A stretch of 64,000 bases of DNA. Source: Syntrophorhabdus sp. PtaU1.Bin058. Its GTDB lineage: Bacteria; Desulfobacterota; Syntrophorhabdia; Syntrophorhabdales; Syntrophorhabdaceae. The first letter of the stretch is position 1, and the number at the start of each line of letters is the position of its first letter. The notes beneath the pieces were generated by a model. It was not told where the DNA came from. It did no database searches and saw nothing but the letters and a program-made list of their open reading frames with translations. Shown here piece by piece: positions 1-64,000 of this stretch. A program made the position numbers and the translations under genes. The stretch spans positions 1 through 64,000 of the forward strand of contig MVRS01000242.1 in NCBI GenBank assembly GCA_002067975.1, written 5' to 3'.

Positions 1-206
1 TTGAGTATCAGAGGCAGGGGGAGGGCGTCAACGGAAATGATCCGGATTGACCAAAACAAAGGACGGATCGGGCAGTCCGGCACCCTACGTTCAATGCTCA
101 ATGGGAAAATTTTATGCATGAATGACCAGGTGACATTAAGCGGATAACCCGCTTACGGGCGGCGTCAATTTGCTTTCATGCCTGTTTTATAATACATTTA
201 ACAAAG
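1..206. other. Leader region before hypF, no gene seen
   Basis: No convincing reading frame covers these bases. A short inverted repeat (CCCG-CTTA-CGGG, about 148-159) and a consensus TATAAT at 188-193 are the only recognisable signals. The bases one spacer length upstream of TATAAT (165-170) match a -35 box poorly, so a hypF promoter here is only possible. Confidence 0.4.
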
Positions 207-2645
207 ATGGCTACAGCTATCAGCCCTCAGCAGTCAGCAATGGATCAAAAAAACATGAGATCAGAAAACCGCAATCAGAAAACCGCAACGAAAGGATTGG
301 TCCGCTGCCTTATCACGATAAAAGGCATTGTCCAGGGGGTGGGGTTCCGTCCCTTTGTCTACAACCTCGCACGGGAGCTGGGGATAAAGGGTACGGTCCT
401 TAATTCCAGCCAGGGCGTCATCGTGGACGCCGAAGGAGACGACGCGGACGTGAAGGCCTTCATAAAAACCATGAGAGAGCGTCCGCCCGCGCTTGCGCGT
501 ATCAGCAACGTCACGGTACAGGAGATGCCCGTGGCCCATCATGAGACCTTCAGGATCCTGAAAAGCGACCCGGGCAGAGAAAAAGAGGTCCTGATCCCGC
601 CCGATACGGCCACGTGCAGCAACTGCCTCCGCGACATCAAAGATCCTTCCGACAGGCACTTCCGTTATCCCTTTACCAATTGCACGCTTTGCGGTCCCCG
701 CTTCAGCATCATCAGGGAGATACCCTATGACCGTCCCAATACGTCAATGGCAGCCTTCGGGATGTGCGGGGATTGCGGGAGAGAATACCACGATCCATCG
801 GACAGGCGCTTCCATGCGCAGCCCGTTGCCTGTCCCCAATGCGGGCCCCACGTGGAGCTTGTGAAAAAAGGCAGCGGAGAGCGAAGAGCTGAGAGCAGCA
901 CAGAAACAGGGAACACAGAGACCTGGCTGCCGGGCTGCTGGGACGTCCTGCAGCAGGGAGGGATCATCGCCCTCAAAGGCATCGGCGGCTTCCATCTCGC
1001 CTGCGACGCAAAGAACAGGACCGCCCTGAAGAGGCTGCGGACACTGAAAGGCAGGGAGTATAAGCCCTTTGCCGTCATGTGCAGGGATCTGGACACAGTT
1101 AAGGAGCACTGTTATGTCGGCAAAGAAGAGGAGGGGTTGCTTCTCTCGCCGCAGGCGCCTGTTGTGATCCTGAGGAGGAAACCCGGCGCGTCGTTGCCTG
1201 AAGAACTCGCACCGAACCTGATATCCCTCGGGGTCATGCTCCCATACAGCCCCCTGCACTTCCTTCTTTTCGGCGGCGACCTTGACGTCCTCGTTATGAC
1301 CAGCGGCAATTACAGCGGGCTGCCCCTTGTAAAAGACAACGATCGCGCCCTCGCCGAGCTCCATTCCATCGCCGACGCCTTCATCCTCCACAACAGGGAT
1401 ATCGTGAACCGCTGCGACGACTCCGTCGTTGAGGTCGTTGACAACGAGACCCATTTCTTCCGGCGTTCACGCGGTTACGTCCCGCAGCCCTTTCCTGTCC
1501 CGCGCGGGAAGAGATCGCCGGTCATACTCGGTGTCGGCGGCGAGATGAAGAACACGTTCTGCCTCCTGAAGGGCGACCAGGCCTTTATGAGCCAGTACAT
1601 CGGGGAGATCGACAGCCTTGAGGGTGAAGAGAACCTCCTCCAGGGTCTACTGCACTTCCAGGCGCTCATCGGCGTAGAGCCTTATATCGTCGCGTTCGAT
1701 TCCCACCCCGATTATGCGTCTGCGAGGATCGCCCGCCTCATACACGGCGAATCATACGAAGGGGTCCAGCACCACCATGCCCACGTTGCAAGCTGCATGG
1801 CGGAAAACAACCTCACGAACGAAGAAACGATGGGCATCATCCTCGATGGAACAGGATACGGCACTGACGGGAACCTCTGGGGCTTTGAGTTCCTTGCCGG
1901 CAATTATACGGATTTCGAGCGGATCTGCCACCTCGCGTACGTGCCGCTGCCAGGTGGAGAGGCGGCGATCAGAGAGCCCTGGAGGGCTGCGGTCTCCTAT
2001 CTCGTCACCTTCCTCGGCGACAGGGGGAGGGAATACGCGGCGCGACTGTTCAGGGACAAAGATACAGGTATTGTCGAAGAGATCGTTGCGAAGCGGTTCA
2101 ACGCGCCCCTCGCCTGCGGCTGCGGGAGGATCTTTGATGCGGTGTCGGCAATACTCGGCGTCTGCCGCGAAAATACCTATGAAGGTCAGGCCGCGATCGA
2201 ACTTGCGGAACTGGCGGATGATATGGAAAAGGGACCCCTGGAGGGCATCTACGGGTACAGCGTCGAGCAGGACGCGATCATGCCTGACGGGATACTGGAA
2301 GGTGTCGTGGCCGACTCCATATCAGGCGTCCCGGCGGAGAGGATATCTGCGCGGTTTCATAATACCCTTGTCCGCATTATCGCGGATACGGCGGAGAGGA
2401 TACGCGCGGAGAGAGGTCTGCGGAAGGTCGTCCTCAGCGGCGGCACCTGGCATAACCGGTACCTCCTCATGATGACGAAAAGAATACTCCGGGGCAAGGG
2501 TTTTGATGTATACTATCACCGCCTGCTGCCTCCAAACGACGGATGCATATCCCTCGGGCAGGCAATGGTTGCACACTGGAGACATAAAGAACAACACGGC
2601 AGAACAAAGGGCAGAGGACGGAGAGACGGAAGGCAACGGGGGTAA
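207..2645 (+). CDS. hypF: Carbamoyltransferase HypF, hydrogenase maturation
   Basis: HypF converts carbamoyl phosphate and ATP to a carbamoyl adenylate and passes the carbamoyl group to HypE for the cyanide ligands of [NiFe]-hydrogenase. Visible domains are an acylphosphatase-like region (GIVQGVGFRPF, about residues 39-49), two CxxC-x18-CxxC zinc-finger units (about 135-215), a YrdC-like domain (GIGGFHLACDA) and a Kae1-like domain with HHHAH near residue 525. At 812 residues it is longer than the usual 750-780. The extra length is at the N-terminus (about 28 residues before the acylphosphatase), in a low-complexity stretch near residues 223-239 and in a basic C-terminal tail, all matching heptanucleotide repeats in the DNA. 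No clear ribosome binding site precedes ATG 207; ATG 240 or 258 are alternatives. First gene of hypF-C-D-E. Confidence 0.95.
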   Translation: MATAISPQQSAMDQKNMRSENRNQKTATKGLVRCLITIKGIVQGVGFRPFVYNLARELGIKGTVLNSSQGVIVDAEGDDADVKAFIKTMRERPPALARISNVTVQEMPVAHHETFRILKSDPGREKEVLIPPDTATCSNCLRDIKDPSDRHFRYPFTNCTLCGPRFSIIREIPYDRPNTSMAAFGMCGDCGREYHDPSDRRFHAQPVACPQCGPHVELVKKGSGERRAESSTETGNTETWLPGCWDVLQQGGIIALKGIGGFHLACDAKNRTALKRLRTLKGREYKPFAVMCRDLDTVKEHCYVGKEEEGLLLSPQAPVVILRRKPGASLPEELAPNLISLGVMLPYSPLHFLLFGGDLDVLVMTSGNYSGLPLVKDNDRALAELHSIADAFILHNRDIVNRCDDSVVEVVDNETHFFRRSRGYVPQPFPVPRGKRSPVILGVGGEMKNTFCLLKGDQAFMSQYIGEIDSLEGEENLLQGLLHFQALIGVEPYIVAFDSHPDYASARIARLIHGESYEGVQHHHAHVASCMAENNLTNEETMGIILDGTGYGTDGNLWGFEFLAGNYTDFERICHLAYVPLPGGEAAIREPWRAAVSYLVTFLGDRGREYAARLFRDKDTGIVEEIVAKRFNAPLACGCGRIFDAVSAILGVCRENTYEGQAAIELAELADDMEKGPLEGIYGYSVEQDAIMPDGILEGVVADSISGVPAERISARFHNTLVRIIADTAERIRAERGLRKVVLSGGTWHNRYLLMMTKRILRGKGFDVYYHRLLPPNDGCISLGQAMVAHWRHKEQHGRTKGRGRRDGRQRG
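215..287 (+). repeat. Heptad array and 14-bp tandem repeat at hypF 5' end
   Basis: Four heptamers of the AGCTATC/AGCCCTC type run from 215 to 242. A 14-bp unit, twice seven, is then repeated exactly at 260-273 and 274-287. Both lie inside the hypF reading frame and encode most of the nonconserved N-terminal extension. Confidence 0.85.
874..922 (+). repeat. Heptad array inside hypF
   Basis: GCGGAGA, GCGAAGA and GCTGAGA follow at exact seven-base spacing from 874, then degenerate units to 922. Exactly 49 bases are covered. The reading frame stays open, giving a Ser/Glu/Thr-rich insert between the second zinc finger and the YrdC-like domain. Confidence 0.8.
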
Positions 2646-2652
2646 TATATAA

Positions 2653-2877
2653 GTGTGTCTGGGAATACCGGGAAAGATCATCGAGCTGAATGAAGAGGAA
2701 CAGTGGGCCGTCATCGAGTGCTACGGGGTGCAGAACAAGGTCTATACTCAACTGGTAGCTGAAGAGTTGGCTCCCGGCGATTACCTTATGGTCCATGCAG
2801 GGTACGCAATCGGAAAGATCGACCGGGAAGAGGCGCAGGATACGCTGAAAATGCTTGAAGAGATTACCAACACTTAA
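2653..2877 (+). CDS. hypC: Hydrogenase maturation chaperone HypC
   Basis: A 74-residue HypC/HupF protein that with HypD carries the Fe(CN)2CO moiety and delivers it to the hydrogenase large subunit precursor. The N-terminus MCLGIPGKI has the essential Cys2 exposed after removal of the initiator Met. The start is GTG 2653, eight bases after the hypF stop, and no other start gives the conserved MCxxxP end. The length is normal for the family. hypD follows after five bases, so hypF-C-D are one transcript. Confidence 0.96.
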   Translation: MCLGIPGKIIELNEEEQWAVIECYGVQNKVYTQLVAEELAPGDYLMVHAGYAIGKIDREEAQDTLKMLEEITNT

Positions 2878-2882
2878 AACGG

Positions 2883-3977
2883 GTGTCAAGGCTCGACATG
2901 GGTTCCGAATTCAATAAAAGATTCCTTAAAAGACTTTTGCAACTGTCCGGGCAGGTAAACGACAGGATCGGGCGCAAGATAATGTTCATGGAGGTCTGCG
3001 GCACGCACACCACCGTTATATCGAAGAGCGGCCTGAGGGACATCCTCGCCGATCACATGGAATTAAGGAGCGGCCCCGGCTGTCCTGTCTGTGTCACCGA
3101 TCAGGTCGATATCGATACGATCATAGCCCTTTCCCGATTACCCGATACGGTTATAGCCACCTTCGGCGATATGATAAGGGTCCCCGGCACCTACTCTTCC
3201 TTAGAGCAGGAGCGTGCGCGGGGCGCCCGCGTGGAGACGTTCTATTCCCCGAGAGAGGCAGTAACCTATGCCGCCGGACATCCCGACAAGGAGGTCGTCT
3301 TTCTCGGTGTAGGTTTCGAGACAACCATCCCTGCCATTGCGTTAAGTCTTCTTGAGGCAATGGCGGCAGGGATAAAAAATTATTCCCTCTTCTCCGTACA
3401 CAAAGTCGTCCCCCCGGCAATGAAGGCCCTTCTCAACGACCCTGAGCAAAAGATAGACGGCTTCATACTGCCCGGCCACGTCTGCACAATCACCGGCAGA
3501 AAGGCCTTCGATTTTATCTCTTCGGATTACCGGCTGTCCGCCGTGATAGGAGGGTTTGAAGAGATCGATGTTATGGGGGCCATATATCTCCTGCTCAAGC
3601 AGATCATGGACAACAGGGTGGAGACGATAAACGGTTACCGGCGTCTCGTCCATGAGGACGGCAATATAAAGGCACAGGAGATCATGAAGAGATGCTTCGA
3701 CCCTTCCGACGTCTCGTGGCGCGGCTTCGGATCGATCCCCGGAAGCGGCCTCAGGCTTAAGGCCGAATATGCAGCCCATGATGCGCGGATAAGATTTCCC
3801 GTTGAGGTGCCACCGTCTTCACCGCCCGAAGGCTGCTCCTGCGGAGAGGTCCTGCGGGGGAAACTGAGGCCTGACGATTGTCCGTTGTTCTCTTCCGTCT
3901 GTACTCCCGTCAATCCTGTCGGGCCCTGCATGGTCTCCACTGAAGGCGCCTGTGCGGCATATTACCAGTACCGATAA
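2883..3977 (+). CDS. hypD: Hydrogenase maturation protein HypD
   Basis: HypD is a [4Fe-4S] protein that with HypC and HypE assembles the Fe(CN)2CO cofactor. Seen here are CGTHT (about residues 40-44), the GPGCPVCVT block with paired cysteines (about 67-75), the PGHVCTITG block and a C-terminal group of cysteines expected to bind the cluster. The 364-residue length is normal. Translation can start at GTG 2883 or ATG 2898; GTG lies five bases after hypC and is preferred from spacing alone. A heptad array begins at the stop codon. Confidence 0.96.
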   Translation: MSRLDMGSEFNKRFLKRLLQLSGQVNDRIGRKIMFMEVCGTHTTVISKSGLRDILADHMELRSGPGCPVCVTDQVDIDTIIALSRLPDTVIATFGDMIRVPGTYSSLEQERARGARVETFYSPREAVTYAAGHPDKEVVFLGVGFETTIPAIALSLLEAMAAGIKNYSLFSVHKVVPPAMKALLNDPEQKIDGFILPGHVCTITGRKAFDFISSDYRLSAVIGGFEEIDVMGAIYLLLKQIMDNRVETINGYRRLVHEDGNIKAQEIMKRCFDPSDVSWRGFGSIPGSGLRLKAEYAAHDARIRFPVEVPPSSPPEGCSCGEVLRGKLRPDDCPLFSSVCTPVNPVGPCMVSTEGACAAYYQYR

Positions 3978-4004
3978 ACAGTCGGGAATCAACAGTCGGG
4001 GAAA
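3977..4004 (+). repeat. Heptad array hypD-hypE
   Basis: AACAGTC (3977) and GGGAATC (3984), then AACAGTC again (3991) and GGGGAAA (3998), follow at exact seven-base spacing. The array begins on the last base of the hypD stop codon. Confidence 0.75.
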
Positions 4005-4063
4005 AGAGGGTAAGGGACAGGTATGAGATTTACGCAACTATATGATTAAGAGGTATATGACAG

Positions 4064-5077
4064 GTGACAAAACAGACCGATATTATCCTTTTGGCCCACG
4101 GCGACGGCGGGCTTCTTACCCACCAGCTGCTGGAGAAATATTTTTTACCCTGCTTCCGGAATGACCTCCTCGCGCCGTTGAGCGATGCGGCCCTGTTTAA
4201 GATGCAGGCCGGTTCCATGGCGGTCACCACCGATGCCTTCGTGGTCGATCCCATATTCTTCCCCGGCGGTGATATCGGGAAACTCGCCATATGCGGGACG
4301 GTCAACGACCTGGCGGTGAGCGGCGCAAAACCGCTCTATCTCACAGCGTCCTTTATCATTGAAGAAGGGTTTGCCCTCGCCGACCTGGAAAGGATTATCG
4401 CCTCAATGGCGGACACCTGTCGAGAGGCGGGCGTCTCCATCATCGCAGGCGATACGAAGGTTGTGGGGCGGGGACAGGCGGACAAGATCTTCATCACCAC
4501 GACCGGGGTGGGTCATCTCCTGCCGGAGGCCGACGTCGGCTATCACCGTATCGAGCCGGGGGATATAATGATTATCAACGGCCCTCTCGGCAACCATGGC
4601 CTTTCGATCCTCCTCGCACGGGAATCCTTCAGTTTCAAAACAAAGATCTACACCGACTGTGCGCCTCTTAACGGCGTGACGGAAGCCCTGTTAAAACGGT
4701 TCAGGGGCATCAAGTTCATGCGGGACCTCACAAGGGGAGGTCTTGCGACAAATGCCAAAGAGACAGCGGTTTCCGCAATGAAAGACATCCGGCTCGACGC
4801 GGCATCCATACCTGTTGACGACGAGGTGAAGGGAGTCTGTGAGACACTCGGGCTCGATCCCCTTTACCTTGCCAACGAAGGCAAGTTCCTCGCCATCGTC
4901 TCGGAAAAAGAGGCAGGGCCGATAGTAGCATATTTGCGGGAACAATGGGGCGCCGGACAGGCCTCTGTCATCGGCAGAGTTGATGAAGGAAGGGGCGATC
5001 TCTACCTCAAGACCGGTCTCGGCGGCACAAGACGTCTGCAGATGCTTGCCGGGGCGCCGCTACCGAGGATCTGCTGA
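4064..5077 (+). CDS. hypE: Hydrogenase maturation protein HypE
   Basis: HypE dehydrates the thiocarboxamide made on its C-terminal cysteine by HypF to thiocyanate, the cyanide donor for the active-site iron. The protein ends in PRIC, exactly the required terminal Cys. N-terminal ATP-binding AIR-synthase-type motifs are visible (LAHGDGG, near residue 10; TDAFVVDP, near 52; GTVNDLAVSGA, about 77-87). The start is GTG 4064; the nearby ATG 4057 is in another frame. It closes the hypFCDE group. hypA and hypB are not in the window. The 3' end overlaps the opposite-strand TPR gene by 18 bases. Confidence 0.96.
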   Translation: MTKQTDIILLAHGDGGLLTHQLLEKYFLPCFRNDLLAPLSDAALFKMQAGSMAVTTDAFVVDPIFFPGGDIGKLAICGTVNDLAVSGAKPLYLTASFIIEEGFALADLERIIASMADTCREAGVSIIAGDTKVVGRGQADKIFITTTGVGHLLPEADVGYHRIEPGDIMIINGPLGNHGLSILLARESFSFKTKIYTDCAPLNGVTEALLKRFRGIKFMRDLTRGGLATNAKETAVSAMKDIRLDAASIPVDDEVKGVCETLGLDPLYLANEGKFLAIVSEKEAGPIVAYLREQWGAGQASVIGRVDEGRGDLYLKTGLGGTRRLQMLAGAPLPRIC

Positions 5078-5566
5078 TTTATCCTGTGTCTCCCGCGGGA
5101 CTGTTGACTCCCGTTTTTCAACGATCTTATCCAGCGTATCCCTGAAATCCTGCGAATCAGGAGACAGCTCCACGGCCTTCCTGGCGAGTTTCTCCGCCTC
5201 CTCAAGCCTTGTATCCTGAGTAAAATAAAGCCAGGCGAGGTTGTTGTAAGCGCGCGGGTCCTTTGTCTTGTCGATGGCAATCATGTAATTGTTTTCCGCC
5301 TCTTTATAGAGCCTTTTCTGAAGATAGATATTCCCCGCATAGAGGTATGCAATGGGGGTCTTCTTTGACGCCGTCTCGTATTCCTTCAGCGCAGCGTCAA
5401 GCTCACCGTTCTTTTCATAACTCACCCCGAGGTTGATATGCTCTTCCGGGGTCAGCGGGTCGCGGAGCACGATAATCCTCGGCAGGCTGCATGAGCTTAA
5501 GGATATTGCCAGGAACGCTACGATGACGGCTGTATGCGCAGCGACCAGTAGCCTGTCTTTTGCCAT
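5060..5566 (-). CDS. TPR-repeat lipoprotein
   Basis: A 168-residue exported protein with a hydrophobic N-terminal segment ending in LSSCS, a plausible lipobox cysteine near residue 26. Tetratricopeptide units follow (EHINLGVSYEKNGELDAAL, then AYLYAGNIYLQKRLYKEAE, then AYNNLAWLYF), a protein-binding scaffold. GGAG lies five bases before ATG 5566. It overlaps the upstream C39 peptidase gene by 49 bases, so the two are translationally coupled and may act together at the envelope. The partner and process are unknown. Confidence 0.85.
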   Translation of the reverse strand: MAKDRLLVAAHTAVIVAFLAISLSSCSLPRIIVLRDPLTPEEHINLGVSYEKNGELDAALKEYETASKKTPIAYLYAGNIYLQKRLYKEAENNYMIAIDKTKDPRAYNNLAWLYFTQDTRLEEAEKLARKAVELSPDSQDFRDTLDKIVEKRESTVPRETQDKSADPR

Positions 5567-6069
5567 ATCTTCTCCAGTTCCCCATCGGGGATAATCTCGT
5601 TCTGCTTCCTTCCCGAATTTACCACGATGCCGTCGTTGGTATATCCCGTCGTCACCATAAAATGATTGCCCTGATACATAAGGAAACCATAATCCACGAG
5701 GATTATCAAAGGGACCTCTTTGTTTATATTGTCCCTGATGTCCGCGACGCTCCCTGAATACTGCGTCGCATCAAAGCCAAGCCTTTTTGCATAGAGCTCA
5801 AGATCGATACCGAGGACCCCGCGCGCCGAGGGGCTGTAGACCGCAGCCGCAATATCATCATAGGAAGGTCTTCTGTCGATATTCTTTTTGATGTACCAGT
5901 AATGTATCACCGTCGCAAGGGCAGAGGGTCCGCATTGAAAATCGTCCTGTCTGAAAAACGGGACGCCGCGCAGCAGCACCGCATCAACAGGAGGAACGGG
6001 GGGATTCGCCGTGCTGCATCCTAAGAGGAACAAGAGGATAAAAATTGGGAGAAATCTTCGCTTTTCCAT
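5518..6069 (-). CDS. PA2778-type C39 cysteine peptidase lipoprotein
   Basis: A secreted protein with signal segment and lipobox (LLFLLGCST). A papain-like C39 fold follows: FRQDDFQCGPSALA holds the catalytic Cys, and the GNHFMVTTGY block holds the His. Established knowledge pairs PA2778-family peptidases with PA2779-family membrane proteins, which is the arrangement here. ATG 6067-6069 begins the signal peptide. An in-frame TTG at 6120 would put a terminator hairpin inside the coding region and is less likely. No good ribosome binding site precedes the ATG, because a terminator-like hairpin and T-run fill the leader. The substrate is unknown. Confidence 0.85.
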   Translation of the reverse strand: MEKRRFLPIFILLFLLGCSTANPPVPPVDAVLLRGVPFFRQDDFQCGPSALATVIHYWYIKKNIDRRPSYDDIAAAVYSPSARGVLGIDLELYAKRLGFDATQYSGSVADIRDNINKEVPLIILVDYGFLMYQGNHFMVTTGYTNDGIVVNSGRKQNEIIPDGELEKIWQKTGYWSLRIQPSS

Positions 6070-6072
6070 AAC

Positions 6073-6110
6073 AAAAAAGGTCCGGGACTTCTGTGCGAAG
6101 CGCCCGGACC
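6073..6110 (-). terminator. Strong intrinsic terminator just before the C39 gene
   Basis: GGTCCGGG (6079-6086) pairs perfectly with CCCGGACC (6103-6110), and an inner CTTC/GAAG pairing extends the stem. On the minus strand it is followed by six T (6073-6078). It sits between the PA2779-type gene stop (6126) and the C39 start codon (6069), so it can end the upstream transcript or act as an attenuator of the peptidase-TPR genes. Confidence 0.8.
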
Positions 6111-6125
6111 TGATCAGCAAAAGGT

Positions 6126-6512
6126 TTACGGTGTCACCACAACCCTGTGACCGGTTGTCAGGTTGATCATTACTATGACGAGTATAATGATAAGCAGCAC
6201 CGCGATAACTACACCCAGGCCGTCTTTCCCAACCCTGAGATCATCAAGCTGCTGTGCAAAGCTATGGATCTGCTGGTCGCTCATCTGGGAAAGTCTTGCA
6301 TTGATCTCATCGGCTGCGAAACCAAGATCCTGAAGCCGCTGCTTAACAAGTTTCGATTCGAGGACTGTCTGGATCCTGCCAAGATCCTCTGCCCTGTCCG
6401 CTGCCGGCAGCGCTATCGCTTGCGACGGCACAAAGGCAGCCTCTACGCGGGGCACGATCCCGATAACGAACATCGCTATCGCAAGATAATATATAAGGGT
6501 CTTCTTTGCCAT
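6126..6512 (-). CDS. PA2779-family small membrane protein
   Basis: A 128-residue protein with an N-terminal signal segment (MAKKTLIYYLAIAMFVIG), a charged helical centre (LESKLVKQRLQDLGF; INARLSQMSDQQIHSFA) and a C-terminal transmembrane helix (VVIAVLLIIILVIVMI). This matches the PA2779 family, usually next to a C39-type peptidase as here. The start at 6512 is set by GGAGGTGAGG just upstream; a longer frame to 6602 would remove the leader and promoter. Function is unknown. It may be the substrate or partner of the neighbouring peptidase (inference). Confidence 0.85.
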   Translation of the reverse strand: MAKKTLIYYLAIAMFVIGIVPRVEAAFVPSQAIALPAADRAEDLGRIQTVLESKLVKQRLQDLGFAADEINARLSQMSDQQIHSFAQQLDDLRVGKDGLGVVIAVLLIIILVIVMINLTTGHRVVVTP

Positions 6513-6558
6513 ATCCTCACCTCCTATCCGTTGATTATATTGTGATAACCTTTTCCGT

Positions 6559-6603
6559 ATTATATATGCAATAAAAAATGCAATGTATGTGATGTTTATC
6601 ACG
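6559..6603 (-). promoter_or_regulatory. CRP/FNR-like box and -10 for the PA2779-type gene
   Basis: TGTGA-N6-TCACG at 6588-6603 is one base from the CRP palindrome TGTGA-N6-TCACA. On the minus strand TATAAT lies at 6559-6564, placing the transcription start near 6552 and the box centre near -43, close to the class II activator position (-41.5). The regulator is unknown; any CRP/FNR-family protein could bind. Confidence 0.55.
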
Positions 6604-6664
6604 GTTTAAATATACCGGCGTTCCATTCTCCTTGCACACCGGCACACACCATGGTACAAAATGT

Positions 6665-6693
6665 TTGAAGGTTTATTGCTCCTGTGGTATTCT
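6665..6693 (+). promoter_or_regulatory. Sigma-70-type promoter for eno
   Basis: TTGAAG (6665-6670), a 17-base spacer and TATTCT (6688-6693) precede the eno start by about 50 bases. Confidence 0.55.
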
Positions 6694-6700
6694 CCCATAA

Positions 6701-8023
<1,323 letters not shown>

Positions 8024-8030
8024 ATTAAGC

Positions 8031-8114
8031 TATCAGCCGTCAGCTATCAGCTTTCAGCAAAAAAGACCTCAATACACATTAGCTGATAGCTGTAAGCTGA
8101 TAGCTGTAAGCTTT
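8031..8114 (+). repeat. Inverted pair of heptad arrays eno-larA
   Basis: Four heptamers (TATCAGC, CGTCAGC and variants) occupy 8031-8058. Five in the opposite orientation (TAGCTGA, TAGCTGT, AAGCTGA and variants) occupy 8080-8114. The arms are complementary and can form a long hairpin. The second arm ends on the base before the ATG of the next gene, so no ribosome binding site remains there. Confidence 0.9.
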
Positions 8115-9389
8115 ATGTCCACATACAGTCTGAAATACGGAAAGGGTACGGTATCCTTCCAGCCTCCTGCAAACTGGGAGACAAAGGTAATACACCACAG
8201 GGAGCCTCAACCGGTACCCCTCGAAGATGCCCTGCAGGATTCCCTTGAAAGCCCCATCGGCGAGAGGCCCTTTGCGGACTGGATCAACAGGTTTAAAAAC
8301 ATTCTCATCATTGTCCCTGATGTAACCCGCTATGCAGGCATGGAACGTGTGCTGCCAATACTGTTTGAACGGTTTCCCGAAGGCATCAGCGCACAGATCA
8401 TCTTTGCCCTGGGAAACCATAGAAAACAGACCGAAGACGAGAAGAAGGGGTTGCTGTCCCGGGCGATCTACGAAAAGGTTCCCTCTTTTGATCACGACTG
8501 TTACGACAACAATCAACTGATGCCGGTAGGCAGGACGTCCTCTGGACTTGAGGTTCTCCTCAACTCCGCCCTGTTCCGGGCCGATGCGGCAATTGTCACG
8601 GGCTCCATCAATTTCCATTATCTCGCCGGATTCGGCGGCGGAAGAAAGTCCATATTCCCCGGCATAGCCGGCTATGATACGATCCTCGGCATCCACAGGC
8701 AGGTTTTCAAAAAGGACAGTCCCGGCAAGCACGAGTCGGCATGCTCCGGGGTCCTCAAGGGAAATCCCATGCATGAAGAGATCATGGAGGGTATTGCGCT
8801 CATCAGGACCCCCCTGTTTCTCATCAATACGGTCCTTGACGACAAAAAAAACTTTCTTAACATCTTTGCAGGCAACATCAAAAGTGCCCATGAGGCAGGC
8901 TGTGCCTGGTACAAGGAACATTTCGAGGCCGTTATTAAGGAGAAGGCCGATGTCGTGATCGTAAGCTCAGGCGGGTTTCCCAAGGACATCAACTTCATCC
9001 AGTCTCACAAGGCCATCGAGCATGCGATGGGTGCGGTAAAGGACAACGGCATCGTTATCGTTACAGGGAGGTGCGAAGACGGGCTCGGGAACGCTGATTT
9101 CCTGAAATGGTTTGACCATGGTCTCTCGGCAGACATGGAGCCCCACGCAAGGAAAAGCGATAAGGTTTACGCACAGACCGCCTATGCAACGCGCCGTAAG
9201 GCGGAACAATGCAGCATATTCTTCGTATCGGACCTCAACGACGAATCAGTAAGGAAGATGGGGCTTATCCCGAAAAAGAGTGTAGAAGACGCGGTCGCGG
9301 CTGCCGATGACGGCAAGAGGAAGGTCTGCTGTATTATCCCCGACGGTTCAAACACACTGATCACGGCTAAGTCCGAAAGAGCAACGTAA
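8115..9389 (+). CDS. LarA-like nickel-dependent racemase family protein
   Basis: A 424-residue member of the LarA (DUF2088) family, whose type protein is lactate racemase using a nickel-pincer cofactor attached to a lysine. Seen are DVTRYAG (about 76-82), ALGNHRKQTEDE (about 99-110), HDCYDN and the signature GGGRKSIFPGIAGYD, with the expected cofactor-linked Lys in GGRK (near residue 178). Family members act on various 2-hydroxy acids, so the substrate is not assigned. LarB, LarC and LarE are not in the window. The start codon directly abuts a heptad array and has no Shine-Dalgarno. The stop codon TAA (9387-9389) lies within the next array. Confidence 0.88.
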   Translation: MSTYSLKYGKGTVSFQPPANWETKVIHHREPQPVPLEDALQDSLESPIGERPFADWINRFKNILIIVPDVTRYAGMERVLPILFERFPEGISAQIIFALGNHRKQTEDEKKGLLSRAIYEKVPSFDHDCYDNNQLMPVGRTSSGLEVLLNSALFRADAAIVTGSINFHYLAGFGGGRKSIFPGIAGYDTILGIHRQVFKKDSPGKHESACSGVLKGNPMHEEIMEGIALIRTPLFLINTVLDDKKNFLNIFAGNIKSAHEAGCAWYKEHFEAVIKEKADVVIVSSGGFPKDINFIQSHKAIEHAMGAVKDNGIVIVTGRCEDGLGNADFLKWFDHGLSADMEPHARKSDKVYAQTAYATRRKAEQCSIFFVSDLNDESVRKMGLIPKKSVEDAVAAADDGKRKVCCIIPDGSNTLITAKSERAT

Positions 9390-9451
9390 GTCGTGAGACG
9401 TAAGGCGATGAATGCCGTGAAATGTGAAAGATAAAATGTGAAATGTTGCAA
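9384..9451 (+). repeat. Compound heptad array after larA-like gene
   Basis: ACGTAAG, TCGTGAG, ACGTAAG and GCGATGA occupy 9384-9411. A second vocabulary (GTGAAAT, GTGAAAG, ATAAAAT, GTGAAAT) occupies 9417-9444, followed by GTTGCAA at 9445-9451. The bases to about 9482 contain partial reverse complements of these words (ACGTTTCAC, CTTCTTACG), so a hairpin can form. Confidence 0.85.
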
Positions 9452-9533
9452 ACTTCTTACGTCCCACGTTTCACTCTTCACGATATTAGCCTGGAGCTTG
9501 AATGAGCGTAAATTTTTATAAAGGAGAACGGTG

Positions 9534-9725
9534 ATGGAATGTACTATCGAAAAGAACAAAGAGTCATGCACGTGCACCTATGAAGGATGCAGCAGAAAAG
9601 GCAAGTGCTGCGAATGTGTCGCATACCACAGAAAGATGAAGCAGATACCGGGCTGTTTCTTCTCAAAAGAAGGCGAACGCTCCTATGACAGATCGTACAG
9701 GCGCTTTGTCATGGAAAATAAATAG
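9534..9725 (+). CDS. Small Cys-rich protein, DUF6485-like
   Basis: A 63-residue cytoplasmic protein with at least seven cysteines in its first 50 residues (CTIEKNKESCTCTYEGCS, then GKCCECV and GCFF), probably a zinc or iron-sulfur binding knuckle. It resembles the short DUF6485 proteins found in anaerobes, whose function is unknown. GGAG at 9523 is well placed for ATG 9534 and less so for GTG 9531. Transcribed with or after the larA-like gene. Confidence 0.8.
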   Translation: MECTIEKNKESCTCTYEGCSRKGKCCECVAYHRKMKQIPGCFFSKEGERSYDRSYRRFVMENK

Positions 9726-9730
9726 AACAT

Positions 9731-9858
9731 GTATATCGTAATTCGTATATCGTATATCGAGCTTATAGGGCGTTAGAGAAAAAACATAAAGTGCGAGGAG
9801 ATTGGCGCTTTGTAATTTGTTTTGTCCGATATACGAACTACTATATACGATATACGGA
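9731..9858. repeat. Inverted heptad arrays between convergent genes
   Basis: Left arm 9731-9758 has GTATATC, GTAATTC and two more GTATATC units. Right arm 9828-9855 has GATATAC, GAACTAC, TATATAC, GATATAC, its reverse complement. The arms flank 69 bases between two convergent genes and could form a 28-bp imperfect stem, perhaps serving as a bidirectional transcript end. Confidence 0.85.
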
Positions 9859-9866
9859 AAATGCTT

Positions 9867-10361
9867 TTACTGTCCGAGTTCCTCCAAGGCCTCCCCGGCC
9901 TGTCTCCGTATCTCTTGCGATCTGTCAACCACGGCAAGGATCGACAACTTTCTTCTTACGTCTTCTCTCTGTCTTGCCTGTAGCGAGCCGTAGGCCGCTT
10001 TTAATTTCTCTATAGCTTCCGTCACAATCCCTTCATCCTTTGTATCGAGTATGAGCAAAAGGGTTGGGGCATCATCAGGCAGCCCATATTTTTTAATATA
10101 TGTATTTACGTGTTTCAGAAAGGTCCCAGAGCCGTAGGCACCATGGAGCCTGTTATACAGTTTATCATGTTCAGGAGTGCCTTTGTCGCCAAGGAAGATC
10201 CTGTCCAGCGCGTTTTTTACCCTGCCCGACTGCCATCTGTTTTTCGGTCCTTCCTTTTTAGCACCCTTTTCACCTTTTTCCTGCCTGCCATAGAACCCGC
10301 TTCTGTCTTTTCTTCTGTCGAGCTCTCTCCAGTCCGGTCTCTCGTCGTCGTAGTCGGCCAT
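9867..10361 (-). CDS. Hypothetical charged helical protein
   Basis: A 164-residue soluble protein, not recognised. The first 45 residues are very rich in Asp, Arg, Lys and Gly and probably disordered. The rest is helical, with a HEAT-like pattern (ALLLILDTKDEG-like core, then EAIEKLKAAYGSL, then EIRRQAGEALEELG). A good site, GGAGAGGATGT, precedes ATG 10361. It is the last gene of the minus-strand polysaccharide export group, 41 bases after the secreted protein gene, and may be unrelated to it. Confidence 0.7.
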   Translation of the reverse strand: MADYDDERPDWRELDRRKDRSGFYGRQEKGEKGAKKEGPKNRWQSGRVKNALDRIFLGDKGTPEHDKLYNRLHGAYGSGTFLKHVNTYIKKYGLPDDAPTLLLILDTKDEGIVTEAIEKLKAAYGSLQARQREDVRRKLSILAVVDRSQEIRRQAGEALEELGQ

Positions 10362-10402
10362 TACATCCTCTCCTGCATATTCATCTGTATTGATTATAAA
10401 TA

Positions 10403-10897
10403 CTATCGCCGGGTAGGCCGGAAGGTCTCTTCAAGACCTACTTTCCATATCCCGTTTTCTTTCAACATTTGTAACCGTGCAGGTCTGTCGGATTTTTTGT
10501 ACTTTATGATAATCTCGGCCCGCTCTTTTTCAACCTCCCCCATCTCCCATTTACTCTGTTCCAATATGATATCGGGATTGAAAACCTCGAGATAGCTGTT
10601 CCAGTACGCCTTTGCCAATCCGCCGCCCTTTGCGAGATCATCATGTATCGCCTCTTTCGAATACTGCCCACCCCTTCTGGACTCCTCCTTTAGGATATCG
10701 TCAACGATGTAATTCTTTGAGACATTCGTCAGGAGAGACCATATCTTCGGATAATCCCTCTTTTTCATTGCCTTGAATATTGATTCCGCTGCAATGAGTA
10801 TCCGGTCCTGCTCACCGCCGGGTTTCTGGCAATAACCGTTCAATGAAAACACGATCGTGAACATGACAATAAATATTGTTATGGCAGTCTTTTTCAT
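10403..10897 (-). CDS. Hypothetical exported protein
   Basis: A 164-residue protein with a clear signal peptide (MKKTAITIFIVMFTIVFS, cleavage near residue 23). The mature part has a helical stretch and an end (ARLQMLKENGIWKVGLEETF) that resembles NTF2-like or DUF4878-type periplasmic domains, where a strand pair reads 'lvkENGkWKI'. The family is not certain. It follows the YjbE-like gene by 70 bases holding a perfect hairpin. It is likely co-transcribed with the export operon. Confidence 0.7.
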   Translation of the reverse strand: MKKTAITIFIVMFTIVFSLNGYCQKPGGEQDRILIAAESIFKAMKKRDYPKIWSLLTNVSKNYIVDDILKEESRRGGQYSKEAIHDDLAKGGGLAKAYWNSYLEVFNPDIILEQSKWEMGEVEKERAEIIIKYKKSDRPARLQMLKENGIWKVGLEETFRPTRR

Positions 10898-10907
10898 CGG
10901 AAAGATT

Positions 10908-10932
10908 AAGGCTGGAAAGTATTTCCAGCCTT
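10908..10932 (-). terminator. Perfect hairpin between two exported-protein genes
   Basis: Eleven bases (10908-10918) pair perfectly with 10922-10932 around a three-base loop. Only a weak T-run (AATCTTTCC) follows on the minus strand, so a processing or stability hairpin is as likely as a terminator. It lies ten bases before the ATG of the gene ending at 10403. Confidence 0.5.
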
Positions 10933-10967
10933 ACTATCTAAATTAAAAAATAATAAAAACTTCTATT

Positions 10968-11357
10968 TTAATGATGGTGTGTTGTTGGTGTTGTCTCTCC
11001 GCCACTGCTGCTGCTCGACGCGGCTGCAACACCGGCCGCTAATGCTGCTGCGCCTACTGCTGCCGCTGCAATGGTGCCGCTTGTGGTGCCTGCCACAGCA
11101 CCTGCGCCTGCCGCAGTCCCTGCCGCGCCTGCACCTGCCGCCCCGGCTCCCGCTGCGCTGGCTCCTCCGCCTGCACCTGCCGCGCCTGCGCCGGCCCCTC
11201 CGCCTGCACCCGCTGCGCCGGCTCCTCCGCCTCCGCCTGCTGCGCCTCCGCCTGCTGCGCCTTCAGCCGCCTGTGCATAAATCGTTGGCGGAATAATAAA
11301 GCCTGCTACAAATAACAGAGCAACGAAAAAAACTGCAAACTTCCTAAAACCTTTCAT
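10968..11357 (-). CDS. Gly/Ala-rich exported protein, YjbE-like
   Basis: A 129-residue protein with signal peptide (MKGFRKFAVFFVALLFVAG, then IYAQA). The mature chain is almost only Gly and Ala (residues about 30-110), then a Ser-rich stretch and a Thr/His tail (GGETTPTTHHH). E. coli YjbE and GfcA, small exported Ala/Thr-rich proteins encoded beside YjbH/GfcD, have the same plan (signal, Ala-rich body, Thr-rich tail), and yjbH is directly upstream here. Homology cannot be proved from low complexity. ATG 11357 is preceded by GGGAGGTG; the longer frame to 11405 overlaps yjbH and lacks a site. Confidence 0.75.
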   Translation of the reverse strand: MKGFRKFAVFFVALLFVAGFIIPPTIYAQAAEGAAGGGAAGGGGGAGAAGAGGGAGAGAAGAGGGASAAGAGAAGAGAAGTAAGAGAVAGTTSGTIAAAAVGAAALAAGVAAASSSSSGGETTPTTHHH

Positions 11358-11401
11358 TTTGAAACACCTCCCATCAAGTATTGTAATACAAGGTTTATTC
11401 G

Positions 11402-13489
11402 TCATTTATATATCATGTCCCTATCCCTGTCAAGGAATATCTTGAGGTTCCGTCCGATAAAATCAAACAAAGGATTATAATGGTTTATGTCCTGCGCAGC
11501 ATCCCTTGTCCAAGGAGAAACAGCATAGTTGAAGTTCGTCTTTGAGTCCCTGCCGCTTAACAGCCTGAAGGGTATCACAAGGGCAATACCTTTATCATGG
11601 TAGCCCCTGTTGTAACTATCGCGAAAGCCCGACGTGTCTGTCACGCTGTACCATGCAGTAAGGATTACGCCGTTGATGAACTTGGAGACGCTGAACCGCG
11701 ACCCGAAATCACCCCCCAGAAACCTTCCGGTCTTTGCATCGAATGCGAGGTCATATTCGGGCACATTGAGGCGCACATTCGCAAAGGAGGTATAATAGGT
11801 TCTCCTGTCATCGTCCTTAAACGCGAAGACCGAATCGGGGTCCCTTTTCTTCGCCAGCGTCCCGCCCAACCCAACAATAAACCTGCCATTTTTCAAAGGC
11901 TTAGCGATCTCACCGTCAAACCCTCCATACTCGATCTCCAGGAATCCTGCCGAAAATCTTCCGTAGACCTCATTGTTTGTCTTGTAGACCTGGTTAAACA
12001 GGAGTCTCGGCAGGGCGAACCGTTTCCTTTGATAATCAATGATATCGCTTCTAACGGCATCCGGTGACGGCTCATTCACCGTTGAAATATTGTTGAGGAG
12101 ATAGACCCCGGGGCCCACCACGAAGGAACCGCCCCCCCAGGGTCGATAACTTACCAACGCCTCAGCGCCGAACCGGTATTTAAAAAACCCCGACGGGTCA
12201 TTGAGGAATGTCTGCAGAGATGGTTTGATAGTATAATCAAAGGGTTTTTTATGCTCGATGGGTACATCCGGCGCCCTGCCTATTGCCGTATCGATCTTGG
12301 ATAGGTAAAAAAACTGGTTCGCCGTCAGTTTATCCCTGTAAAATTCTGCAATATCTGATTTAGTCGTATCGAGTTCAAAGATCGGTATTCCATTATCGGT
12401 AAGGGTAATATGGATATTCTGGATCTGGTTCGGGACAATCTCATTGACGATCTTTGTAATGGCCCCTATCGCCCTGGTGCTGTAATAGTATTTATCATTC
12501 TGCGCCCTTATCCACAGGTCGTTCCTGTCGATCAATATCCCTATACTGCTGAAGCCCGATCTATTCAGCGCCATTGTCAACCGTTTGTTTACCGGGGCTG
12601 ACTTGTCCTCCTGCCTTTCTCTGTATGCCGGGTCATAGATGGGAATGATGGGCTGGCCTATGTCAAAATCCATCGAAAGGTTTATCCCGAACTCCTCTCC
12701 CCTTTGATAACTCACATCCACCTCCGCAAACCTGAAAGGCTTCCAGCGGAGACCGTAATTATATTGGGAAGGCACTGGGTCCTGAAAGTATTTTGCCTGT
12801 GCAGGGTCCCGCGTCTGTTCGTGGTACTTAATGGGGCTGTACTCAACCATCAGTGCATAGTGATCGGAGATGGCCCACTGGATACCCCCGAAGAATTGCG
12901 AATCCTTTAACCAGCTCCTGGGGTTACTGAAAAGCTCGATCTGGAACCCTTCTCCCTGAGACGGCAATTGGGTCTTTCCGAACCTCCCATTGCCGAAACC
13001 AAGTGTAAAATCAAATGGATAGAGCTGTTTGCTTGCAATGATGGATTGTGACGGGTAGACCCTCGTACCGTGGGGGTCCATGATGCTCAGCGCAATAGCA
13101 GGGGCAACCTTGTCTTCCTTTACGAACTGGTACTTGAATCCGAAATATTTATCCTTTTGGTTCCCATATCCGCTCCAGTAAGGGTTTCCCGGGCTCGCCT
13201 TCACTCCGATGATCTCCGTTACCCTCCCGTCAATCTCAATCCCTTTAAGCGGGCTGAATGCAACATAGTAGTATCGATAAGGGTGTATCTGGCTCGCCCC
13301 CATACGGTAATGGTTTTCCCTCATGACCCTTGCCGTGGGTACCTCCATGATGCCCGTAAAACCCTGATTCGAGGGATAGGTAAAGGGCTCGTTATCAGCA
13401 TAAAGATCGGCGGGGAGCGGGGAGCGGAGAGCGGAGAGCAACAACAAGAACAAAAAAATCAAACGGGACTTATGGAGAACGTTCTGCAC
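11402..13489 (-). CDS. yjbH: YjbH-domain outer-membrane exopolysaccharide protein
   Basis: A 695-residue YjbH/GfcD-type protein, a predicted outer-membrane beta-barrel linked to exopolysaccharide or group 4 capsule secretion. The N-terminal block (YPSNQGFTGIMEVPTARVM) is the family's hallmark opening. Many alternating amphipathic strands and aromatic residues follow, and the end KIFLDRDRDMIYK is typical. The signal peptide is unusual: between its hydrophobic core and the mature start lies SALRSPLPADLYAD, encoded by heptad repeats (13410-13444). Start GTG 13489 is the only in-frame choice. It lies between the Wza-like and YjbE-like genes. Confidence 0.9.
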   Translation of the reverse strand: MQNVLHKSRLIFLFLLLLSALRSPLPADLYADNEPFTYPSNQGFTGIMEVPTARVMRENHYRMGASQIHPYRYYYVAFSPLKGIEIDGRVTEIIGVKASPGNPYWSGYGNQKDKYFGFKYQFVKEDKVAPAIALSIMDPHGTRVYPSQSIIASKQLYPFDFTLGFGNGRFGKTQLPSQGEGFQIELFSNPRSWLKDSQFFGGIQWAISDHYALMVEYSPIKYHEQTRDPAQAKYFQDPVPSQYNYGLRWKPFRFAEVDVSYQRGEEFGINLSMDFDIGQPIIPIYDPAYRERQEDKSAPVNKRLTMALNRSGFSSIGILIDRNDLWIRAQNDKYYYSTRAIGAITKIVNEIVPNQIQNIHITLTDNGIPIFELDTTKSDIAEFYRDKLTANQFFYLSKIDTAIGRAPDVPIEHKKPFDYTIKPSLQTFLNDPSGFFKYRFGAEALVSYRPWGGGSFVVGPGVYLLNNISTVNEPSPDAVRSDIIDYQRKRFALPRLLFNQVYKTNNEVYGRFSAGFLEIEYGGFDGEIAKPLKNGRFIVGLGGTLAKKRDPDSVFAFKDDDRRTYYTSFANVRLNVPEYDLAFDAKTGRFLGGDFGSRFSVSKFINGVILTAWYSVTDTSGFRDSYNRGYHDKGIALVIPFRLLSGRDSKTNFNYAVSPWTRDAAQDINHYNPLFDFIGRNLKIFLDRDRDMIYK
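13410..13444 (-). repeat. Heptad array in the yjbH signal peptide
   Basis: Two GCGGGGA and two GCGGAGA heptamers, then GCAACAA, run at exact seven-base spacing (written on the plus strand). They encode the C-region of the YjbH signal peptide. Confidence 0.85.
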
Positions 13490-13545
13490 TATTGCCTGTC
13501 AATGGAGTGGGAATACATGTATCCATACCCGTTCGTGGTTCCCGG

Positions 13546-15894
13546 CTAATAGAGCGCCTTGAACACGCCGGCGGTGAGGGCAACATTGGCAAGGATCTGT
13601 GTGATATCCTTTATATCTCTGAGCCATGCCACCCGCTCAATCTTCTCGGGCACGACAACGGTATCGCCGGGTTCCACCTCTTTGATCGTCTCACCAAATG
13701 CGGTCAGCTCCCATCTGGACCGGTTGGAATTCCAGAAGACCGACCCCCTGGGTTTCATTGCGGAACCGTCCACCTTCAGGATATAGATGTTGCTCTCATC
13801 CGCATACCGTGTATATCCGCCCGACATGTCTATGTAATCCTTGTAGCTGAGATTTTCAGAGTACACAAAACTACCCTGGGTCATGACAGAGCCCGCGACG
13901 TTTACAACATTGTTCTGCATGGGGATGTAGAGGTTGTCGCCATCTTCAAGCTCGATATCGTATTCACTGCCCTTCAGGAGCCTGAGGTGCCCGAGCCTTA
14001 TGGTCAACCTGCCCGTTGCCCGCAATCTTTTCAGCGATTCGATGAACTTCTGTTTCTGCTCTGTCTCTGCCTTCCTCGCCTGAATATCTTCCTGCGTGGT
14101 GGCAGTCGCGATCTGTCCTGAACTCACTGAAAGGATCTCTCTTTCAAGTCGGGAAACGAGTTCGTCGAGATTTTTCTGCTGGAGTTCCCTCACCCTTTCT
14201 CTCGTAAAGATAGCGCCCCTTAAATAGGCCCTGTCCGTATATCCGCCGGCCCGCTCCAGGACCGAGGCAAGCCTTTCCCCCTTGCCTATCGGATATGTAC
14301 CGGGAAACTTTACCTCACCCTGAACGGTTATCGTCACATTGGTCTGCCATTCCGGTACAGGACGGATGAAGATGTAATCGTTTTCCTGAAGGGTGATGTT
14401 GCTCTGTTTGTCCCCGCTGAGGGCCTTTTCAAGGTCAATGGAGATCTTTTCGGTCTTTGGTCCTGTCTCCAGAACAGAGAGTCTCGTGAGCTCAGCCTCT
14501 TTTGTGTATGCATAATATTTCAGACCCCCTGACATATTAATAAGGTCTCTGACAGTCATACCGGGGGTGAACCCGTAGGCGCCCTCTCTCTGTACTGCCC
14601 CTGAAAGTCTTATCGTCCGTTTGTCCTGAATAACCTGGTAGACCTTGACCATATCGCCGGGCCGTAACGTCATTTCTTTGGTCTTGGCGTCACTCAGATC
14701 CGACTCGAAAACAACCTGCCGGTTGTTATCCACGATCCTTTCTATCTGCACCCTTCCATGAAAAGCAACGGCATTCAGGCCTCCGGCCATTTCAATAACC
14801 TGGGAAATGGTCTTTTCATTTTTTAGCTCATAAATTGCCGGGTTATTAACGCTGCCGGCGATTGCAACGAGGGGACCCACAGGCGGAATATAGATTACGT
14901 CCTCGGAGACAAGCCTTACGTCCTTTGTCTTATCGCCCCTCAGAAGCAAATCATATGCATCAAAATGGACAACGACCTTGCCACCCCTCTTAAGCTGAAT
15001 ATCCCTCAGGCTTCCGGTCTTGCTTGCCCCCCCGGATTCAAAAAGGGCGTTCACGAGGGTGGATAACGAAGAGACGGCATAGCTCCCGGGACGTTCGGCA
15101 TTACCGACAAGATAGACACGGATCGTCCTCAGGGCGCCCATACTGACATTCATCTCGAAATTCGTATAGTATTTAGAAAGCTCTTTCAGAAGAAGCTCTT
15201 TCAGTTCTTTAAACGTGAGCCCGGTAACGCCGATGGTACCTGCCTTGGGAAGGTTGATGTGACCATCCCTGTCGACTACGGTGTTGAATTGTCCTTCGAT
15301 ATTTCCCCATAAGTTTATCTTGATCTCATCCCCGGGACCGATAACGTAATCCGGTCCTACCGGCACCCTGTATGAGGGCATGAAGGCAGACGGGGACTGT
15401 CTGAACAGTTCGTATCCGAATTGTTCGATCTCGGTAGAGACGGAAACAGGGCTCTTGATCCCAACGAGCTTGAATGCATTTGAAAGTGCGACCGGCGTAC
15501 CGGTAATAAACCCTGCATCGACAATGTTCCTGGCCTGTCCTGCCTTGACTATCCGGACCGGCACGACTATCCTGTCCCGTATAATATTGCGCGGTGAGTA
15601 CTGGAAGCTCACGCCATCGAGCTTTTTTAAGATATCAAACTGGGCCTCACTGATCTCTATCGCCTTGTCGGTAATAAATTGCTCAAAGTCTGATGACCGT
15701 TCGGTACGTGGCGGCAAGGGCTGTTGCGGCTGTTGCGGCGGTTCCGGCGGCGGCGTTTGCAACGGTGGTTGCTGGATCACTATCTGTTGCGTAGGGGTTG
15801 AGGTCAGACCCCCCGGCGTTGTGATTTGAGCACATACGGAACCGGCCAGGATCAGCGAAAACATTACAAGAAAAACACGTTTTACAAATATCAT
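13546..15894 (-). CDS. Wza-like polysaccharide export protein, multi-SLBB
   Basis: A 782-residue outer-membrane export channel of the Wza/GfcE type, enlarged by repeats. A signal peptide is followed by a Pro/Gln-rich segment, a poly-export domain (YVIGPGDEIKINLWG near residue 180) and several SLBB domains (VRVYLVGNAERPGSY; AIAGSVNNPAIYEL; IRLSGAVQREGAYGF; ITVQGEVKFPGTY; VNVAGSVMTQGSF). It ends with a short C-terminal hydrophobic stretch. Wza of E. coli is about 380 residues, so this is the long multi-SLBB class. ATG 15894 is set by GAGGTG; GTG 15903 is possible. Located between wzz and yjbH. Confidence 0.9.
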   Translation of the reverse strand: MIFVKRVFLVMFSLILAGSVCAQITTPGGLTSTPTQQIVIQQPPLQTPPPEPPQQPQQPLPPRTERSSDFEQFITDKAIEISEAQFDILKKLDGVSFQYSPRNIIRDRIVVPVRIVKAGQARNIVDAGFITGTPVALSNAFKLVGIKSPVSVSTEIEQFGYELFRQSPSAFMPSYRVPVGPDYVIGPGDEIKINLWGNIEGQFNTVVDRDGHINLPKAGTIGVTGLTFKELKELLLKELSKYYTNFEMNVSMGALRTIRVYLVGNAERPGSYAVSSLSTLVNALFESGGASKTGSLRDIQLKRGGKVVVHFDAYDLLLRGDKTKDVRLVSEDVIYIPPVGPLVAIAGSVNNPAIYELKNEKTISQVIEMAGGLNAVAFHGRVQIERIVDNNRQVVFESDLSDAKTKEMTLRPGDMVKVYQVIQDKRTIRLSGAVQREGAYGFTPGMTVRDLINMSGGLKYYAYTKEAELTRLSVLETGPKTEKISIDLEKALSGDKQSNITLQENDYIFIRPVPEWQTNVTITVQGEVKFPGTYPIGKGERLASVLERAGGYTDRAYLRGAIFTRERVRELQQKNLDELVSRLEREILSVSSGQIATATTQEDIQARKAETEQKQKFIESLKRLRATGRLTIRLGHLRLLKGSEYDIELEDGDNLYIPMQNNVVNVAGSVMTQGSFVYSENLSYKDYIDMSGGYTRYADESNIYILKVDGSAMKPRGSVFWNSNRSRWELTAFGETIKEVEPGDTVVVPEKIERVAWLRDIKDITQILANVALTAGVFKALY

Positions 15895-15923
15895 TCCCAA
15901 CACCTCATTTCATTCACGTTATA

Positions 15924-17174
15924 TTATGAATCCTGCCCTTTGTTGCGTCTACGGATCAGCCTTTGCAGCGTGAGGTCTTCCCGTTTAACATTGATATATC
16001 CTTTCAGCGTATTAAGCCGTTGTCTGTTTTCCTGATTCAGAGAAGATTTCTCTATATACTCGAGAAAGAATGCCGCGAAGATGGAAAGGAAAAGACCTAC
16101 GAAGCCGGCGATCATTACCATCTGCCTCCGTTTCGGTTTTATCCTCTGTTCAGGGGGTTCGGCCTTATCGATCACCTGGATGATCGTTGCATCCTTTGCC
16201 TCGTCGAGTTTCGCCGCCTCGTATTGTTTCAGAAGGAGTTCATAGAGGGTCTCGTTGAACTTGAGATCTCTCAGTCTCCGTACATATTCCGTCCCGACCT
16301 CGGGCATTCTCCCTGTCGGCATCAGGGGATCGTAGCCGTCGCCTTTCCGCTTCTCGAGCTTGGCGAGTTCGGCCCTCATTCCGTTGATCGCTGCCTCTGT
16401 CTTCTTCACGTCAGGGTTGTTCTCCGTTGAGTATGTCCTCATCACCCGGAGTTCCACCTCTTTGGCTGCGATCTGTGCCCTCAGGTGCGCCATGCCTTCA
16501 ATGACCGCCTTTGCCTGCTCCTCTATCTTCAGGACACCCGTCTTTTCCTGGAACCCTCTCATCGCCTCTTCCGATTTTGCGAGTCCCTTCTTTACATCCT
16601 CAAGCTGCTCTTCAAAGAACAGCCTTCTCTGGCTTGCCTCTGAGACGGCAAGACCCCTTGTCAGCCTTCGCAACTCTTCCACAAAGGCATTTGCCATATC
16701 TGCCGCCCTCTTCGGGTTTTTGTCTTCCACACCGATGGTTATGATGCCGCTCTTTTTCTCGTCTGTCACCTTGAGGCGATTTGACAGGGATTGCCTCGCC
16801 ACTTCCCGAAACTTTATCTTATAGAGGGACATGAGACTGAACCTGTCGATCATCCTGTCAAGGACCGTATTGCTTTTGATCAATCCCACATAGAGGTCGC
16901 TGGGGGTCCTGAACGGCATTACGCCGCTGACGAAACCCGCCGCCCCTCCAAGCTGGCTCAAAAGCTGCGATGCCATGCCGGAGCTGCTCTGCTGCGGCGG
17001 GAGTATCTTTGTCTCTGCTTTATAGACGGGTGATAAAATGAGGCTGTATATTGCCGTGATCACCATAAGCACAAGTGTCGTATAGATGATGAGTTTCTTG
17101 TGTTTTGCAAGGACGATCAGGTAATCGAGGAGATTGATCTCGTCGTCTTCTGTTTTTTGCATGTTTTCTTCCAC
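15924..17174 (-). CDS. Wzz/Wzc-N-type chain length determinant
   Basis: A polysaccharide co-polymerase with two transmembrane helices (near residues 31-50 and 355-375) around a long periplasmic coiled-coil domain (residues about 190-290 rich in EE/KK heptads). The C-terminal tail of about 40 residues is basic. The Wzz N-domain start (DDEINLLDYLIVLAKHKK) is clear. No Wzc kinase domain is fused. GTG 17174 has GGGAG at good spacing; ATG 17162 is also in frame. First gene of the minus-strand export operon, divergent from sdh. Confidence 0.9.
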   Translation of the reverse strand: MEENMQKTEDDEINLLDYLIVLAKHKKLIIYTTLVLMVITAIYSLILSPVYKAETKILPPQQSSSGMASQLLSQLGGAAGFVSGVMPFRTPSDLYVGLIKSNTVLDRMIDRFSLMSLYKIKFREVARQSLSNRLKVTDEKKSGIITIGVEDKNPKRAADMANAFVEELRRLTRGLAVSEASQRRLFFEEQLEDVKKGLAKSEEAMRGFQEKTGVLKIEEQAKAVIEGMAHLRAQIAAKEVELRVMRTYSTENNPDVKKTEAAINGMRAELAKLEKRKGDGYDPLMPTGRMPEVGTEYVRRLRDLKFNETLYELLLKQYEAAKLDEAKDATIIQVIDKAEPPEQRIKPKRRQMVMIAGFVGLFLSIFAAFFLEYIEKSSLNQENRQRLNTLKGYINVKREDLTLQRLIRRRNKGQDS

Positions 17175-17301
17175 GATGGTCTCCCAATTAATCCGGCAAT
17201 CTTATTTTACAAACCCCCGATGTCTTTTAATTATTCGTTTGCCGACCCTTAAAAGTCAAGATATTTTTATGCGGTTACCGATAATTCGTACGAAATTTTT
17301 C

Positions 17302-17331
17302 TTGACAAAAAATACATCCTTGTTGTAATGC
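17302..17331 (+). promoter_or_regulatory. Sigma-70 promoter of the sdh-Rieske-cyt b operon
   Basis: TTGACA (17302-17307), an 18-base spacer and TAATGC (17326-17331). The expected transcript start near 17337-17340 is within a few bases of the ATG at 17341, so the first mRNA may be leaderless. Confidence 0.6.
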
Positions 17332-17340
17332 TAAAGATGC

Positions 17341-17646
17341 ATGTTTATCTGGCTCTTTCATAGGATCAGCGGTGTTTCGCTCATTGTCCTTTTCGGGATA
17401 AAGATCTTTACAAGCTTCTTTCTCTTCACGAAAGACAAGAAACCGGATTGGGCATTGAGCCTCCACAGGCAGCCGATCATCGATGTCCTGATCCTCATCC
17501 TCTTCACCTTTCACAGCATATACGGCATACGGACGATCATTATGGATATGGGTTATAGAAACGAAAAAAGGTTATTTCTCGCGTCGAACGTCTGTGCATC
17601 CATCCTTTCGGCCTTTTTGATCTATATCTACTTTTTGATGTCGTAA
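17341..17646 (+). CDS. Complex II membrane anchor, SdhC/D-like
   Basis: A 101-residue protein with three hydrophobic helices (residues about 10-28, 46-65, 78-98). WLFHRISGVSL near the start is the conserved SdhC heme/quinone motif. FHSIYGIRTIIMDMG in helix 2 resembles the SdhD block with His and Asp, so the protein combines features of both anchors. It would hold SdhAB at the membrane and pass electrons to quinone, probably with heme b. It is the only anchor gene present; the sdhA start codon overlaps its stop by one base. Confidence 0.85.
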   Translation: MFIWLFHRISGVSLIVLFGIKIFTSFFLFTKDKKPDWALSLHRQPIIDVLILILFTFHSIYGIRTIIMDMGYRNEKRLFLASNVCASILSAFLIYIYFLMS

Positions 17647-19352
17647 TGATGCTCTATCACGATGTACTCATTGTTGGCGGCGGCCTCGCCGGACTCCGGG
17701 CAGCAGTCGGTTTGTGCGATAAGTATGACGTAGGGCTTCTTTCAAAGGTCTATCCCATACGGTCCCATTCGATCGCCGCACAGGGCGGAATAAACGCGGC
17801 GCTCGCAAACAATCCAAACGGCAAGGATGATACCTGGGAAAAACACACCTTTGACACGGTCAAGGGCAGTGATTACCTTGCCGACCAGGACGCAGCCGAA
17901 CTTATGTGCCAGGAGGCCATCAAGGTCGTCTATGAGATGGAACACTGGGGATGTCCCTTCAGCCGTTTCCCCGACGGTTCCATTGCCCAGAGACCCTTCG
18001 GCGGCGCCGGGTATCCGAGGACGTGCTTCTCAACGGACCTCACGGGCCATGTCCTGCTCAACACGCTCTATGAGAGGTCCGTCTTTAAAGGGGTGAAGGT
18101 CTATCCCGAATGGTTCGTCATCGCCCTTGTAAACGATGGAGGCCAATGCCACGGCGTCATTGCCTTCGATCTCAAGAACGGGGAGATCGTCCCGATCCGT
18201 GCGAAGGCGACCCTCTTTGCAACGGGTGGATACGGGAGGGTATACTTCTATTCCACCAATGCCCTCATCAATACGGGCAGCGGCATCGGGATCGCCTATA
18301 AGGCTGGTGTCCCCATAAAGGACATGGAATTCGTGCAGTTCCATCCCACCGCCTTGATCGGCACGAACATCCTCATGACAGAGGCGTGCCGCGGCGAGGG
18401 CGGATATCTCACAAACAAGGACGGCGAGAGGTTCATGAAGCGTTATGTGCCGAATGCGATGGAGCTCGCCCCGCGGGATATCGTATCGAGGAGCATCCAG
18501 ACGGAGATCGATGAGGGGAGAGGGCTTGAGCATCCCCTCGGCAAATATATCAACCTTGATTTGCGCCACCTTGGCGCAGAAAAGATACTGGCAAGGCTGC
18601 CGGGGATCCGGAACATATGCTTAGATTTTATCGGGATCGACCCGATACTGGAACCGATCCCGATCATGCCCTGCCAGCACTATTCCATGGGCGGCATAGA
18701 CACCAACGAGAGATGCGAGACCGACGTGAAGGGATTTTATGGCGCCGGGGAATGCGCCTGCGTAAGCGTCCACGGGGCAAACAGGCTTGGCGGCAATTCC
18801 CTGCTCGAAACGATCGTCTTCGGGAAGCTGGCATCCTTTGCCATCGATGAATATCTCCAGAACGGTGAGATAAAGACGGATGAAGGCCTCCTCATGAGCA
18901 GAAAAGAGGAGATGGAAAAGAAGATACACGGATTGATCCGTGAAGGGAAAGAAAAACCGTACACGATCCTCGCGGACCTGAGCAAGACGATGAGCAGCCT
19001 TGTAGGCATATTCAGGAAGAAAGAGGAGCTTGCCCAGGCCCTGAAAAATATCGAAGCAGCGAAAGAGCGGTACAGGCACGTGCACGTTTCATCGCCCAAG
19101 CTCCATATGAACCATGAACTCCTGAATGCCGTCGAGCTCGAATACATGCTCGATGTGGCCCACACCATTGCGCTGGGGGCACACCTCAGAGAAGAGAGCA
19201 GGGGAGCGCATTTCAGGAGAGACTTCAACGCAAGGAACGATACCGACTGGCTTAAACATACGATCGCGAAGATAGGCAAGGACGGCGAGCCCGTCATCTC
19301 CTCCAAGAAGGTCATGATAACGAAATACCAGCCGATGGAGAGGAAATATTGA
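17646..19352 (+). CDS. sdhA: Succinate dehydrogenase/fumarate reductase flavoprotein
   Basis: A 568-residue FAD subunit. The dinucleotide motif GGGLAGLRAA lies near residue 10. The His for covalent FAD is in PIRSHSIAAQGG (near residue 42). Substrate-site residues are in FVQFHPTAL (near 225-233) and the C-terminal FAD block reads HGANRLGGNSLLE. Direction cannot be read from sequence; the downstream Rieske/cytochrome b genes favour succinate oxidation. It is coupled to the anchor by TAATG and to sdhB by a four-base TTGA overlap. Confidence 0.96.
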   Translation: MMLYHDVLIVGGGLAGLRAAVGLCDKYDVGLLSKVYPIRSHSIAAQGGINAALANNPNGKDDTWEKHTFDTVKGSDYLADQDAAELMCQEAIKVVYEMEHWGCPFSRFPDGSIAQRPFGGAGYPRTCFSTDLTGHVLLNTLYERSVFKGVKVYPEWFVIALVNDGGQCHGVIAFDLKNGEIVPIRAKATLFATGGYGRVYFYSTNALINTGSGIGIAYKAGVPIKDMEFVQFHPTALIGTNILMTEACRGEGGYLTNKDGERFMKRYVPNAMELAPRDIVSRSIQTEIDEGRGLEHPLGKYINLDLRHLGAEKILARLPGIRNICLDFIGIDPILEPIPIMPCQHYSMGGIDTNERCETDVKGFYGAGECACVSVHGANRLGGNSLLETIVFGKLASFAIDEYLQNGEIKTDEGLLMSRKEEMEKKIHGLIREGKEKPYTILADLSKTMSSLVGIFRKKEELAQALKNIEAAKERYRHVHVSSPKLHMNHELLNAVELEYMLDVAHTIALGAHLREESRGAHFRRDFNARNDTDWLKHTIAKIGKDGEPVISSKKVMITKYQPMERKY

Positions 19353-20083
19353 TAACCGCAAGCGAATATACATTCAAGATCCTGCGGTATGACGCGAAGG
19401 AACCGGAGGCAGAGCCCTTTTTTGAAACATACCGCATAAAGGTACTGACCGGCTTGACGGTCCTCGGGGTCCTCCTCCGCATCAGGGACGAGATAGACGG
19501 GACCCTTTCGTTCCGCTCATCCTGTAGATCCGCCGTGTGCGGCTCCTGCGCCATGGTGATCAACGGGAAGATAGACCTCGCGTGCAGGACCCAGGTCGCA
19601 ACCTTCGGATCAAACACGATCGTCCTCGAGCCCCTCCCGAACTTCGAGATCATAAAAGACCTCGTGGTGGACATGACGCCCTTCTGGAACATGTACGAGA
19701 AGATAAAGCCCTACCTGATACGGACAAGTGCCGACCCCGAAAAGGAGATCGAGCAGAGCGAGGAGGAACGGAGCCGCATCGATCAATTCGTGAACTGCAT
19801 CCTCTGCGCCTCCTGCTACGGGGCGTGTCCTGTCCTCGCCAGGGACCCGGAATACGCGGGACCCGCGGCCCTCGCAAAGCTCGAACGTTTTGCGCTGGAT
19901 TCGAGGGACGAAAGGCCTGCAAGCGCCCTTGACGCAGTGAACGACGAAAAAGGCGTCTGGGGCTGCGACACAATATTGCGGTGCATCGAGGCCTGCCCCA
20001 AGGATGTCCGTCCCACCGATTCCATCGTAAGCTTGAGAAAAAAGCTCATCAAGCACAAGCTCTTCGGAAAGGGGATAAGATGA
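19349..20083 (+). CDS. sdhB: Succinate dehydrogenase/fumarate reductase iron-sulfur subunit
   Basis: A 244-residue subunit with three clusters. The plant-type [2Fe-2S] set is CRSAVCGSC with a later Cys in IDLAC (about 59-80). CILCASCYGACP (about 151-162) and C-x-EACP (about 214) give the [4Fe-4S] and [3Fe-4S] sets. It moves electrons from SdhA to the anchor. The start is TTG 19349 within the sdhA stop. The stop overlaps the Rieske ATG by four bases (ATGA), tying complex II to the Rieske protein. Confidence 0.95.
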   Translation: MITASEYTFKILRYDAKEPEAEPFFETYRIKVLTGLTVLGVLLRIRDEIDGTLSFRSSCRSAVCGSCAMVINGKIDLACRTQVATFGSNTIVLEPLPNFEIIKDLVVDMTPFWNMYEKIKPYLIRTSADPEKEIEQSEEERSRIDQFVNCILCASCYGACPVLARDPEYAGPAALAKLERFALDSRDERPASALDAVNDEKGVWGCDTILRCIEACPKDVRPTDSIVSLRKKLIKHKLFGKGIR

Positions 20084-20550
20084 AGATCGCCTATTCCCTC
20101 GTAACGAGAAGGACCTTTCTCAACACCCTCTTCGGTGGATGGCTTGTTGCATTTTGCGGCGGGAGTCTCTATGCCCTCCTGAAATTCGCCTTCCCCACGC
20201 TCGGAAAAGAGCCGGATTTTGTGGTCCTCAAGGCAGGCGACTTTATAAACATACCCGCCAACTCCGTGAAGCCCTTTGCGTGGGGCGGGAAACTCGGTCT
20301 TTTTTTCAAAAAAGCGAACGGCTCAACATGCGCCCTGAAAGGCGTATGCACACATATGGAGTGCAACATCACCTACAAACCGGAAGATAAGAAATTCTAC
20401 TGCGCCTGTCACAAGGGCTGGTTCGATGAAAACGGGAAAAACATAGACGGTCCGCCGCCGAAACCGCTTGAGTTTTTCGAGATCACCACCGAAGGGGAAA
20501 AACTCATCGTTGCGAAAAAGGGGATAAAGGTTGAGCTGCCAAAGGCTTAG
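20080..20550 (+). CDS. petA: Rieske [2Fe-2S] protein
   Basis: A 156-residue Rieske subunit of a bc/b6f-type complex. The N-terminus has a twin-arginine-like motif (TRRTFLN) and one transmembrane anchor. The cluster ligands are in CTHMEC and CACHKGWFD, giving two Cys and two His with the disulfide cysteines also present. It oxidises quinol together with cytochrome b. Start ATG 20080 overlaps sdhB; the cytochrome b frame begins 20 bases before its end. Confidence 0.93.
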   Translation: MKIAYSLVTRRTFLNTLFGGWLVAFCGGSLYALLKFAFPTLGKEPDFVVLKAGDFINIPANSVKPFAWGGKLGLFFKKANGSTCALKGVCTHMECNITYKPEDKKFYCACHKGWFDENGKNIDGPPPKPLEFFEITTEGEKLIVAKKGIKVELPKA

Positions 20551-21595
20551 GAACTGGATCGAAGAGAGATACGACGTGGAGGAGATGAGGAGGCTTGTCA
20601 AACACAAGCTCGTCCCCGTCCATCAGTATGAGATCTGGTACTATACGGGCGGCATCGCCATGTTCCTCTTTATCCTCCAGTTCATCACGGGCATGGTGCT
20701 TGCCTTTTACTATATCCCATACTTCGAACACGCCAACAAGAGCGTCATCGAGATCGTCACCAAGCTGAACATGGGGTGGTTCTTCCGCTCCCTCCACCAC
20801 TGGGGTGCGCAGCTCGCCATCACGGTCCTCTTTATCCACGCCTTCAGCACGCTCCTCCTTAAGTCCTACAGGAAGCCAAGGGAGCTTTTGTGGGTATCTG
20901 GGTTCATACTCCTTGGGATATCGATCTTTTTCGGCCTGAGCGGCTACCTGCTCCTCTGGGACGAACGGGCATTCGCGGCGGTCCGCGTGGCGACGGGCGG
21001 TGCCGGCAACCTTCCCGTCATAGGCGGCTTTATCAAGGCATTCCTCCGGGGCGGCATCGATGTAACCGGCGACACGCTGACCCGTTTTTACGCGTTCCAC
21101 GTATCGGTCCTGCCGCTTGTTACGCTCTTTCTCATCGGCATACACGTGCTTCTCGTCCAGTATCACGGTATGAGTGTGCCCCTGTCCATTGAGAAGGAAC
21201 CTCAAAGACAGGTACCCTTCTTTCCGAACCTTTTTTATAAAGACCTTATCATCTGGCTCGTGGTGCTGGGCATCATGGTATCGCTGGCAGTCCTGCTCCC
21301 CCCTGAGATAGGGAAAAAGGCAGACCCGCTTGCACCGGCGCCGGAGAATATCAAGCCGGAATGGTACTTCCTGTTCCTCTTCCAGACATTAAAATTATTC
21401 CCAGGCGAGATCATGGGGTTAAACGGCGAGACGATCGCCATCATCCTCATATCATGCGGGATACTCTTCTTCTTCCTTATCCCCTTCTTTGACAGGAAAT
21501 CAAGCCGGGGAGAGAAGAGCGTCCTCTTTACCTGGATAGGTGTTCTCTACACACTGTATTTTATCGTCATGACGATCATCGGGTTTGTGAGCTAA
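20531..21595 (+). CDS. petB: Cytochrome b of a bc/b6f-type complex, fused
   Basis: A 354-residue protein that joins the b6-like N-terminal part and the subunit IV-like part. Heme ligands are expected in the His pairs of FRSLHHWGAQL and FIHAF (helix II) and in FYAFHVSVLP and IGIHVLL (helix IV). PEWYF near residue 276 is the conserved quinol-oxidising PEWY motif. The start TTG 20531 retains the conserved N-terminal WIEERYDVEE; ATG 20585 would remove it. No cytochrome c1 or f gene follows. Confidence 0.93.
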   Translation: MSCQRLRNWIEERYDVEEMRRLVKHKLVPVHQYEIWYYTGGIAMFLFILQFITGMVLAFYYIPYFEHANKSVIEIVTKLNMGWFFRSLHHWGAQLAITVLFIHAFSTLLLKSYRKPRELLWVSGFILLGISIFFGLSGYLLLWDERAFAAVRVATGGAGNLPVIGGFIKAFLRGGIDVTGDTLTRFYAFHVSVLPLVTLFLIGIHVLLVQYHGMSVPLSIEKEPQRQVPFFPNLFYKDLIIWLVVLGIMVSLAVLLPPEIGKKADPLAPAPENIKPEWYFLFLFQTLKLFPGEIMGLNGETIAIILISCGILFFFLIPFFDRKSSRGEKSVLFTWIGVLYTLYFIVMTIIGFVS

Positions 21596-21604
21596 GGGGG
21601 ATAT

Positions 21605-21853
21605 ATGAAAAGGATCATCTTCGCCGTCTCGTTCTTCTTCGCGAATGCCCTTGACCTCTTCGCCCAGGACAAGGCGATAGAGGTCTTCCCTTCCGCGCCC
21701 TATGACAGGTTTATCATCTTCCAGGCGCTGGCGCTGTTCTGGATAGGCATCATCGGTCTTATCGTCATCATCAGGATGAAGCTCAGAGAGATTGAAAGAA
21801 TCCAGAAGATGGGGATAGATCGGGAACAGAAAGATACCCCTCTGCTTGACTAA
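21605..21853 (+). CDS. Small membrane protein of the cytochrome b operon
   Basis: An 82-residue protein, not recognised. It has an N-terminal signal segment (MKRIIFAVSFFFANALDLFA), a short periplasmic part, a transmembrane helix (ALALFWIGIIGLIVIIRMK) and a charged cytoplasmic tail. GGGGGATAT precedes ATG 21605 and it lies nine bases after cytochrome b. It is probably an accessory or assembly subunit of the Rieske/b complex (inference from position). Confidence 0.75.
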   Translation: MKRIIFAVSFFFANALDLFAQDKAIEVFPSAPYDRFIIFQALALFWIGIIGLIVIIRMKLREIERIQKMGIDREQKDTPLLD

Positions 21854-21880
21854 ACCGTTTCAAACTATTATTATTTCACA

Positions 21881-23770
21881 ATGTATCGTTCCATTACAAG
21901 GAATACCCTTTTTTCATCCTCCGCCATTCAGAAAATACGTGCCTTGCCGGCGGAAGACAGTATCCATACGTCTCTCCTGGAGATCCTCACAAAGTTTCAG
22001 GATATTAAAAAGTTCGCGAGCGAGATCCACACTGAGATCCACGTCGTAAAACCCATCCTGAAGATCCTCGGGCTTTCCTATGAATCAAAACCAAAGTTCT
22101 TTGAGGAGCACATAAAGGAACCCGATGCGGTACTCTTTGTATCGGAAGAAGAGAGGTTCAAAAGCTCCCGGCTCTGGGGGACCGTCGATTACTACGCAAA
22201 GGCGCTCGGGATATTGCTCCTCAAAAGATACGGGAGGAACCTGCAGGAGGGCATCACCGGTTTCTTTCTCGAATTCGAGAACAGGATACCCACATATCAG
22301 ATCGCATATCTCTTAAAGAAATCGAAAACCCCCTGGGGGATTCTCACAAACGGACGGGACTGGATACTCGTAAAAAGGCCCGTAAACTATGAATTACGGC
22401 TCCTCGCGCTTGACCTTGAAACGGCGATGTTTGAAAATGACCGGGACGCGCTGCAGCTCTTCTATGAAATCTTCTCCCTCACGGGGCTGACAAAAACAGT
22501 CCCCGACATCCTGGAGTGGGAGAGGGATTACCTCATCGAATTCCTGAAAGAAAAGAGGGATTCTGTCCAGAGATCATTACAGGGGGCCAGAAAAAAGGTC
22601 GAGGTATATCCGAGACTCATCGATTCCTTCAAAGAACTCTTCGGGGACAGGCAACTGCAATACTCCGAGTCATACCTCCTGGAGAAAAAGGTGGACCTGC
22701 CGCAAAAGCTCTACACGCAACCCGATGAGATCAGCGAACATAATGTGTCGGATATCTCGTCCTTTCTTTTCAGCAAAAAGGGGTATCAGACGAATACGGA
22801 CCTTGAGGAGATCTTCCTTGCCGATAAAAGTGCTTATACCACAAAAGAGCAGCTTCTCTCACTGACAATCCTCGACATGACCCCGAATTTCGGCAATCTT
22901 GCCAGCGACCTTATCGAAGGGCTCGCATATTTTGCCTTTGTCCTTCCATACCGTGAAAAAAATACCTTTGTCGCCGAATGGGAGGATGAGACACTGGTCA
23001 AGCGATACATCATTGACAACATCCTTTACGGCATAGAACGTTCACACCTTGCCCTTGATATCCTGCAAACCATGACAATGAACCGCTTCAAGACCAAGGC
23101 AAGACATTTCAAATACGGCAATCCCCTGATCGGTATGTCCATTGCAGATATGACGGCCTATTTCGACACAAAAAGCCAGATGGGTCTTTTCAACAAGAAT
23201 CCGCAGGACCTCATCAACGACTTCAGGGAGATGTACAGACTCTATTTCACCCTTTCAGACAGGATCAAGGAAGATATTCAGGTACGGGAAGACCTCGAAA
23301 GGAAGCTCAAACGATACGGGGAAAGGATACGCGACGCAATGGATCTCATCACCTCAACGTATTTCACGAAAACGGTGGACAGTAAAAAGATCCAGGATGT
23401 CCTCTCCAACCTCGACAGCGACGACGCTACCTGGGAAAACCTGACGAAAAAGGACTGGTTCATCGATGCCAGATCACTGGCGGGGAACAACGGCTTTTTC
23501 CACTTTGACGTGGGGTTCCCGTTCCTCCTGCACAACTCGTTCGATCTCATCTTTGTCCAGCCTGCCCTTCAATATGTCTGGGAAGAGAGTTTCCCTGTAG
23601 CCGAGGCGACAAAGGCATATATCAAAAGGGGCACACCCTACCTGAAACAGGGGGGCAAGATGGTGATCGTCCTCGACAATCCCGGAGATGACCTGATGGA
23701 AGAGTTGAGGAGATCAACACGATACGAAACCGGGCTACAGGGCGGATTCGTCATCCTGAAGAAAAAATAA
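21881..23770 (+). CDS. Type IIG RM-like protein with degenerate catalytic motifs
   Basis: A 629-residue protein laid out like a type IIG (Eco57I/PglX-type) restriction-methylation enzyme. The nuclease-like N-terminus has PDAVLF (near residue 80) and KTPWGILTNGRDW (near 148-160). A helical part and a Rossmann methylase region with NILYGIERSHLALDI and GNPLIG (near 412) follow. Catalytic motifs are abnormal: motif I reads DMTPNFGN (near 331) where DPACGSG is expected, the NPPY position reads VQPAL (near 559), and the E-x-K of the nuclease appears as LLLK before RYGRNL. The frame is intact and codon use ordinary, so it is retained rather than decaying. It lies 27 bases after the cytochrome b operon. 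Function unknown. Confidence 0.7.
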   Translation: MYRSITRNTLFSSSAIQKIRALPAEDSIHTSLLEILTKFQDIKKFASEIHTEIHVVKPILKILGLSYESKPKFFEEHIKEPDAVLFVSEEERFKSSRLWGTVDYYAKALGILLLKRYGRNLQEGITGFFLEFENRIPTYQIAYLLKKSKTPWGILTNGRDWILVKRPVNYELRLLALDLETAMFENDRDALQLFYEIFSLTGLTKTVPDILEWERDYLIEFLKEKRDSVQRSLQGARKKVEVYPRLIDSFKELFGDRQLQYSESYLLEKKVDLPQKLYTQPDEISEHNVSDISSFLFSKKGYQTNTDLEEIFLADKSAYTTKEQLLSLTILDMTPNFGNLASDLIEGLAYFAFVLPYREKNTFVAEWEDETLVKRYIIDNILYGIERSHLALDILQTMTMNRFKTKARHFKYGNPLIGMSIADMTAYFDTKSQMGLFNKNPQDLINDFREMYRLYFTLSDRIKEDIQVREDLERKLKRYGERIRDAMDLITSTYFTKTVDSKKIQDVLSNLDSDDATWENLTKKDWFIDARSLAGNNGFFHFDVGFPFLLHNSFDLIFVQPALQYVWEESFPVAEATKAYIKRGTPYLKQGGKMVIVLDNPGDDLMEELRRSTRYETGLQGGFVILKKK

Positions 23771-24188
23771 TCAGTCCGTAAAGATCGTATATCGTATGTC
23801 GACCGTAAGTCGTAAGGCGTGAGTCGTGAGGGGATTACTACCGCAAACAAATCGTGGATCGTAGTTCTCGTATCGATATTTCCCGAAAGAAGGTTCTGCG
23901 TGATGCGTTCGGCGAAGAGGCTCTTCCAGTCATGAGGACATCGGTGTCGGGCTTTCCCCGCAAACACGTGGAATAAAGGCAGTTAATAGTGAACGGTGAA
24001 AGCCTTGTCCCTCGTTGCTTGTCACTGGTTTGAACAAGTATCCAGCGACGAGCATCCGGCATCTGGTCTATTTAGTCTTTTCGTCTTAACCTTGAACGTT
24101 GAACAGATTTTTTGTCCCCTCACGATTTACGCCTAACGCCTTACGGGTTTATGCTTCTCGCTATCTACTATTCACTATCGACTATTCA
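23771..24188. repeat. Gene-free region filled with heptad arrays
   Basis: Seven in-phase heptamers occupy 23783-23831 (GATCGTA, TATCGTA, CGTAAGT, CGTGAGT and variants). 24010-24065 holds the CCTCGTT/GCATCCG vocabulary, 24084-24104 the TCTTAAC/GTTGAAC one, 24118-24145 the CCTCACG/CCTTACG one and 24161-24188 the CTATCTA/CTATTCA one. The last array overlaps the recO stop. No gene is seen. The stretch 24004-24107 is related to 35005-35126. Confidence 0.85.
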
Positions 24189-24982
24189 CTGTTGGTTGCT
24201 ATAAGTCCCTTCAATATCCGGTACGATTTGAACTCCACGTCGAGATGGAAGGTCATGAAGCCCTCCATAATATCCTGAGCCGCCTTCTCAAAACCATTGT
24301 TCAGGTATACCGGCCCTTTCTCCGCACACCCTGAGGCGGCCTGAAATCCCGGCGCGGTGCTGCCGTTGCCCTGCTGGACGGACACGATGCCCTCTATGAC
24401 GCCTTTCGCACAGACCTGGTGGGGAAGCGATGGCGCACACCTATGGCAGAGAACACCGCCCCTTTCCTTAGAAAAGAATATCTTCTCATCTGCCGCCATG
24501 GCCTGTCCACAATAGACACAGGCATGGAAGTTGGGCATAAAACCGAGGACCTCCAGCATCCTGAGCTGGTAATGGAGTATATCGTCATAGCTGAACTCGG
24601 CCGCCCTGACGCCCTGGAGCGCCTCCGCCAGTACGTTGAAGAGGTCGTCATGCCGTTCCCTTTCTTTCGTCAGCCTGTCGACGAACTCCACGAAGAAACC
24701 CGCTGTGCAGGCCCGTTTCAGGCTCTTCTCGATCCCGCTGTTCGTCTCAACGATGTCGGCGTTTTCTATCCTCACCATCCCTCTTCCATATTTTTCAAAA
24801 TATTCAACCCTGATATGGTTAAACGGCTCAAGGGTGTTGGCAAATCTCTTCTGGCTTTTATTGGCGCCCTTCGCGATCGCCGCGACCTTCCCCGACGACA
24901 GCGTGAAGAGTCTGATGATCTTGTCCGATTCCCCGTAGGACCTCTTGAAGAGGACTATCGCCTCGTCCTTATGCAGCGCCAT
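24182..24982 (-). CDS. recO: DNA repair protein RecO
   Basis: A 266-residue RecO, which anneals SSB-coated strands and works with RecF and RecR in recombinational repair. The N-terminal OB fold begins EAIVLFKRSYGESDKI; the C-terminal half has the zinc-finger cysteines CVYCGQ and CHRC (near residues 153 and 177). The length is normal to slightly long. The last codons (…NSE, stop) are encoded by a CTATTCA/CTATCGA heptad array. Divergent from the small RNA and transcribed alone. Confidence 0.93.
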   Translation of the reverse strand: MALHKDEAIVLFKRSYGESDKIIRLFTLSSGKVAAIAKGANKSQKRFANTLEPFNHIRVEYFEKYGRGMVRIENADIVETNSGIEKSLKRACTAGFFVEFVDRLTKERERHDDLFNVLAEALQGVRAAEFSYDDILHYQLRMLEVLGFMPNFHACVYCGQAMAADEKIFFSKERGGVLCHRCAPSLPHQVCAKGVIEGIVSVQQGNGSTAPGFQAASGCAEKGPVYLNNGFEKAAQDIMEGFMTFHLDVEFKSYRILKGLIATNSE

Positions 24983-25047
24983 GCTTTACCTTATCCTCTT
25001 TTCCATTTTACTCCCTCTGTCCATTAAATTCACCTTGATTTTAGGGC

Positions 25048-25076
25048 TTGACAAATTATTTTTGATTGCATATAGT
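25048..25076 (+). promoter_or_regulatory. Near-perfect sigma-70 promoter of a small RNA
   Basis: TTGACA (25048-25053), a 17-base spacer and TATAGT (25071-25076): a perfect -35, ideal spacing and five of six -10 bases. No coding frame follows in this direction before the terminator. Confidence 0.8.
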
Positions 25077-25082
25077 TAACTA

Positions 25083-25153
25083 AAGTTTGATGTTGGATCG
25101 GGGTGTCACCCGGTCGGTAGAGGCCTCTCATAGTGAGAGGCTTTCTGCTTTTT
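25083..25153 (+). ncRNA. Putative orphan small RNA, about 70 nt
   Basis: A transcript of about 70 bases is predicted between the promoter at 25048-25076 and an intrinsic terminator. Hairpin 1 (25096-25115) has a seven-pair stem and loop GTGTCA. The terminator stem pairs GCCTCTCA (25123-25130) with TGAGAGGC (25134-25141) around TAG, then T-rich bases ending in five T (25149-25153). The last bases overlap the 3' end of the opposite-strand DUF3800 gene by two positions. It matches no RNA family I recognise. Antisense action on the DUF3800 mRNA end or trans action are both possible. Confidence 0.6.
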
Positions 25154-25892
25154 ATGGAAAGACCTTTAATCCCCACCCCTTATACTCTCCCTTTTTGTTA
25201 CAATAGATTTTTTTCTCAATGATATCAAATGGTATATACGGTATTTCAGGATTCAACAGATGCCTTGCCAGCGGATAGGCACATAAATCTGCAATTTGCA
25301 GCCCCGTCACATTCTCTTTTTTACTATAAAATCCAAAACTCAATATGGTCTTTTTCAGTCTTTGGCTGCTTATGTAATATGTCCCACGGTCCAGGATAGA
25401 GTTGAAGTGCGAGAGAAGCAATGTATCCTCTTTTTTTCCACGTTCTTCTACCTCAATTTCTACGGTTCCATTTTTGTCTAAGCTGTCTAAACAAAACATA
25501 AGCCGTTCAATAATAAAGGACAAGGAAAGGCTGTAAGGGTCTTTTGCAGACTTGCCATATTTTTTTATGTGCTTCTCTTTATTAATACCTGCACCAATGA
25601 TCTTGTAGGTTGTATTCTCGATAATCTTGTTCAAAGCAGCATAGAAACTCGCTTTGATATCCAGATTGAATAATATCTGGAATGGACCTTCACACTTTCG
25701 TATTTCTCGTGAATGAAGGATAATCTGTGTTGTCTTAAAGTATTTGGTTTTAAAGGTATTAATGTCGGTTTCCATTTTATTGAGATCGTCTTCCTGGAAT
25801 AGACATCCGCAAAGAAGAAAAAGAGGAAAATTTTTGTCAATATAGCTCAACCCGTGGTCGCCTGTTTCATCAAGAAAAAAGCGGTATTTCAT
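25152..25892 (-). CDS. DUF3800 protein, RM-associated
   Basis: A 246-residue DUF3800 protein, a family with an RNase H-like fold often found beside restriction or phage genes. Seen are the N-terminal FFLDETGDHG with its conserved Asp/Glu, an internal DSLDKNGTVEIEVEERGK block and, near the C-terminus, LQIADLCAYPLARHLLNP, the second acidic motif. Its ATG overlaps the hsdS stop by four bases (ATGA), so it is coupled to the RM genes. Base composition is AT-rich like its neighbours in the island. A nuclease role is inference. Confidence 0.85.
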   Translation of the reverse strand: MKYRFFLDETGDHGLSYIDKNFPLFLLCGCLFQEDDLNKMETDINTFKTKYFKTTQIILHSREIRKCEGPFQILFNLDIKASFYAALNKIIENTTYKIIGAGINKEKHIKKYGKSAKDPYSLSLSFIIERLMFCLDSLDKNGTVEIEVEERGKKEDTLLLSHFNSILDRGTYYISSQRLKKTILSFGFYSKKENVTGLQIADLCAYPLARHLLNPEIPYIPFDIIEKKIYCNKKGEYKGWGLKVFP

Positions 25893-27262
25893 GAGGTCCT
25901 GTTTTCAATAAGTCGTTCAACTTCTTTTTTCGCCTGTTCCAGGAGTTCTTTTGATCTTCTCCGCGCATCGTGGGATCGGCGGACCAGATCGGCAATCTTC
26001 TGCTGGGTAGGTTTGGGGAGGATCGGTAAAGCGATTTCTTTTAATGTCTCTTGATTGAGTCTTGCTTGCACGCTCCCTCTGCTTTCTCGAATCATTAATT
26101 GGGAGCCAACGGTGTTAAAAAATAGACTGACATAATAAGAATTTACTTTTTCTTCCGGGAAACGCAATCTTATGAGGTTGTCACTGATCGTACCGCCTTC
26201 AACCTCCCTGGGAAGCCTCGCGCTTATACCAATTGTTCCAACCCGTGTAACAACCACATCCCCCTCACGAGCTTTTTTTGAAGGGATTTGTCGCGAAGGA
26301 TCTATATAGACTAAATTTCCTATTTCCACAGTCCCGTTAGTTAAATCGGTGCCTCGGATATAAGGCTTGCCAATGACTCTGTTGATATATTCTTCCGAAT
26401 ATTGACCTGTTGTAACATTTATGAACTCCAATTCTTTGATTCTTTTAGCACCAAAATTATTAATCAGTTTTTGTTCTATTAACTTATATCTCGGTTGGAA
26501 ATATTCGGCATCACAACGGTGGGCAGATTTTACATCGAAAAGATTGACAACATAGGCGAGATCATCATTTACTTGGAAATCTTTTAAACCAAGTTCTTCC
26601 AGAAGAAGATTTTCAGAATCTGAATATAATTTTTTGGATTTATTGTGTTCTATTTCTGCACTCTTAACAAATGAGGCAACTTTTTCTTGTTTTTCTTTAG
26701 CGGGTATAAATATTGGTAATGATTTAAGATCATCCATGTTGATCCCTGTCTGTACTGCACCCCTAATATTTCTTTCCAGCAATTTTTTGCCATAGCGTGA
26801 ATTGAGATAAGTCAAAAAATAATAGGGATCAATTTTGCTTGACCTAAAAGCTGTACTTTTGCAGCTAAAAATTGATGGCAATGATGAGGTACTAACTAAT
26901 ACTGAACAACCTATTGTTCCCACTACTGAGATCAAAATATCGTTTTCTTTTAAAGAATATTTTTTTAAGCGCTCAAAGTCCTTATAGGGAATATACACAT
27001 TGTCGTTTTCTAGCAAAAAAAATTCTTTGACATCTTTGCCACGTACATACCTAAACTGGGTATTCTCAACATAATTATCAACATTGAATTCGGAACCAAA
27101 TGGACCAGTTATAAATTTACCTTCTATACTTCCCCAAAGTTGATAGAGACCTGTTGATAAAAGCCTGCTTTTCAATTCTAAATATTCCGGTTGATAGTAT
27201 TCCGCATCAATTCTCTTAGCGCTTTCAAGCTGAGATTTCTGAATGATCGAGTATGTGATCAT
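25889..27262 (-). CDS. hsdS: Restriction-modification specificity subunit HsdS
   Basis: A specificity subunit with two target-recognition domains. The first half includes EYYQPEYLELKSRL and ends NLLLEELGLKD; the second repeats the plan from CDAEYFQPRYKLIEQKL and ends RSHDARRRSKELLEQAKKE. The two helical spacers around residues 200-230 and 430-455 set the distance between half sites. ATG 27262 overlaps the upstream stop (ATGA); GTG 27274 is an alternative. The AT content is clearly higher than in flanking housekeeping genes, suggesting transfer. Confidence 0.9.
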   Translation of the reverse strand: MITYSIIQKSQLESAKRIDAEYYQPEYLELKSRLLSTGLYQLWGSIEGKFITGPFGSEFNVDNYVENTQFRYVRGKDVKEFFLLENDNVYIPYKDFERLKKYSLKENDILISVVGTIGCSVLVSTSSLPSIFSCKSTAFRSSKIDPYYFLTYLNSRYGKKLLERNIRGAVQTGINMDDLKSLPIFIPAKEKQEKVASFVKSAEIEHNKSKKLYSDSENLLLEELGLKDFQVNDDLAYVVNLFDVKSAHRCDAEYFQPRYKLIEQKLINNFGAKRIKELEFINVTTGQYSEEYINRVIGKPYIRGTDLTNGTVEIGNLVYIDPSRQIPSKKAREGDVVVTRVGTIGISARLPREVEGGTISDNLIRLRFPEEKVNSYYVSLFFNTVGSQLMIRESRGSVQARLNQETLKEIALPILPKPTQQKIADLVRRSHDARRRSKELLEQAKKEVERLIENRTS

Positions 27263-29271
27263 TTGGCCCACCACTCAAATCGTTCTTTCTTCGCAAACTT
27301 TACAAACTCTTCAGCGATCTCATTCAGGTCATCGTCGAGCCTAAGATTCTCATGGAGTTCAAAGAAACCCTGATCGGCGTTTATCCTTTTACCATCGCCG
27401 TTAACATAAATATATTCACCGGAATTATCTTTCCCCGATTTCTTCGATACTGCCATAAAAATGGGATAATCCTCCAACGGCTCTTCATTCTCTTTCCATT
27501 TTTGCAAGAACAGGACAGAGGTTTTTGTGCCGGTACCTTTTGCGGGTGCAGGGAGTTTAAAGGTATTCCCCTCCAATCCCACAACTGCTAGGATACGCGC
27601 CTTTTCAAGAAACCATTCCCGTATCCATTCCATGTTTGTGTTATTAAAAACTCCTTGCGGCAAAACAATTGCCATCCTTCCGCCGGGACGGAGGGTATCC
27701 AAAGAACGCTCGATAAAAAGAAGATGCCTTTCAACCTTTTGTTTGAGCTTTCCGTTCTTTTTCGCAAACTCGTACTGACGGAGAAGCCCTGTGTCTGTTA
27801 TCTCTCCTGCAAAGGGCGGGTTAGTCATCAGGATGTCAAAATTGAGATAACGGTAGGTCTTGCGGTTTTCTTCATCCTCTTTTGTGTTTTTAAAACGATG
27901 CAAGATCGCTTTGAGCGATGCCCTTGCGCCCTCTGCCTGTTCCCCTATCCAGTCCCTGCTGTCAAGGGAATTGCGCTTGAAAATATTGTGCCTACCATCC
28001 CCTGCAATAAGCATTAACGCCTGAGAGATACGCCTCATATTGTCATCAAAATCAATGCCGTACAAATAGCGATTGGCGTATTTCTGCTTCGCTGTCTGTG
28101 AGGCAGTTTTTAACCGGTTATCCCACACCCAATACATCGTATGCAACAAGAACCCGCCCGATCCGCAGGCAGGGTCAACAATATATTCATCCTGAGCAGG
28201 GTTGAGCATTTTCACGCACATCTTGATGACGTTGCGGGGCGTGAAATACTGTCCTTTCTGGCCCTTAGAAACTTCGGCTATCAGGTGTTCGAAGGCACGG
28301 TCAATAATCTCCAGTTCTTCCCTGCCGGAGCCAAAAAATTTAACATCCTCAAGAAAAGGTATACATATCTGGAGTTGTTCCGGAGTCAGATCAATCTTTG
28401 CCAACGGATTGAAGATATCGGGCCATTCGTTGAGAGCACCCTTGAAAAGTTCGTCATTGATGATTGCATAGGTTTTTTTCGATTCTTTGTATAACCTAAA
28501 ATGAATCTCGTTGTTGGGGCGAATATTTTTTGCTTGGTCTTCATCGTACAACTTTGCGTAGATTAGTTTGAAGACCTCCTCAAAGACGTTCACTCCTGCC
28601 TGCGCCAAGACCATTTCTTCCAGGCGGGATATAATAAATGAAAGGTCAAACTTCTCTTTTAATTCATCATAGGTTTTCTTTATATCAAAAAGATCATCCC
28701 AGGTTTGATAAACACTTGGTATATCGGAAAGAGCGGTTACATACTCTTTCGGATATGGGCGATAGAGTATGAATTTTTCAATGCCATTAGACCAAACACC
28801 GCCTTCTGCCCCTTCGGCGCTTAGGTATGACTTTAGCTGTTCTTGGGCCTTCTTGGTATCGGGTTGTTTTAGCTCAAAAACAATATAAGGGGTGATCCTG
28901 TCTTCTTTGTACAACACAATATCGGCAGCCTTTTCCCTCACTTCCCTGCCGAACTGGACTGATTTTTCAACCTCTATTCTATCCAAAGGATACTTATAAT
29001 CCTCAGTCAATTTGATCAGCCACAACTGCCGTATCACTTCTTCCGGTTTTCCGGTCTTTTTGTTCTTGTCGTAAACAAATATATCTTTGTTCCGCTTCAC
29101 ACACTTTACATAAAATCTTCCCTGTTCCTTTTCAAACATTTTGACTTTATGCAGGATTGCTTTTGAAAATTCCTGCAAACCGTGCTTTACTGAGGAATCT
29201 TTAAAGACAAGATCAAATATCTCGTCGGTATCAATCTTTTCTTTTGGAAGCTCGTATTTTATGTCAACCAT
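27259..29271 (-). CDS. Fused HsdR-N nuclease and N6-adenine methylase
   Basis: A 670-residue fusion. Residues 1-170 form an HSDR_N-type PD-(D/E)xK domain with ADIVLY (Asp117) and FELKQPD (Glu133, Lys135). Residues about 220-650 are an N6-adenine methylase with motif I DPACGSGGF (near 367) and catalytic NPPF (near 483). No SF2 helicase motor is present in the protein or nearby, so it differs from type I HsdR. The R-M fusion plus separate S gene recalls BcgI-like type IIB systems. GGGGGGTGT precedes ATG 29271. Confidence 0.88.
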   Translation of the reverse strand: MVDIKYELPKEKIDTDEIFDLVFKDSSVKHGLQEFSKAILHKVKMFEKEQGRFYVKCVKRNKDIFVYDKNKKTGKPEEVIRQLWLIKLTEDYKYPLDRIEVEKSVQFGREVREKAADIVLYKEDRITPYIVFELKQPDTKKAQEQLKSYLSAEGAEGGVWSNGIEKFILYRPYPKEYVTALSDIPSVYQTWDDLFDIKKTYDELKEKFDLSFIISRLEEMVLAQAGVNVFEEVFKLIYAKLYDEDQAKNIRPNNEIHFRLYKESKKTYAIINDELFKGALNEWPDIFNPLAKIDLTPEQLQICIPFLEDVKFFGSGREELEIIDRAFEHLIAEVSKGQKGQYFTPRNVIKMCVKMLNPAQDEYIVDPACGSGGFLLHTMYWVWDNRLKTASQTAKQKYANRYLYGIDFDDNMRRISQALMLIAGDGRHNIFKRNSLDSRDWIGEQAEGARASLKAILHRFKNTKEDEENRKTYRYLNFDILMTNPPFAGEITDTGLLRQYEFAKKNGKLKQKVERHLLFIERSLDTLRPGGRMAIVLPQGVFNNTNMEWIREWFLEKARILAVVGLEGNTFKLPAPAKGTGTKTSVLFLQKWKENEEPLEDYPIFMAVSKKSGKDNSGEYIYVNGDGKRINADQGFFELHENLRLDDDLNEIAEEFVKFAKKERFEWWAK

Positions 29272-29572
29272 ACACCCCCCATGGCTTTTCCTGAACGACT
29301 ACCTTTTTTTTGCACCCCTGAAAATTGTCAAATGTCATTTCCTCAACGAAATATTATGTTATACCGGAAGAGCTTTTCGCGAGTCGCGAATTCGAGCACG
29401 ATTGGGGGCCACCCGCTATCGCAGGTACCCGGCAGGAAAAGCGATCTGCAGGACAATCTGCACTGTCTGAGCACGAAGTGCGAGTTTGCGGATTGAGCGT
29501 ATTCCGAATCTGAAGTGGGTAATAGCGCGCAGTTGAGCAGGGAAGGAAATAGCGTTCCGGTATCTTTCATAT
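29272..29572. other. Gap upstream of the RM island, no gene seen
   Basis: About 300 bases between the RM fusion gene and lolA. No convincing frame exists in either direction. A T-rich strip at 29300-29312 and several small inverted repeats (GCACGAAGTGC near 29471) are seen. Sequence from 29390 to 29560 has a higher GC content than the RM genes. I find no clear attachment site. Confidence 0.5.
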
Positions 29573-30292
29573 TTATCTTTCCACTATCTCCTTGCCCTTT
29601 TCCGGCCTGTATATGAATCGCGCATCGTCGACGCCGCGGTTTATCTTCACCGCTGAAAATTCTATCGTATTGACGTTGCCGGTGAATTCACGGATCTCGA
29701 TCTTCTGCACGATATTCTGTTTATCGATCCATATCTCTGCCGAGTTCACCCCGCTGTCCTTCTTCGGCACGATCTCCAGGATCTCAAGATCGCCGGCGAT
29801 AACATGCTGCTTCAGCGTGAACAGCTCGTCGATCCTTGCAATATCGTCGATGAGGTCAAGGAACGTGCCTGTCGTCTTCTCCTTCCTGATCCTCTCTTTT
29901 ACGACAAAGGACTTTTCGTCTTCTCCCTGCCACATATATTTTCCGTCATAGAGGAAGAACTTCACTTTCGGCGTCCTGTACTTCCACAAGAACCCTTTAT
30001 TCCGTTTGTAGAAAAAATCCCCCTCGAACGTCCTTTCCTTCTTTAGACCCGCGATAAATATCTTCTGATGAAAGACCGCCTCCAGTGAGTTCACCCCGGA
30101 GTATGTCTTCTTCAGGGCATCGAAGGGAGATGATACGGCAGTTCGGAGTTCGGAGTTCGGAGTTCGGAGTTCTGAAGCATAAAGAGAGCCGGCGGAAACC
30201 TGAATAAGCATAACCACAATAAGTGCAATAATCCTGATGCCAACCTTAAAAGAAATAGCGGTCTTTCTCCGAACTCTGGGCTCCGAACTCAT
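29573..30292 (-). CDS. lolA: Outer-membrane lipoprotein carrier LolA-like
   Basis: A periplasmic carrier that takes lipoproteins from LolCDE to the outer membrane. After a signal segment (GIRIIALIVVMLIQVSAGSLYA) the mature part shows the LolA pattern: LEAVFHQKIFIAGLKKERTFEGDFFYKRNKGFLWKY (abridged motif F-x-Q and G-x-F/W-Y), then KKDSGVNSAEIWIDKQN. The first 15 residues (MSSEPRVRRK…) and residues around SELRTPNSELRT after the signal are encoded by heptad repeats and are not family features. ATG 30292 overlaps the ftsK stop (TAATG). Confidence 0.85.
   Translation of the reverse strand: MSSEPRVRRKTAISFKVGIRIIALIVVMLIQVSAGSLYASELRTPNSELRTAVSSPFDALKKTYSGVNSLEAVFHQKIFIAGLKKERTFEGDFFYKRNKGFLWKYRTPKVKFFLYDGKYMWQGEDEKSFVVKERIRKEKTTGTFLDLIDDIARIDELFTLKQHVIAGDLEILEIVPKKDSGVNSAEIWIDKQNIVQKIEIREFTGNVNTIEFSAVKINRGVDDARFIYRPEKGKEIVER
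30141..30175 (-). repeat. Heptad array inside lolA
   Basis: Four exact GTTCGGA units and a final GTTCTGA (plus strand) at 30141-30175. They encode a seven-residue protein repeat beginning SELRT just after the predicted signal cleavage site. Confidence 0.92.
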
Positions 30293-30297
30293 TACTG
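30270..30297 (-). repeat. Heptad array at the ftsK-lolA junction
   Basis: CGAACTC, TGGGCTC, CGAACTC and ATTACTG (plus strand) in phase. The array covers the ftsK stop and the lolA start codon. Confidence 0.8.
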
Positions 30298-32322
30298 TCT
30301 TTTCAACACCTCTCTCGACTTTACCCCATCCGAGGGACCGACGACCCCTTCGACCTCCATCCGTTCTATGATCCTCGCCGCCCTGTTATAGCCGATCCTG
30401 AACCTCCTCTGGATCATGCTGATGGAGGCCTCGCCTCTGGTCATGACGAATTCTACCGCCTCCTGGTATTTTTCATCGTCCATCTCTTCCCCTGCATCCT
30501 CTTCCTCTTTTTCCTCCAGTATCTCCTGGTGGTATGCGGGGGTCCCCTGCTGTTTCAAAAACTCAACGATGCGCCGTATCTCGCCTTCGGAGACAAAAGG
30601 ACCGTGGAGCCTCTGGAGCCTCCCGATCCCGGGGCTTAAGAAAAGGAGGTCCCCGAACCCGAGGAGGCTTTCAGCGCCGTTGGTATCGAGGATCGTCCTC
30701 GAATCCACCTTGGAAAAGACCTTGCAGGAGATCCTTGCAGGGAAGTTCGCCTTGATGATGCCTGTCAGGACATCCACGGACGGTCTCTGCGTGGCGAGGA
30801 TAAGGTGGATGCCTGACGCCCGCGCCATCTGCGCCAGCCGCGCGATATACTCCTCGACCTCCTTCGGGGAGACCATCATAAGGTCTGCCAGCTCATCGAT
30901 AACGACGACGATGTAAGGGATCGTCTCAGACTCCTGCTTCACCATCTTCTGGTTATATCTCTCGATGTTCCTCACGCCCTTTTCAGCCATCATGGCGTAT
31001 CTCCGCTCCATCTCGTCGGTCATCCACCTGAGGGCCGTCTTCGCGTTCTTCGGGTTCGTCACAACAGGGAGGAGGAGATGGGGTATGCCTTCATAGAATG
31101 ACAGCTCAAGCATCTTCAGGTCGATCATAAGGAACCGTACGTTCGTCGGCGTTGCCTTGAAGAGGATGCTGCATATCATGCTGTTGAGGGAGACGCTTTT
31201 CCCCGAGCCCGTGGCGCCGGCAACGAGCAGGTGGGGCATCTTCGTAAGCTCGGCGACAAAAGGCTCGCCTGAGATCGTCTTGCCGAGGGCAAGGGTGAGG
31301 TGCGAATGCGACGCGGTGAATATATCCGATTCTATTATCTCCCGGAGGTAGACCGTCTGCCTTACCGTATTGGGGATCTCTATGCCCACTACTGATTTCC
31401 CCGGTATGGGGGCGATGATGCGTATCGATACGGAGCTTAATGCCATTGCAAGGTCGTCTGCGAGATTGGCGATCCTGCTCACCTTGATGCCGGGTGCGGG
31501 CTCGAATTCATACATCGTGATCACGGGGCCGGGCCTGACCTCCGTGACCCTGCCGTCGATCCCGTAGTCCTTCAGCTTTTTCTCGAGTATGCTTGCGTTG
31601 GCCTGGATGCTCTCCTTGTCGACCTTCACCTCTTTTCTCTCGACGGTGTCGAGCAGCGACGTCGGCGGGAGCTTATAGGGCCCTATCTCCTTAAAGAACT
31701 CGAAGGTCTCCTGAACGGCGGCAGGCTTCTTCTCCGGTTTCGGTTCCTCCTTTTTCTCCTCCGTTACCTTAATCTCGCGCCTGCGCTCAACGACCTTCCT
31801 CCGCGCGATCCGCTCTTCCAGGATAGACAGGAGGGGGGCCTGGATGATCAGGAAGATCGAGATAAGGAGGATGATGGCCGATATGAGGATGCTGCCGAAG
31901 TAGTTGAACACGTTCATCAGCGCCCTTTCGAGGAGGGAGCCGAGCAAACCGGAGAACTCTACGGGAACGCCTTTCAGGTGGATCCTGCCGATGACGATCT
32001 GGAAAAGGGAGGAAAGCGCAAGGAAAAGCAGCACAAGCCCTGCGGAAAAGACCAGTATGTGGGGGGGTTCCTTCTTCTTCAGATACAACAATCCGAAAAA
32101 GAGCGTGACCACGGTAATTGCGTAACTCATCATCCCGAATGCCTGGATCAGAAGATCGGCGATATATGAGCCTGCCTTGCCGCAAAGGTTCCTCGTTGCT
32201 CCCCCGGCAGCGGAGAAAAATGACGGGTCAAGGGGGTGATAGGAGATGAGGCTCACAAAGAGAAAGATGAAGGCCCCAAGCAAGCCCACTCCGATGATCT
32301 CTTTTTTCAGTTCCGTTGACAT
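30292..32322 (-). CDS. ftsK: DNA translocase FtsK/SpoIIIE
   Basis: A 676-residue DNA pump that clears chromosomes from the septum and supports dimer resolution at dif. There are about four transmembrane helices in residues 10-170, a short linker, a motor with Walker A GATGSGKS (near 368-375), Walker B LMIDLK and VVVIDELADL, and a C-terminal winged-helix gamma domain (SISMIQRRFRIGYNRAARI). It is shorter than E. coli FtsK because the linker is small, as usual outside enterics. Confidence 0.96.
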   Translation of the reverse strand: MSTELKKEIIGVGLLGAFIFLFVSLISYHPLDPSFFSAAGGATRNLCGKAGSYIADLLIQAFGMMSYAITVVTLFFGLLYLKKKEPPHILVFSAGLVLLFLALSSLFQIVIGRIHLKGVPVEFSGLLGSLLERALMNVFNYFGSILISAIILLISIFLIIQAPLLSILEERIARRKVVERRREIKVTEEKKEEPKPEKKPAAVQETFEFFKEIGPYKLPPTSLLDTVERKEVKVDKESIQANASILEKKLKDYGIDGRVTEVRPGPVITMYEFEPAPGIKVSRIANLADDLAMALSSVSIRIIAPIPGKSVVGIEIPNTVRQTVYLREIIESDIFTASHSHLTLALGKTISGEPFVAELTKMPHLLVAGATGSGKSVSLNSMICSILFKATPTNVRFLMIDLKMLELSFYEGIPHLLLPVVTNPKNAKTALRWMTDEMERRYAMMAEKGVRNIERYNQKMVKQESETIPYIVVVIDELADLMMVSPKEVEEYIARLAQMARASGIHLILATQRPSVDVLTGIIKANFPARISCKVFSKVDSRTILDTNGAESLLGFGDLLFLSPGIGRLQRLHGPFVSEGEIRRIVEFLKQQGTPAYHQEILEEKEEEDAGEEMDDEKYQEAVEFVMTRGEASISMIQRRFRIGYNRAARIIERMEVEGVVGPSDGVKSREVLKRQ

Positions 32323-32361
32323 GCAGCAAACCTTTTCGTTCTCACCTGTGTCGCTTCCCGC

Positions 32362-33078
32362 TCATTCCATTGGCGCTTCGCCTGCCTGCATGAGCCGCTC
32401 TATGTCCGCTCTCACGCTTCCCATTACCTCCCCTTTTGCCGAGCGACCCATCCCCTCCAGCGATATCGGTTTCCCTATATGGATGTATATTACCCCTTTT
32501 CTTCCGGGAATGAAACTGCCTTTTGGCTGGAGCGCACTCGTGCCTACGATGCCGATAGGCACAACGGGGACCATGGCCCGCAGGGCAAGCGAGAAACCTC
32601 CCTTTTTAAAGGGCAGAAGGCTGCCGTCCCTGCTTCGCGTACCCTCCGGGAAGATAATGATATTCATCCCCTCCCGTATCTTGCGGGCCGCCTCATCGAT
32701 GGCCTTCAGCGCCTCTCTCGGGTTCTCCCTGTCAATGCTTATATGCCCCGCCCTCTTCAGGGCCCACCCGAAAAAGGGGATGAGAAAGAGCTGTCTCTTC
32801 GCTATCCACCTGAACGACAAGGGCAGCGAAAAAAGGAGGCTGTATATATCGAGTGCGCTCTGGTGGTTGCACATGAAGATATAAGGGGGAGACGTAATGT
32901 TGTCCAGACCGGTCGTCACGACCTTGATGCCGCCTATCCTGATGTGGGTAGCCGCCCAGAATCGCGCTATCCCGTGGATCGCGTTGCCCCTGCGGTCAAA
33001 GGGGGATATGATGAGGGCAATAACGGAAAGGAATATGGTGGTAAACAACAGGTTCAGTAAAGAGAGCGCTTTCCTCAT
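32362..33078 (-). CDS. plsC: 1-acyl-sn-glycerol-3-phosphate acyltransferase
   Basis: A 238-residue lysophosphatidate acyltransferase making phosphatidic acid. The catalytic NHQSALD (H-x4-D, near residue 71) and the substrate-binding FPEGTRSRDG (near 143) are intact. One N-terminal transmembrane helix is seen (LLNLLFTTIFLSVIALII). Its start overlaps the cooC stop, so cooC-plsC are one transcript. Confidence 0.94.
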   Translation of the reverse strand: MRKALSLLNLLFTTIFLSVIALIISPFDRRGNAIHGIARFWAATHIRIGGIKVVTTGLDNITSPPYIFMCNHQSALDIYSLLFSLPLSFRWIAKRQLFLIPFFGWALKRAGHISIDRENPREALKAIDEAARKIREGMNIIIFPEGTRSRDGSLLPFKKGGFSLALRAMVPVVPIGIVGTSALQPKGSFIPGRKGVIYIHIGKPISLEGMGRSAKGEVMGSVRADIERLMQAGEAPME

Positions 33079-33854
33079 TATTTCATTTCTTGTTCGAGGG
33101 CGTAAAGGATCTGTTCTACCTCCGTCTTTATCCTTGCGTCCATGTCATAGGGGGATACGCCCTTCTTATCGGCCTCCGCCACCTTCTCGTTGTACCCGAT
33201 GTCGCCAAGATAGGGGAGGTCTTTCAGGCTTTCCCTGATCAGCAGCCTGTCGGCCTGATCGATGATCTTGTTCCCGACGATATATACCCGTTTAATATTC
33301 AGGTCTTCCGACAGCTTCTTCACCTGGTAGGCGGTCTGGAAGCTCCTTCGTCCCGGTTCGACGACAACGATCAGCGCGTCCATATATTCCGTTGTCCCCC
33401 TCCCGAGATGTTCAAGGCCGGCCTCCATGTCAACGATCACGTACTCGTCCCTCTCGATGATCACGTAGGCCATGAGGCTTCGCAAAAGCGCGTTCTCGGC
33501 GCAGAAGCAACCGCCGCCGCCCTGGGGGATGTTGCCCAGCAGGATCAGCTTTACGCCGTCCTTTGCAATGGAGTACATCTCGGGTATGTCGTCTACCCTG
33601 GGGTTAAGCTGGAAGAACGCCCCGTACGTCCCTTTCTTTGCCCCTGTCCTCTCCTCTATGAACTCCTTCATCTGCGCCAAGGGCTGGACGGCCTTCATCT
33701 GTTCCTCGCTGATGCCGATGGCGCTCGCGAGGTTCGAGTCCGGGTCCGCGTCAATGGCAATTACCCTGTGCCCTCTTTCACCGAGGATCCTCGCCATAAC
33801 GCCTGCCAGCGTCGTCTTCCCCACCCCACCTTTTCCGGATATGGCTATCTTCAT
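33078..33854 (-). CDS. cooC: CO dehydrogenase maturation ATPase CooC-like
   Basis: A MinD/ParA-like ATPase that helps insert nickel in carbon monoxide dehydrogenase. The deviant Walker A KGGVGKTT is at residues 7-14, DADPDSNLA follows near 38, and GGGGCFCAENALLR (near 142) has the CxC nickel-site motif of CooC. No CO dehydrogenase gene lies in the window. ATG 33854 gives the normal MKIAISGKGG start; the frame upstream to 33878 overlaps the channel gene. Confidence 0.9.
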   Translation of the reverse strand: MKIAISGKGGVGKTTLAGVMARILGERGHRVIAIDADPDSNLASAIGISEEQMKAVQPLAQMKEFIEERTGAKKGTYGAFFQLNPRVDDIPEMYSIAKDGVKLILLGNIPQGGGGCFCAENALLRSLMAYVIIERDEYVIVDMEAGLEHLGRGTTEYMDALIVVVEPGRRSFQTAYQVKKLSEDLNIKRVYIVGNKIIDQADRLLIRESLKDLPYLGDIGYNEKVAEADKKGVSPYDMDARIKTEVEQILYALEQEMK

Positions 33855-33855
33855 G

Positions 33856-34893
33856 CTATAATCTCTCCGCGGCCTCACCGCACACGTGACAGCGGAGGAG
33901 TTCCTTTTCCTCGGGCGTTGCTATGATGATGAGGCTCATGTCCTTTTCAACGATCGTATCGGGATAGGGGTTATATACCCACTCCCCGCTCGCCTTGCGT
34001 GCGGAGATCACCATGATGTTCCCGATCGCCTTGAAATCAACGTCCTTAACGGGTTTGCCGATGTAGGGTGAATTTTTTGTAATGTGTATCTCTTCGACCC
34101 GCATCGGAGAATCCTTATCGCGCAGCATCATATCAAGGAATGATGTAACGTGGGGTCGTATCATCTCGGAGGCCATCCTCAGGCCGCCGATGAAGTTCAG
34201 GGCCACAACGTTATCGGCCCCTGCCCTCCGCAGCTTATCGGTGTTTTTCGTGTCGTTGCACCGCGCGATAATCCTCATACTGGGATTGAGCTGTCGGGCG
34301 GTAAGTACGATAACGATGTTGTCGTTGTCGGAATCCGTCGTGGCAAAGAGGCCGTACGCCTTCTCGACCATGGCCTGCCAGAGCACCTCATTCTCCGTAG
34401 CATCGCCGGTAAGGAGGTCGATATTCAGGTTATTCGCCTTTAACAGTTCCTGTTTTGATTCGTTAATGTCTATGGCAACAACGGGTCTTTTGGTAATGAA
34501 CAGCTCATGGGCCACATAAAGTCCTACCATACCTATGCCACATACGATATAGTGGTCTCTCATCTTCGCTATGCGTTTTTCCATGGTTCTCCTCCTGAAT
34601 ACCTTTCTCAATTCCCCTTCGATGATATACGCAGCCAGCGTCGTGAAGAGGTAGGCGATAGCGCCTGCGCCGATGAATACGAAAACGATCGTAAAGAGCT
34701 TGCCGTAGGGCTTATCGTCAAGACCGATAACGTCCCCGTAGCCGACAGTGGTAATCGTTATGGCTGTCATATAGAGGGCATCGAGAAAGCTTTTGCCTTC
34801 ACCGCCGATGATCTTAAAACCAACGGTTCCGATGGCGATGATAGCGATGATTAATACAATTGTATGCTGAAGCTTCTTCGGTATGATCTTCAT
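33856..34893 (-). CDS. Potassium channel with RCK (TrkA-N) domain
   Basis: A 345-residue two-helix channel. TM1 is near residues 10-30, the selectivity filter is TVGYGD (near 47-52) and TM2 is FTIVFVFIGAGAIAYLF. A cytoplasmic TrkA-N Rossmann domain (YIVCGIGMVGLYVAHEL) and a TrkA-C domain follow. The C-terminus has CHVCGEAAERL. This is the MthK-like plan, with ligand-gated K+ (or cation) flow. The stop lies next to the cooC start. Confidence 0.93.
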   Translation of the reverse strand: MKIIPKKLQHTIVLIIAIIAIGTVGFKIIGGEGKSFLDALYMTAITITTVGYGDVIGLDDKPYGKLFTIVFVFIGAGAIAYLFTTLAAYIIEGELRKVFRRRTMEKRIAKMRDHYIVCGIGMVGLYVAHELFITKRPVVAIDINESKQELLKANNLNIDLLTGDATENEVLWQAMVEKAYGLFATTDSDNDNIVIVLTARQLNPSMRIIARCNDTKNTDKLRRAGADNVVALNFIGGLRMASEMIRPHVTSFLDMMLRDKDSPMRVEEIHITKNSPYIGKPVKDVDFKAIGNIMVISARKASGEWVYNPYPDTIVEKDMSLIIIATPEEKELLRCHVCGEAAERL

Positions 34894-35194
34894 AGGTGCG
34901 TACCCATTATAGCATGGAAACAGTCCTATATAAATCCTGAAATACTATTTCTGGGGCTTACGTCGCCCCTTTTAAACCAGCTAACAGCCGTCAGCATACA
35001 GCACCTTGTCCCTCGTTACTCGTTGCTTGTCACTGGTTTGAACCAGCATCCAGTATCGAGCATCAAGTATCTGGTTCATTTCGTCTATCCGGTCTGTTTG
35101 GTCTTAACGTTGAACGTTGAACATAGAACATTGAACAAATTTCCCCTTAGCTTGCCTGTGGGAATCTATTAGAACATTATTAGGCCCGCCGAGG
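34894..35194. repeat. Divergent gap with a long in-phase heptad array
   Basis: CTAACAG, CCGTCAG, CATACAG occupy 34981-35001. From 35011 to 35136 there are eighteen heptamers in one constant phase, passing from CCTCGTT through GCATCCA/GTATCGA to TCTTAAC/GTTGAAC/ATAGAAC. About 120 bases (35005-35126) are related to 24004-24107. No gene is seen. Confidence 0.88.
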
Positions 35195-35223
35195 TTGACT
35201 TGCCGGGAAAGGTGTCTTAATGT
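35195..35223 (+). promoter_or_regulatory. Sigma-70-type promoter for htpG
   Basis: TTGACT (35195-35200), a 17-base spacer and TAATGT (35218-35223), about 75 bases before the htpG ATG. No CIRCE or clear sigma-32 box is seen. Confidence 0.55.
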
Positions 35224-35300
35224 TATTTAAAAATCTTCAGCATATATATAATGCTTTTTCGATATTCATTATCATAAATATTATTTGAGGTGAAATAACT

Positions 35301-37217
35301 ATGAGCGTTGAGAGATTAGAGTTTAAGACGGAAGTAAAACAATTGCTTGATCTCATGATCCATTCCCTCTACTCGCACAAAGAGGTATTTCTCAGGGAGC
35401 TTATCTCGAACGCCTCCGATGCGATCGACCGGGCGCGCTATGAGTCCCTGACGGACAGCAATATCCTTGAAAATGAAAGCGGGTGGAAGATAAAGATCAT
35501 CGCCGACAAGGAAAAGGGTACCCTGACAATAAGCGATAACGGCATCGGCATGGCAAAGGAAGAGATCGTTGAGGCCCTCGGGACCATCGCCCATTCAGGA
35601 ACCAAGGAATTTCTCGCGGCGCTTCAGAGCGAGGCGGTCAAGAATAACCCGGAGCTTATCGGACAGTTCGGGGTCGGCTTCTACTCATCTTTCATGGTTG
35701 CCGATACAATCACCGTCCTTTCAAGAAGGGCCGGTCAGCAGAACGGCGGCGGCGTAAAATGGGAATCAACCGGCGATGGGTCTTTCACCGTCGAGGACGC
35801 GGAAAAGGAGCGGAGGGGCACCGACGTGATCCTTACACTCAGGGAAGAAGAGAAGAGATATCTCGATGAATGGCAAATCCGGAGCATTATAAAGAAATAC
35901 TCCGATTTTATCGAACACCCGATCGTGATGGACGTGGAAAAAGAACAGGACAGCACGCTGCAAAAGGGCGAGAAGGTCAAGGTAAAGGAAGAAGAGACAC
36001 TGAACTCGATGAAGGCCATCTGGCTCAGGGAGCGGTCAGAGGTATCGGAAGAGGAATATAACCAGTTCTACCAGCACGTATCGCACGATTTTACAGACCC
36101 CGCGAAGGTCATCCATTACAAGGCGGAAGGCACCTCTGAGTTCACGGCGCTCCTCTATATCCCCTCGAGGGCGCCCTACGACATCCTCTTCAGGGATTAC
36201 AAGATAGGTCCCACGCTTTACGTAAAACGCGTGCAGATCATGGACCACTGCGAGGAGCTTATCCCGCCTTATCTCCGGTTCGTGAAAGGGGTGGTCGACT
36301 CAGCAGACCTTCCTCTCAACGTATCCAGGGAGATCCTCCAGCATAACAGGCAGGTTGAGATCATACGGACGAATATTACGAAAAAGGTCCTCGATACGCT
36401 CGGCGATATGAAAAAGGAGCAATACGAGGCATATACCAGGATCTACAAAGAGTTCGGCAGGGTCCTCAAGGAGGGGCTCCACTATGACTTTTCCCGGAGA
36501 GAGGCCATAGCCGACCTGCTCCTTTTCCCTTCGACGAAAACCGGGGAGGAGGGTATATTGAGGTCCCTCGATGATTATATCAACGACATGAAGACGGAAC
36601 AGGAGGCGATATACTATATCACCGGGACGTCCCTCGCAGAGGTCCTCCATTCGCCCTATCTCGAGGCGTTCAGGGGCAAGGATTACGAGGTGCTTGTCAT
36701 GCTCGACGATATCGATGATTTCGTCCTGAGCAATTTCGAATATAAAGGGAAAAAACTGCAATCCATCACAAAGGGAGATATCGAGCTCGACAAGGCGGAA
36801 AAAACGGAAAAGGAAACGGCAAAAAAACAATACGAAAAACTCATAGACCTCATGAAGGACATATTGAAAGACGACGTAAAAGACGTAAGGCCCTCGGGAC
36901 GCCTGACCGATTCGGCCTGCTGCCTTGTTGCCGATGAGGGTGATCCCGACCCGCAGATGGAAAAACTCCTGAAGGCCATGGGTCAGGAGGTGCCTTCACG
37001 CAAGCGCATCCTCGAGATCAACCCTGCGCACCCGCTTTTTGCCTCAATGAAGGCGATCTTTGAGAAAGATGCAAAGAGCAGTACCCTCCATGATTTTATA
37101 AGACTTCTTTACGATCAGGCCCTGATCCTTGAAGGATCAAAGCCGAAGGACCCGGCGGCATTTTCAAAGACGATCGCAAGGATGATGGCGGAAAATATCG
37201 AGAAAGGCGGCGAATAA
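35301..37217 (+). CDS. htpG: Chaperone protein HtpG (Hsp90)
   Basis: A 638-residue bacterial Hsp90. The ATP site shows ELISNASDA (Glu and Asn, near residues 33-41), ISDNGIGM (near 78-85) and GQFGVGFYS (near 118-126). The middle-domain catalytic region LNVSREILQ is present. The length is normal. GAGGTG lies eight bases before ATG 35301. It is monocistronic and converges on dnaJ through a heptad-rich gap. Confidence 0.97.
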   Translation: MSVERLEFKTEVKQLLDLMIHSLYSHKEVFLRELISNASDAIDRARYESLTDSNILENESGWKIKIIADKEKGTLTISDNGIGMAKEEIVEALGTIAHSGTKEFLAALQSEAVKNNPELIGQFGVGFYSSFMVADTITVLSRRAGQQNGGGVKWESTGDGSFTVEDAEKERRGTDVILTLREEEKRYLDEWQIRSIIKKYSDFIEHPIVMDVEKEQDSTLQKGEKVKVKEEETLNSMKAIWLRERSEVSEEEYNQFYQHVSHDFTDPAKVIHYKAEGTSEFTALLYIPSRAPYDILFRDYKIGPTLYVKRVQIMDHCEELIPPYLRFVKGVVDSADLPLNVSREILQHNRQVEIIRTNITKKVLDTLGDMKKEQYEAYTRIYKEFGRVLKEGLHYDFSRREAIADLLLFPSTKTGEEGILRSLDDYINDMKTEQEAIYYITGTSLAEVLHSPYLEAFRGKDYEVLVMLDDIDDFVLSNFEYKGKKLQSITKGDIELDKAEKTEKETAKKQYEKLIDLMKDILKDDVKDVRPSGRLTDSACCLVADEGDPDPQMEKLLKAMGQEVPSRKRILEINPAHPLFASMKAIFEKDAKSSTLHDFIRLLYDQALILEGSKPKDPAAFSKTIARMMAENIEKGGE

Positions 37218-37235
37218 CGACAAATCCGTGAGGCG

Positions 37236-37427
37236 AGGGATAAGGACCGAGGGACGAGGGACGTCCGCTGCGCTAGGACGGGGGACGATTAAAATCAGAA
37301 GAGCGGGAGGCAGAATACCCCGGTTAGTACTGCCTCTTGCATTTGGTTTCTACGCCGAACGCTGAACGCATCACGCCGAACGGTATTTCTTAGAATCTCG
37401 ATATACGAACTACGATATACGATATAC
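37236..37427. repeat. Heptad arrays between convergent htpG and dnaJ
   Basis: Three arrays: AGGGATA, AGGACCG and AGGGACG at 37236-37263; GCCGAAC, GCTGAAC, GCATCAC at 37354-37381; GATATAC, GAACTAC and GATATAC at 37400-37427. Each keeps exact seven-base spacing. Confidence 0.85.
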
Positions 37428-37445
37428 TGCCGTTGGTGGGCTGAT

Positions 37446-38543
37446 TTACTCGAAGAATTCCATGAATTTTTCTTTGAACCCTTTGCGCGTCTTCCCGCTG
37501 TCATCTGCAAATTCTTTTGCAAGCTCTTCCATGAGCAGGCGCTGTTTTTCGCTCAGCCTTGAAGGGACAACGACATTGAGATAGACGAGTTGATCGCCCC
37601 TCCCGTACCCGTTCGATTTGGTTACGCCAAGCCCCTTGATGCGGAAGACCTTGCCCGGTTGCGTGCCGGGCGGTATCGTGATCGTTGTTTCACCCTCTAT
37701 GGTGGGCACCGCGAACTCACCTCCGAGGCACAAAAGCGGGAAGCTGATATCAACCTGAAGGGTAATATCATCGCCGGCGCGTTCGAAGACCTGGTGTTCC
37801 CTTACCTGGAGGACAATGTACAGGTCGCCGGGGACAGTGTCGCCAAACTGCTGCATCCCTTCCCCCCGCAGCTTTAATCTCATCCCCGTATCTACACCCG
37901 GCGGGACCTTGACCTTTATCTTCCTCTTTGTCCTGACGCTTCCCTTGCCCTTGCAGGCCTTGCAGGGGTCCTTGATGATGTGGCCGTCACCGTTGCAATA
38001 TTCGCAGGTCCTGTTTATCGTAAAAAACCCGTGGCTCTGCCTGACCTGCCCCCTTCCGCCGCAGTGTTTACAGGTTACGGGCCGGTGTCCCGGTTCTATC
38101 CTGGACCCGTTGCATACCGGGCATTTCTCCTCTTTGGGTATCTCTATCTCTTTTTCAATGCCGAATACGGCCTCTTCGAATTCTATGGCGAGGTTGTACC
38201 GTAGGTCCTGCCCTTTCCTTTCCCGCTGCCGGGGGGAACCGAAAAAATCACTGAAGAGATCGTTAAAGACGCTGTCGAAATTCCCCCTGAACCCGAAATC
38301 AAAGACAGAGCCCGTATCGTCTGCGGTCCCGAACCTCTCGTACCGGTACCTTTTTTCCGGATCACCGAGCACCTCATAGGCCTCGTTGATCTTCTTGAAC
38401 ATCTCTTCGGCCTCTTTATTGCCTGGATTTCTGTCCGGGTGGTATTGGAGCGCAAGTTTCCGGTAAGCCTTTTTTATCTCCTCATCTGTTGCGCCTTTTG
38501 AAACATTGAGGATCTCGTGGTAGTCTCGGTATTCCATTCGCAT
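37446..38543 (-). CDS. dnaJ: Chaperone protein DnaJ
   Basis: A 365-residue class A J-protein stimulating DnaK ATPase. The J domain has YHPDRNPGN with HPD near residue 36. Four CxxCxGxG-type zinc repeats occupy about 140-210 (CPVCNG, CKHCGG, CEYCNG, CKACKG). The Gly/Phe linker is short and poor in Gly. Two in-frame ATG codons (38543, 38537) are possible starts. It follows grpE by 14 bases. Confidence 0.95.
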   Translation of the reverse strand: MRMEYRDYHEILNVSKGATDEEIKKAYRKLALQYHPDRNPGNKEAEEMFKKINEAYEVLGDPEKRYRYERFGTADDTGSVFDFGFRGNFDSVFNDLFSDFFGSPRQRERKGQDLRYNLAIEFEEAVFGIEKEIEIPKEEKCPVCNGSRIEPGHRPVTCKHCGGRGQVRQSHGFFTINRTCEYCNGDGHIIKDPCKACKGKGSVRTKRKIKVKVPPGVDTGMRLKLRGEGMQQFGDTVPGDLYIVLQVREHQVFERAGDDITLQVDISFPLLCLGGEFAVPTIEGETTITIPPGTQPGKVFRIKGLGVTKSNGYGRGDQLVYLNVVVPSRLSEKQRLLMEELAKEFADDSGKTRKGFKEKFMEFFE

Positions 38544-38557
38544 GAATCGACCGTATA

Positions 38558-39133
38558 TTACTGAATCTCCGGTTTTTTGGAAACAATTACCCTGGAGGGT
38601 CTTACTAATCTGTTGTTCAGCAGATAGCCTTTTTGAAACTCCGATATGACCGTATCAGGTTCCATATCCTCCTTTTCTTCCTGGTAAAAGGCCTCGTGGA
38701 GATTGGGATCGAACTTCTTGCCGGCAGCTTCGATCCTCGTAACGCCTGCCTTTTCGAGCACCTTGAGAAATGCATTCAGGGTTATCCTGACCCCTTCGTA
38801 GATCCCCTTGTAATCTTCCGTCTTTTCTGTATGGTCTAAGGCCATCTCAAGGTTATCCACCACGGGCAGTAATTCCTTTACCAGAACCTCGTTCCCGAAC
38901 TTCAGTGTATCCTCTTTCTCTTTTATTTTGAGCTTCTTGTAATTTTCAAACTCGGCCTGCATGTAGAGCATCTTTTCCTGAAGGGACTTTATCACCTCTT
39001 CCTTCTCCTCGAGCGCCCGCTTCAGCTCTTCAACGGCATCGTCCTTCTTCTTTTTTTTCTTATGTTCTTCGTGCCTGCCCGTTTCGTGTTCCGCTTCTTT
39101 TGCTTCTGTTTCTCTTTTTTCCTTGTCCTCCAT
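38558..39133 (-). CDS. grpE: Nucleotide exchange factor GrpE
   Basis: A 191-residue exchange factor for DnaK. The N-terminal third is extremely charged (KKKKKKDDAVEEL), then a long coiled coil with MQAEFENYKK (near 75), then the beta domain with FDPNLHEA (near 145) and the conserved end GYLLNNRLVRPSRVIVSK. It lies nine bases after hrcA in the same transcript. Confidence 0.95.
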   Translation of the reverse strand: MEDKEKRETEAKEAEHETGRHEEHKKKKKKDDAVEELKRALEEKEEVIKSLQEKMLYMQAEFENYKKLKIKEKEDTLKFGNEVLVKELLPVVDNLEMALDHTEKTEDYKGIYEGVRITLNAFLKVLEKAGVTRIEAAGKKFDPNLHEAFYQEEKEDMEPDTVISEFQKGYLLNNRLVRPSRVIVSKKPEIQ

Positions 39134-39142
39134 GTAAATCCC

Positions 39143-40174
39143 CTACATCGTTTTCAGAATATCTGTAACCGTCTTCGCGGTATAATTAACGATCGGTATG
39201 ATCCTTGAATAATTCATCCGGATCGGACCTATCACACCGAGGAAACCGTAGCTGTCTTCACCGATCTGATAGGGCGAAGAGATAATGCTCATCCCCCGCA
39301 TCTCTTTCATGTCGTTCTCGTGACCTATGATAATGCTTATACCGTCCTCCCGGAGACAACCATCCAGCAATTTGATCAGTTTTTCCTTTTTCTCCAGTGC
39401 CTGAAAAAGTTCTTTTAACCTTTCGAGGTCAGAAAATTCCGGGACGCCTATCATTCTGGATGTTCCCTCTATGTAAACCTCCCGCTTGTTCTTTTCATCG
39501 ATGATCGCATCAAGGGTATCGCGGATCTTCGCGCAGAGGTCGTTAAATACCTCCTTGTCCCGCCTTACGTCACCCAGTATGCCGTCCCGCAGGACATAGA
39601 ACGGAAAGCCGCTGAACTTTTCATTCATGTACCCTTTCATCTCGTTCAAGACATTAATGTTCAGTTCCTCGTCGGTATGTACGATCCTTTTGTGAACCAT
39701 GCCCGAAGAGGTTATAAAGACAACGAGGATCGTGTACCTCGATAACTTGACAAACTCGACCTCCTTGAAGAGCATCGTATTCACCTTCGGTTCTATTATG
39801 ATGCTTGTATACTGCGATATGTCCGCAAGGGTCTTCGACGCGTCTTCCATAATCTCTTCGACATAGGAGTAGCGGGGACGGGCAAGCGATTCAAGCACCT
39901 TCATTTCCTTTTTGCCGGGGGCCGTCAGCGACGACAGATTGCTCACGTAATATCTGAAGGCCTTGTGTGTCGGTATGCGGCCTGCCACTGCATGGGGCTT
40001 GTAAAGAAAACCGAGCTCCTCGAGGTCCCCCATGATATTCCTTATCGTCGCAGAACTTACCTTGCTCTTCATTCTCCTCGAGATCGTCCTTGAGCCTATC
40101 GGTTCCGCAACGGTTATGTAATTATCCATAATAAGCTCAAGGATCATCTTTTGGCGTTCTGTCAGTATATCCAT
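39143..40174 (-). CDS. hrcA: Heat-inducible transcription repressor HrcA
   Basis: A 343-residue repressor of class I heat shock operons. The N-terminal winged helix starts LTERQKMILELIMDNYI, with EPIGSRTIS (near 25) and the SSATIRNIMGDLEE recognition helix. The C-terminal GAF-like part ends SRIIPIVNYTAKTV. ATG 40174 is chosen because the longer frame to 40228 begins inside the promoter. No CIRCE palindrome is visible upstream. Confidence 0.94.
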   Translation of the reverse strand: MDILTERQKMILELIMDNYITVAEPIGSRTISRRMKSKVSSATIRNIMGDLEELGFLYKPHAVAGRIPTHKAFRYYVSNLSSLTAPGKKEMKVLESLARPRYSYVEEIMEDASKTLADISQYTSIIIEPKVNTMLFKEVEFVKLSRYTILVVFITSSGMVHKRIVHTDEELNINVLNEMKGYMNEKFSGFPFYVLRDGILGDVRRDKEVFNDLCAKIRDTLDAIIDEKNKREVYIEGTSRMIGVPEFSDLERLKELFQALEKKEKLIKLLDGCLREDGISIIIGHENDMKEMRGMSIISSPYQIGEDSYGFLGVIGPIRMNYSRIIPIVNYTAKTVTDILKTM

Positions 40175-40199
40175 TGCTACAGACCAATCCTCATAGAAT

Positions 40200-40228
40200 A
40201 AATTAACGATAGATGACACCTTTGTCAA
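40200..40228 (-). promoter_or_regulatory. Sigma-70 promoter of hrcA-grpE-dnaJ
   Basis: On the minus strand TTGACA (40223-40228), a 17-base spacer and TAATTT (40200-40205). A second TTGACA lies just upstream near 40245-40250. Confidence 0.65.
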
Positions 40229-40263
40229 GAAATGAGATGCTCAATTTGTCAAACAAGGGACTA

Positions 40264-40653
40264 TTAAGCGTATATCTGGAGGGTGCTTACGGCCGGTCTT
40301 TTGTATTCCTCTGCTTCCCTGTATTTATCAGTAACGATCCGGGGGATCTGAAGAGATACCTTATCGATCTCATACTGGCCGGCAACCTGGCGGGAGCTTA
40401 CATAGCGGGAGCTTGTATAGCTGGAGCTTGTATATTCCTGATCTGCCGCAGCGACAGGACGACAATCGAACGCCACTACCTTGCATTCCGTATGCTTCAG
40501 GTCAAGACCGGAAGCCCCCCTCTGAACGATCCGCGGGGTCCTGTCGATATTGTTGTCATAAAGGTCCCTGTCGCTCTTCTTTTGCCGGATACCGTCGCTG
40601 ACGACACGCAGTGCGCCCGGAACCCCTTCCTCTATCGCGGTGCTGATTTTCAT
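40264..40653 (-). CDS. Hypothetical small protein with tandem Tyr/Ser repeat
   Basis: A 129-residue protein, not recognised. The N-terminus (MKISTAIEEGVPGALRVV) has the amphipathic look of short flagellin- or rod-like starts, but this is weak. Residues about 74-88 are three copies of Y-T/V-S-S-S/R, encoded by a 15-bp tandem repeat near 40393-40440. A strong sigma-70 promoter sits about 50 bases upstream of ATG 40653 on the same strand, which supports a real gene. The ribosome binding site is poor. Confidence 0.5.
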   Translation of the reverse strand: MKISTAIEEGVPGALRVVSDGIRQKKSDRDLYDNNIDRTPRIVQRGASGLDLKHTECKVVAFDCRPVAAADQEYTSSSYTSSRYVSSRQVAGQYEIDKVSLQIPRIVTDKYREAEEYKRPAVSTLQIYA

Positions 40654-40681
40654 AGAATTAAGCCAGGTATTGTCTAACGGT

Positions 40682-40710
40682 TAATTACAACAAATTTCAT
40701 ACAATGTCAA
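40682..40710 (-). promoter_or_regulatory. Sigma-70 promoter for the hypothetical gene at 40264-40653
   Basis: On the minus strand TTGACA (40705-40710), exactly 17 bases, then TAATTA (40682-40687). The expected start is near 40675, about 22 bases before the ATG. Confidence 0.65.
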
Positions 40711-40728
40711 GGGGTTGTGCACAAATGT

Positions 40729-41061
40729 CTAACCATCCCGGCTGAAATAATCGCCGAGCAACCCCCTGCTGTGCTCATCGTCGTGGCAGTAGACACAGAG
40801 GTTCTCCCAGTTTGAGCCGTCCGGCGGGTTGTTCCTGTGATTCCCGTCCTTGTGGTGAACAGTGAGCAGGTGCCTGTCCTTATAATCAAACTCCCGGGCG
40901 CATTTTGCACAGATAAGACCGTGGATCCGCAGGGACTGTTCCCTGTAATCGCTCTGCGATGCGCCGATCTCTTTCAGTTCCTTTACTATCTCTTCAACGG
41001 ACTTGTCGCTCTCTTTTTTCGTGGGCCCGGTACCCCTGTGTGTATATCGTCTCTTTCTCAT
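40729..41061 (-). CDS. yajD: HNH endonuclease family protein YajD
   Basis: A 110-residue HNH-fold protein close to E. coli YajD. Zinc ligands are CAKCAREF and CVYCHDDEH; the nuclease motif is LTVHHKDGNHRNNPPDGSNW, near residues 66-85. The physiological substrate of YajD is unknown. The N-terminal 35 residues are basic and differ from E. coli. A terminator lies between it and the TRAP genes upstream, so it has its own promoter. Confidence 0.88.
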   Translation of the reverse strand: MRKRRYTHRGTGPTKKESDKSVEEIVKELKEIGASQSDYREQSLRIHGLICAKCAREFDYKDRHLLTVHHKDGNHRNNPPDGSNWENLCVYCHDDEHSRGLLGDYFSRDG

Positions 41062-41097
41062 AACGTAACCTTTCCATATTTATTATAACATGAATGC

Positions 41098-41130
41098 AAA
41101 TTAAATGGGCCTCCCGACCGGAAGGCCCAT
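41098..41130 (-). terminator. Intrinsic terminator after the TRAP genes
   Basis: ATGGGCCT (41105-41112) pairs with AGGCCCAT (41123-41130), with inner pairs, and TTTAATTT follows on the minus strand. Confidence 0.7.
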
Positions 41131-41150
41131 GATATGTCTTGCCTTAGCTT

Positions 41151-41178
41151 ATAACTCCGAACTCATAACTCATCACTG
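41151..41178 (-). repeat. Heptad array after dctM
   Basis: ATAACTC, CGAACTC, ATAACTC and ATCACTG in phase (plus strand), between the dctM stop and its terminator. Confidence 0.85.
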
Positions 41179-41183
41179 TTATA

Positions 41184-42488
41184 TTACCCCGGCATCAGCC
41201 AGCGGGGCAGCCATGTTGCAATTGCCGGGAAAACGAAGACGATGATGCCGCCGACAACAAGGCTTATCAGGAACGGGTACACGCCGGCATAGACAACGCT
41301 GAACGGCGTTTTCGTAATCTGTTTCACGACGAAGACGCAGATTGCCATGGGGGGTATGACAACGCCGATCATAACGGTAATGCCTATAAGGATACCGAAC
41401 CAGAGAGGATCATATCCGAGCTTTATGATCGCCGGGTAAAAGATCGGGGTGGCAAGGATCATGAACGCAAGGTCATCGATAAAGGAACCACCGATCTCGT
41501 AGATGAGCGCGATAAAGATCATGATGACCCAGGAAGGCATCTGGAGGCCGACGATCCAGTCGGCGGTGATCATGGGGATCTTTGTAACGGCAATAAAATG
41601 GCCGAGCACCGTTGAGCCCGCTATGAGCAATAACACCATACACGCTGTCCGTATTGATTCAACAACGGACTTGATATAGCCCTTTATATTAAGGTCCCGC
41701 CTGGCAAAGGTAAGGACGAGGACAAGGAACGTGCCGACGCTGCCTGCTTCGGTCGGCGTAAAGAACCCTTGCAGGATGCCGCCGATGACGAGGAAGAAGA
41801 TAAGGACGACCCATATTACCTCAGGGATCGATTTGATCCTCTGACTCCACGTGGATCTTTCTCCCTTCGGTCCCAGCGAGGGGTTTATCTTGCACCAGCC
41901 GTATATTATCCCGATAAAGAAAAGGGCGATAAGAAGACCGGGGAAGATCCCGGCCAGGAAGAGCCGCCCGATGGACTGGTCGGTGATGATGCCGTAGATG
42001 ATGAGGGTTACGCTTGGGGGAAGCAGAATGCCGAGAGTCCCTACGGTGGCGACGATGCCCGTTGACAGCCTCTTGTCATATCCGTAACGGTCCATCTCGG
42101 GGACGGCGACGCTCGCAAAGGTCGCTGCCGTTGCCGGCGAGGAACCGCATATGGATTTGAATGCCGTAGCGCCGGCAACCGTTGCCATAGCAAGACCGCC
42201 GGGGATGTGACCGACGAACCTGTATGAAGTGTCAAAGAGCCTCTTTGCAATACCTGAGTTGAAGGCTACCTGACCCATTAAAACAAAGAGGGGGATAACC
42301 GTAAAACCATATGAGTTCAATACGTCATAGAAGTCTTTTGCCAGAAGATTGAGTGCTGCACCCCAGGATATAAGGTAACCGAAACCAAGAAACCCTATCA
42401 GGATCATTGCGAAGGCAAGTTCGATACCTGTCAGGAAAAGTACCAGGACAACCAATAACCCTATTATGCCTACAGCAATCTCATTCAT
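41184..42488 (-). CDS. dctM: TRAP transporter large permease subunit DctM
   Basis: The ion-coupled transport subunit of a TRAP system, with about 12 hydrophobic helices. GSSPATAATFASVAVPEM (near 110-127) and ATVGTLGILLPPSVTLIIYG (near 150-170) are family signatures. The substrate class (usually dicarboxylates or other organic acids) cannot be read. GGAGGAC sets ATG 42488, which overlaps the dctQ end by eight bases. Confidence 0.93.
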   Translation of the reverse strand: MNEIAVGIIGLLVVLVLFLTGIELAFAMILIGFLGFGYLISWGAALNLLAKDFYDVLNSYGFTVIPLFVLMGQVAFNSGIAKRLFDTSYRFVGHIPGGLAMATVAGATAFKSICGSSPATAATFASVAVPEMDRYGYDKRLSTGIVATVGTLGILLPPSVTLIIYGIITDQSIGRLFLAGIFPGLLIALFFIGIIYGWCKINPSLGPKGERSTWSQRIKSIPEVIWVVLIFFLVIGGILQGFFTPTEAGSVGTFLVLVLTFARRDLNIKGYIKSVVESIRTACMVLLLIAGSTVLGHFIAVTKIPMITADWIVGLQMPSWVIMIFIALIYEIGGSFIDDLAFMILATPIFYPAIIKLGYDPLWFGILIGITVMIGVVIPPMAICVFVVKQITKTPFSVVYAGVYPFLISLVVGGIIVFVFPAIATWLPRWLMPG

Positions 42489-42963
42489 ATTGTCCTCCAA
42501 AGATCTTCACCATGTCGGTAACCAGGACAAGGCACTGCAGGAAACAGCAGACGCCCAATCCATAGGCAATAGGGTAAAACGGGATCTGCCTCGTAAGCGA
42601 CACCTCTCCGGACCTGTAAAGGTCGGTTGCATAGAGAAAAAGGTTCCATCCAATGAGGACAAAAAGGACAATGCATACGAGCCTGGTGCAAACATTGAAT
42701 GCATTCTGCATTCCTTTCGGCATCATCTGCGTAAAAAAGTCAACGAATATGTGCCCCCGGAGCCATGAGGTGAGCGGCATGCCGAAGCCGATCACAACGG
42801 CACCGCCAAGACCGACGATCTCAAAGGTACCGATAATGGGATGCCCGAAATACCTGAGGACAACATCTGCAACCGTAAGAAGCATTATGAATGTCAATGA
42901 GCAAGCCGCTATTACGTTCATTACTTTGCTTAATTTTTCTACAATCCAAAGCAATCCTCCCAT
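42481..42963 (-). CDS. dctQ: TRAP transporter small permease subunit DctQ
   Basis: A four-helix subunit bridging the binding protein and DctM. Seen are VLRYFGHPIIGTFEIVGLGG (near 45-64) and TSWLRGHIFVDFF, typical of DctQ. ATG 42963 follows GGGAGG. No DctP binding-protein gene lies on either side, which is unusual for this operon type. Confidence 0.88.
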   Translation of the reverse strand: MGGLLWIVEKLSKVMNVIAACSLTFIMLLTVADVVLRYFGHPIIGTFEIVGLGGAVVIGFGMPLTSWLRGHIFVDFFTQMMPKGMQNAFNVCTRLVCIVLFVLIGWNLFLYATDLYRSGEVSLTRQIPFYPIAYGLGVCCFLQCLVLVTDMVKIFGGQYE

Positions 42964-43122
42964 GCTCCCTCCCAAAAATTTTAGCTATTTCTTTTTTGAA
43001 CATGACATGACAAAAACGCAGATGGATAAAATATACTTTCATGATAAGGTTGTTTTGTCAAGTGAAAAGATGTACAACGCAGACAGCAAAGCGAAAAGCG
43101 CTCTTTACACTCATTGGAAAAG

Positions 43123-43725
43123 ATGATAAAAGTCTGTATGGTGGATGTTATCAGCGCGATCCTCGCGGGTGGCAGAAATACAAGGATGGGGAGGGACAAG
43201 GCCACTCTTGTTCTCGATAGTGAACTATTAATACAGAGGGTATACGGTGTGGTGCAAAGGGTTTTCAATACCGTCGTTGTTGTCTCCAACAACCATGATG
43301 CCCTTCCCGGTATGGACGTACCGATCATACGAGATGTTGTCGCCGCGCAGAGCCCCATGGCCGGTATCGTCTCTGCCCTCATGTATACCGGCGCGGATTA
43401 CGTCTTCGCCCTCGCCTGCGATATGCCCTTTCTGTCAGGAGAGGCAATACAATACATGCTGGATAATATCTCCGGGGAGGATATCATTATACCGAAGACA
43501 GAAAAAGGGTATGAACCGCTCCATGCGATCTACGGCAGGTCCTGTATCTCTTACATGCTTACCCTGCTTGAGAGGGGAAAATACAAGATAAGGGACATAC
43601 TCCCTTACCTCTCAATCAAGGCCGTCAAAGAGGCCCCTCCCTTTTTTTGCAATGGGATTTCTGTGTTCACAAATGTTAATACAGAAGAAGAGTTTAAAAA
43701 GGCACTGGCTGCAAGCAAGGGTTGA
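43123..43725 (+). CDS. mobA: Molybdenum cofactor guanylyltransferase MobA
   Basis: Adds GMP to molybdopterin to make the MGD form used by many anaerobic oxidoreductases. The nucleotide site ISAILAGGRNTRMGRDKA is near the N-terminus, then VVVVSNNHD, PMAGIVSAL and ALACDMPFLS. The length of about 200 residues is normal. ATG 43123 has GGAAAAG just before it; TTG 43114 is also in frame. rimI begins four bases after it. Confidence 0.93.
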   Translation: MIKVCMVDVISAILAGGRNTRMGRDKATLVLDSELLIQRVYGVVQRVFNTVVVVSNNHDALPGMDVPIIRDVVAAQSPMAGIVSALMYTGADYVFALACDMPFLSGEAIQYMLDNISGEDIIIPKTEKGYEPLHAIYGRSCISYMLTLLERGKYKIRDILPYLSIKAVKEAPPFFCNGISVFTNVNTEEEFKKALAASKG

Positions 43726-43728
43726 GCT

Positions 43729-44202
43729 TTGAGAGACACTACGGAAACATGCCTTGACAACGTTACGATAAGGGCAATGGGACCGGCAGACCTCAAGGAT
43801 ATACTGGGGATCGAAAGGCTCTCCTTTATCTCTCCATGGACAAGGGGGATGTTCGAGGACACCATCTGCTCGCCGATCGCCAGAAATCTCGTGCTCGAAA
43901 AAGACAACAGGATTATCGGCTATATTATGCTATACTCTGTTGAAGATGAAGTACACATCATGAACATCGCTATCGATCCCGGCCATAGAAGAAAGGGGTA
44001 CGGCATCTATCTCGTCAACTATGTTATCGAAGATTGCTCAAAGGATGGTGGTACTGAATTCTTCCTTGAGGTAAGAGAAGGCAACAGGGCCGCACAGGGC
44101 CTTTACAGGACCCTCGGTTTTTCCGTCATAGGCAGAAGAAAGGGCTATTACCGGGAGACCGGCGAGGACGCATACGTTATGCATATGTCACTGAAAAAGT
44201 GA
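43729..44202 (+). CDS. rimI: Ribosomal protein S18 alanine acetyltransferase RimI
   Basis: A 157-residue GNAT enzyme. IRAMGPADLKDILGIERLSF opens the fold, IAIDPGHRRKGYG (near 82-94) is the acetyl-CoA loop, and FLEVREGNRAAQGLYRTLGF is the typical RimI end. It modifies the N-terminal amine of S18 in E. coli; other GNAT targets cannot be excluded. Start TTG 43729. The stop lies in a heptad array. Confidence 0.85.
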   Translation: MRDTTETCLDNVTIRAMGPADLKDILGIERLSFISPWTRGMFEDTICSPIARNLVLEKDNRIIGYIMLYSVEDEVHIMNIAIDPGHRRKGYGIYLVNYVIEDCSKDGGTEFFLEVREGNRAAQGLYRTLGFSVIGRRKGYYRETGEDAYVMHMSLKK

Positions 44203-44226
44203 GGAGTTGGGAGTTCGGAGTAAAGG
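44199..44226 (+). repeat. Heptad array rimI-pyrK
   Basis: GTGAGGA, GTTGGGA, GTTCGGA, GTAAAGG in phase from 44199, beginning within the rimI stop. Confidence 0.8.
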
Positions 44227-44237
44227 GCAAATAATCT

Positions 44238-44996
44238 ATGGATGATATAGAAGGAAAGATACTCTCAAACAAAAGTATAGCACCGGGGTACTGTCTGCTC
44301 AGGGTACGGCTGTCCGGATCTATGGGTGTTGTGAGACCGGGACAGTTCATTATGATGAAAATCCCCGACGGAGGAGTATTCCTCAGGAGACCCTTCAGTA
44401 TCTACGATTACCAGAAGGGCGTCCTTACCATTATGTACAAGGTGGTCGGAAAGGGAACGGAACAGTTGAGCAAGGCAATAAAGGACACGCCGGTTTTAAC
44501 GCTGGGACCGCTCGGCAAATGGTTTGTCCTGGATAAAAGGCGCGTTCCTGTTGTTGTTGCCGGGGGTATAGGTTTCGCAGGCGTCTACGCCCTCATCAAA
44601 AAACTGCACGGCAAGGCGTCGATATTTTTCGGCTGTTCCACGAAAGACGAGGTTGTCCTCCTTAAGGATGCGATGCCTTTTCATCCCCTCATCGCCACCC
44701 TTGACGGTTCCTACGGTTTCAGAGGGAACGTAATCCAGTTATTGAAAAAACATCTCAACGGATTGAAAGACAAAAACGTGGAGGTCTTTACCTGCGGTCC
44801 CGACAACATGGTGAAGAGCCTTAAGGGGCTGATCGAACCGCACGGGATCCCCTGCCAGGTACTGCTCGAGGAAAGGATGGCATGCGGTATGGGCCTGTGT
44901 TTCGGATGCGTGAAGAAGACGACGGACGTGCAGGAGCCCTATAAAAGGGTTTGCAAGGAAGGACCGGTATTCGATCTATGGGAAATATCTCTGTAA
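44238..44996 (+). CDS. pyrK: Dihydroorotate dehydrogenase electron transfer subunit PyrK
   Basis: A 252-residue FAD and [2Fe-2S] subunit linking PyrD to NAD. FAD site FLRRPFSIYD (near 50-59), NAD site VAGGIGFAGVYALI (near 108-121) and cluster cysteines in ERMACGMGLCFGC (near 213-225) are intact. Class 1B enzyme of pyrimidine synthesis. It overlaps pyrD by 19 bases. Confidence 0.95.
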   Translation: MDDIEGKILSNKSIAPGYCLLRVRLSGSMGVVRPGQFIMMKIPDGGVFLRRPFSIYDYQKGVLTIMYKVVGKGTEQLSKAIKDTPVLTLGPLGKWFVLDKRRVPVVVAGGIGFAGVYALIKKLHGKASIFFGCSTKDEVVLLKDAMPFHPLIATLDGSYGFRGNVIQLLKKHLNGLKDKNVEVFTCGPDNMVKSLKGLIEPHGIPCQVLLEERMACGMGLCFGCVKKTTDVQEPYKRVCKEGPVFDLWEISL

Positions 44997-45883
44997 AACT
45001 GTTCGGGAAGGGTCTGCGCAATCCCGTGTTCAATGCCTCCGGGACCCTCGGGTACGGCGTCGAGATAGAACCGCTCTGGGGCGTTGAGACGCTGGGCGCC
45101 TACGTCACGAAGGGGCTGTCGATAAAACCCCATCACGGGAACCCGACGCCACGGGTGTGGGAAGAGCGCCATGGCATGATCAACAGCATAGGCCTCCAGA
45201 ACGTAGGCGTCGACCGTTTTTTCGACGAATATCTCCCCTTTTTCAAAAAGAAGAAGACCCCCATCATCGTAAACTTTTTCGGTTTTACCGAAGACGAGTA
45301 TATCGCCTGTGCCGAAAAGATAAAGCCCGACAGGTCGATCGTTGCCCTTGAGATGAACCTCTCCTGCCCCAACATCAAGGCGGGCGGGATAAGTTTCGGA
45401 AAAGAACCCGGTATGGTCTTCGATATCGTGAAAAAGGTTAAGGCCGTGACAACAATACCACTCTTCGCAAAGCTCACCCCTGAGGTGAAAAATATCGTGG
45501 ACATAGCGAAAGCGGCCTGCGATGCGGGCGCCGACGGTCTCACCCTTATCAATACAATGCCTGCTGCCGGGTTTGACGCAAAGAAACGGAATATTCCTTT
45601 AAAGGGCGGGCTCTCGGGCCCTGTTCTGAAGCCGATCGCGCTGCGGGCCGTCTACGAATGCTCGAAGGCGGTGCCGGTGCCGGTCATCGGCGCGGGCGGG
45701 ATCATGGATGCGACGGATGCCGTCTCTTTCTTCATGGCAGGCGCGAGGGCGATCCAGGTCGGCACGGCGACGTTCGTCGATCCTTATGCGATACCGAAGA
45801 TCATCAAGGGTATAGCGGATTTCCTGGATGTGAACGGCTATAAGAAGATCGATGATATTATCGGGATCACCCATGAAAAATAA
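44978..45883 (+). CDS. pyrD: Dihydroorotate dehydrogenase catalytic subunit PyrD (class 1B)
   Basis: Oxidises dihydroorotate to orotate with FMN. KLFGKGLRNPVFNASGTLGYG opens the barrel. NLSCPNIKAGG has the class 1B catalytic Cys (near residue 130), and VIGAGGIMDATDAV and GARAIQVGTA form the phosphate site. ATG 44978 gives the normal N-terminus; the frame extends upstream inside pyrK. Confidence 0.95.
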   Translation: MGNISVKLFGKGLRNPVFNASGTLGYGVEIEPLWGVETLGAYVTKGLSIKPHHGNPTPRVWEERHGMINSIGLQNVGVDRFFDEYLPFFKKKKTPIIVNFFGFTEDEYIACAEKIKPDRSIVALEMNLSCPNIKAGGISFGKEPGMVFDIVKKVKAVTTIPLFAKLTPEVKNIVDIAKAACDAGADGLTLINTMPAAGFDAKKRNIPLKGGLSGPVLKPIALRAVYECSKAVPVPVIGAGGIMDATDAVSFFMAGARAIQVGTATFVDPYAIPKIIKGIADFLDVNGYKKIDDIIGITHEK

Positions 45884-45925
45884 ATCCGACATCCTGAATT
45901 TTATTATCGAAACACGAACGAAATT

Positions 45926-45988
45926 CCGTAAGGCGTCAGGCGTTAGGCGATTTAACCCCTTACCCCTTACGACTCACGATTTACGGAT
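45926..45988 (+). repeat. Heptad array, copy A of a 61-bp inverted pair
   Basis: Nine heptamers in one phase (CCGTAAG, GCGTCAG, GCGTTAG, AACCCCT, TACCCCT, TACGACT and variants). Bases 45926-45986 match the reverse complement of 48955-49015 at 59 of 61 positions. The recJ ATG is five bases further on. Confidence 0.92.
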
Positions 45989-45993
45989 TCAAT

Positions 45994-47652
45994 ATGCATA
46001 ACGGACAAGATAATTCCGATATCGTAAGGTCTATCGAGAAGGAACTTGGCGTGCCCAATCTCATGGCGAGGATCCTCGCTACGAGAGGCATAACGGGACC
46101 GGAAGAGGCGGAAGCGTTTCTCTATCCGAAGCTCGAGGACCTCTCGGACCCCTTTCTCATGCCCGACATGGAAAAGGGTGTTATGAGGGTCGTTGACGCC
46201 GTACAACAAAAAGAGACGATCTGTCTTTACGGCGACTATGATGCGGACGGAGTGACATGCCTTGCCCTTCTGATGAATTTTCTCAGACACCTGGGGGCGA
46301 CGACACCCCTCATCTATATACCGGAGCGCAAAGAAGGGTATGGGCTTAACCCCGGGGCCGTAAAGGTGCTGAAGGAGAAAGGCGTGCACCTGCTTGTCTG
46401 CCTCGATTGCGGCGCAACAAACGTTGAGGAGATCGGGCTCGCGAACAACCTCGGCATCGACACGATCGTCATAGATCACCACGAGATGGGAACAAGAATG
46501 CCTCCGGCCCTTGCCGTTATCAACCCCAAAAGGGAGGACAGCCGATTCCCTACGAGGGAGCTTGCTGCCTGCGGGGTTGCATTCTTTTTCCTCCAGGCAC
46601 TGCGAAGGGTCATGAATGCCAAAGGGTTGCTCGGGCATACCATCAACCTGAAGCAGGAACTGGATATCGTGGCAGTGGGAACGGTGGGCGATATGGTGCC
46701 CCTGATAAAAGACAACAGGATCATGGTAAGGCACGGCATGGATATGATGAAAAAAAGACCGAGGGCCTGGTGCCGGTCTCTCATCAGAAACAAGGTGATG
46801 CCCGACAGGCATATCGACGAATACATACTGAACTTTATCATCGTTCCGAGGATAAACGCATCGGGCAGGGTATCAAACCCCCTTATATCCCTTGATTTTC
46901 TTACCTGCGAAGACGATGAAGATTCTGCCCTGCACCTCAAAAAACTTCAGGAGGCAAACAAAAGGAGACAGCAGATTGAAAAGGGGATAATCGACGAGAT
47001 CATGGGTATCCTCAAAAAGGATGATATGGCCGGCAGGAACTCCATCGTTCTTTTCAAGAAGGGGTGGCATATCGGCGTCCTCGGTATAGTCGCACAAAAG
47101 GTTATGGAGATGTACGGGAAGCCGTCCATTATCATCACTAATGTCGACGACATCTGGAAAGGCTCCGGCAGGGGCAGCGACAACATGGACCTTCACGGTG
47201 CCATATCGTCGCTGTCGGACCTTCTCATCAGGTTCGGAGGACACAGGTACGCATGCGGCATAACGATCTCTGAAGATAATCTTGTCCCCTTCAGGGACGC
47301 CTTTGACAATTCTCTCAACGGTCTTCCGAAAAAAAGCACAAAAACAGTGCACATCGACACCCACGCCGGATTCGACGAACTGACGAAGGAGCTGATAGAA
47401 TGCATCGAGCAGCTTTCCCCTTTCGGGATGGGGAACCCAAGACCGAACCTTTTGCTGACCCCTTCTTCAATTGCACCGGTAAACAACGGGCGTGTGAAGA
47501 TTGTCGATCACGGTAAAAGGACCTGGTACGGGTACTCGCAAGAAAAGATAGCAACCACCCTGTCCGGGGATATACGTATCGTGGCATCCCCTGTCCTGAG
47601 GCAGGAGAACGGGGAAATGTTCATCAACCTGAACATAAAACAGTTGCTATGA
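45994..47652 (+). CDS. recJ: Single-stranded DNA exonuclease RecJ
   Basis: A 552-residue 5'-3' exonuclease. DHH-family motifs YGDYDADGVTC (near 75), CLDCGATN, VIDHHEMG (near 160) and INPKRED are present. The GRGSDNMDLHGAI and FGGHRYACGITI blocks of the DHHA1 domain follow, and then an OB-like end. The length is normal for the short form. No ribosome binding site is clear, because the heptad array ends just before the ATG. Confidence 0.95.
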   Translation: MHNGQDNSDIVRSIEKELGVPNLMARILATRGITGPEEAEAFLYPKLEDLSDPFLMPDMEKGVMRVVDAVQQKETICLYGDYDADGVTCLALLMNFLRHLGATTPLIYIPERKEGYGLNPGAVKVLKEKGVHLLVCLDCGATNVEEIGLANNLGIDTIVIDHHEMGTRMPPALAVINPKREDSRFPTRELAACGVAFFFLQALRRVMNAKGLLGHTINLKQELDIVAVGTVGDMVPLIKDNRIMVRHGMDMMKKRPRAWCRSLIRNKVMPDRHIDEYILNFIIVPRINASGRVSNPLISLDFLTCEDDEDSALHLKKLQEANKRRQQIEKGIIDEIMGILKKDDMAGRNSIVLFKKGWHIGVLGIVAQKVMEMYGKPSIIITNVDDIWKGSGRGSDNMDLHGAISSLSDLLIRFGGHRYACGITISEDNLVPFRDAFDNSLNGLPKKSTKTVHIDTHAGFDELTKELIECIEQLSPFGMGNPRPNLLLTPSSIAPVNNGRVKIVDHGKRTWYGYSQEKIATTLSGDIRIVASPVLRQENGEMFINLNIKQLL

Positions 47653-47690
47653 ACCGGTGAAAAGCGAACGGTAAAAGGTTAAGAAGAATC

Positions 47691-47965
47691 TCGTAAGTCG
47701 TGAGGCGTAAGGGGAAACTGCAGCAGAGAGCCGAGAGCAAAGAGCTATGGTTTTATTATATCGTCATTGCGAGCCCACAGGGCGTGGCAATCTCATTCAA
47801 TGATTATATCCTGTTTCGCTCCTTGCGATGACGATAAAGAATGAAGCTCCTCACTATGGCTCACGGATGTCACGCTATTCTCCATGCTCTTTGCACTACG
47901 CTTTAATCCACTCACGACTTACGACTCACGACTTACGGGCTTATCTCTTTACGCCTTACCAGTAT
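47691..47965. repeat. Composite repeat with heptads and GTCATTGCGAGC core
   Basis: Gene-free. Eight heptamers in phase at 47691-47746 (TCGTAAG, TCGTGAG, GAGAGCC, AAGAGCT and variants) lead into an inverted-repeat core at 47762-47833. A CTCACGA/CTTACGA array at 47911-47938 follows. The order matches 49621-49960. Confidence 0.88.
47762..47833. repeat. GTCATTGCGAGC-type palindromic element, copy 1
   Basis: CGTCATTGCGAGC at 47762-47774 and GCTCCTTGCGATGACG ending at 47833 form imperfect terminal inverted repeats around about 45 bases. This word is a widespread bacterial dispersed repeat. Confidence 0.85.
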
Positions 47966-48016
47966 CCCGGACAAACCCCTTTCCATCACCCCTCAAACTT
48001 ATTATAATATACCTCT

Positions 48017-48952
48017 ATGATCGATCCGTTGCGAGTTCTGGAAAGGTGTGAGCTCTGCCCGCGCAGATGCCGGGTAAACAGGCTGAAGGGGGAGCGCGGG
48101 TATTGCGGCGTCGGGGATGAGATCCTCATCGCCCATTACGGGCCGCACTATGGAGAAGAGCCGCCGATCTCGGGAACGAAGGGCTCGGGGAACATATTCT
48201 TTTCCTCCTGCAACCTCCGATGCCTGTTCTGCCAGAACTACCAGATAAGCCATGAGAGGACCGGAGAGAGGTTCTCGGTGAAGGAACTCACGGAGATCTT
48301 CTTCCGGCTCGAGCAGGCAGGCTGCCACAATATCAATCTCGTCAGCCCCACGCCGTATGTCCCCTTTATCGCCCTTGCCGTCAGCGAGGCAAAGCGGCAG
48401 GGTATAGGGATACCCTTTGTCTATAACACAAACGCCTATGAAAACGTTGAGACGCTCCGTTCCCTTGACGGGCTTGTGGATGTGTACCTTCCGGATTTCA
48501 AATACTGGAGCCCGAAGATAGCGGCGAAGCTCTCCGATGCACCGCTCGGACATGACTATCCGGATTGCGCCCGGCTTTCCATCATTGAGATGCATCAACA
48601 GGTTGGCAGTCTGGCAATACAGGACGGGCTCGCGACAAAGGGCCTGCTCATACGCCATCTCGTTCTTCCCGGAGGCCTCGCAGGTTCGGAGAAGATTATC
48701 GGATGGGTCAGGGATGCCCTCGGTCCCGACACCTATATAAGTCTTATGTCGCAATACTACCCGCTCCATGAAGCCGATGCATATCCGCTCCTGACAAGAA
48801 AGGTACGGCAAGACGAATACGACAGGCTTGTTGCGCTCTTACTGGATAACGGCCTTGAAAATGTCTTTATCCAGGAACTGGACAGCGCTCCGCTTCTTGT
48901 GCCGGACTTTCAGAGACCCGAACCCTTTAGAGCTGAGAGCCGGGAGCGATAA
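48017..48952 (+). CDS. Radical SAM protein, PflA-like (COG1313 type)
   Basis: A 311-residue radical SAM enzyme related to pyruvate formate-lyase activating proteins. It has N-terminal cysteines CELCPRRC and RGYCG, then the SAM cluster motif CNLRCLFCQNYQIS (near residue 72), then the NLVSPTPY and VYLPDFKYW blocks. The activated partner is unknown and no glycyl radical enzyme is adjacent. The C-terminal residues RAESRER come from a heptad array that runs on past the stop. Confidence 0.88.
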   Translation: MIDPLRVLERCELCPRRCRVNRLKGERGYCGVGDEILIAHYGPHYGEEPPISGTKGSGNIFFSSCNLRCLFCQNYQISHERTGERFSVKELTEIFFRLEQAGCHNINLVSPTPYVPFIALAVSEAKRQGIGIPFVYNTNAYENVETLRSLDGLVDVYLPDFKYWSPKIAAKLSDAPLGHDYPDCARLSIIEMHQQVGSLAIQDGLATKGLLIRHLVLPGGLAGSEKIIGWVRDALGPDTYISLMSQYYPLHEADAYPLLTRKVRQDEYDRLVALLLDNGLENVFIQELDSAPLLVPDFQRPEPFRAESRER

Positions 48953-49019
48953 ACCCGTAAGTCGTGAGTCGTAAGGGGTAAGGGGTTAAATCGCCTCACG
49001 CCTGACGCCTTACGGCTCT
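48929..49019 (+). repeat. Heptad array, copy B of a 61-bp inverted pair
   Basis: Thirteen heptamers in constant phase, from AGAGCTG inside the radical SAM gene through GTAAGTC/GTGAGTC to CGCCTCA/CGCCTTA. Bases 48955-49015 are an inverted copy of 45926-45986. A further short array (TACGATA, twice, then TACTATC) is at 49047-49074. Confidence 0.92.
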
Positions 49020-49095
49020 TATTCGGATTTACTTGGTGGCTCTGAATACGATATACGATATACTATCGACTATGAACTGACGTAAAGGAGGTAAT

Positions 49096-49581
49096 ATGGA
49101 ATTAAAGCCAATAAAGGTTGATGTGCCCGAAGGGCTCAATATCATTATCGGCCAGTCCCATTTCGTCAAGACCGTGGAGGATATCTACGAGATCCTCATC
49201 GGCTCTTCCCCGTCGTTGAAGTTCGGCATCGCGTTTTCAGAGGCAAGCGGGCCGTGCCTGGTGCGCTATGAAGGAAATGACGAAACGCTGATGAAGCTCG
49301 CTTACGAAGCCTCTTTCTCACTTTCCTGCGGCCACACGTTTGTCATATTCCTGAAAGACGGGTTTCCCATCAATGTATTAAACGCCCTGAAGGTCTGTCA
49401 GGAGGTATGCCACATCATCTGTGCCACGGCCAACCCCCTTCAGGTGGTCGTTGCAGAGACGGACCAGGGCAACGGCATCCTCGGTGTCGTTGACGGTTCA
49501 AAGCCAAAAGGCATAGAGCAGGAAGAGGATAAAAAGGCGCGGAAAGAACTCCTGAGAAAATTCAGGTACAAACTATCCTGA
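49096..49581 (+). CDS. Adenosine-specific kinase-like protein (COG1839)
   Basis: A 161-residue protein of the adenosine-specific kinase family, known structurally from archaea. Seen are MELKPIKVDVPEGLNIIIGQ, a KFGIAFSEASGPCLVR block (near 53-68) and ICATANPLQVVVAET (near 112-126), all conserved. The in vivo reaction in bacteria is poorly known. AAAGGAGG lies before ATG 49096. Single gene between repeat regions. Confidence 0.88.
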   Translation: MELKPIKVDVPEGLNIIIGQSHFVKTVEDIYEILIGSSPSLKFGIAFSEASGPCLVRYEGNDETLMKLAYEASFSLSCGHTFVIFLKDGFPINVLNALKVCQEVCHIICATANPLQVVVAETDQGNGILGVVDGSKPKGIEQEEDKKARKELLRKFRYKLS

Positions 49582-50119
49582 TACTTCATAGTAAACCGGA
49601 TACTGGATGCTGGCTGAGACCTCGTAAGGCGCAAGGGGAAACTGCGGCAGAGAGCCAAGAGTTAAGGACTAAGGGTTTTTATTATACTGTCATTGCGAGC
49701 GGAGCGCGGCAATCTCATTAATAGCTTTATACCCTTTGAGATCGCCGCGTCGCTTACGCTCCTCGCGATGACAATAAAGAATGAAGCTCCTCACGATGAC
49801 AACGGAATGAAGAACCTCACTCTTTCCGGTTTTACTCTTCTGCTCTCAGCTCTTTGCTGTAGTTTCCCCTTACGACTTCCGCCTTACGGGTTTATCTCCT
49901 CACGACTTCCGCCTTACGACGTACGGGTTTATCTCCTTACGCCTCACGACTTACGGGTTTATGTTTCCGCTATCTACTATTCACTATCGACTATCGACTG
50001 CCTTTTTACTATCGACCGCCTTGATACTATCGACTGCCTGGAGTTGTCCCTATATCCGGGCTATAATTTTCCAGCAAGAGTATTGATTGTAGGTGCCGTA
50101 TATGGTAATGTTCATCTAA
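49582..50119. repeat. Gene-free region with nested inverted repeats and heptads
   Basis: Left arm (about 49623-49661) has CGTAAGG, GGGGAAACTGC and GAGAGCC words. Right arm (about 49838-49890) is its approximate inverted copy. Between them is the GTCATTGCGAGC core (49688-49773). From 49868 to 50040 follow CCTTACG/CTCACGA and CTATCTA/CTATTCA/CTATCGA arrays. No gene is supported. Confidence 0.85.
49688..49773. repeat. GTCATTGCGAGC-type palindromic element, copy 2
   Basis: TGTCATTGCGAG (49688-49699) pairs with CTCGCGATGACA (49762-49773) at 11 of 12 positions. The inner AGCGCGGCAATCTCA and GAGATCGCCGCG bases are also partly complementary. Confidence 0.9.
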
Positions 50120-51304
50120 ATGGACGATTTCTATAGGATATCAAGATTGCCGCCCTATGCCTTCGGGATCGTTAGGGATCTGATGATCGAGGCGAGAAAA
50201 AAGGGCGAGGACATCATCGACCTCGGCATGGGGAACCCCGACATCCCTACCCCGAAGCACATCGTCTCAAAGCTCGTGGAGGCAGCGAGGAACCCGAGAA
50301 ACCACCGTTATTCAGTTACAAGGGGCATCACAAAACTGAGAGGCGCCATCGCCAACTGGTACAAGAAAAGATATGATGTCGATATAGACCCCGATACAGA
50401 GATTGTGGTGACCATGGGGGCCAAAGAAGGACTGGGCCATCTCGTTCTCGCAACGATCAGCCAGGGAGAGGTGGTTATTGTCCCCAACCCCGCATACCCG
50501 ATACACTCCTATTCGGTGGTCATCGCAGGAGGCGATCTGAGGACCATACCGATCCTGCCGAAGGAGGAATTCTTCGAGAGACTGAACATCGCCATTAAGA
50601 CAACCTGGCCGCAGCCTCGCATGCTTATCATCAGTTTTCCCAACAACCCGACAACAGAGGTGGTGGAGACAGACTTTTTCGAAAAGGTCGTTGCCTTTGC
50701 AGAGGAACATAATTTAATGATAGTGCACGACCTTGCATATGCAGACCTCGTCTTTGACGGGTATAAGGCGCCAAGCTTTTTGCAGGTCAAGGGCGCCAAG
50801 GACGTGGGCGTTGAATTCTTCTCCCTCTCCAAGAGCTACAGCATGCCGGGATGGAGGGTTGGATTTGCAGTGGGCAACAAGAGGATGATCAATGCCCTGG
50901 GCAGGATAAAGAGCTATTTCGATTACGGGGTATTCCAGCCCATCCAGATAGCCTCTATCATAGCCCTCAATGAGGGAGATGCGGATGTAGAGGAGATCGT
51001 CGAGAAATACAAGGCAAGAAGGGACGCCCTCTGTGAAGGGCTGTACAGATATGGCTGGGAGGTAGAGAAACCCAGGGCAACGATGTTTGTCTGGGCAAAG
51101 ATCCCTGAACAGTTCGCCTCCATGGGTTCAATGGAGTTTTCGAAGCTCCTTCTGGAGGAGGCAAAGGTAGTAACCTCTCCGGGGATCGGTTTCGGCGAGT
51201 ACGGGGAAGGTTACATACGGTTTGCCCTGATAGAAAACGAACACAGGATCAAGCAGGCGGTAAAGGGAATCAGAAATCTTCTATATTCTTCGAAAAGTAA
51301 ATGA
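50120..51304 (+). CDS. Alanine transaminase-like class I/II aminotransferase
   Basis: A 394-residue PLP enzyme of the AlaC/AlaA type, probably glutamate-pyruvate aminotransferase. MGNPDIPTP (near 36), the [10 protein letters not shown] block and the PLP lysine in [15 protein letters not shown] (near residue 239) are clear, with the final Arg in YIRFALIEN. Other amino acids are possible substrates. It overlaps hom by four bases, suggesting a link to aspartate-family synthesis. Confidence 0.88.
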
Positions 51305-52590
51305 TCGGCGTCGGCATTATAGGTCTTGGTACAGTCGGTACTGGTACATACAGGATCCTCACTGAACACAAATCCCTGATACAGGAAAAGACAGGGCTTG
51401 ATATCAAGGTTATCAGGGTAGCTGAAACAGACCCTCAAAAGATAAAGGGCAAAAGGATTGCCGGGGGTCTCGTTACGGGCGACGCCCTTGATATCCTGAA
51501 CGATCCCCGCATCGACATAGTTGTGGAACTGATAGGCGGCATCAGGCCGGCCTATGACTATATCGCCCATGCGCTGAAGAAGAAGAAATGGGTTGTCACC
51601 GCCAACAAGGCCCTCCTGGCAGAGCGGGGCGACATGCTTTTCCGGATCGCAGGACAAAACCAGTGCGAGATAGGCTTTGAGGCATCCGTATGCGGCGGCA
51701 TTCCCGTTATCAGGGCCATAAGGGACGGTCTTATCGGGAACAGGATAACGTATATGCTCGGCATATTGAACGGGACGAGCAATTACATCCTCACGAAAAT
51801 GACCGATGAGGGGATATCCTTCGATAATGCCCTCCGCAACGCGCAGCAGCACGGTTTTGCCGAAAAGGACCCCACCTTTGATATCGAGGGTATCGACGCG
51901 GCCCACAAGCTTGCCATCCTCGTGCGTCTTGCCTTTTCCTATCCTATCAGGATGGCGGATATTGTCACAGGGGGGATCTCCAGGATCGAACCGATGGATA
52001 TAGATTCTGCAAAGGAGTTCGGCTACAGGATCAAGCTCCTTGCAATCGCAAGGGACGATAACGGTCTCATCGAGGCCAGGGTTGAACCTGCGATGATCCC
52101 TTTAACGCACCCGATGAGCAACGTCCACGGCGTTTATAACGCGGTATACGTCGTCGGGGACAAGGTAGGCCCCAACCTGTTCTACGGACGGGGCGCCGGC
52201 AGTGAACCGACGGGCAGCGCGGTGGTGAGCGACATCATCGACATGGCGCACAGGATCAGGGGTAAAAACAATTTTATACGATTGCCCATCTATACAAACA
52301 GCAAGGAGATGAAAAAGGGCGGAGAGTCATCGGTGCCTTACTATATGAGATTTACCGCGCAGGACAGGCCCGGGGTGCTTTCGAAGATCTCAGGCATCCT
52401 TGCGCAGCACAATATCAGCATCTCGGCAGTTACCCAGAAAGGCAGGAAGGAGACCGGGTACGTCCCTATAGTGATGCTCACCCATGAGGCGGTTGAAGGC
52501 AATCTGAAAAAGGCAACGGCAGCGATCGACAGATTGTCCTTTGTACGCGGACGAAGTCTCTATATCCGTATCGAGGAAGGGGGACTATGA
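51301..52590 (+). CDS. hom: Homoserine dehydrogenase
   Basis: A 429-residue enzyme reducing aspartate semialdehyde to homoserine. It has the NAD(P) motif [13 protein letters not shown] at residues 4-16, [11 protein letters not shown] (near 100), the catalytic [11 protein letters not shown] (near 158) and [16 protein letters not shown], then a C-terminal ACT domain ([18 protein letters not shown]) for threonine feedback. Normal monofunctional length. A heptad array starts four bases after the stop. Confidence 0.96.
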
Positions 52591-52593
52591 AAT

Positions 52594-52628
52594 CAGTCGT
52601 CAGTCGTCAGCAGTCAGTCGTCAGCAGT
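52594..52628 (+). repeat. Heptad array hom-apgM
   Basis: Five heptamers alternating CAGTCGT and CAGCAGT in exact phase. Confidence 0.92.
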
Positions 52629-52681
52629 CAAAGGCCCTCGCCGCCGTACACCCTTTGCTACCTTAATGAGGCCCATCGCAA

Positions 52682-56313
<3,632 letters not shown>

Positions 56314-56317
<4 letters not shown>

Positions 56318-57285
56318 GCTCTTTTATAGAAACCGGCAAAGAGGTCCTGAGGAAGGAAGCGGAAGCGATAATCCAGGTCATGAACAAGCTGGGCGACAGC
56401 TTCGACAGGGCAATCGACGTAATCCATGCATGTACCGGGCGGGTCGTCCTTGCCGGTATGGGTAAATCAGGGCTTATCTGCAAGAAGATCGCCTCCACGC
56501 TCTCCAGCACAGGAACCCCCGCGATGTTTTTGCATCCCGCCGATTCCCTTCACGGCGATCTCGGTATGCTTCAGAAGGGGGACGTGCTTATCGTGGTGAG
56601 CAACAGCGGGGAGACGGAAGAGGTCGTGAAGATCCTCCCCTGGGTAAAAAGGATGGGTATCCCGACGATCGTCATTACGAGCAAAGACGACTCTACGGTA
56701 GCGGTCCACGGGGACGTGGTGCTCAGCTTCAGGGTCGATGAGGCCTGTCCGTACAACATGGTCCCGACATCGAGCACGACGGCAACGCTTGCACTCGGCG
56801 ATGCCCTCGCCATCGCATTGATGGAAAAGAGGGCATTCAAGGTAGAGGATTTCGCCTCCCTCCACCCGGGCGGTGCGCTGGGGAGGAAACTGCTCATGAA
56901 GGTCGAAGACCTGATGCACACAGGCGAGGCAATGCCGAAAGTCTACGCAAAGGCCGCCATGAAACACGTTATCCTCGAGATCACATCAAAAAGGCTGGGC
57001 GTAACAGGCGTCTATGACGGAGAGGAAAACCTGATCGGGGTTATCACCGACGGCGACCTCCGGAGGGCGATCGAAAGGCACGATAAACTTTTATTGACAA
57101 AAGAGGCTGGCGATGTGATGACCGGGAAACCGAAGACGATCAGGAAAGACGTCCTTGCCGCTTACGCACTGAAGGTGATGGAGGAGTTTTCCATCACGTC
57201 GCTCTTCGTAACGGCGAAGGAGGGTGATACGCAGCCGGTGGGCATCATCCACATCCACGACCTTTTAAAGGCGAAGATAGTGTAA
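56314..57285 (+). CDS. kdsD: Arabinose 5-phosphate isomerase KdsD
   Basis: Converts ribulose 5-phosphate to arabinose 5-phosphate for KdsA. The N-terminal SIS domain has GMGKSGLICKKIA (near 49), SNSGETEEV and the STTATLALGDALA block. Two CBS domains follow (about 200-320). Start GTG 56314. The phosphatase gene kdsC, often next in this cluster, is absent; a heptad-filled gap lies there instead. Confidence 0.95.
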
Positions 57286-57291
57286 AGACAG

Positions 57292-57360
57292 GCTGTCAGC
57301 TATCAGCGGTCGGCAAATCAGCTTTAGCTGAAAGCTGTGAGCTAAGAGCTATCTATGAGG
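57292..57360 (+). repeat. Inverted heptad arrays kdsD-lptC
   Basis: GCTGTCA, GCTATCA, GCGGTCG at 57292-57312 and, in the other orientation, AGCTGAA, AGCTGTG, AGCTAAG, AGCTATC at 57326-57353. The last unit TATGAGG (57354-57360) supplies the GAGG just before the lptC start. Confidence 0.9.
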
Positions 57361-57364
57361 ATTG

Positions 57365-58276
57365 ATGAAAAACAGACAGCTTACCATTTATATAGCCACA
57401 GGGTTTATTATTGCAAGCCTGTTGCTGGCCTTCTATTTTTTCCTCAAAAAACCTGAGAGAATAGCATCCCCCCTCTTGGACGAAGAGAAACGGGTCATCG
57501 TCTTTAAAGACGTGAGATACTTTGGTGAGAAAGAGGGCGTCATCGATTGGGAGCTTACTGCAAAAACGGCAAAAAAGTCTATTGATAAGCCTGAGGTTGA
57601 GATGGAGCAACTGGAAGGCCGGTATAAACCAAAGGCGGGCATTACCGTGGCGTTCAAGGGCACGAAAGGGAGAATGGACATTGAAAAGGAAAAAGGGACC
57701 GTCGAGAACGTGGACATCCTCTACAAAGGTGAGTACAGCCTGAAGAGCCCTTTTATGAACTTTGATTTTAAGAACAATGTCACGTCAACAACATCCGCCG
57801 TTGACGTGAAGGGTAAGAAATTAACACTGAGAGGTATCGGGCTGACGGCGAATATGAGAGATGAAACGGTGAGGATCGAAAGGGATGTGTCGGGTTACAT
57901 AGATACCGAAAAGGCAAAGTTTCATTTTCAATCCAATGCGTTCTTTTACAACCTGAAGGATAATTCCTATATCCTTGACGGGAAGGTCGTATTAAAGGGC
58001 CAGGACATGGACATGTTCTGCGATAAGCTCTATATCTTCAGCAAGGACCAGAACCCGGAGAGGATCGACGCGAAGGGCAAGGTGCGCTTGATCTCAAAAG
58101 GGACTATTGCGAAAAGCGAAAAGGCGGTATACTATTTTAACGAAGATAAGGTTGTGTTTACCGAATCACCAAGAATATTTAAAGATAATGTGGAGATGAT
58201 GGGAGAATCGGTTATATACTCTATATCGAGCGGTAAGTTTTCAATTCAAAAGCCGAAGATGAGGATGGAGAGATGA
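57365..58276 (+). CDS. lptC: LptC with fused LptA/OstA-like domain
   Basis: A 303-residue envelope protein. One N-terminal transmembrane anchor (LTIYIATGFIIASLLLAFYF) is followed by an LptC-type beta-jellyroll (to about residue 180). A further OstA-like stretch comes next, with YILDGKVVLKGQDMDMFCDK and KAVYYFNEDKVVFTESPRI, the pattern seen in LptA. LptC alone is about 190 residues, so the extra 120 residues point to a fused, membrane-tethered LptA domain in the LPS bridge. Coupled to lptB by a four-base overlap. Confidence 0.85.
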   Translation: MKNRQLTIYIATGFIIASLLLAFYFFLKKPERIASPLLDEEKRVIVFKDVRYFGEKEGVIDWELTAKTAKKSIDKPEVEMEQLEGRYKPKAGITVAFKGTKGRMDIEKEKGTVENVDILYKGEYSLKSPFMNFDFKNNVTSTTSAVDVKGKKLTLRGIGLTANMRDETVRIERDVSGYIDTEKAKFHFQSNAFFYNLKDNSYILDGKVVLKGQDMDMFCDKLYIFSKDQNPERIDAKGKVRLISKGTIAKSEKAVYYFNEDKVVFTESPRIFKDNVEMMGESVIYSISSGKFSIQKPKMRMER

Positions 58277-59019
58277 TCTCAGCGATTGCCAGTCTCTTTG
58301 CCCGGAACCTGTTAAAATCCTATAATGCGCGGCGCGTGGTCGACGAGGTGACCATTCATATCAACACCGGTGAGATCGTCGGTTTGTTCGGGCCCAACGG
58401 CGCCGGCAAGACCACCACGTTTTATATGATCATCGGTTTTATCAAGCCCGACGGGGGGCAGATAGTGCTTGACGAAGAGGATATCACCGGTCTTCCCATG
58501 TTCCTGAGGGCGCGGAAAGGTTTGACCTACCTCCCCCAGGAACCTTCGGTGTTTAAGAAGATGAGCGTTCAGGACAACCTGAGGTCCGTCCTTGAATTCC
58601 TCGATATGGACAAGGAGATGATCAACCACAAGGTCCTGGAACTGCTTGAGGTGTTCAAACTTGAACACCTTGCCGGAAACAACGCAGACTCTCTTTCAGG
58701 GGGGGAGCGGAGGAGGCTTGAGATTGCGCGGGCGCTCATGACCTCACCCAGGTTCATGCTTCTTGACGAGCCTTTCTCCGGTATCGACCCCATCTCTGTG
58801 TCTGATCTGAAAAAGATAGTCACCGGGTTGAAAAAACACGGTATCGGGATACTCCTCTCTGACCACAACGTGAGGGACTCCCTGCCTATCTGCGACAGGG
58901 CCTATGTGGTAAATAACGGAAAGGTGCTCCTCGAGGGGACCCCGGAAAGCGTGGCCCAGGACAAGATAGTGAGAGAGGTGTATCTGGGAGAGGAATTTTA
59001 TATCGATGTTGGAACTTAA
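58273..59019 (+). CDS. lptB: LPS export ABC ATPase LptB
   Basis: A 248-residue ATPase that with LptFG drives LPS extraction from the inner membrane. Walker A GPNGAGKTTTFYMI (near 38-51), Q-loop YLPQEPSVFKKM, signature LSGGERRRLEIARAL (near 137) and Walker B FMLLDEPFSGIDP (near 157) are intact. lptFG are elsewhere. The rpoN ATG lies 14 bases before its stop. Confidence 0.97.
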   Translation: MISAIASLFARNLLKSYNARRVVDEVTIHINTGEIVGLFGPNGAGKTTTFYMIIGFIKPDGGQIVLDEEDITGLPMFLRARKGLTYLPQEPSVFKKMSVQDNLRSVLEFLDMDKEMINHKVLELLEVFKLEHLAGNNADSLSGGERRRLEIARALMTSPRFMLLDEPFSGIDPISVSDLKKIVTGLKKHGIGILLSDHNVRDSLPICDRAYVVNNGKVLLEGTPESVAQDKIVREVYLGEEFYIDVGT

Positions 59020-60376
59020 ACAGACACAGAAACTATCGCCTATCCTGACGCAGCAACTCCAGCAGGCGATCAGGCTTCTTCAACTGTCAAAGCTGGAACT
59101 CGTTGAGGCCATCGAACAGGAGATCAAAGAGAATCCAATCCTCGAAGTAGGCGAAGAGCAACCCCAACCCGAAGAGCAGGTGCAGGAATCAAAGGACGAC
59201 GGGGACGAGATGGCCGAGTTCCTTGACCGGTTCTCGCCTTCCGAGGAATTTTCCTACAGGGAGGAAAAGGAGTACCCGGATTACGAAAACATAATAAAGA
59301 AGTCCTCGAACCTGAGGGATTATCTGAGATGGCAGGCAGGCCTGGCAAATTTTGATCAGAACGAGCGGCTTGTCGTGGAATGGATCATAGAGAACATAGA
59401 CGACAACGGGTATCTGGCCTATCCGATAAGCGAGATCTCCAGGTCATCCGGGTTTTCTCCCGAATCCTTAGAGGAGGTCCTCAAAAAGGTCCAGAAGTTC
59501 GATCCGTCCGGAGTTGGCGCGAGGGGCCTGAAAGAATGCATCATGATCCAGTACGAGGCCCTTGGGGAAAAGGACCCTCCGCTGGAACTGATACTGAATT
59601 CTTATTTCGAGCTCTTCCACCACAATAACGTCAAGGGTATCGTAAAGGCAACGGGGTTTTCACCGGATACGGTCAAAAGGGTGTTTGAAAAGATAAAGGG
59701 CTTTGATCCGAAACCGGGCAGGAATTACAGCGATGAATATACATCATACATCGTGCCGGACGTATATGTCGTAAAGAAGGAAGATGGTTTTGAAATATTG
59801 TTGAACGATGATGATATCCCGGAACTCAGGCTCAACAGGTATTATATGGAACTCTGTATGGACAAGAAGGTCGCCGGTGATACGAAAAAGTACATAAGGA
59901 ACAAGCTGCACCAGGCAGAATGGTTTATCAAGAGTATACAACAGAGGCAGAGGACGCTGTATCTTGTGGCGGAAAGCATATTGAAATTCCAGCGGGAGTT
60001 CTTTGAACAGGGATTGCGGTCGCTCAAGCCCCTGATACTCAAAGACGTGGCCCAGGATATCGGTGTCCATGAGTCTACGGTGAGCCGCATAACTACGAAT
60101 AAATACATGAGCAGCTCCCAGGGTCTCTACGAGCTGAAGTTCTTTTTTCCCACAGGCATTGATAAGGACGGCGACAGTCCTCTTTCGACAAACGTTGTCA
60201 TGGATTTTATCGCGGAGATCGTAAAGTATGAGGATAAAAAGAACCCCTTAACGGACAGCGAGATCGTTGACCGCCTGAAGTCAAAACAGAACATCAAGAT
60301 CGCGCGGAGAACGGTGGCAAAATACCGTGAAGCCCTGAACATACCTTCTTCAAGGGACAGGACGGAGCAGGATTAA
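59006..60376 (+). CDS. rpoN: RNA polymerase sigma-54 factor RpoN
   Basis: A 456-residue sigma-54. The Gln/Leu-rich activator region is residues 5-50 (LTQQLQQAIRLLQLS). An acidic linker (about 55-90), the core-binding domain and a helix-turn-helix (VHESTVSRITTNKY, near 353) follow, and the RpoN box ARRTVAKYRE lies near 435. It is complete. Activators are not in the window. The stop is followed at once by a heptad array. Confidence 0.97.
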   Translation: MLELKQTQKLSPILTQQLQQAIRLLQLSKLELVEAIEQEIKENPILEVGEEQPQPEEQVQESKDDGDEMAEFLDRFSPSEEFSYREEKEYPDYENIIKKSSNLRDYLRWQAGLANFDQNERLVVEWIIENIDDNGYLAYPISEISRSSGFSPESLEEVLKKVQKFDPSGVGARGLKECIMIQYEALGEKDPPLELILNSYFELFHHNNVKGIVKATGFSPDTVKRVFEKIKGFDPKPGRNYSDEYTSYIVPDVYVVKKEDGFEILLNDDDIPELRLNRYYMELCMDKKVAGDTKKYIRNKLHQAEWFIKSIQQRQRTLYLVAESILKFQREFFEQGLRSLKPLILKDVAQDIGVHESTVSRITTNKYMSSSQGLYELKFFFPTGIDKDGDSPLSTNVVMDFIAEIVKYEDKKNPLTDSEIVDRLKSKQNIKIARRTVAKYREALNIPSSRDRTEQD

Positions 60377-60547
60377 GCGGAGGGCGGAGAGCACGGAGCG
60401 GAGAGTGAAAAGCGAAAAGAATAATATAGGTCTTATATGACCTATTGGACCTATATTATTTTATAGCCCGTTCTCGGGCCGGGTACCCACGAAGTGGGTG
60501 CGGGAGGCTCCGGCAGCTTTGCTGCTGGAGGGGGCGACGTGAGCCCC
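60377..60547. repeat. Heptad plus hairpin module, copy 1
   Basis: Heptamers in phase from 60377 (GCGGAGG, GCGGAGA, GCACGGA, GTGAAAA and variants) lead to a 12-bp perfect inverted repeat (60421-60432 with 60448-60459) that competes with a shorter one (60426-60432 with 60439-60445). Then come hairpin 1 (60466-60479), hairpin 2 (60483-60501), hairpin 3 (60508-60530, ten pairs, loop TTT) and hairpin 4 (60531-60547). Strand of any RNA is unknown. Confidence 0.85.
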
Positions 60548-60550
60548 AGG

Positions 60551-60675
60551 CAGCAGAGAGCATGGAGCGGAGAGCAGAGAGTGGAAAACGAAGAACAGAA
60601 TATTTTATAGCCCGTTCTCGGGCGAGAGGGGGAGGCTCCACGAGCTTTGCTTGTGGAGGGGGCGACGTGAGCCCC
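60551..60675. repeat. Heptad plus hairpin module, copy 2
   Basis: A second heptad array (GAGAGCA, TGGAGCG, GAGAGTG, GAAAACG and variants, to about 60600) is followed by hairpin 1 (60610-60623), identical to copy 1, hairpin 3 (60636-60658) and hairpin 4 (60659-60675, identical). Hairpin 2 is missing. In hairpin 3 three adjacent pairs differ from copy 1 but pairing is kept. Confidence 0.88.
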
Positions 60676-60711
60676 ATTAAATTAATAGCTGAATATTTTC
60701 AATGAATTGGA

Positions 60712-60740
60712 TTGACATGACCGCTCATATCTGTTAGCCT
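60712..60740 (+). promoter_or_regulatory. Promoter for hpf
   Basis: TTGACA (60712-60717), 17 bases, TAGCCT (60735-60740, weak -10). The transcript would begin near 60746, just before the leader hairpin. Confidence 0.5.
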
Positions 60741-60750
60741 AAGTGACGAG

Positions 60751-60778
60751 GGTTGGTGTGTGCCAACCTTATTTTTAT
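60751..60778 (+). terminator. Terminator-like hairpin in the hpf leader
   Basis: GGTTGG (60751-60756) pairs with CCAACC (60763-60768) around TGTGTG, followed by TTATTTTTAT. It lies 14 bases before the hpf start and only a few bases after the predicted transcript start, so it may end read-through from rpoN or act as an attenuator. Confidence 0.6.
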
Positions 60779-60791
60779 AAGCGGAGGACTT

Positions 60792-61316
60792 ATGGGTATT
60801 ACGATAAGCTTCAGACACATTGAAACCGACGAAAACATCAGACAGTACGTAGAAGAGAAGATGATGAGGCTGCAGAAATATGTAGAGACGGAGCTTGACG
60901 TCCATGTCGTCCTCTCCCTTGAAAGAAAATACAGACATCGTGTGGATGTGATGTTCACGTTAAACGGGGTCGTTTTCAATGCCCACGAAGTGATGGACGA
61001 CATGCATGCCGCCGTTGACAAGATCCTCGATAAGCTTGAACGGAGGTTAACGAGATTCAGGGACAAAATGAAAAAATACCGTGAGGTAAAGACAAAACAT
61101 GCCCTGTCCCCGCAGGCGCCCGAGGAATCGAGTATCATTGTAACGAAAACGATCGATGCAAAACCCATGGACCCCGAGGAAGCGGTTATGCAGTTGCAGG
61201 CCTCGGGAGACAGTTTTATAATATTCCGCGAAGGGGAAAGAGACAATGTCTGTGTGGTATATAAGAGAAAAGACGGGAAATACGGCTTGATCGAGACCAT
61301 AGGTAAAAGACCGTGA
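60792..61316 (+). CDS. hpf: Long-form ribosome hibernation promoting factor
   Basis: A 174-residue HPF. The N-terminal domain begins ITISFRHIETDENIRQYVEEK and binds the 30S decoding region. The C-terminal domain (residues about 120-174, MDPEEAVMQLQASGDSFIIF) dimerises ribosomes into 100S in the long form. GCGGAGGACTT sets ATG 60792. Its place between rpoN and ptsN is classical. Confidence 0.95.
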   Translation: MGITISFRHIETDENIRQYVEEKMMRLQKYVETELDVHVVLSLERKYRHRVDVMFTLNGVVFNAHEVMDDMHAAVDKILDKLERRLTRFRDKMKKYREVKTKHALSPQAPEESSIIVTKTIDAKPMDPEEAVMQLQASGDSFIIFREGERDNVCVVYKRKDGKYGLIETIGKRP

Positions 61317-61774
61317 AAATATCAGAAATACTTCTCGAAAAGTGTGTCGTAGCCGACATAAAGGGAAAAACAAAGAGGGAGATCATCACAGAACTTGTGG
61401 AGGCCCTTGAGAAGGCACGCCTGATCGAAGATGTTGAAGCGGTCGTCAACGTAGTTATGGAGCGTGAGAAGCTCGGCAGCACCGGTATAGGCAACGGCGT
61501 AGCGGTCCCGCACGGCAAACTGAAGAACATAAGCAATATTATCTGCGCCCTCGGAAGGTCGCCAAACGGTGTTGATTTCGATGCCGTGGACAGAGGGCCT
61601 GTTCATATCTTTTTCTTAGTGCTTGCCCCTGAGGATTCGGCAAGCCTCCATCTGAAGATACTCTCCAGGATCACAAAGATCCTGCGCGATCAGTCATTAC
61701 GGAAAAAGGTAATAAAACTTTCAAATACACATGACATATATACGAGCATTCTTGAGGAGGACGAAAAGATCTGA
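61313..61774 (+). CDS. ptsN: Nitrogen-regulatory PTS EIIA (PtsN)
   Basis: A 153-residue EIIA-Ntr. The phospho-accepting His is in GVAVPHGKL (near residue 67), preceded by the REKLGSTGIG block. It is a regulatory phosphoprotein, not a transport subunit, influencing K+ and nitrogen control in other bacteria. Start GTG 61313 overlaps the hpf stop (GTGA). Confidence 0.95.
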   Translation: MKISEILLEKCVVADIKGKTKREIITELVEALEKARLIEDVEAVVNVVMEREKLGSTGIGNGVAVPHGKLKNISNIICALGRSPNGVDFDAVDRGPVHIFFLVLAPEDSASLHLKILSRITKILRDQSLRKKVIKLSNTHDIYTSILEEDEKI

Positions 61775-61835
61775 TGTCCTCGTTTGCGGGCTGGATGATC
61801 CGGTCACATAGATCCTGGTCAACGGGAAAGGATCA

Positions 61836-62777
61836 ATGAAAGGGATAACCGTACAGGAACTGAAAGACGATACGCTTTACGGGTTAGGACTGGAGGTTAT
61901 CTCAGGACACAGGGGACTCTCGAGAAGGATCTATAACCATCGGATCCAGAAACTCGGCCTTGTCATTGCAGGCAACATGGTCTACCTCCACCCGCACCGT
62001 GTTCAAATCCTCGGCAACATCGAGATCTCCTATCTGCGGTCACTGGCCGAGGAAGAAAAGAAAAGGATCATCGGGGAGCTCTGCAGGAACGATGTTGTCT
62101 GTTTTATTGTAGCAAGAAACCTCAAGGTGCCGGACTATTTTCTCACCAAAACAGAAGAGGAAGGCATCCCTCTTTTGAGAACGAAGCTTGTGACCTCTGT
62201 CTTCATTGAGAGGATCACGAAATTTCTCGAGGAAAGGCTTGCGCCCGCGACAACGGTGCACGGGGTGCTGCTTGATATATTCGGAGTCGGGGCGCTGATC
62301 ATGGGCAGACCCGGGATAGGAAAGAGCGAAAACGCCCTCGAATTGATCATGCGGGGACACAGGCTTGTTGTTGATGACGCGGTCTGCGTGAAAAAGATGG
62401 GGGCGATAGACCTCTACGGAGAATCGCCGGAGATGATAAAAAGTCTCTTAGAGGTACGTGGGATCGGCATAGTTGACATCGGGCAGCTTTTCGGCGTCTC
62501 TGCTGTACGGGATAAAAAAAGGATCGAGCTTGCAATAGAGCTTTTTGACTGGGACAGCAACGTGGAATGCGAGCGGATCGGGCTCAGGGAAGAAAAATAC
62601 ACCCTCCTCGGCTTGGACCTGCCGCTTGTGCGGATCCCCGTCAGTTCAGGCAAGAACGTCTCTGCCATCATTGAGCTTGCATGCCGGAACCACATACTCA
62701 AGACGCATGGCGTGAATACAGCGGCAGAGCTTGAAAAGAAGATGTTCCGGTCGATGGAGGGCGACTCCGCATCATGA
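61836..62777 (+). CDS. hprK: HPr kinase/phosphorylase
   Basis: A 313-residue bifunctional enzyme phosphorylating or dephosphorylating HPr on Ser46. The N-terminal domain binds no known ligand. The kinase domain has Walker A MGRPGIGKSENAL (near 150-162), the DDAVCV block and the signature LEVRGIGIVDIGQLFG (near 206). GGAAAGGATCA precedes the ATG. It overlaps rapZ by four bases. Confidence 0.95.
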   Translation: MKGITVQELKDDTLYGLGLEVISGHRGLSRRIYNHRIQKLGLVIAGNMVYLHPHRVQILGNIEISYLRSLAEEEKKRIIGELCRNDVVCFIVARNLKVPDYFLTKTEEEGIPLLRTKLVTSVFIERITKFLEERLAPATTVHGVLLDIFGVGALIMGRPGIGKSENALELIMRGHRLVVDDAVCVKKMGAIDLYGESPEMIKSLLEVRGIGIVDIGQLFGVSAVRDKKRIELAIELFDWDSNVECERIGLREEKYTLLGLDLPLVRIPVSSGKNVSAIIELACRNHILKTHGVNTAAELEKKMFRSMEGDSAS

Positions 62778-63619
62778 AGGTAGTCATTGTAAGCGGCATA
62801 TCCGGTTCGGGAAAGACGACATTCCTGAGGGCCCTCGAGGATATCGGGTTCTTCTGCGTCGATAACTTCCCCCTCATACTCCTCCAGAAGTTCCTTGAGC
62901 TGTGCCGGGCCGCCGGTGAGAAGATAGGGAAGTGTGCCTTTGTGGTCGATGTAAGGGAAAGGGAGTTTTTTGACGAGGGAAAGGACATCCTCAGGAAGAT
63001 CAAAGACCAATACGAGGCAGAGATCGTCTTCCTCGAGAGTTCTGAGGACATACTCCTCAGGAGGTACAAGGAGACAAGAAGGTCTCATCCGCTTTTTGCA
63101 ACCCCCAACGTCCGCGACGCGCTGCAGGAGGAGAGAGGGCTTGTAAGCTGGATAAAGGATATGGCGGACCAGGTGATCGACAGTACACACCTTATCCAGC
63201 ATGACCTGAGACGCTTTGTCCTGAAGAAGTACAGCCAGGAAGAGCAGGTGATGAAGATAAACCTTATATCTTTCGGGTACCCGTACGGAATACCGCCGGA
63301 GGCGGATATGCTGCTGGACGTGCGGTTTCTGCCGAACCCGTTTTTCGTTGAAGGGCTGCGGGAGAAGACGGGTCTCGAGAAAGATGTGGGTGATTTTATA
63401 AGATCAAGCGAGATCTATACCCGGTATTCACTCTTGCTTTATGATCTACTGGCCTATCTCATACCTCTCTTCGAGAGAGAGGGGAAGAGCTACCTTACGA
63501 TCTGTTTCGGGTGTACGGGGGGGAAACACAGGTCGGTGTTCGTAGTGCATGAGCTTGCAGAAAAATTATTTGCATTGAACTATAACGTATCCACTATCCA
63601 CAGGGATATCGACAGGTAG
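62774..63619 (+). CDS. rapZ: RapZ family RNase adapter/nucleotide-binding protein
   Basis: A 281-residue P-loop protein. Walker A GISGSGKTTFLRALED is at residues 6-21, and the C-terminal domain has SFGYPYGIP, DVRFLPNPF and FGCTGGKHRSVFVV. In E. coli RapZ directs RNase E to GlmZ; here no such RNA is known and the role may differ. Cluster position with hprK and an EIIA gene is typical. Confidence 0.94.
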   Translation: MKVVIVSGISGSGKTTFLRALEDIGFFCVDNFPLILLQKFLELCRAAGEKIGKCAFVVDVREREFFDEGKDILRKIKDQYEAEIVFLESSEDILLRRYKETRRSHPLFATPNVRDALQEERGLVSWIKDMADQVIDSTHLIQHDLRRFVLKKYSQEEQVMKINLISFGYPYGIPPEADMLLDVRFLPNPFFVEGLREKTGLEKDVGDFIRSSEIYTRYSLLLYDLLAYLIPLFEREGKSYLTICFGCTGGKHRSVFVVHELAEKLFALNYNVSTIHRDIDR

Positions 63620-63636
63620 GGAGAGAGGAGGTTTCT

Positions 63637-64000
63637 ATGATCGGACTGGTAGTGGCAGCACATTTTAATCTTGCACGTGAAATGGTGGCCGCGACAGAAC
63701 TGATTGTCGGCAAGCAGAAACAGTTCGCATACGTCGACATCTTTCCCGACGAGGACGTTGAGGTCATCAAGGGCAGGATCGTGTCGGCGATCAAGGATGC
63801 AAACACCGGCGACGGGGCCATCATCCTCACCGATATGTTCGGGGGGACACCGTCGAACATAAGCCTCTCTTTTCTGGAAGAGGGGAAGATAGAGGTCGTT
63901 GCAGGAGTTAACCTTCCCATGTTGATAAAACTGACCACCTACAGGGAAGGAAAATCGCTCGATGAGCTCGCAGGGTTCATCACCCAGTACGGGCAGAAAA
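63637..64000 (+). CDS. Mannose-family PTS EIIA (partial)
   Basis: The N-terminal 121 residues of an EIIA-Man domain, running off the window. VVAAHFNLARE has the phospho-His at residue 9, and LTDMFGGTPSN (near residues 63-73) is the conserved second block. GAGAGGAGG lies before ATG 63637. With ptsN and hprK it is part of a regulatory PTS lacking visible sugar permeases. Confidence 0.92.
   Translation, partial: MIGLVVAAHFNLAREMVAATELIVGKQKQFAYVDIFPDEDVEVIKGRIVSAIKDANTGDGAIILTDMFGGTPSNISLSFLEEGKIEVVAGVNLPMLIKLTTYREGKSLDELAGFITQYGQK

Follow-up and report, generated by a model that had tools for sequence, protein, structure and literature searches.

Probable domestication of a Type IIG restriction-modification gene in two families of Syntrophorhabdales

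Known relatives and the locus

As mobile genes of defence, restriction-modification genes tend both to spread and to decay. Type IIG enzymes owe their sequence-specific DNA recognition to a specificity domain, and in N6-type methyltransferases the group N/D-PP-Y/F holds the amine. Orphan or shortened relatives of Type IIG enzymes are already known. The orphan methyltransferases DnmA of Bacillus subtilis (PMC9973331) and CamA of Clostridioides difficile are solitary chromosomal methyltransferase-fold proteins that serve outside defence and methylate DNA, and HVO_A0006 of Haloferax volcanii is a shortened Type IIG relative (PMC4389544) of 219 aa that consists of the nuclease domain only, with ExK intact, and is rare and flanked by transposition genes. 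The gene analysed here lies in a window of 64,000 nucleotides (contig MVRS01000242.1 of Syntrophorhabdus sp. PtaU1.Bin058, positions 1 to 64,000 of the forward strand) and encodes a protein of 629 aa. It resembles DnmA and CamA in being a solitary chromosomal gene outside defence, but its product has lost the methyl-transfer motif; unlike HVO_A0006, it belongs to the core genes and encodes a pseudo-methyltransferase domain. PglX/BrxX and DrdV are active enzymes with a target-recognition domain. The 629-aa gene has no adjoining BREX genes (brx/pgl), its neighbours being sdh-Rieske-cytochrome b genes, recO or other variable genes, and no DISARM genes (drmA/B/C) in a survey made by locus similarity and reading rather than by an HMM for every neighbour. 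A literature search of limited scope found no paper on this family.

We consider it very probable that a Type IIG gene has here been domesticated under selection, and the data suggest that a defence protein was converted to a housekeeping protein in a bacterial lineage. In a lineage of mostly uncultured bacteria, the gene of such an enzyme seems to have settled permanently under a conserved promoter of its own, having lost its specificity domain and known catalytic motifs; it is a clear case in which to ask if a methyltransferase fold may persist as a sensor and if the active site of a nuclease may be rebuilt. The frame and its domains are as follows.

21881-23770, + strand: pseudo-Type IIG open reading frame, 629 aa, open from ATG to TAA
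21881-22477, + strand: PD-(D/E)XK-like N-terminal domain, about residues 1-199 (hhalign to intact relatives, model, VIA-align to DrdV)
22334-22354, + strand: WGILTNG, residues 152-158, in the N-terminal domain (hhalign)
22478-22684, + strand: long-helix connector, about residues 200-268 (AlphaFold2 model), evolving fast
22841-23767, + strand: methyltransferase-fold domain, residues 321-629 (model, hhalign, structure matches)

Fold and descent from full-length enzymes

The frame proposed in an earlier note on this DNA is open throughout, and every string that the note had quoted is present (WGILTNG as listed, DMTPNFGN at residues 332-339, GNPLIG at 413-418 and VQPAL at 559-563). By hhalign, the 629-aa family aligns unambiguously with 12 longer relatives, one (L051) from the window's own family and the others from elsewhere in the phylum (probability 99.95, E 2.5e-38, 585 columns). 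The alignment pairs DMTPNFG with DPAMGSG, YGIERS with FGVDLN, GNPLIG with GNSLIG, VQPAL with GNPPW and LLKRYGR with EAKRWER. Because the same strings thereby fall on their counterpart motifs, the note's motif alignment is correct, and the Eco57I/PglX-type motif order that it had recognized agrees with both the profile-profile alignment and the predicted fold. The AlphaFold2 model, made from an alignment of 16 members (mean pLDDT 82.4, pTM 0.83), carries a nuclease-like domain, a helical connector and an N6-methyltransferase fold in one chain, as in Type IIG enzymes. Its best Foldseek matches among solved structures are DrdV, PglX/BrxX and BpuSI, with E values of 1e-5 to 5e-4 for PglX/BrxX and DrdV. 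VIA-align places 383 residues on DrdV, beginning at model residue 25 (Z 16.1), with an rmsd of 13.8 because the domains are placed differently, and 198 residues on CamA at 3.3 A (Z 14.7). Pfam and NCBIfam searches with the 629-aa protein gave no match, Pfam scans of 24 members gave chance-level matches only, and searching PDB sequences with a profile brought up nothing beyond chance-like matches in the connector helix. PADLOC assigns the protein a weak DrmMI match (E 4.8e-8); automated defence finders may report genes of this kind as weak matches to DISARM or Type IIG.

Most of the longer relatives measure 1300-1500 aa, as against 629 aa here. Two Eco57I/DrmMI-like Type IIG enzymes (PF07669 plus TaqI_C; L050 1407-5498 and L051 3840-7946), in which the TaqI_C specificity domain follows the methyltransferase domain, share with the 629-aa protein the domain order, WGxLT(N/D)G, a GNSLIG-type block and the FFH-EFP region, but such enzymes have intact EAK, DPAMGSG and NPPY/W motifs and a specificity domain, all of which are altered or absent in the shorter protein. 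The ExK Glu is retained in 11 of the 12 longer relatives and GNPPY/W in all 12, while DPAMGSG is matched exactly in seven, the other five falling outside the pattern used. The full-length Type IIG relative at L109 617-4531 (G407:C107) has GNPPW intact and the ExK Glu replaced by Val (LVAK). The 629-aa family has neither the middle helical domain nor the target-recognition (specificity) domain of Type IIG enzymes, since the chain stops at the methyltransferase domain; the earlier note had mentioned neither loss. Sequence comparison shows that a full-length Type IIG restriction-modification enzyme of the Eco57I/DrmMI-like kind gave rise to the gene, and places the losses (specificity and middle helical domains, NPPY and the ExK Glu) in the ancestor of two Syntrophorhabdales families.

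Former methyltransferase and nuclease sites

22874-22894, + strand: motif I, D332-M-T-P-N-F-G338 (family consensus D-M-T-P-G/N-F-G)
23036-23038, + strand: E386, invariant, corresponding to the acidic residue by which active enzymes hold the SAM ribose
23117-23134, + strand: GNPLIG, counterpart of GNSLIG
23543-23569, + strand: D555-L-I-F-V-Q560-P561-A-L, the former catalytic motif IV, FDxxxxNPPY
22124-22126, + strand: D82, aspartate of the PD motif, invariant in 32/32 members
22217-22225, + strand: L113-L114-K115, the former E-x-K (Glu gone and Lys retained, each in 32/32)
22271-22282, + strand: E131-F-E133-N134, block after the Lys, newly conserved and unconserved in intact relatives

Motif I is DMTPGFG in most relatives, and thus D332 and G338 are retained, although the canonical SAM loop is altered in that position 336 is either G or N. 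T334, P335, G338, E386, G413, L416, G418 and D555 are identical in 32/32 members, and D332, Q560 and P561 in 31/32. The Type IIG motif (N/D)PP(Y/F/W) has given way to VQPx in nearly all members, aligned on NPPW/Y, and this loss of NPPY argues against an orphan DNA methyltransferase of the DnmA/CamA type. Perhaps the fold still acts on another substrate (RNA, protein or a small molecule), VQP serving as its new motif IV; D332, T334, P335, G338, E386, D555, Q560 and P561 are near-invariant, and O-, tRNA- and DNA-methyltransferases are all among the matches of the fold. The tolerance of N or G at position 336 and the loss of N/D-PP-Y/F nevertheless lead us to regard such an activity as improbable. 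Near-invariant columns account for 16/33 positions in the former SAM-site motifs versus 59/309 domain-wide (hypergeometric p 4e-5), a value that by itself does not prove ligand binding because structural residues add to the enrichment.

For the nuclease domain, the claim that E-x-K is missing stands in part. The intact PD...(D/E)xK site of Type IIG enzymes is gone, all 32 members having a non-acidic residue, such as L, V, Q or M, in place of the Glu, but D82, K115 and Q140 are kept in every one of them, and E48 is invariant as well. In addition, E133 and N134 occur in 32/32 members and E131 in 28/32 (with Asp in two more), a conservation confined to the 629-aa family. Catalytic degeneracy, as proposed in the earlier note, therefore needs a caveat for the nuclease part, in which D82, K115 and Q140 are invariant and a downstream Glu has newly become so. 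The conserved D82, K115 and E133 supply an Asp, a Lys and a downstream Glu as in permuted nucleases of the Cfr10I type, and the domain might accordingly be permuted rather than dead, with its catalytic Glu now 16-18 residues past the Lys (PD...K...E, as in Cfr10I, NgoMIV and EcoRII) and with a putative methylation-independent activity, possibly structure-selective or SAM-gated. CCGG-family enzymes provide documented cases of a PD...K...D/E permutation (PMC6344858; PMC551604), and the two Glu residues concerned, of which E131 is acidic in 30/32 members, are unconserved in intact relatives. The stretch 120-136, however, has low confidence in both the full-length model and that of the N-terminal domain alone, and hence any spatial proximity of these residues is putative. 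The lone N-terminal model is itself poor (pLDDT 64), and a fold search with it gave nothing significant, the absence of a match from such a model being no evidence. Moreover, the conserved acidic residues could instead support folding or binding, and a free nuclease with neither specificity nor methylation would require tight control. We therefore think a permuted nuclease unlikely, if worth keeping in mind.

Because the former SAM pocket and D82, K115 and Q140 are unusually conserved and E131 and E133 are new, the 629-aa protein probably still binds a ligand. The mechanism that we tentatively prefer, while giving it somewhat less than an even chance, would make the protein a housekeeping regulator that responds to a ligand, and not a restriction enzyme. 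The methyltransferase fold would have lost methylation but still bind SAM, SAH or a similar nucleotide in a retained pocket formed by D332, G338, E386 and GNPLIG; binding would shift the state of the N-terminal nuclease-fold domain through the helical connector, and that domain would touch nucleic acid or a partner protein. Coupling of a SAM pocket to a nuclease has a precedent in RM.BpuSI, in which a SAM-binding mutation abolishes cleavage (PMC3817140). Weighing against the mechanism are the altered SAM loop, the lack of a conserved functional neighbour, a net charge that does not point to DNA binding and the absence of the gene from a third family of the order. A more specific proposal, a SAM-responsive, non-methylating core housekeeping nuclease or regulator with its site rebuilt as PD-xxK-E and a lineage-wide function unrelated to phage defence, seems to us rather unlikely. 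The DNA-binding role suggested in the earlier note is not borne out, the specificity domain being absent and the net charge -10 to +1, although DNA could possibly be bound via the N-terminal domain.

Distribution, selection and genomic setting

Of 46 genomes of the class, 42 carry the gene, each in one copy when copies divided over contigs are taken as one. It is single-copy in 38/39 genomes of the window's family and found in 4/4 of a second family and 0/3 of a third, and thus is not needed by the whole order. An assembly gap is possible in the sole negative genome of the window's family (G013), as the neighbouring genes are missing there too. Beyond the class, a search of 395 genomes of the phylum yielded just distant relatives that are longer or fragmentary, phage records and viral contigs contained none, and plasmid matches are distant Eco57I/TaqI_C-type enzymes, haloarchaeal for the most part. 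When compared by eye with a tree of FtsK from 30 genomes, the gene tree reproduces 13 of 14 strongly supported clades, the remaining one being unresolved, which indicates vertical descent. Pairwise dN/dS is 0.06-0.14 (NG86), or 0.15-0.22 within the genus (YN00), with about 0.07-0.13 in the N-terminal and methyltransferase domains and 0.15-0.26 in the connector.

A decaying, non-functional restriction-modification gene might be read from the loss of catalytic motifs and specificity domain, yet dN/dS is far below 1, no gene copy found has an in-frame stop, the promoter is conserved and two families share the same state, making decay extremely improbable. The substitutions of the window's copy are fixed across the 32 homologues, and relatives with intact motifs are only distant full-length enzymes (25-27% identity) and so do not reveal recent decay here; together with low dN/dS and single-copy occurrence, this bears out the view that the gene encodes a repurposed pseudo-enzyme and is not dead. 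A candidate frameshift in G005 (L007/L035) was rejected as decay, being a 100-N scaffold gap with a repeated flank.

The protein could instead be a ligand-free scaffold or structural subunit, for instance one that associates with another restriction-modification or defence complex. Such a role has been proposed for HVO_A0006, an N-terminal Type IIG fragment whose deletion alters m6A methylation (PMC4389544), and the 629-aa protein has kept its fold while losing catalytic parts. We hold this to be unlikely, given that there is no conserved defence neighbour, that inheritance is near-universal and vertical, unlike that of defence genes, and that a full-length homologue occurs alongside in only 1/42 genomes at the sensitivity used.

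Two promoter elements precede the domesticated gene.

21846-21851, + strand: -35 element TTGACT, overlapping the stop of the upstream 82-aa gene; 33/33 loci
21869-21874, + strand: -10 element TATTAT, after a 17-nt spacer and 6 nt before the ATG

In all 33 loci, TTGACT is followed after 17-18 nt by TATNAT (TATTCT in two), 5-17 nt 5' of the ATG, and none has a Shine-Dalgarno-like sequence; the transcript is probably leaderless or has a short leader. In most loci the -35 element shares its sequence with the 3' end of the preceding gene (CTT GAC TAA), but the promoter is retained in six loci that have no adjoining upstream gene (lost in four, distant or elsewhere in two of the second family), and hence seems to be kept for the 629-aa gene. 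As a promoter scan of the single window found three against 2.7 expected, which is not above chance, the evidence is the conservation across loci. The comparison shows that, besides undergoing the losses, the gene became single-copy, vertically inherited and chromosomal, with its own (probably leaderless) promoter.

In most genomes the order is sdhC-sdhA-sdhB-Rieske-cytochrome b-82aa with the 629-aa gene directly 3', as would be expected of a component of a succinate dehydrogenase/Rieske-cytochrome b module. Four genomes that are 97-100% complete (G026, G023, G028 and G008) nevertheless keep the gene without having cytochrome b, the 82-aa gene or SdhA, and G038 and G040 show the reverse. The cluster losses are three separate events on the FtsK tree, G023 and G028 being sisters. 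With this co-distribution and a promoter of the gene's own, membership of the module was dropped as very improbable; the cluster is dispensable and the gene's position therefore says nothing of its function. On the downstream side lie variable genes, among them recO and one with a metallo-beta-lactamase fold, and the neighbourhood survey of the loci found no conserved functional neighbour. A second-family cytochrome b (G037:C17:12977-14032, six-frame match) contains one in-frame TGA, either a sequencing error or a true break.

An Rfam search of window positions 13000-35000 gave no match. Between the 629-aa gene and recO, 23803-23834 and 24115-24146 are inverted arms of a dispersed intergenic repeat of the GTCGTAAGGCGTGAGTCGTGAG type, of which the window's genome holds 52 pieces. 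Beyond recO, a restriction-modification island at 25152-29271 precedes the gene at 29573 and comprises an HSDR_N-fused methyltransferase with DPACGSG and NPPF intact, a specificity subunit and a DUF3800 gene. In L032 and L053, recO directly adjoins the counterpart of the gene at 29573, and congeners thus show the empty site.

Follow-up and report, generated by a model that had tools for sequence, protein, structure and literature searches.

Two tandem hairpin modules between rpoN and hpf of a Syntrophorhabdus genome belong to a family of small interspersed structured repeats

The two tandem hairpin modules between rpoN and hpf in Syntrophorhabdus sp. PtaU1.Bin058 are two of about 59 genome copies of a structured-repeat family. 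With a probability of roughly 0.7, we consider them copies of a non-autonomous small interspersed repeat of the BOX/ERIC/REP-like kind that acts as a transcribed leader where it has landed. The features of this repeat class, many dispersed, non-coding and structured copies that are polymorphic between relatives, were found for the family.

The window, that is the whole 64,000 nt stretch of contig MVRS01000242.1 analysed here, was read between the rpoN stop codon (60376) and the hpf start (60792), which bracket the two modules. Tandem modules sharing an identical 23-base stretch and differing by three adjacent compensatory pairs had been proposed in the original prediction, and they were confirmed where it had placed them. 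The 23-mer TATTTTATAGCCCGTTCTCGGGC is present at 60457–60479 and, with no mismatch, at 60601–60623. It ends with the hairpin HP1 (GCCCG-TTCT-CGGGC), located at 60466–60479 in unit 1 and at 60610–60623 in unit 2. HP3 is a stem of ten pairs closed by a TTT loop in each unit, CTCCGGCAGC-TTT-GCTGCTGGAG at 60508–60530 and CTCCACGAGC-TTT-GCTTGTGGAG at 60636–60658, and its pairs 5–7 read G-T, G-C and C-G in unit 1 and A-T, C-G and G-T in unit 2, with the pairing kept; the sequence and the covariation alignment both place it, as they do HP1 of unit 1. Directly adjoining HP3, HP4 (GGGGC-GACGTGA-GCCCC) is the same in both modules (60531–60547 and 60659–60675). The extra hairpin reported for copy 1 was also seen; this HP2 (ACCCAC-GAA-GTGGGT, 60485–60499) is an optional insert between HP1 and HP3, in other copies alternatively CCCGC..GCGGG, and where it is missing, as in unit 2, the linker GAGAGGGGGAGG is found instead (60624–60635). 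GAGAGC-type heptads were seen 5′ of each module as described, as a degenerate 7-bp array of GGAGAGC type before unit 1 (60377–60419) and within the inter-unit spacer (60548–60600). All of these features were assigned to the + strand. An AT-rich palindrome AATAATATAGGTCTTATATGACCTATTGGACCTATATTATT at 60420–60460 in copy 1, to which no strand is assigned and which also precedes some other copies in the genus, was missing from the earlier list of parts. The window holds a third copy on the − strand at 34953–34969, identified by both the covariance model described below and the sequence, which is 5′-truncated to HP4 only (aaaaGGGGCGACGTAAGCCCCagaaatag).

Folding of the + strand gave −128.7 kcal/mol (z −6.1 against shuffles), and folding of the − strand gave −100.5 kcal/mol (z −4.8). 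A covariance model of 74 positions, R1, was built from 28 distinct cores of the own genome without HP2, and the check by such a model that had been suggested with the prediction returned more copies as well as significant covariation in the larger alignment. R1 detected the full core unit at 60602–60675 with 101 bits (E 1.3e-20; this copy is itself among the model's sequences) and the core unit with HP2 at 60458–60547 with 66 bits (E 6e-13), both on the + strand. Among the 28 cores, standard pairs made up 94.8% of the pair cells, compared to 83.9% in shuffles, and cells changed on both sides numbered 58, compared to 16 expected from shuffles. The covariation score was 0.336 versus 0.145 for shuffled alignments, none of 500 shuffles scored as high, and sliding controls were far lower. 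These figures are inflated by the relatedness of the sequences, yet HP3, which is 99.6% paired in the same cores, shows four pair types at one position. HP3 and HP1 are thus strongly covarying. HP4 and the GGAG of HP3 were both part of the search pattern for outside copies, so that the invariance of HP4 there is no evidence and the covariation of both is assessable inside this genus only. Nested extra hairpins occasionally occur inside the HP3 and HP4 loops.

The 105 copies mostly taken from other genomes were then used to assign the structured strand. HP3 contained 40 G-U but 4 A-C cells, and the two middle pairs of HP1 were either Watson-Crick pairs in several combinations or tandem G-A pairs (52 and 51 cells), which are stable only on the + strand. 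Similarly, among 67 distinct HP3 stems, G-U occurred in 42 and A-C in 3, a count that favours G-U by the exclusion of stems with more than one non-standard pair. Because G-U lies far above A-C and tandem G-A pairs are present, the structured strand is the + strand, which is the mRNA-sense strand. That the element is structured, as had been suggested, is therefore borne out by the folding, the covariation and the evidence for one structured strand; it may act as RNA or as single-stranded DNA.

Within the own genome, called 94% complete, a DNA search returned 66 matches, and R1 detected 59 copies at 39 places. The core order is HP1, then the linker GAGAGGGGGAGG or HP2, then HP3 and HP4, and the unit has a length of about 75–90 nt including a conserved AA-rich tail 3′ of HP4, NN(T/C)AA(T)(A)G and frequently TAATAG; because of this tail sequence, a stop codon lies within 12 nt after HP4 in 155 of 183 copies. 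Copies also occur as tandem arrays, and in the mixed arrays that were read the HP2-bearing units tend to lead, with a GAGAGG-linker unit usually closing the array, as on contig C112, where four HP2 units are followed by one short unit. Numerous copies in this genome are located no more than a few hundred bases from the ends of contigs, namely C112, C105, C119, C171, C8, C83 and C212; the family is therefore a probable cause of assembly breaks, and more than 59 copies probably exist. As to the heptads, which the prediction had counted as a part of each module, a GAGAGC-type array does precede both window modules, but it is not intrinsic to the unit: only 16 of the 53 copies in this genome have one at their 5′ side, and 5 of the 100 from elsewhere. 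Like HP2 and the AT-rich palindrome, the heptads are an optional module that is largely restricted to this genus.

The window contains dozens of short, degenerate tandem arrays with a period of 7 or 14 bp and differing units. Their heptad units include AGCGGAG, AGCTGTA, CGTAAGT, AGTTCGG, ACTCACG and TCAGTCG, and sites include 873–896, 8028–8112, 13410–13439, 23804–23831, 30140–30172, 35106–35137, 47722–47745, 49864–50039 and 52593–52630, among others; different heptad arrays are also found in the rpoN-hpf gap of sister genomes. Separately, a larger composite repeat with ends of ~25–30 bp (GCATCGGTGTCGGGCTTTCCCG ... CGGGGAAAGCCCGACACCGATGC) encloses one HP1–HP4 unit at three sites of this genome (C203:12841, C223:8378 and C258:74311) and, with diverged ends, at the tatA-like gene of the congener G004 (L283).

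The element had also been called mobile or duplicated, and this agrees with the many other copies and with the filled and empty orthologous sites in congeners. In the rpoN-hpf gap, G004 carries a single full unit flanked as in this genome, G002 and G006 contain heptads without a unit, and G001 has no unit in the part not read as N; one unit in the sister species and two here indicate either a tandem duplication or a second insertion at the site. Between the two genes at C240:37558, the site is empty in G001 and G004 and holds one unit in G006; in G002 and G005 just the 3′ end GTGAGCCCCGAAAATAG is left. Upstream of purF, G003 is empty, G001 has an internally deleted unit, G004 and G005 carry other repeats, and the present genome (G000) has two units and ends its unit 6 nt before the ATG, HP4 having replaced the Shine-Dalgarno (SD) sequence of G003, G004 and G005. 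Upstream of a tatA-like gene, G002, G005 and G006 are empty, G001 has an HP4-only copy, and in G000 a full unit separates a promoter-like pair (TTGACT/TATTGT) from the SD. None of these four sites, where the ends are blurred by heptads, showed a clean target-site duplication. Copies have thus been gained and lost within the genus.

The 5′-truncated copies with a shared 3′ end, in the window at 34953 and at the tatA-like site of G001, together with the RNA-like structure of the sense strand, would suit a retroelement-like spread, in which reverse transcription of the RNA yields copies with a constant 3′ end. Such truncations are equally explicable as deletions, however, possibly including the 3′ remnant that G002 and G005 carry at C240:37558; moreover, no RVT_1 gene was found in this genome or in five of its six congeners, and we consider this route extremely improbable.

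The orientation and position of the copies relative to genes were also determined, with gene starts assigned by simple ORF rules. Within tandem gene pairs, copies from other genomes ran along the genes in 32 cases and against them in 6 (p = 2e-5). Across 178 distinct contexts, a symmetric test asked which end of the copy has the start of an ORF of at least 120 codons no more than 100 nt away; it was solely the 3′ end in 75 contexts and solely the 5′ end in 24 (p = 3e-7). When the ATG lay 14–44 nt after HP4, an SD-like 4-mer was present in the spacer in 36 of 47 copies, compared to a base rate of 38% for the first ATGs of long ORFs at the same loci, which is rough since first ATGs are often not true starts; when the ATG lay 5–13 nt after HP4, the spacer held an SD in 1 of 22 copies. 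The downstream genes that were read are unrelated and comprise a tRNA, tatA-like, purF, pdxA-like and xseA-like genes and transporter subunits. Copies therefore sit sense-oriented just before the start codons of many unrelated genes.

The sense-strand structure and the place before start codons argue for a transcribed-leader role, as judged from sequence. Copies between a promoter and a start codon, or between the genes of an operon, would be transcribed as mRNA leader, and their hairpins may shield or process the message. The GGAG/GAGG closing HP3, with HP4 next to the AUG, would act as an SD bridged by a hairpin, so that the downstream gene would still be translated, and such tolerated translation would account for the bias in orientation and position. 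Against this reading, the orientation bias could reflect an insertion preference instead of tolerance, and the GGAG is paired within HP3, so that its use as an SD would need HP3 to open. A bolder version, which we hold rather unlikely, is a portable mobile 5′ leader that would insert sense at start codons and bring its own translation-initiation module, the GGAG/GAGG being brought to the AUG by the adjacent HP4 and controlled by the opening of HP3. The sense orientation, the short distance to start codons and the conserved structure would equally befit a trans-acting regulatory RNA motif or a riboswitch-like leader of a defined gene set including hpf, but the downstream genes read are unrelated, copies are missing in some sister species at the sites read, and no Rfam family matched, which makes this explanation very improbable.

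As for the copy near hpf, the element does lie upstream of this gene as originally noted, HP4 of unit 2 ending 116 nt before the hpf ATG. An hpf-specific element or regulation was rejected, the unit being missing from the rpoN-hpf gap in three of the four other congeners read. Between the element and hpf lies a promoter-like stretch AATTGGATTGACA, led by TTGACA and followed ~17 nt on by TAnnnT; the TTGACA-led stretch is kept in most family members and was not scored by a strict promoter scan. Given the 116 nt and the intervening promoter-like stretch, the window copy is too far from hpf to be its ribosome-binding leader, and it most likely sits as a passenger in the 3′ region of rpoN. A TATAAT-like promoter within the 3′ tail was also considered for the element and rejected, there being no −35 at the right distance. 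A + strand scan for intrinsic terminators (a G+C hairpin with a T run) returned only 60749–60770, outside the element. At 60751–60791, a GGTTGG-N6-CCAACC hairpin followed by ATTTTTAT immediately precedes the hpf SD and is conserved among most family members; by its sequence, it resembles a terminator-like or attenuator-like hpf leader.

Candidate mobilisers and the structure of the ends bear on a further alternative, in which the hairpins would be of the REP/BIME type: as single-stranded DNA they would be under selection and be mobilised by a RAYT or an IS200-like Y1 transposase, with RNA playing no part. The family indeed shares with REP/REPIN-RAYT systems (PMC2817692) its palindromic nature, small hairpins in tens to hundreds of copies and compensatory changes; its structure is strand-specific, tandem sheared G-A pairs are stable in DNA too, a Y1_Tnp gene was found in 22 of 25 element-bearing genomes, and some HP1 copies in this genus carry a GTAG head like that of REPs (PMC2817692). 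However, every RAYT gene is described as lying between two inverted REPs (PMC2817692), whereas an element copy was present in the fetched flank of only 2 of 32 Y1 loci and the units are tandem rather than inverted pairs. In addition, three element-bearing genomes have no Y1_Tnp, including G009 (called 99% complete and with at least 19 copies), and 98 of 100 copies outside this genome lack a GT(A/G)G head, which only 2 carry. We consider this alternative unlikely. Both the Y1 transposase and a reverse transcriptase were rejected as partners for want of a link to the element loci, and no transposase or reverse transcriptase that consistently accompanies the family was found. An all-against-all comparison of the ORFs at element loci yielded no dedicated companion gene, its clusters consisting of widespread protein types or of duplicate retrievals of one locus. 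Nor were terminal inverted repeats found, the complementarity between the sequences before HP1 and after HP4 being no better than with shuffled partners (1.93 vs 1.97), and a closing stem joining the two element ends was rejected on the same values. One locus of this genome on contig C196 (L032, 1436–2345) holds an intact Y1 transposase ORF of 291 aa flanked by inverted GGGGTCAGGTCTTGTTTCTTGCA, and a degenerate copy of the hairpin unit lies ~530 bp upstream of this ORF.

The family is spread through the Syntrophorhabdales and, patchily, other phyla. Of 119 relatives, 41 gave a DNA match, among them all six congeners and most family members, and in an even sampling of the phylum 7 of 247 genomes did so, six of them being this genome or family members. 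Of 118 genomes from the phylum to which a Nitrospirae MAG belongs, 3 matched, one of which has at least 41 copies. Among the matches listed, the exact HP4 pattern GGAGGGGGCGACGYRAGCCCC was present in Nitrospirae, Deltaproteobacteria, Syntrophus, Syntrophobacterales, Syntrophorhabdales and Troglogloeales MAGs, and singly in Acidobacteria and Bdellovibrionales MAGs, whose taxon labels, as for any MAG, are possibly wrong for single contigs. Most of the Syntrophorhabdaceae-type family members examined have the HP1-HP3-HP4 unit, whose occurrence in Nitrospirota and a few further MAGs is patchy, and no copy was found in the plasmid, phage and viral contig collections searched. With the whole window, Rfam returned 0 matches at the gathering threshold and, relaxed, a best below-threshold match at the element with E 1.4; in the non-subscription literature text, the core sequence was found in one unrelated human paper only. 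Within Rfam and this literature, the family is apparently undescribed.

Comparison with known families points to BOX of Streptococcus pneumoniae (PMC3049150), which is likewise small and modular, has optional or repeated inner modules and strong RNA folding, and includes co-transcribed copies next to unrelated genes; BOX, however, is bounded by terminal inverted repeats, shows target duplications and is enriched between convergent genes, whereas the present family, found in several phyla, has no evident inverted ends and stands sense before start codons. ERIC/IRU and YPAL of enterobacteria (PMC2229807) are also structured, polymorphic between related genomes and co-transcribed with genes, and the orientation of ERIC decides its effect on mRNA stability (PMC2229807), but no shared sequence or terminal inverted repeat was found, and three or four separate hairpins stand here in place of one long stem. 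The heptad arrays are of the general type of intergenic 7-bp repeats such as TAACTGA of Beggiatoaceae and cyanobacteria, many of which lie just upstream of start codons in Beggiatoaceae (PMC4679880), and the heptanucleotide elements of Geobacter metallireducens (PMC2700814), but those described here do not form part of the hairpin unit, have many different unit sequences and are usually absent from copies elsewhere. The Geobacter class 4 repeat (pentanucleotide CCYTC) was judged no match by its description (PMC2700814). The family thus resembles small interspersed repeats such as BOX and ERIC and lacks the features that define REP/RAYT and inverted-end elements.

Small bacterial repeats are usually confined to one genus or family. 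The present family is common to several phyla, patchily, and, whereas the pneumococcal BOX and RUP are found preferentially behind genes (PMC3049150), it stands sense before start codons, sometimes at the expected ribosome-binding site. If it is a transcribed leader, each insertion would alter the translation of a gene at a stroke, and the filled and empty species pairs at purF, the tatA-like gene and the C240 gene pair are ready natural experiments. If the portable leader were true, the translation of unrelated genes would have been rewired across phyla.
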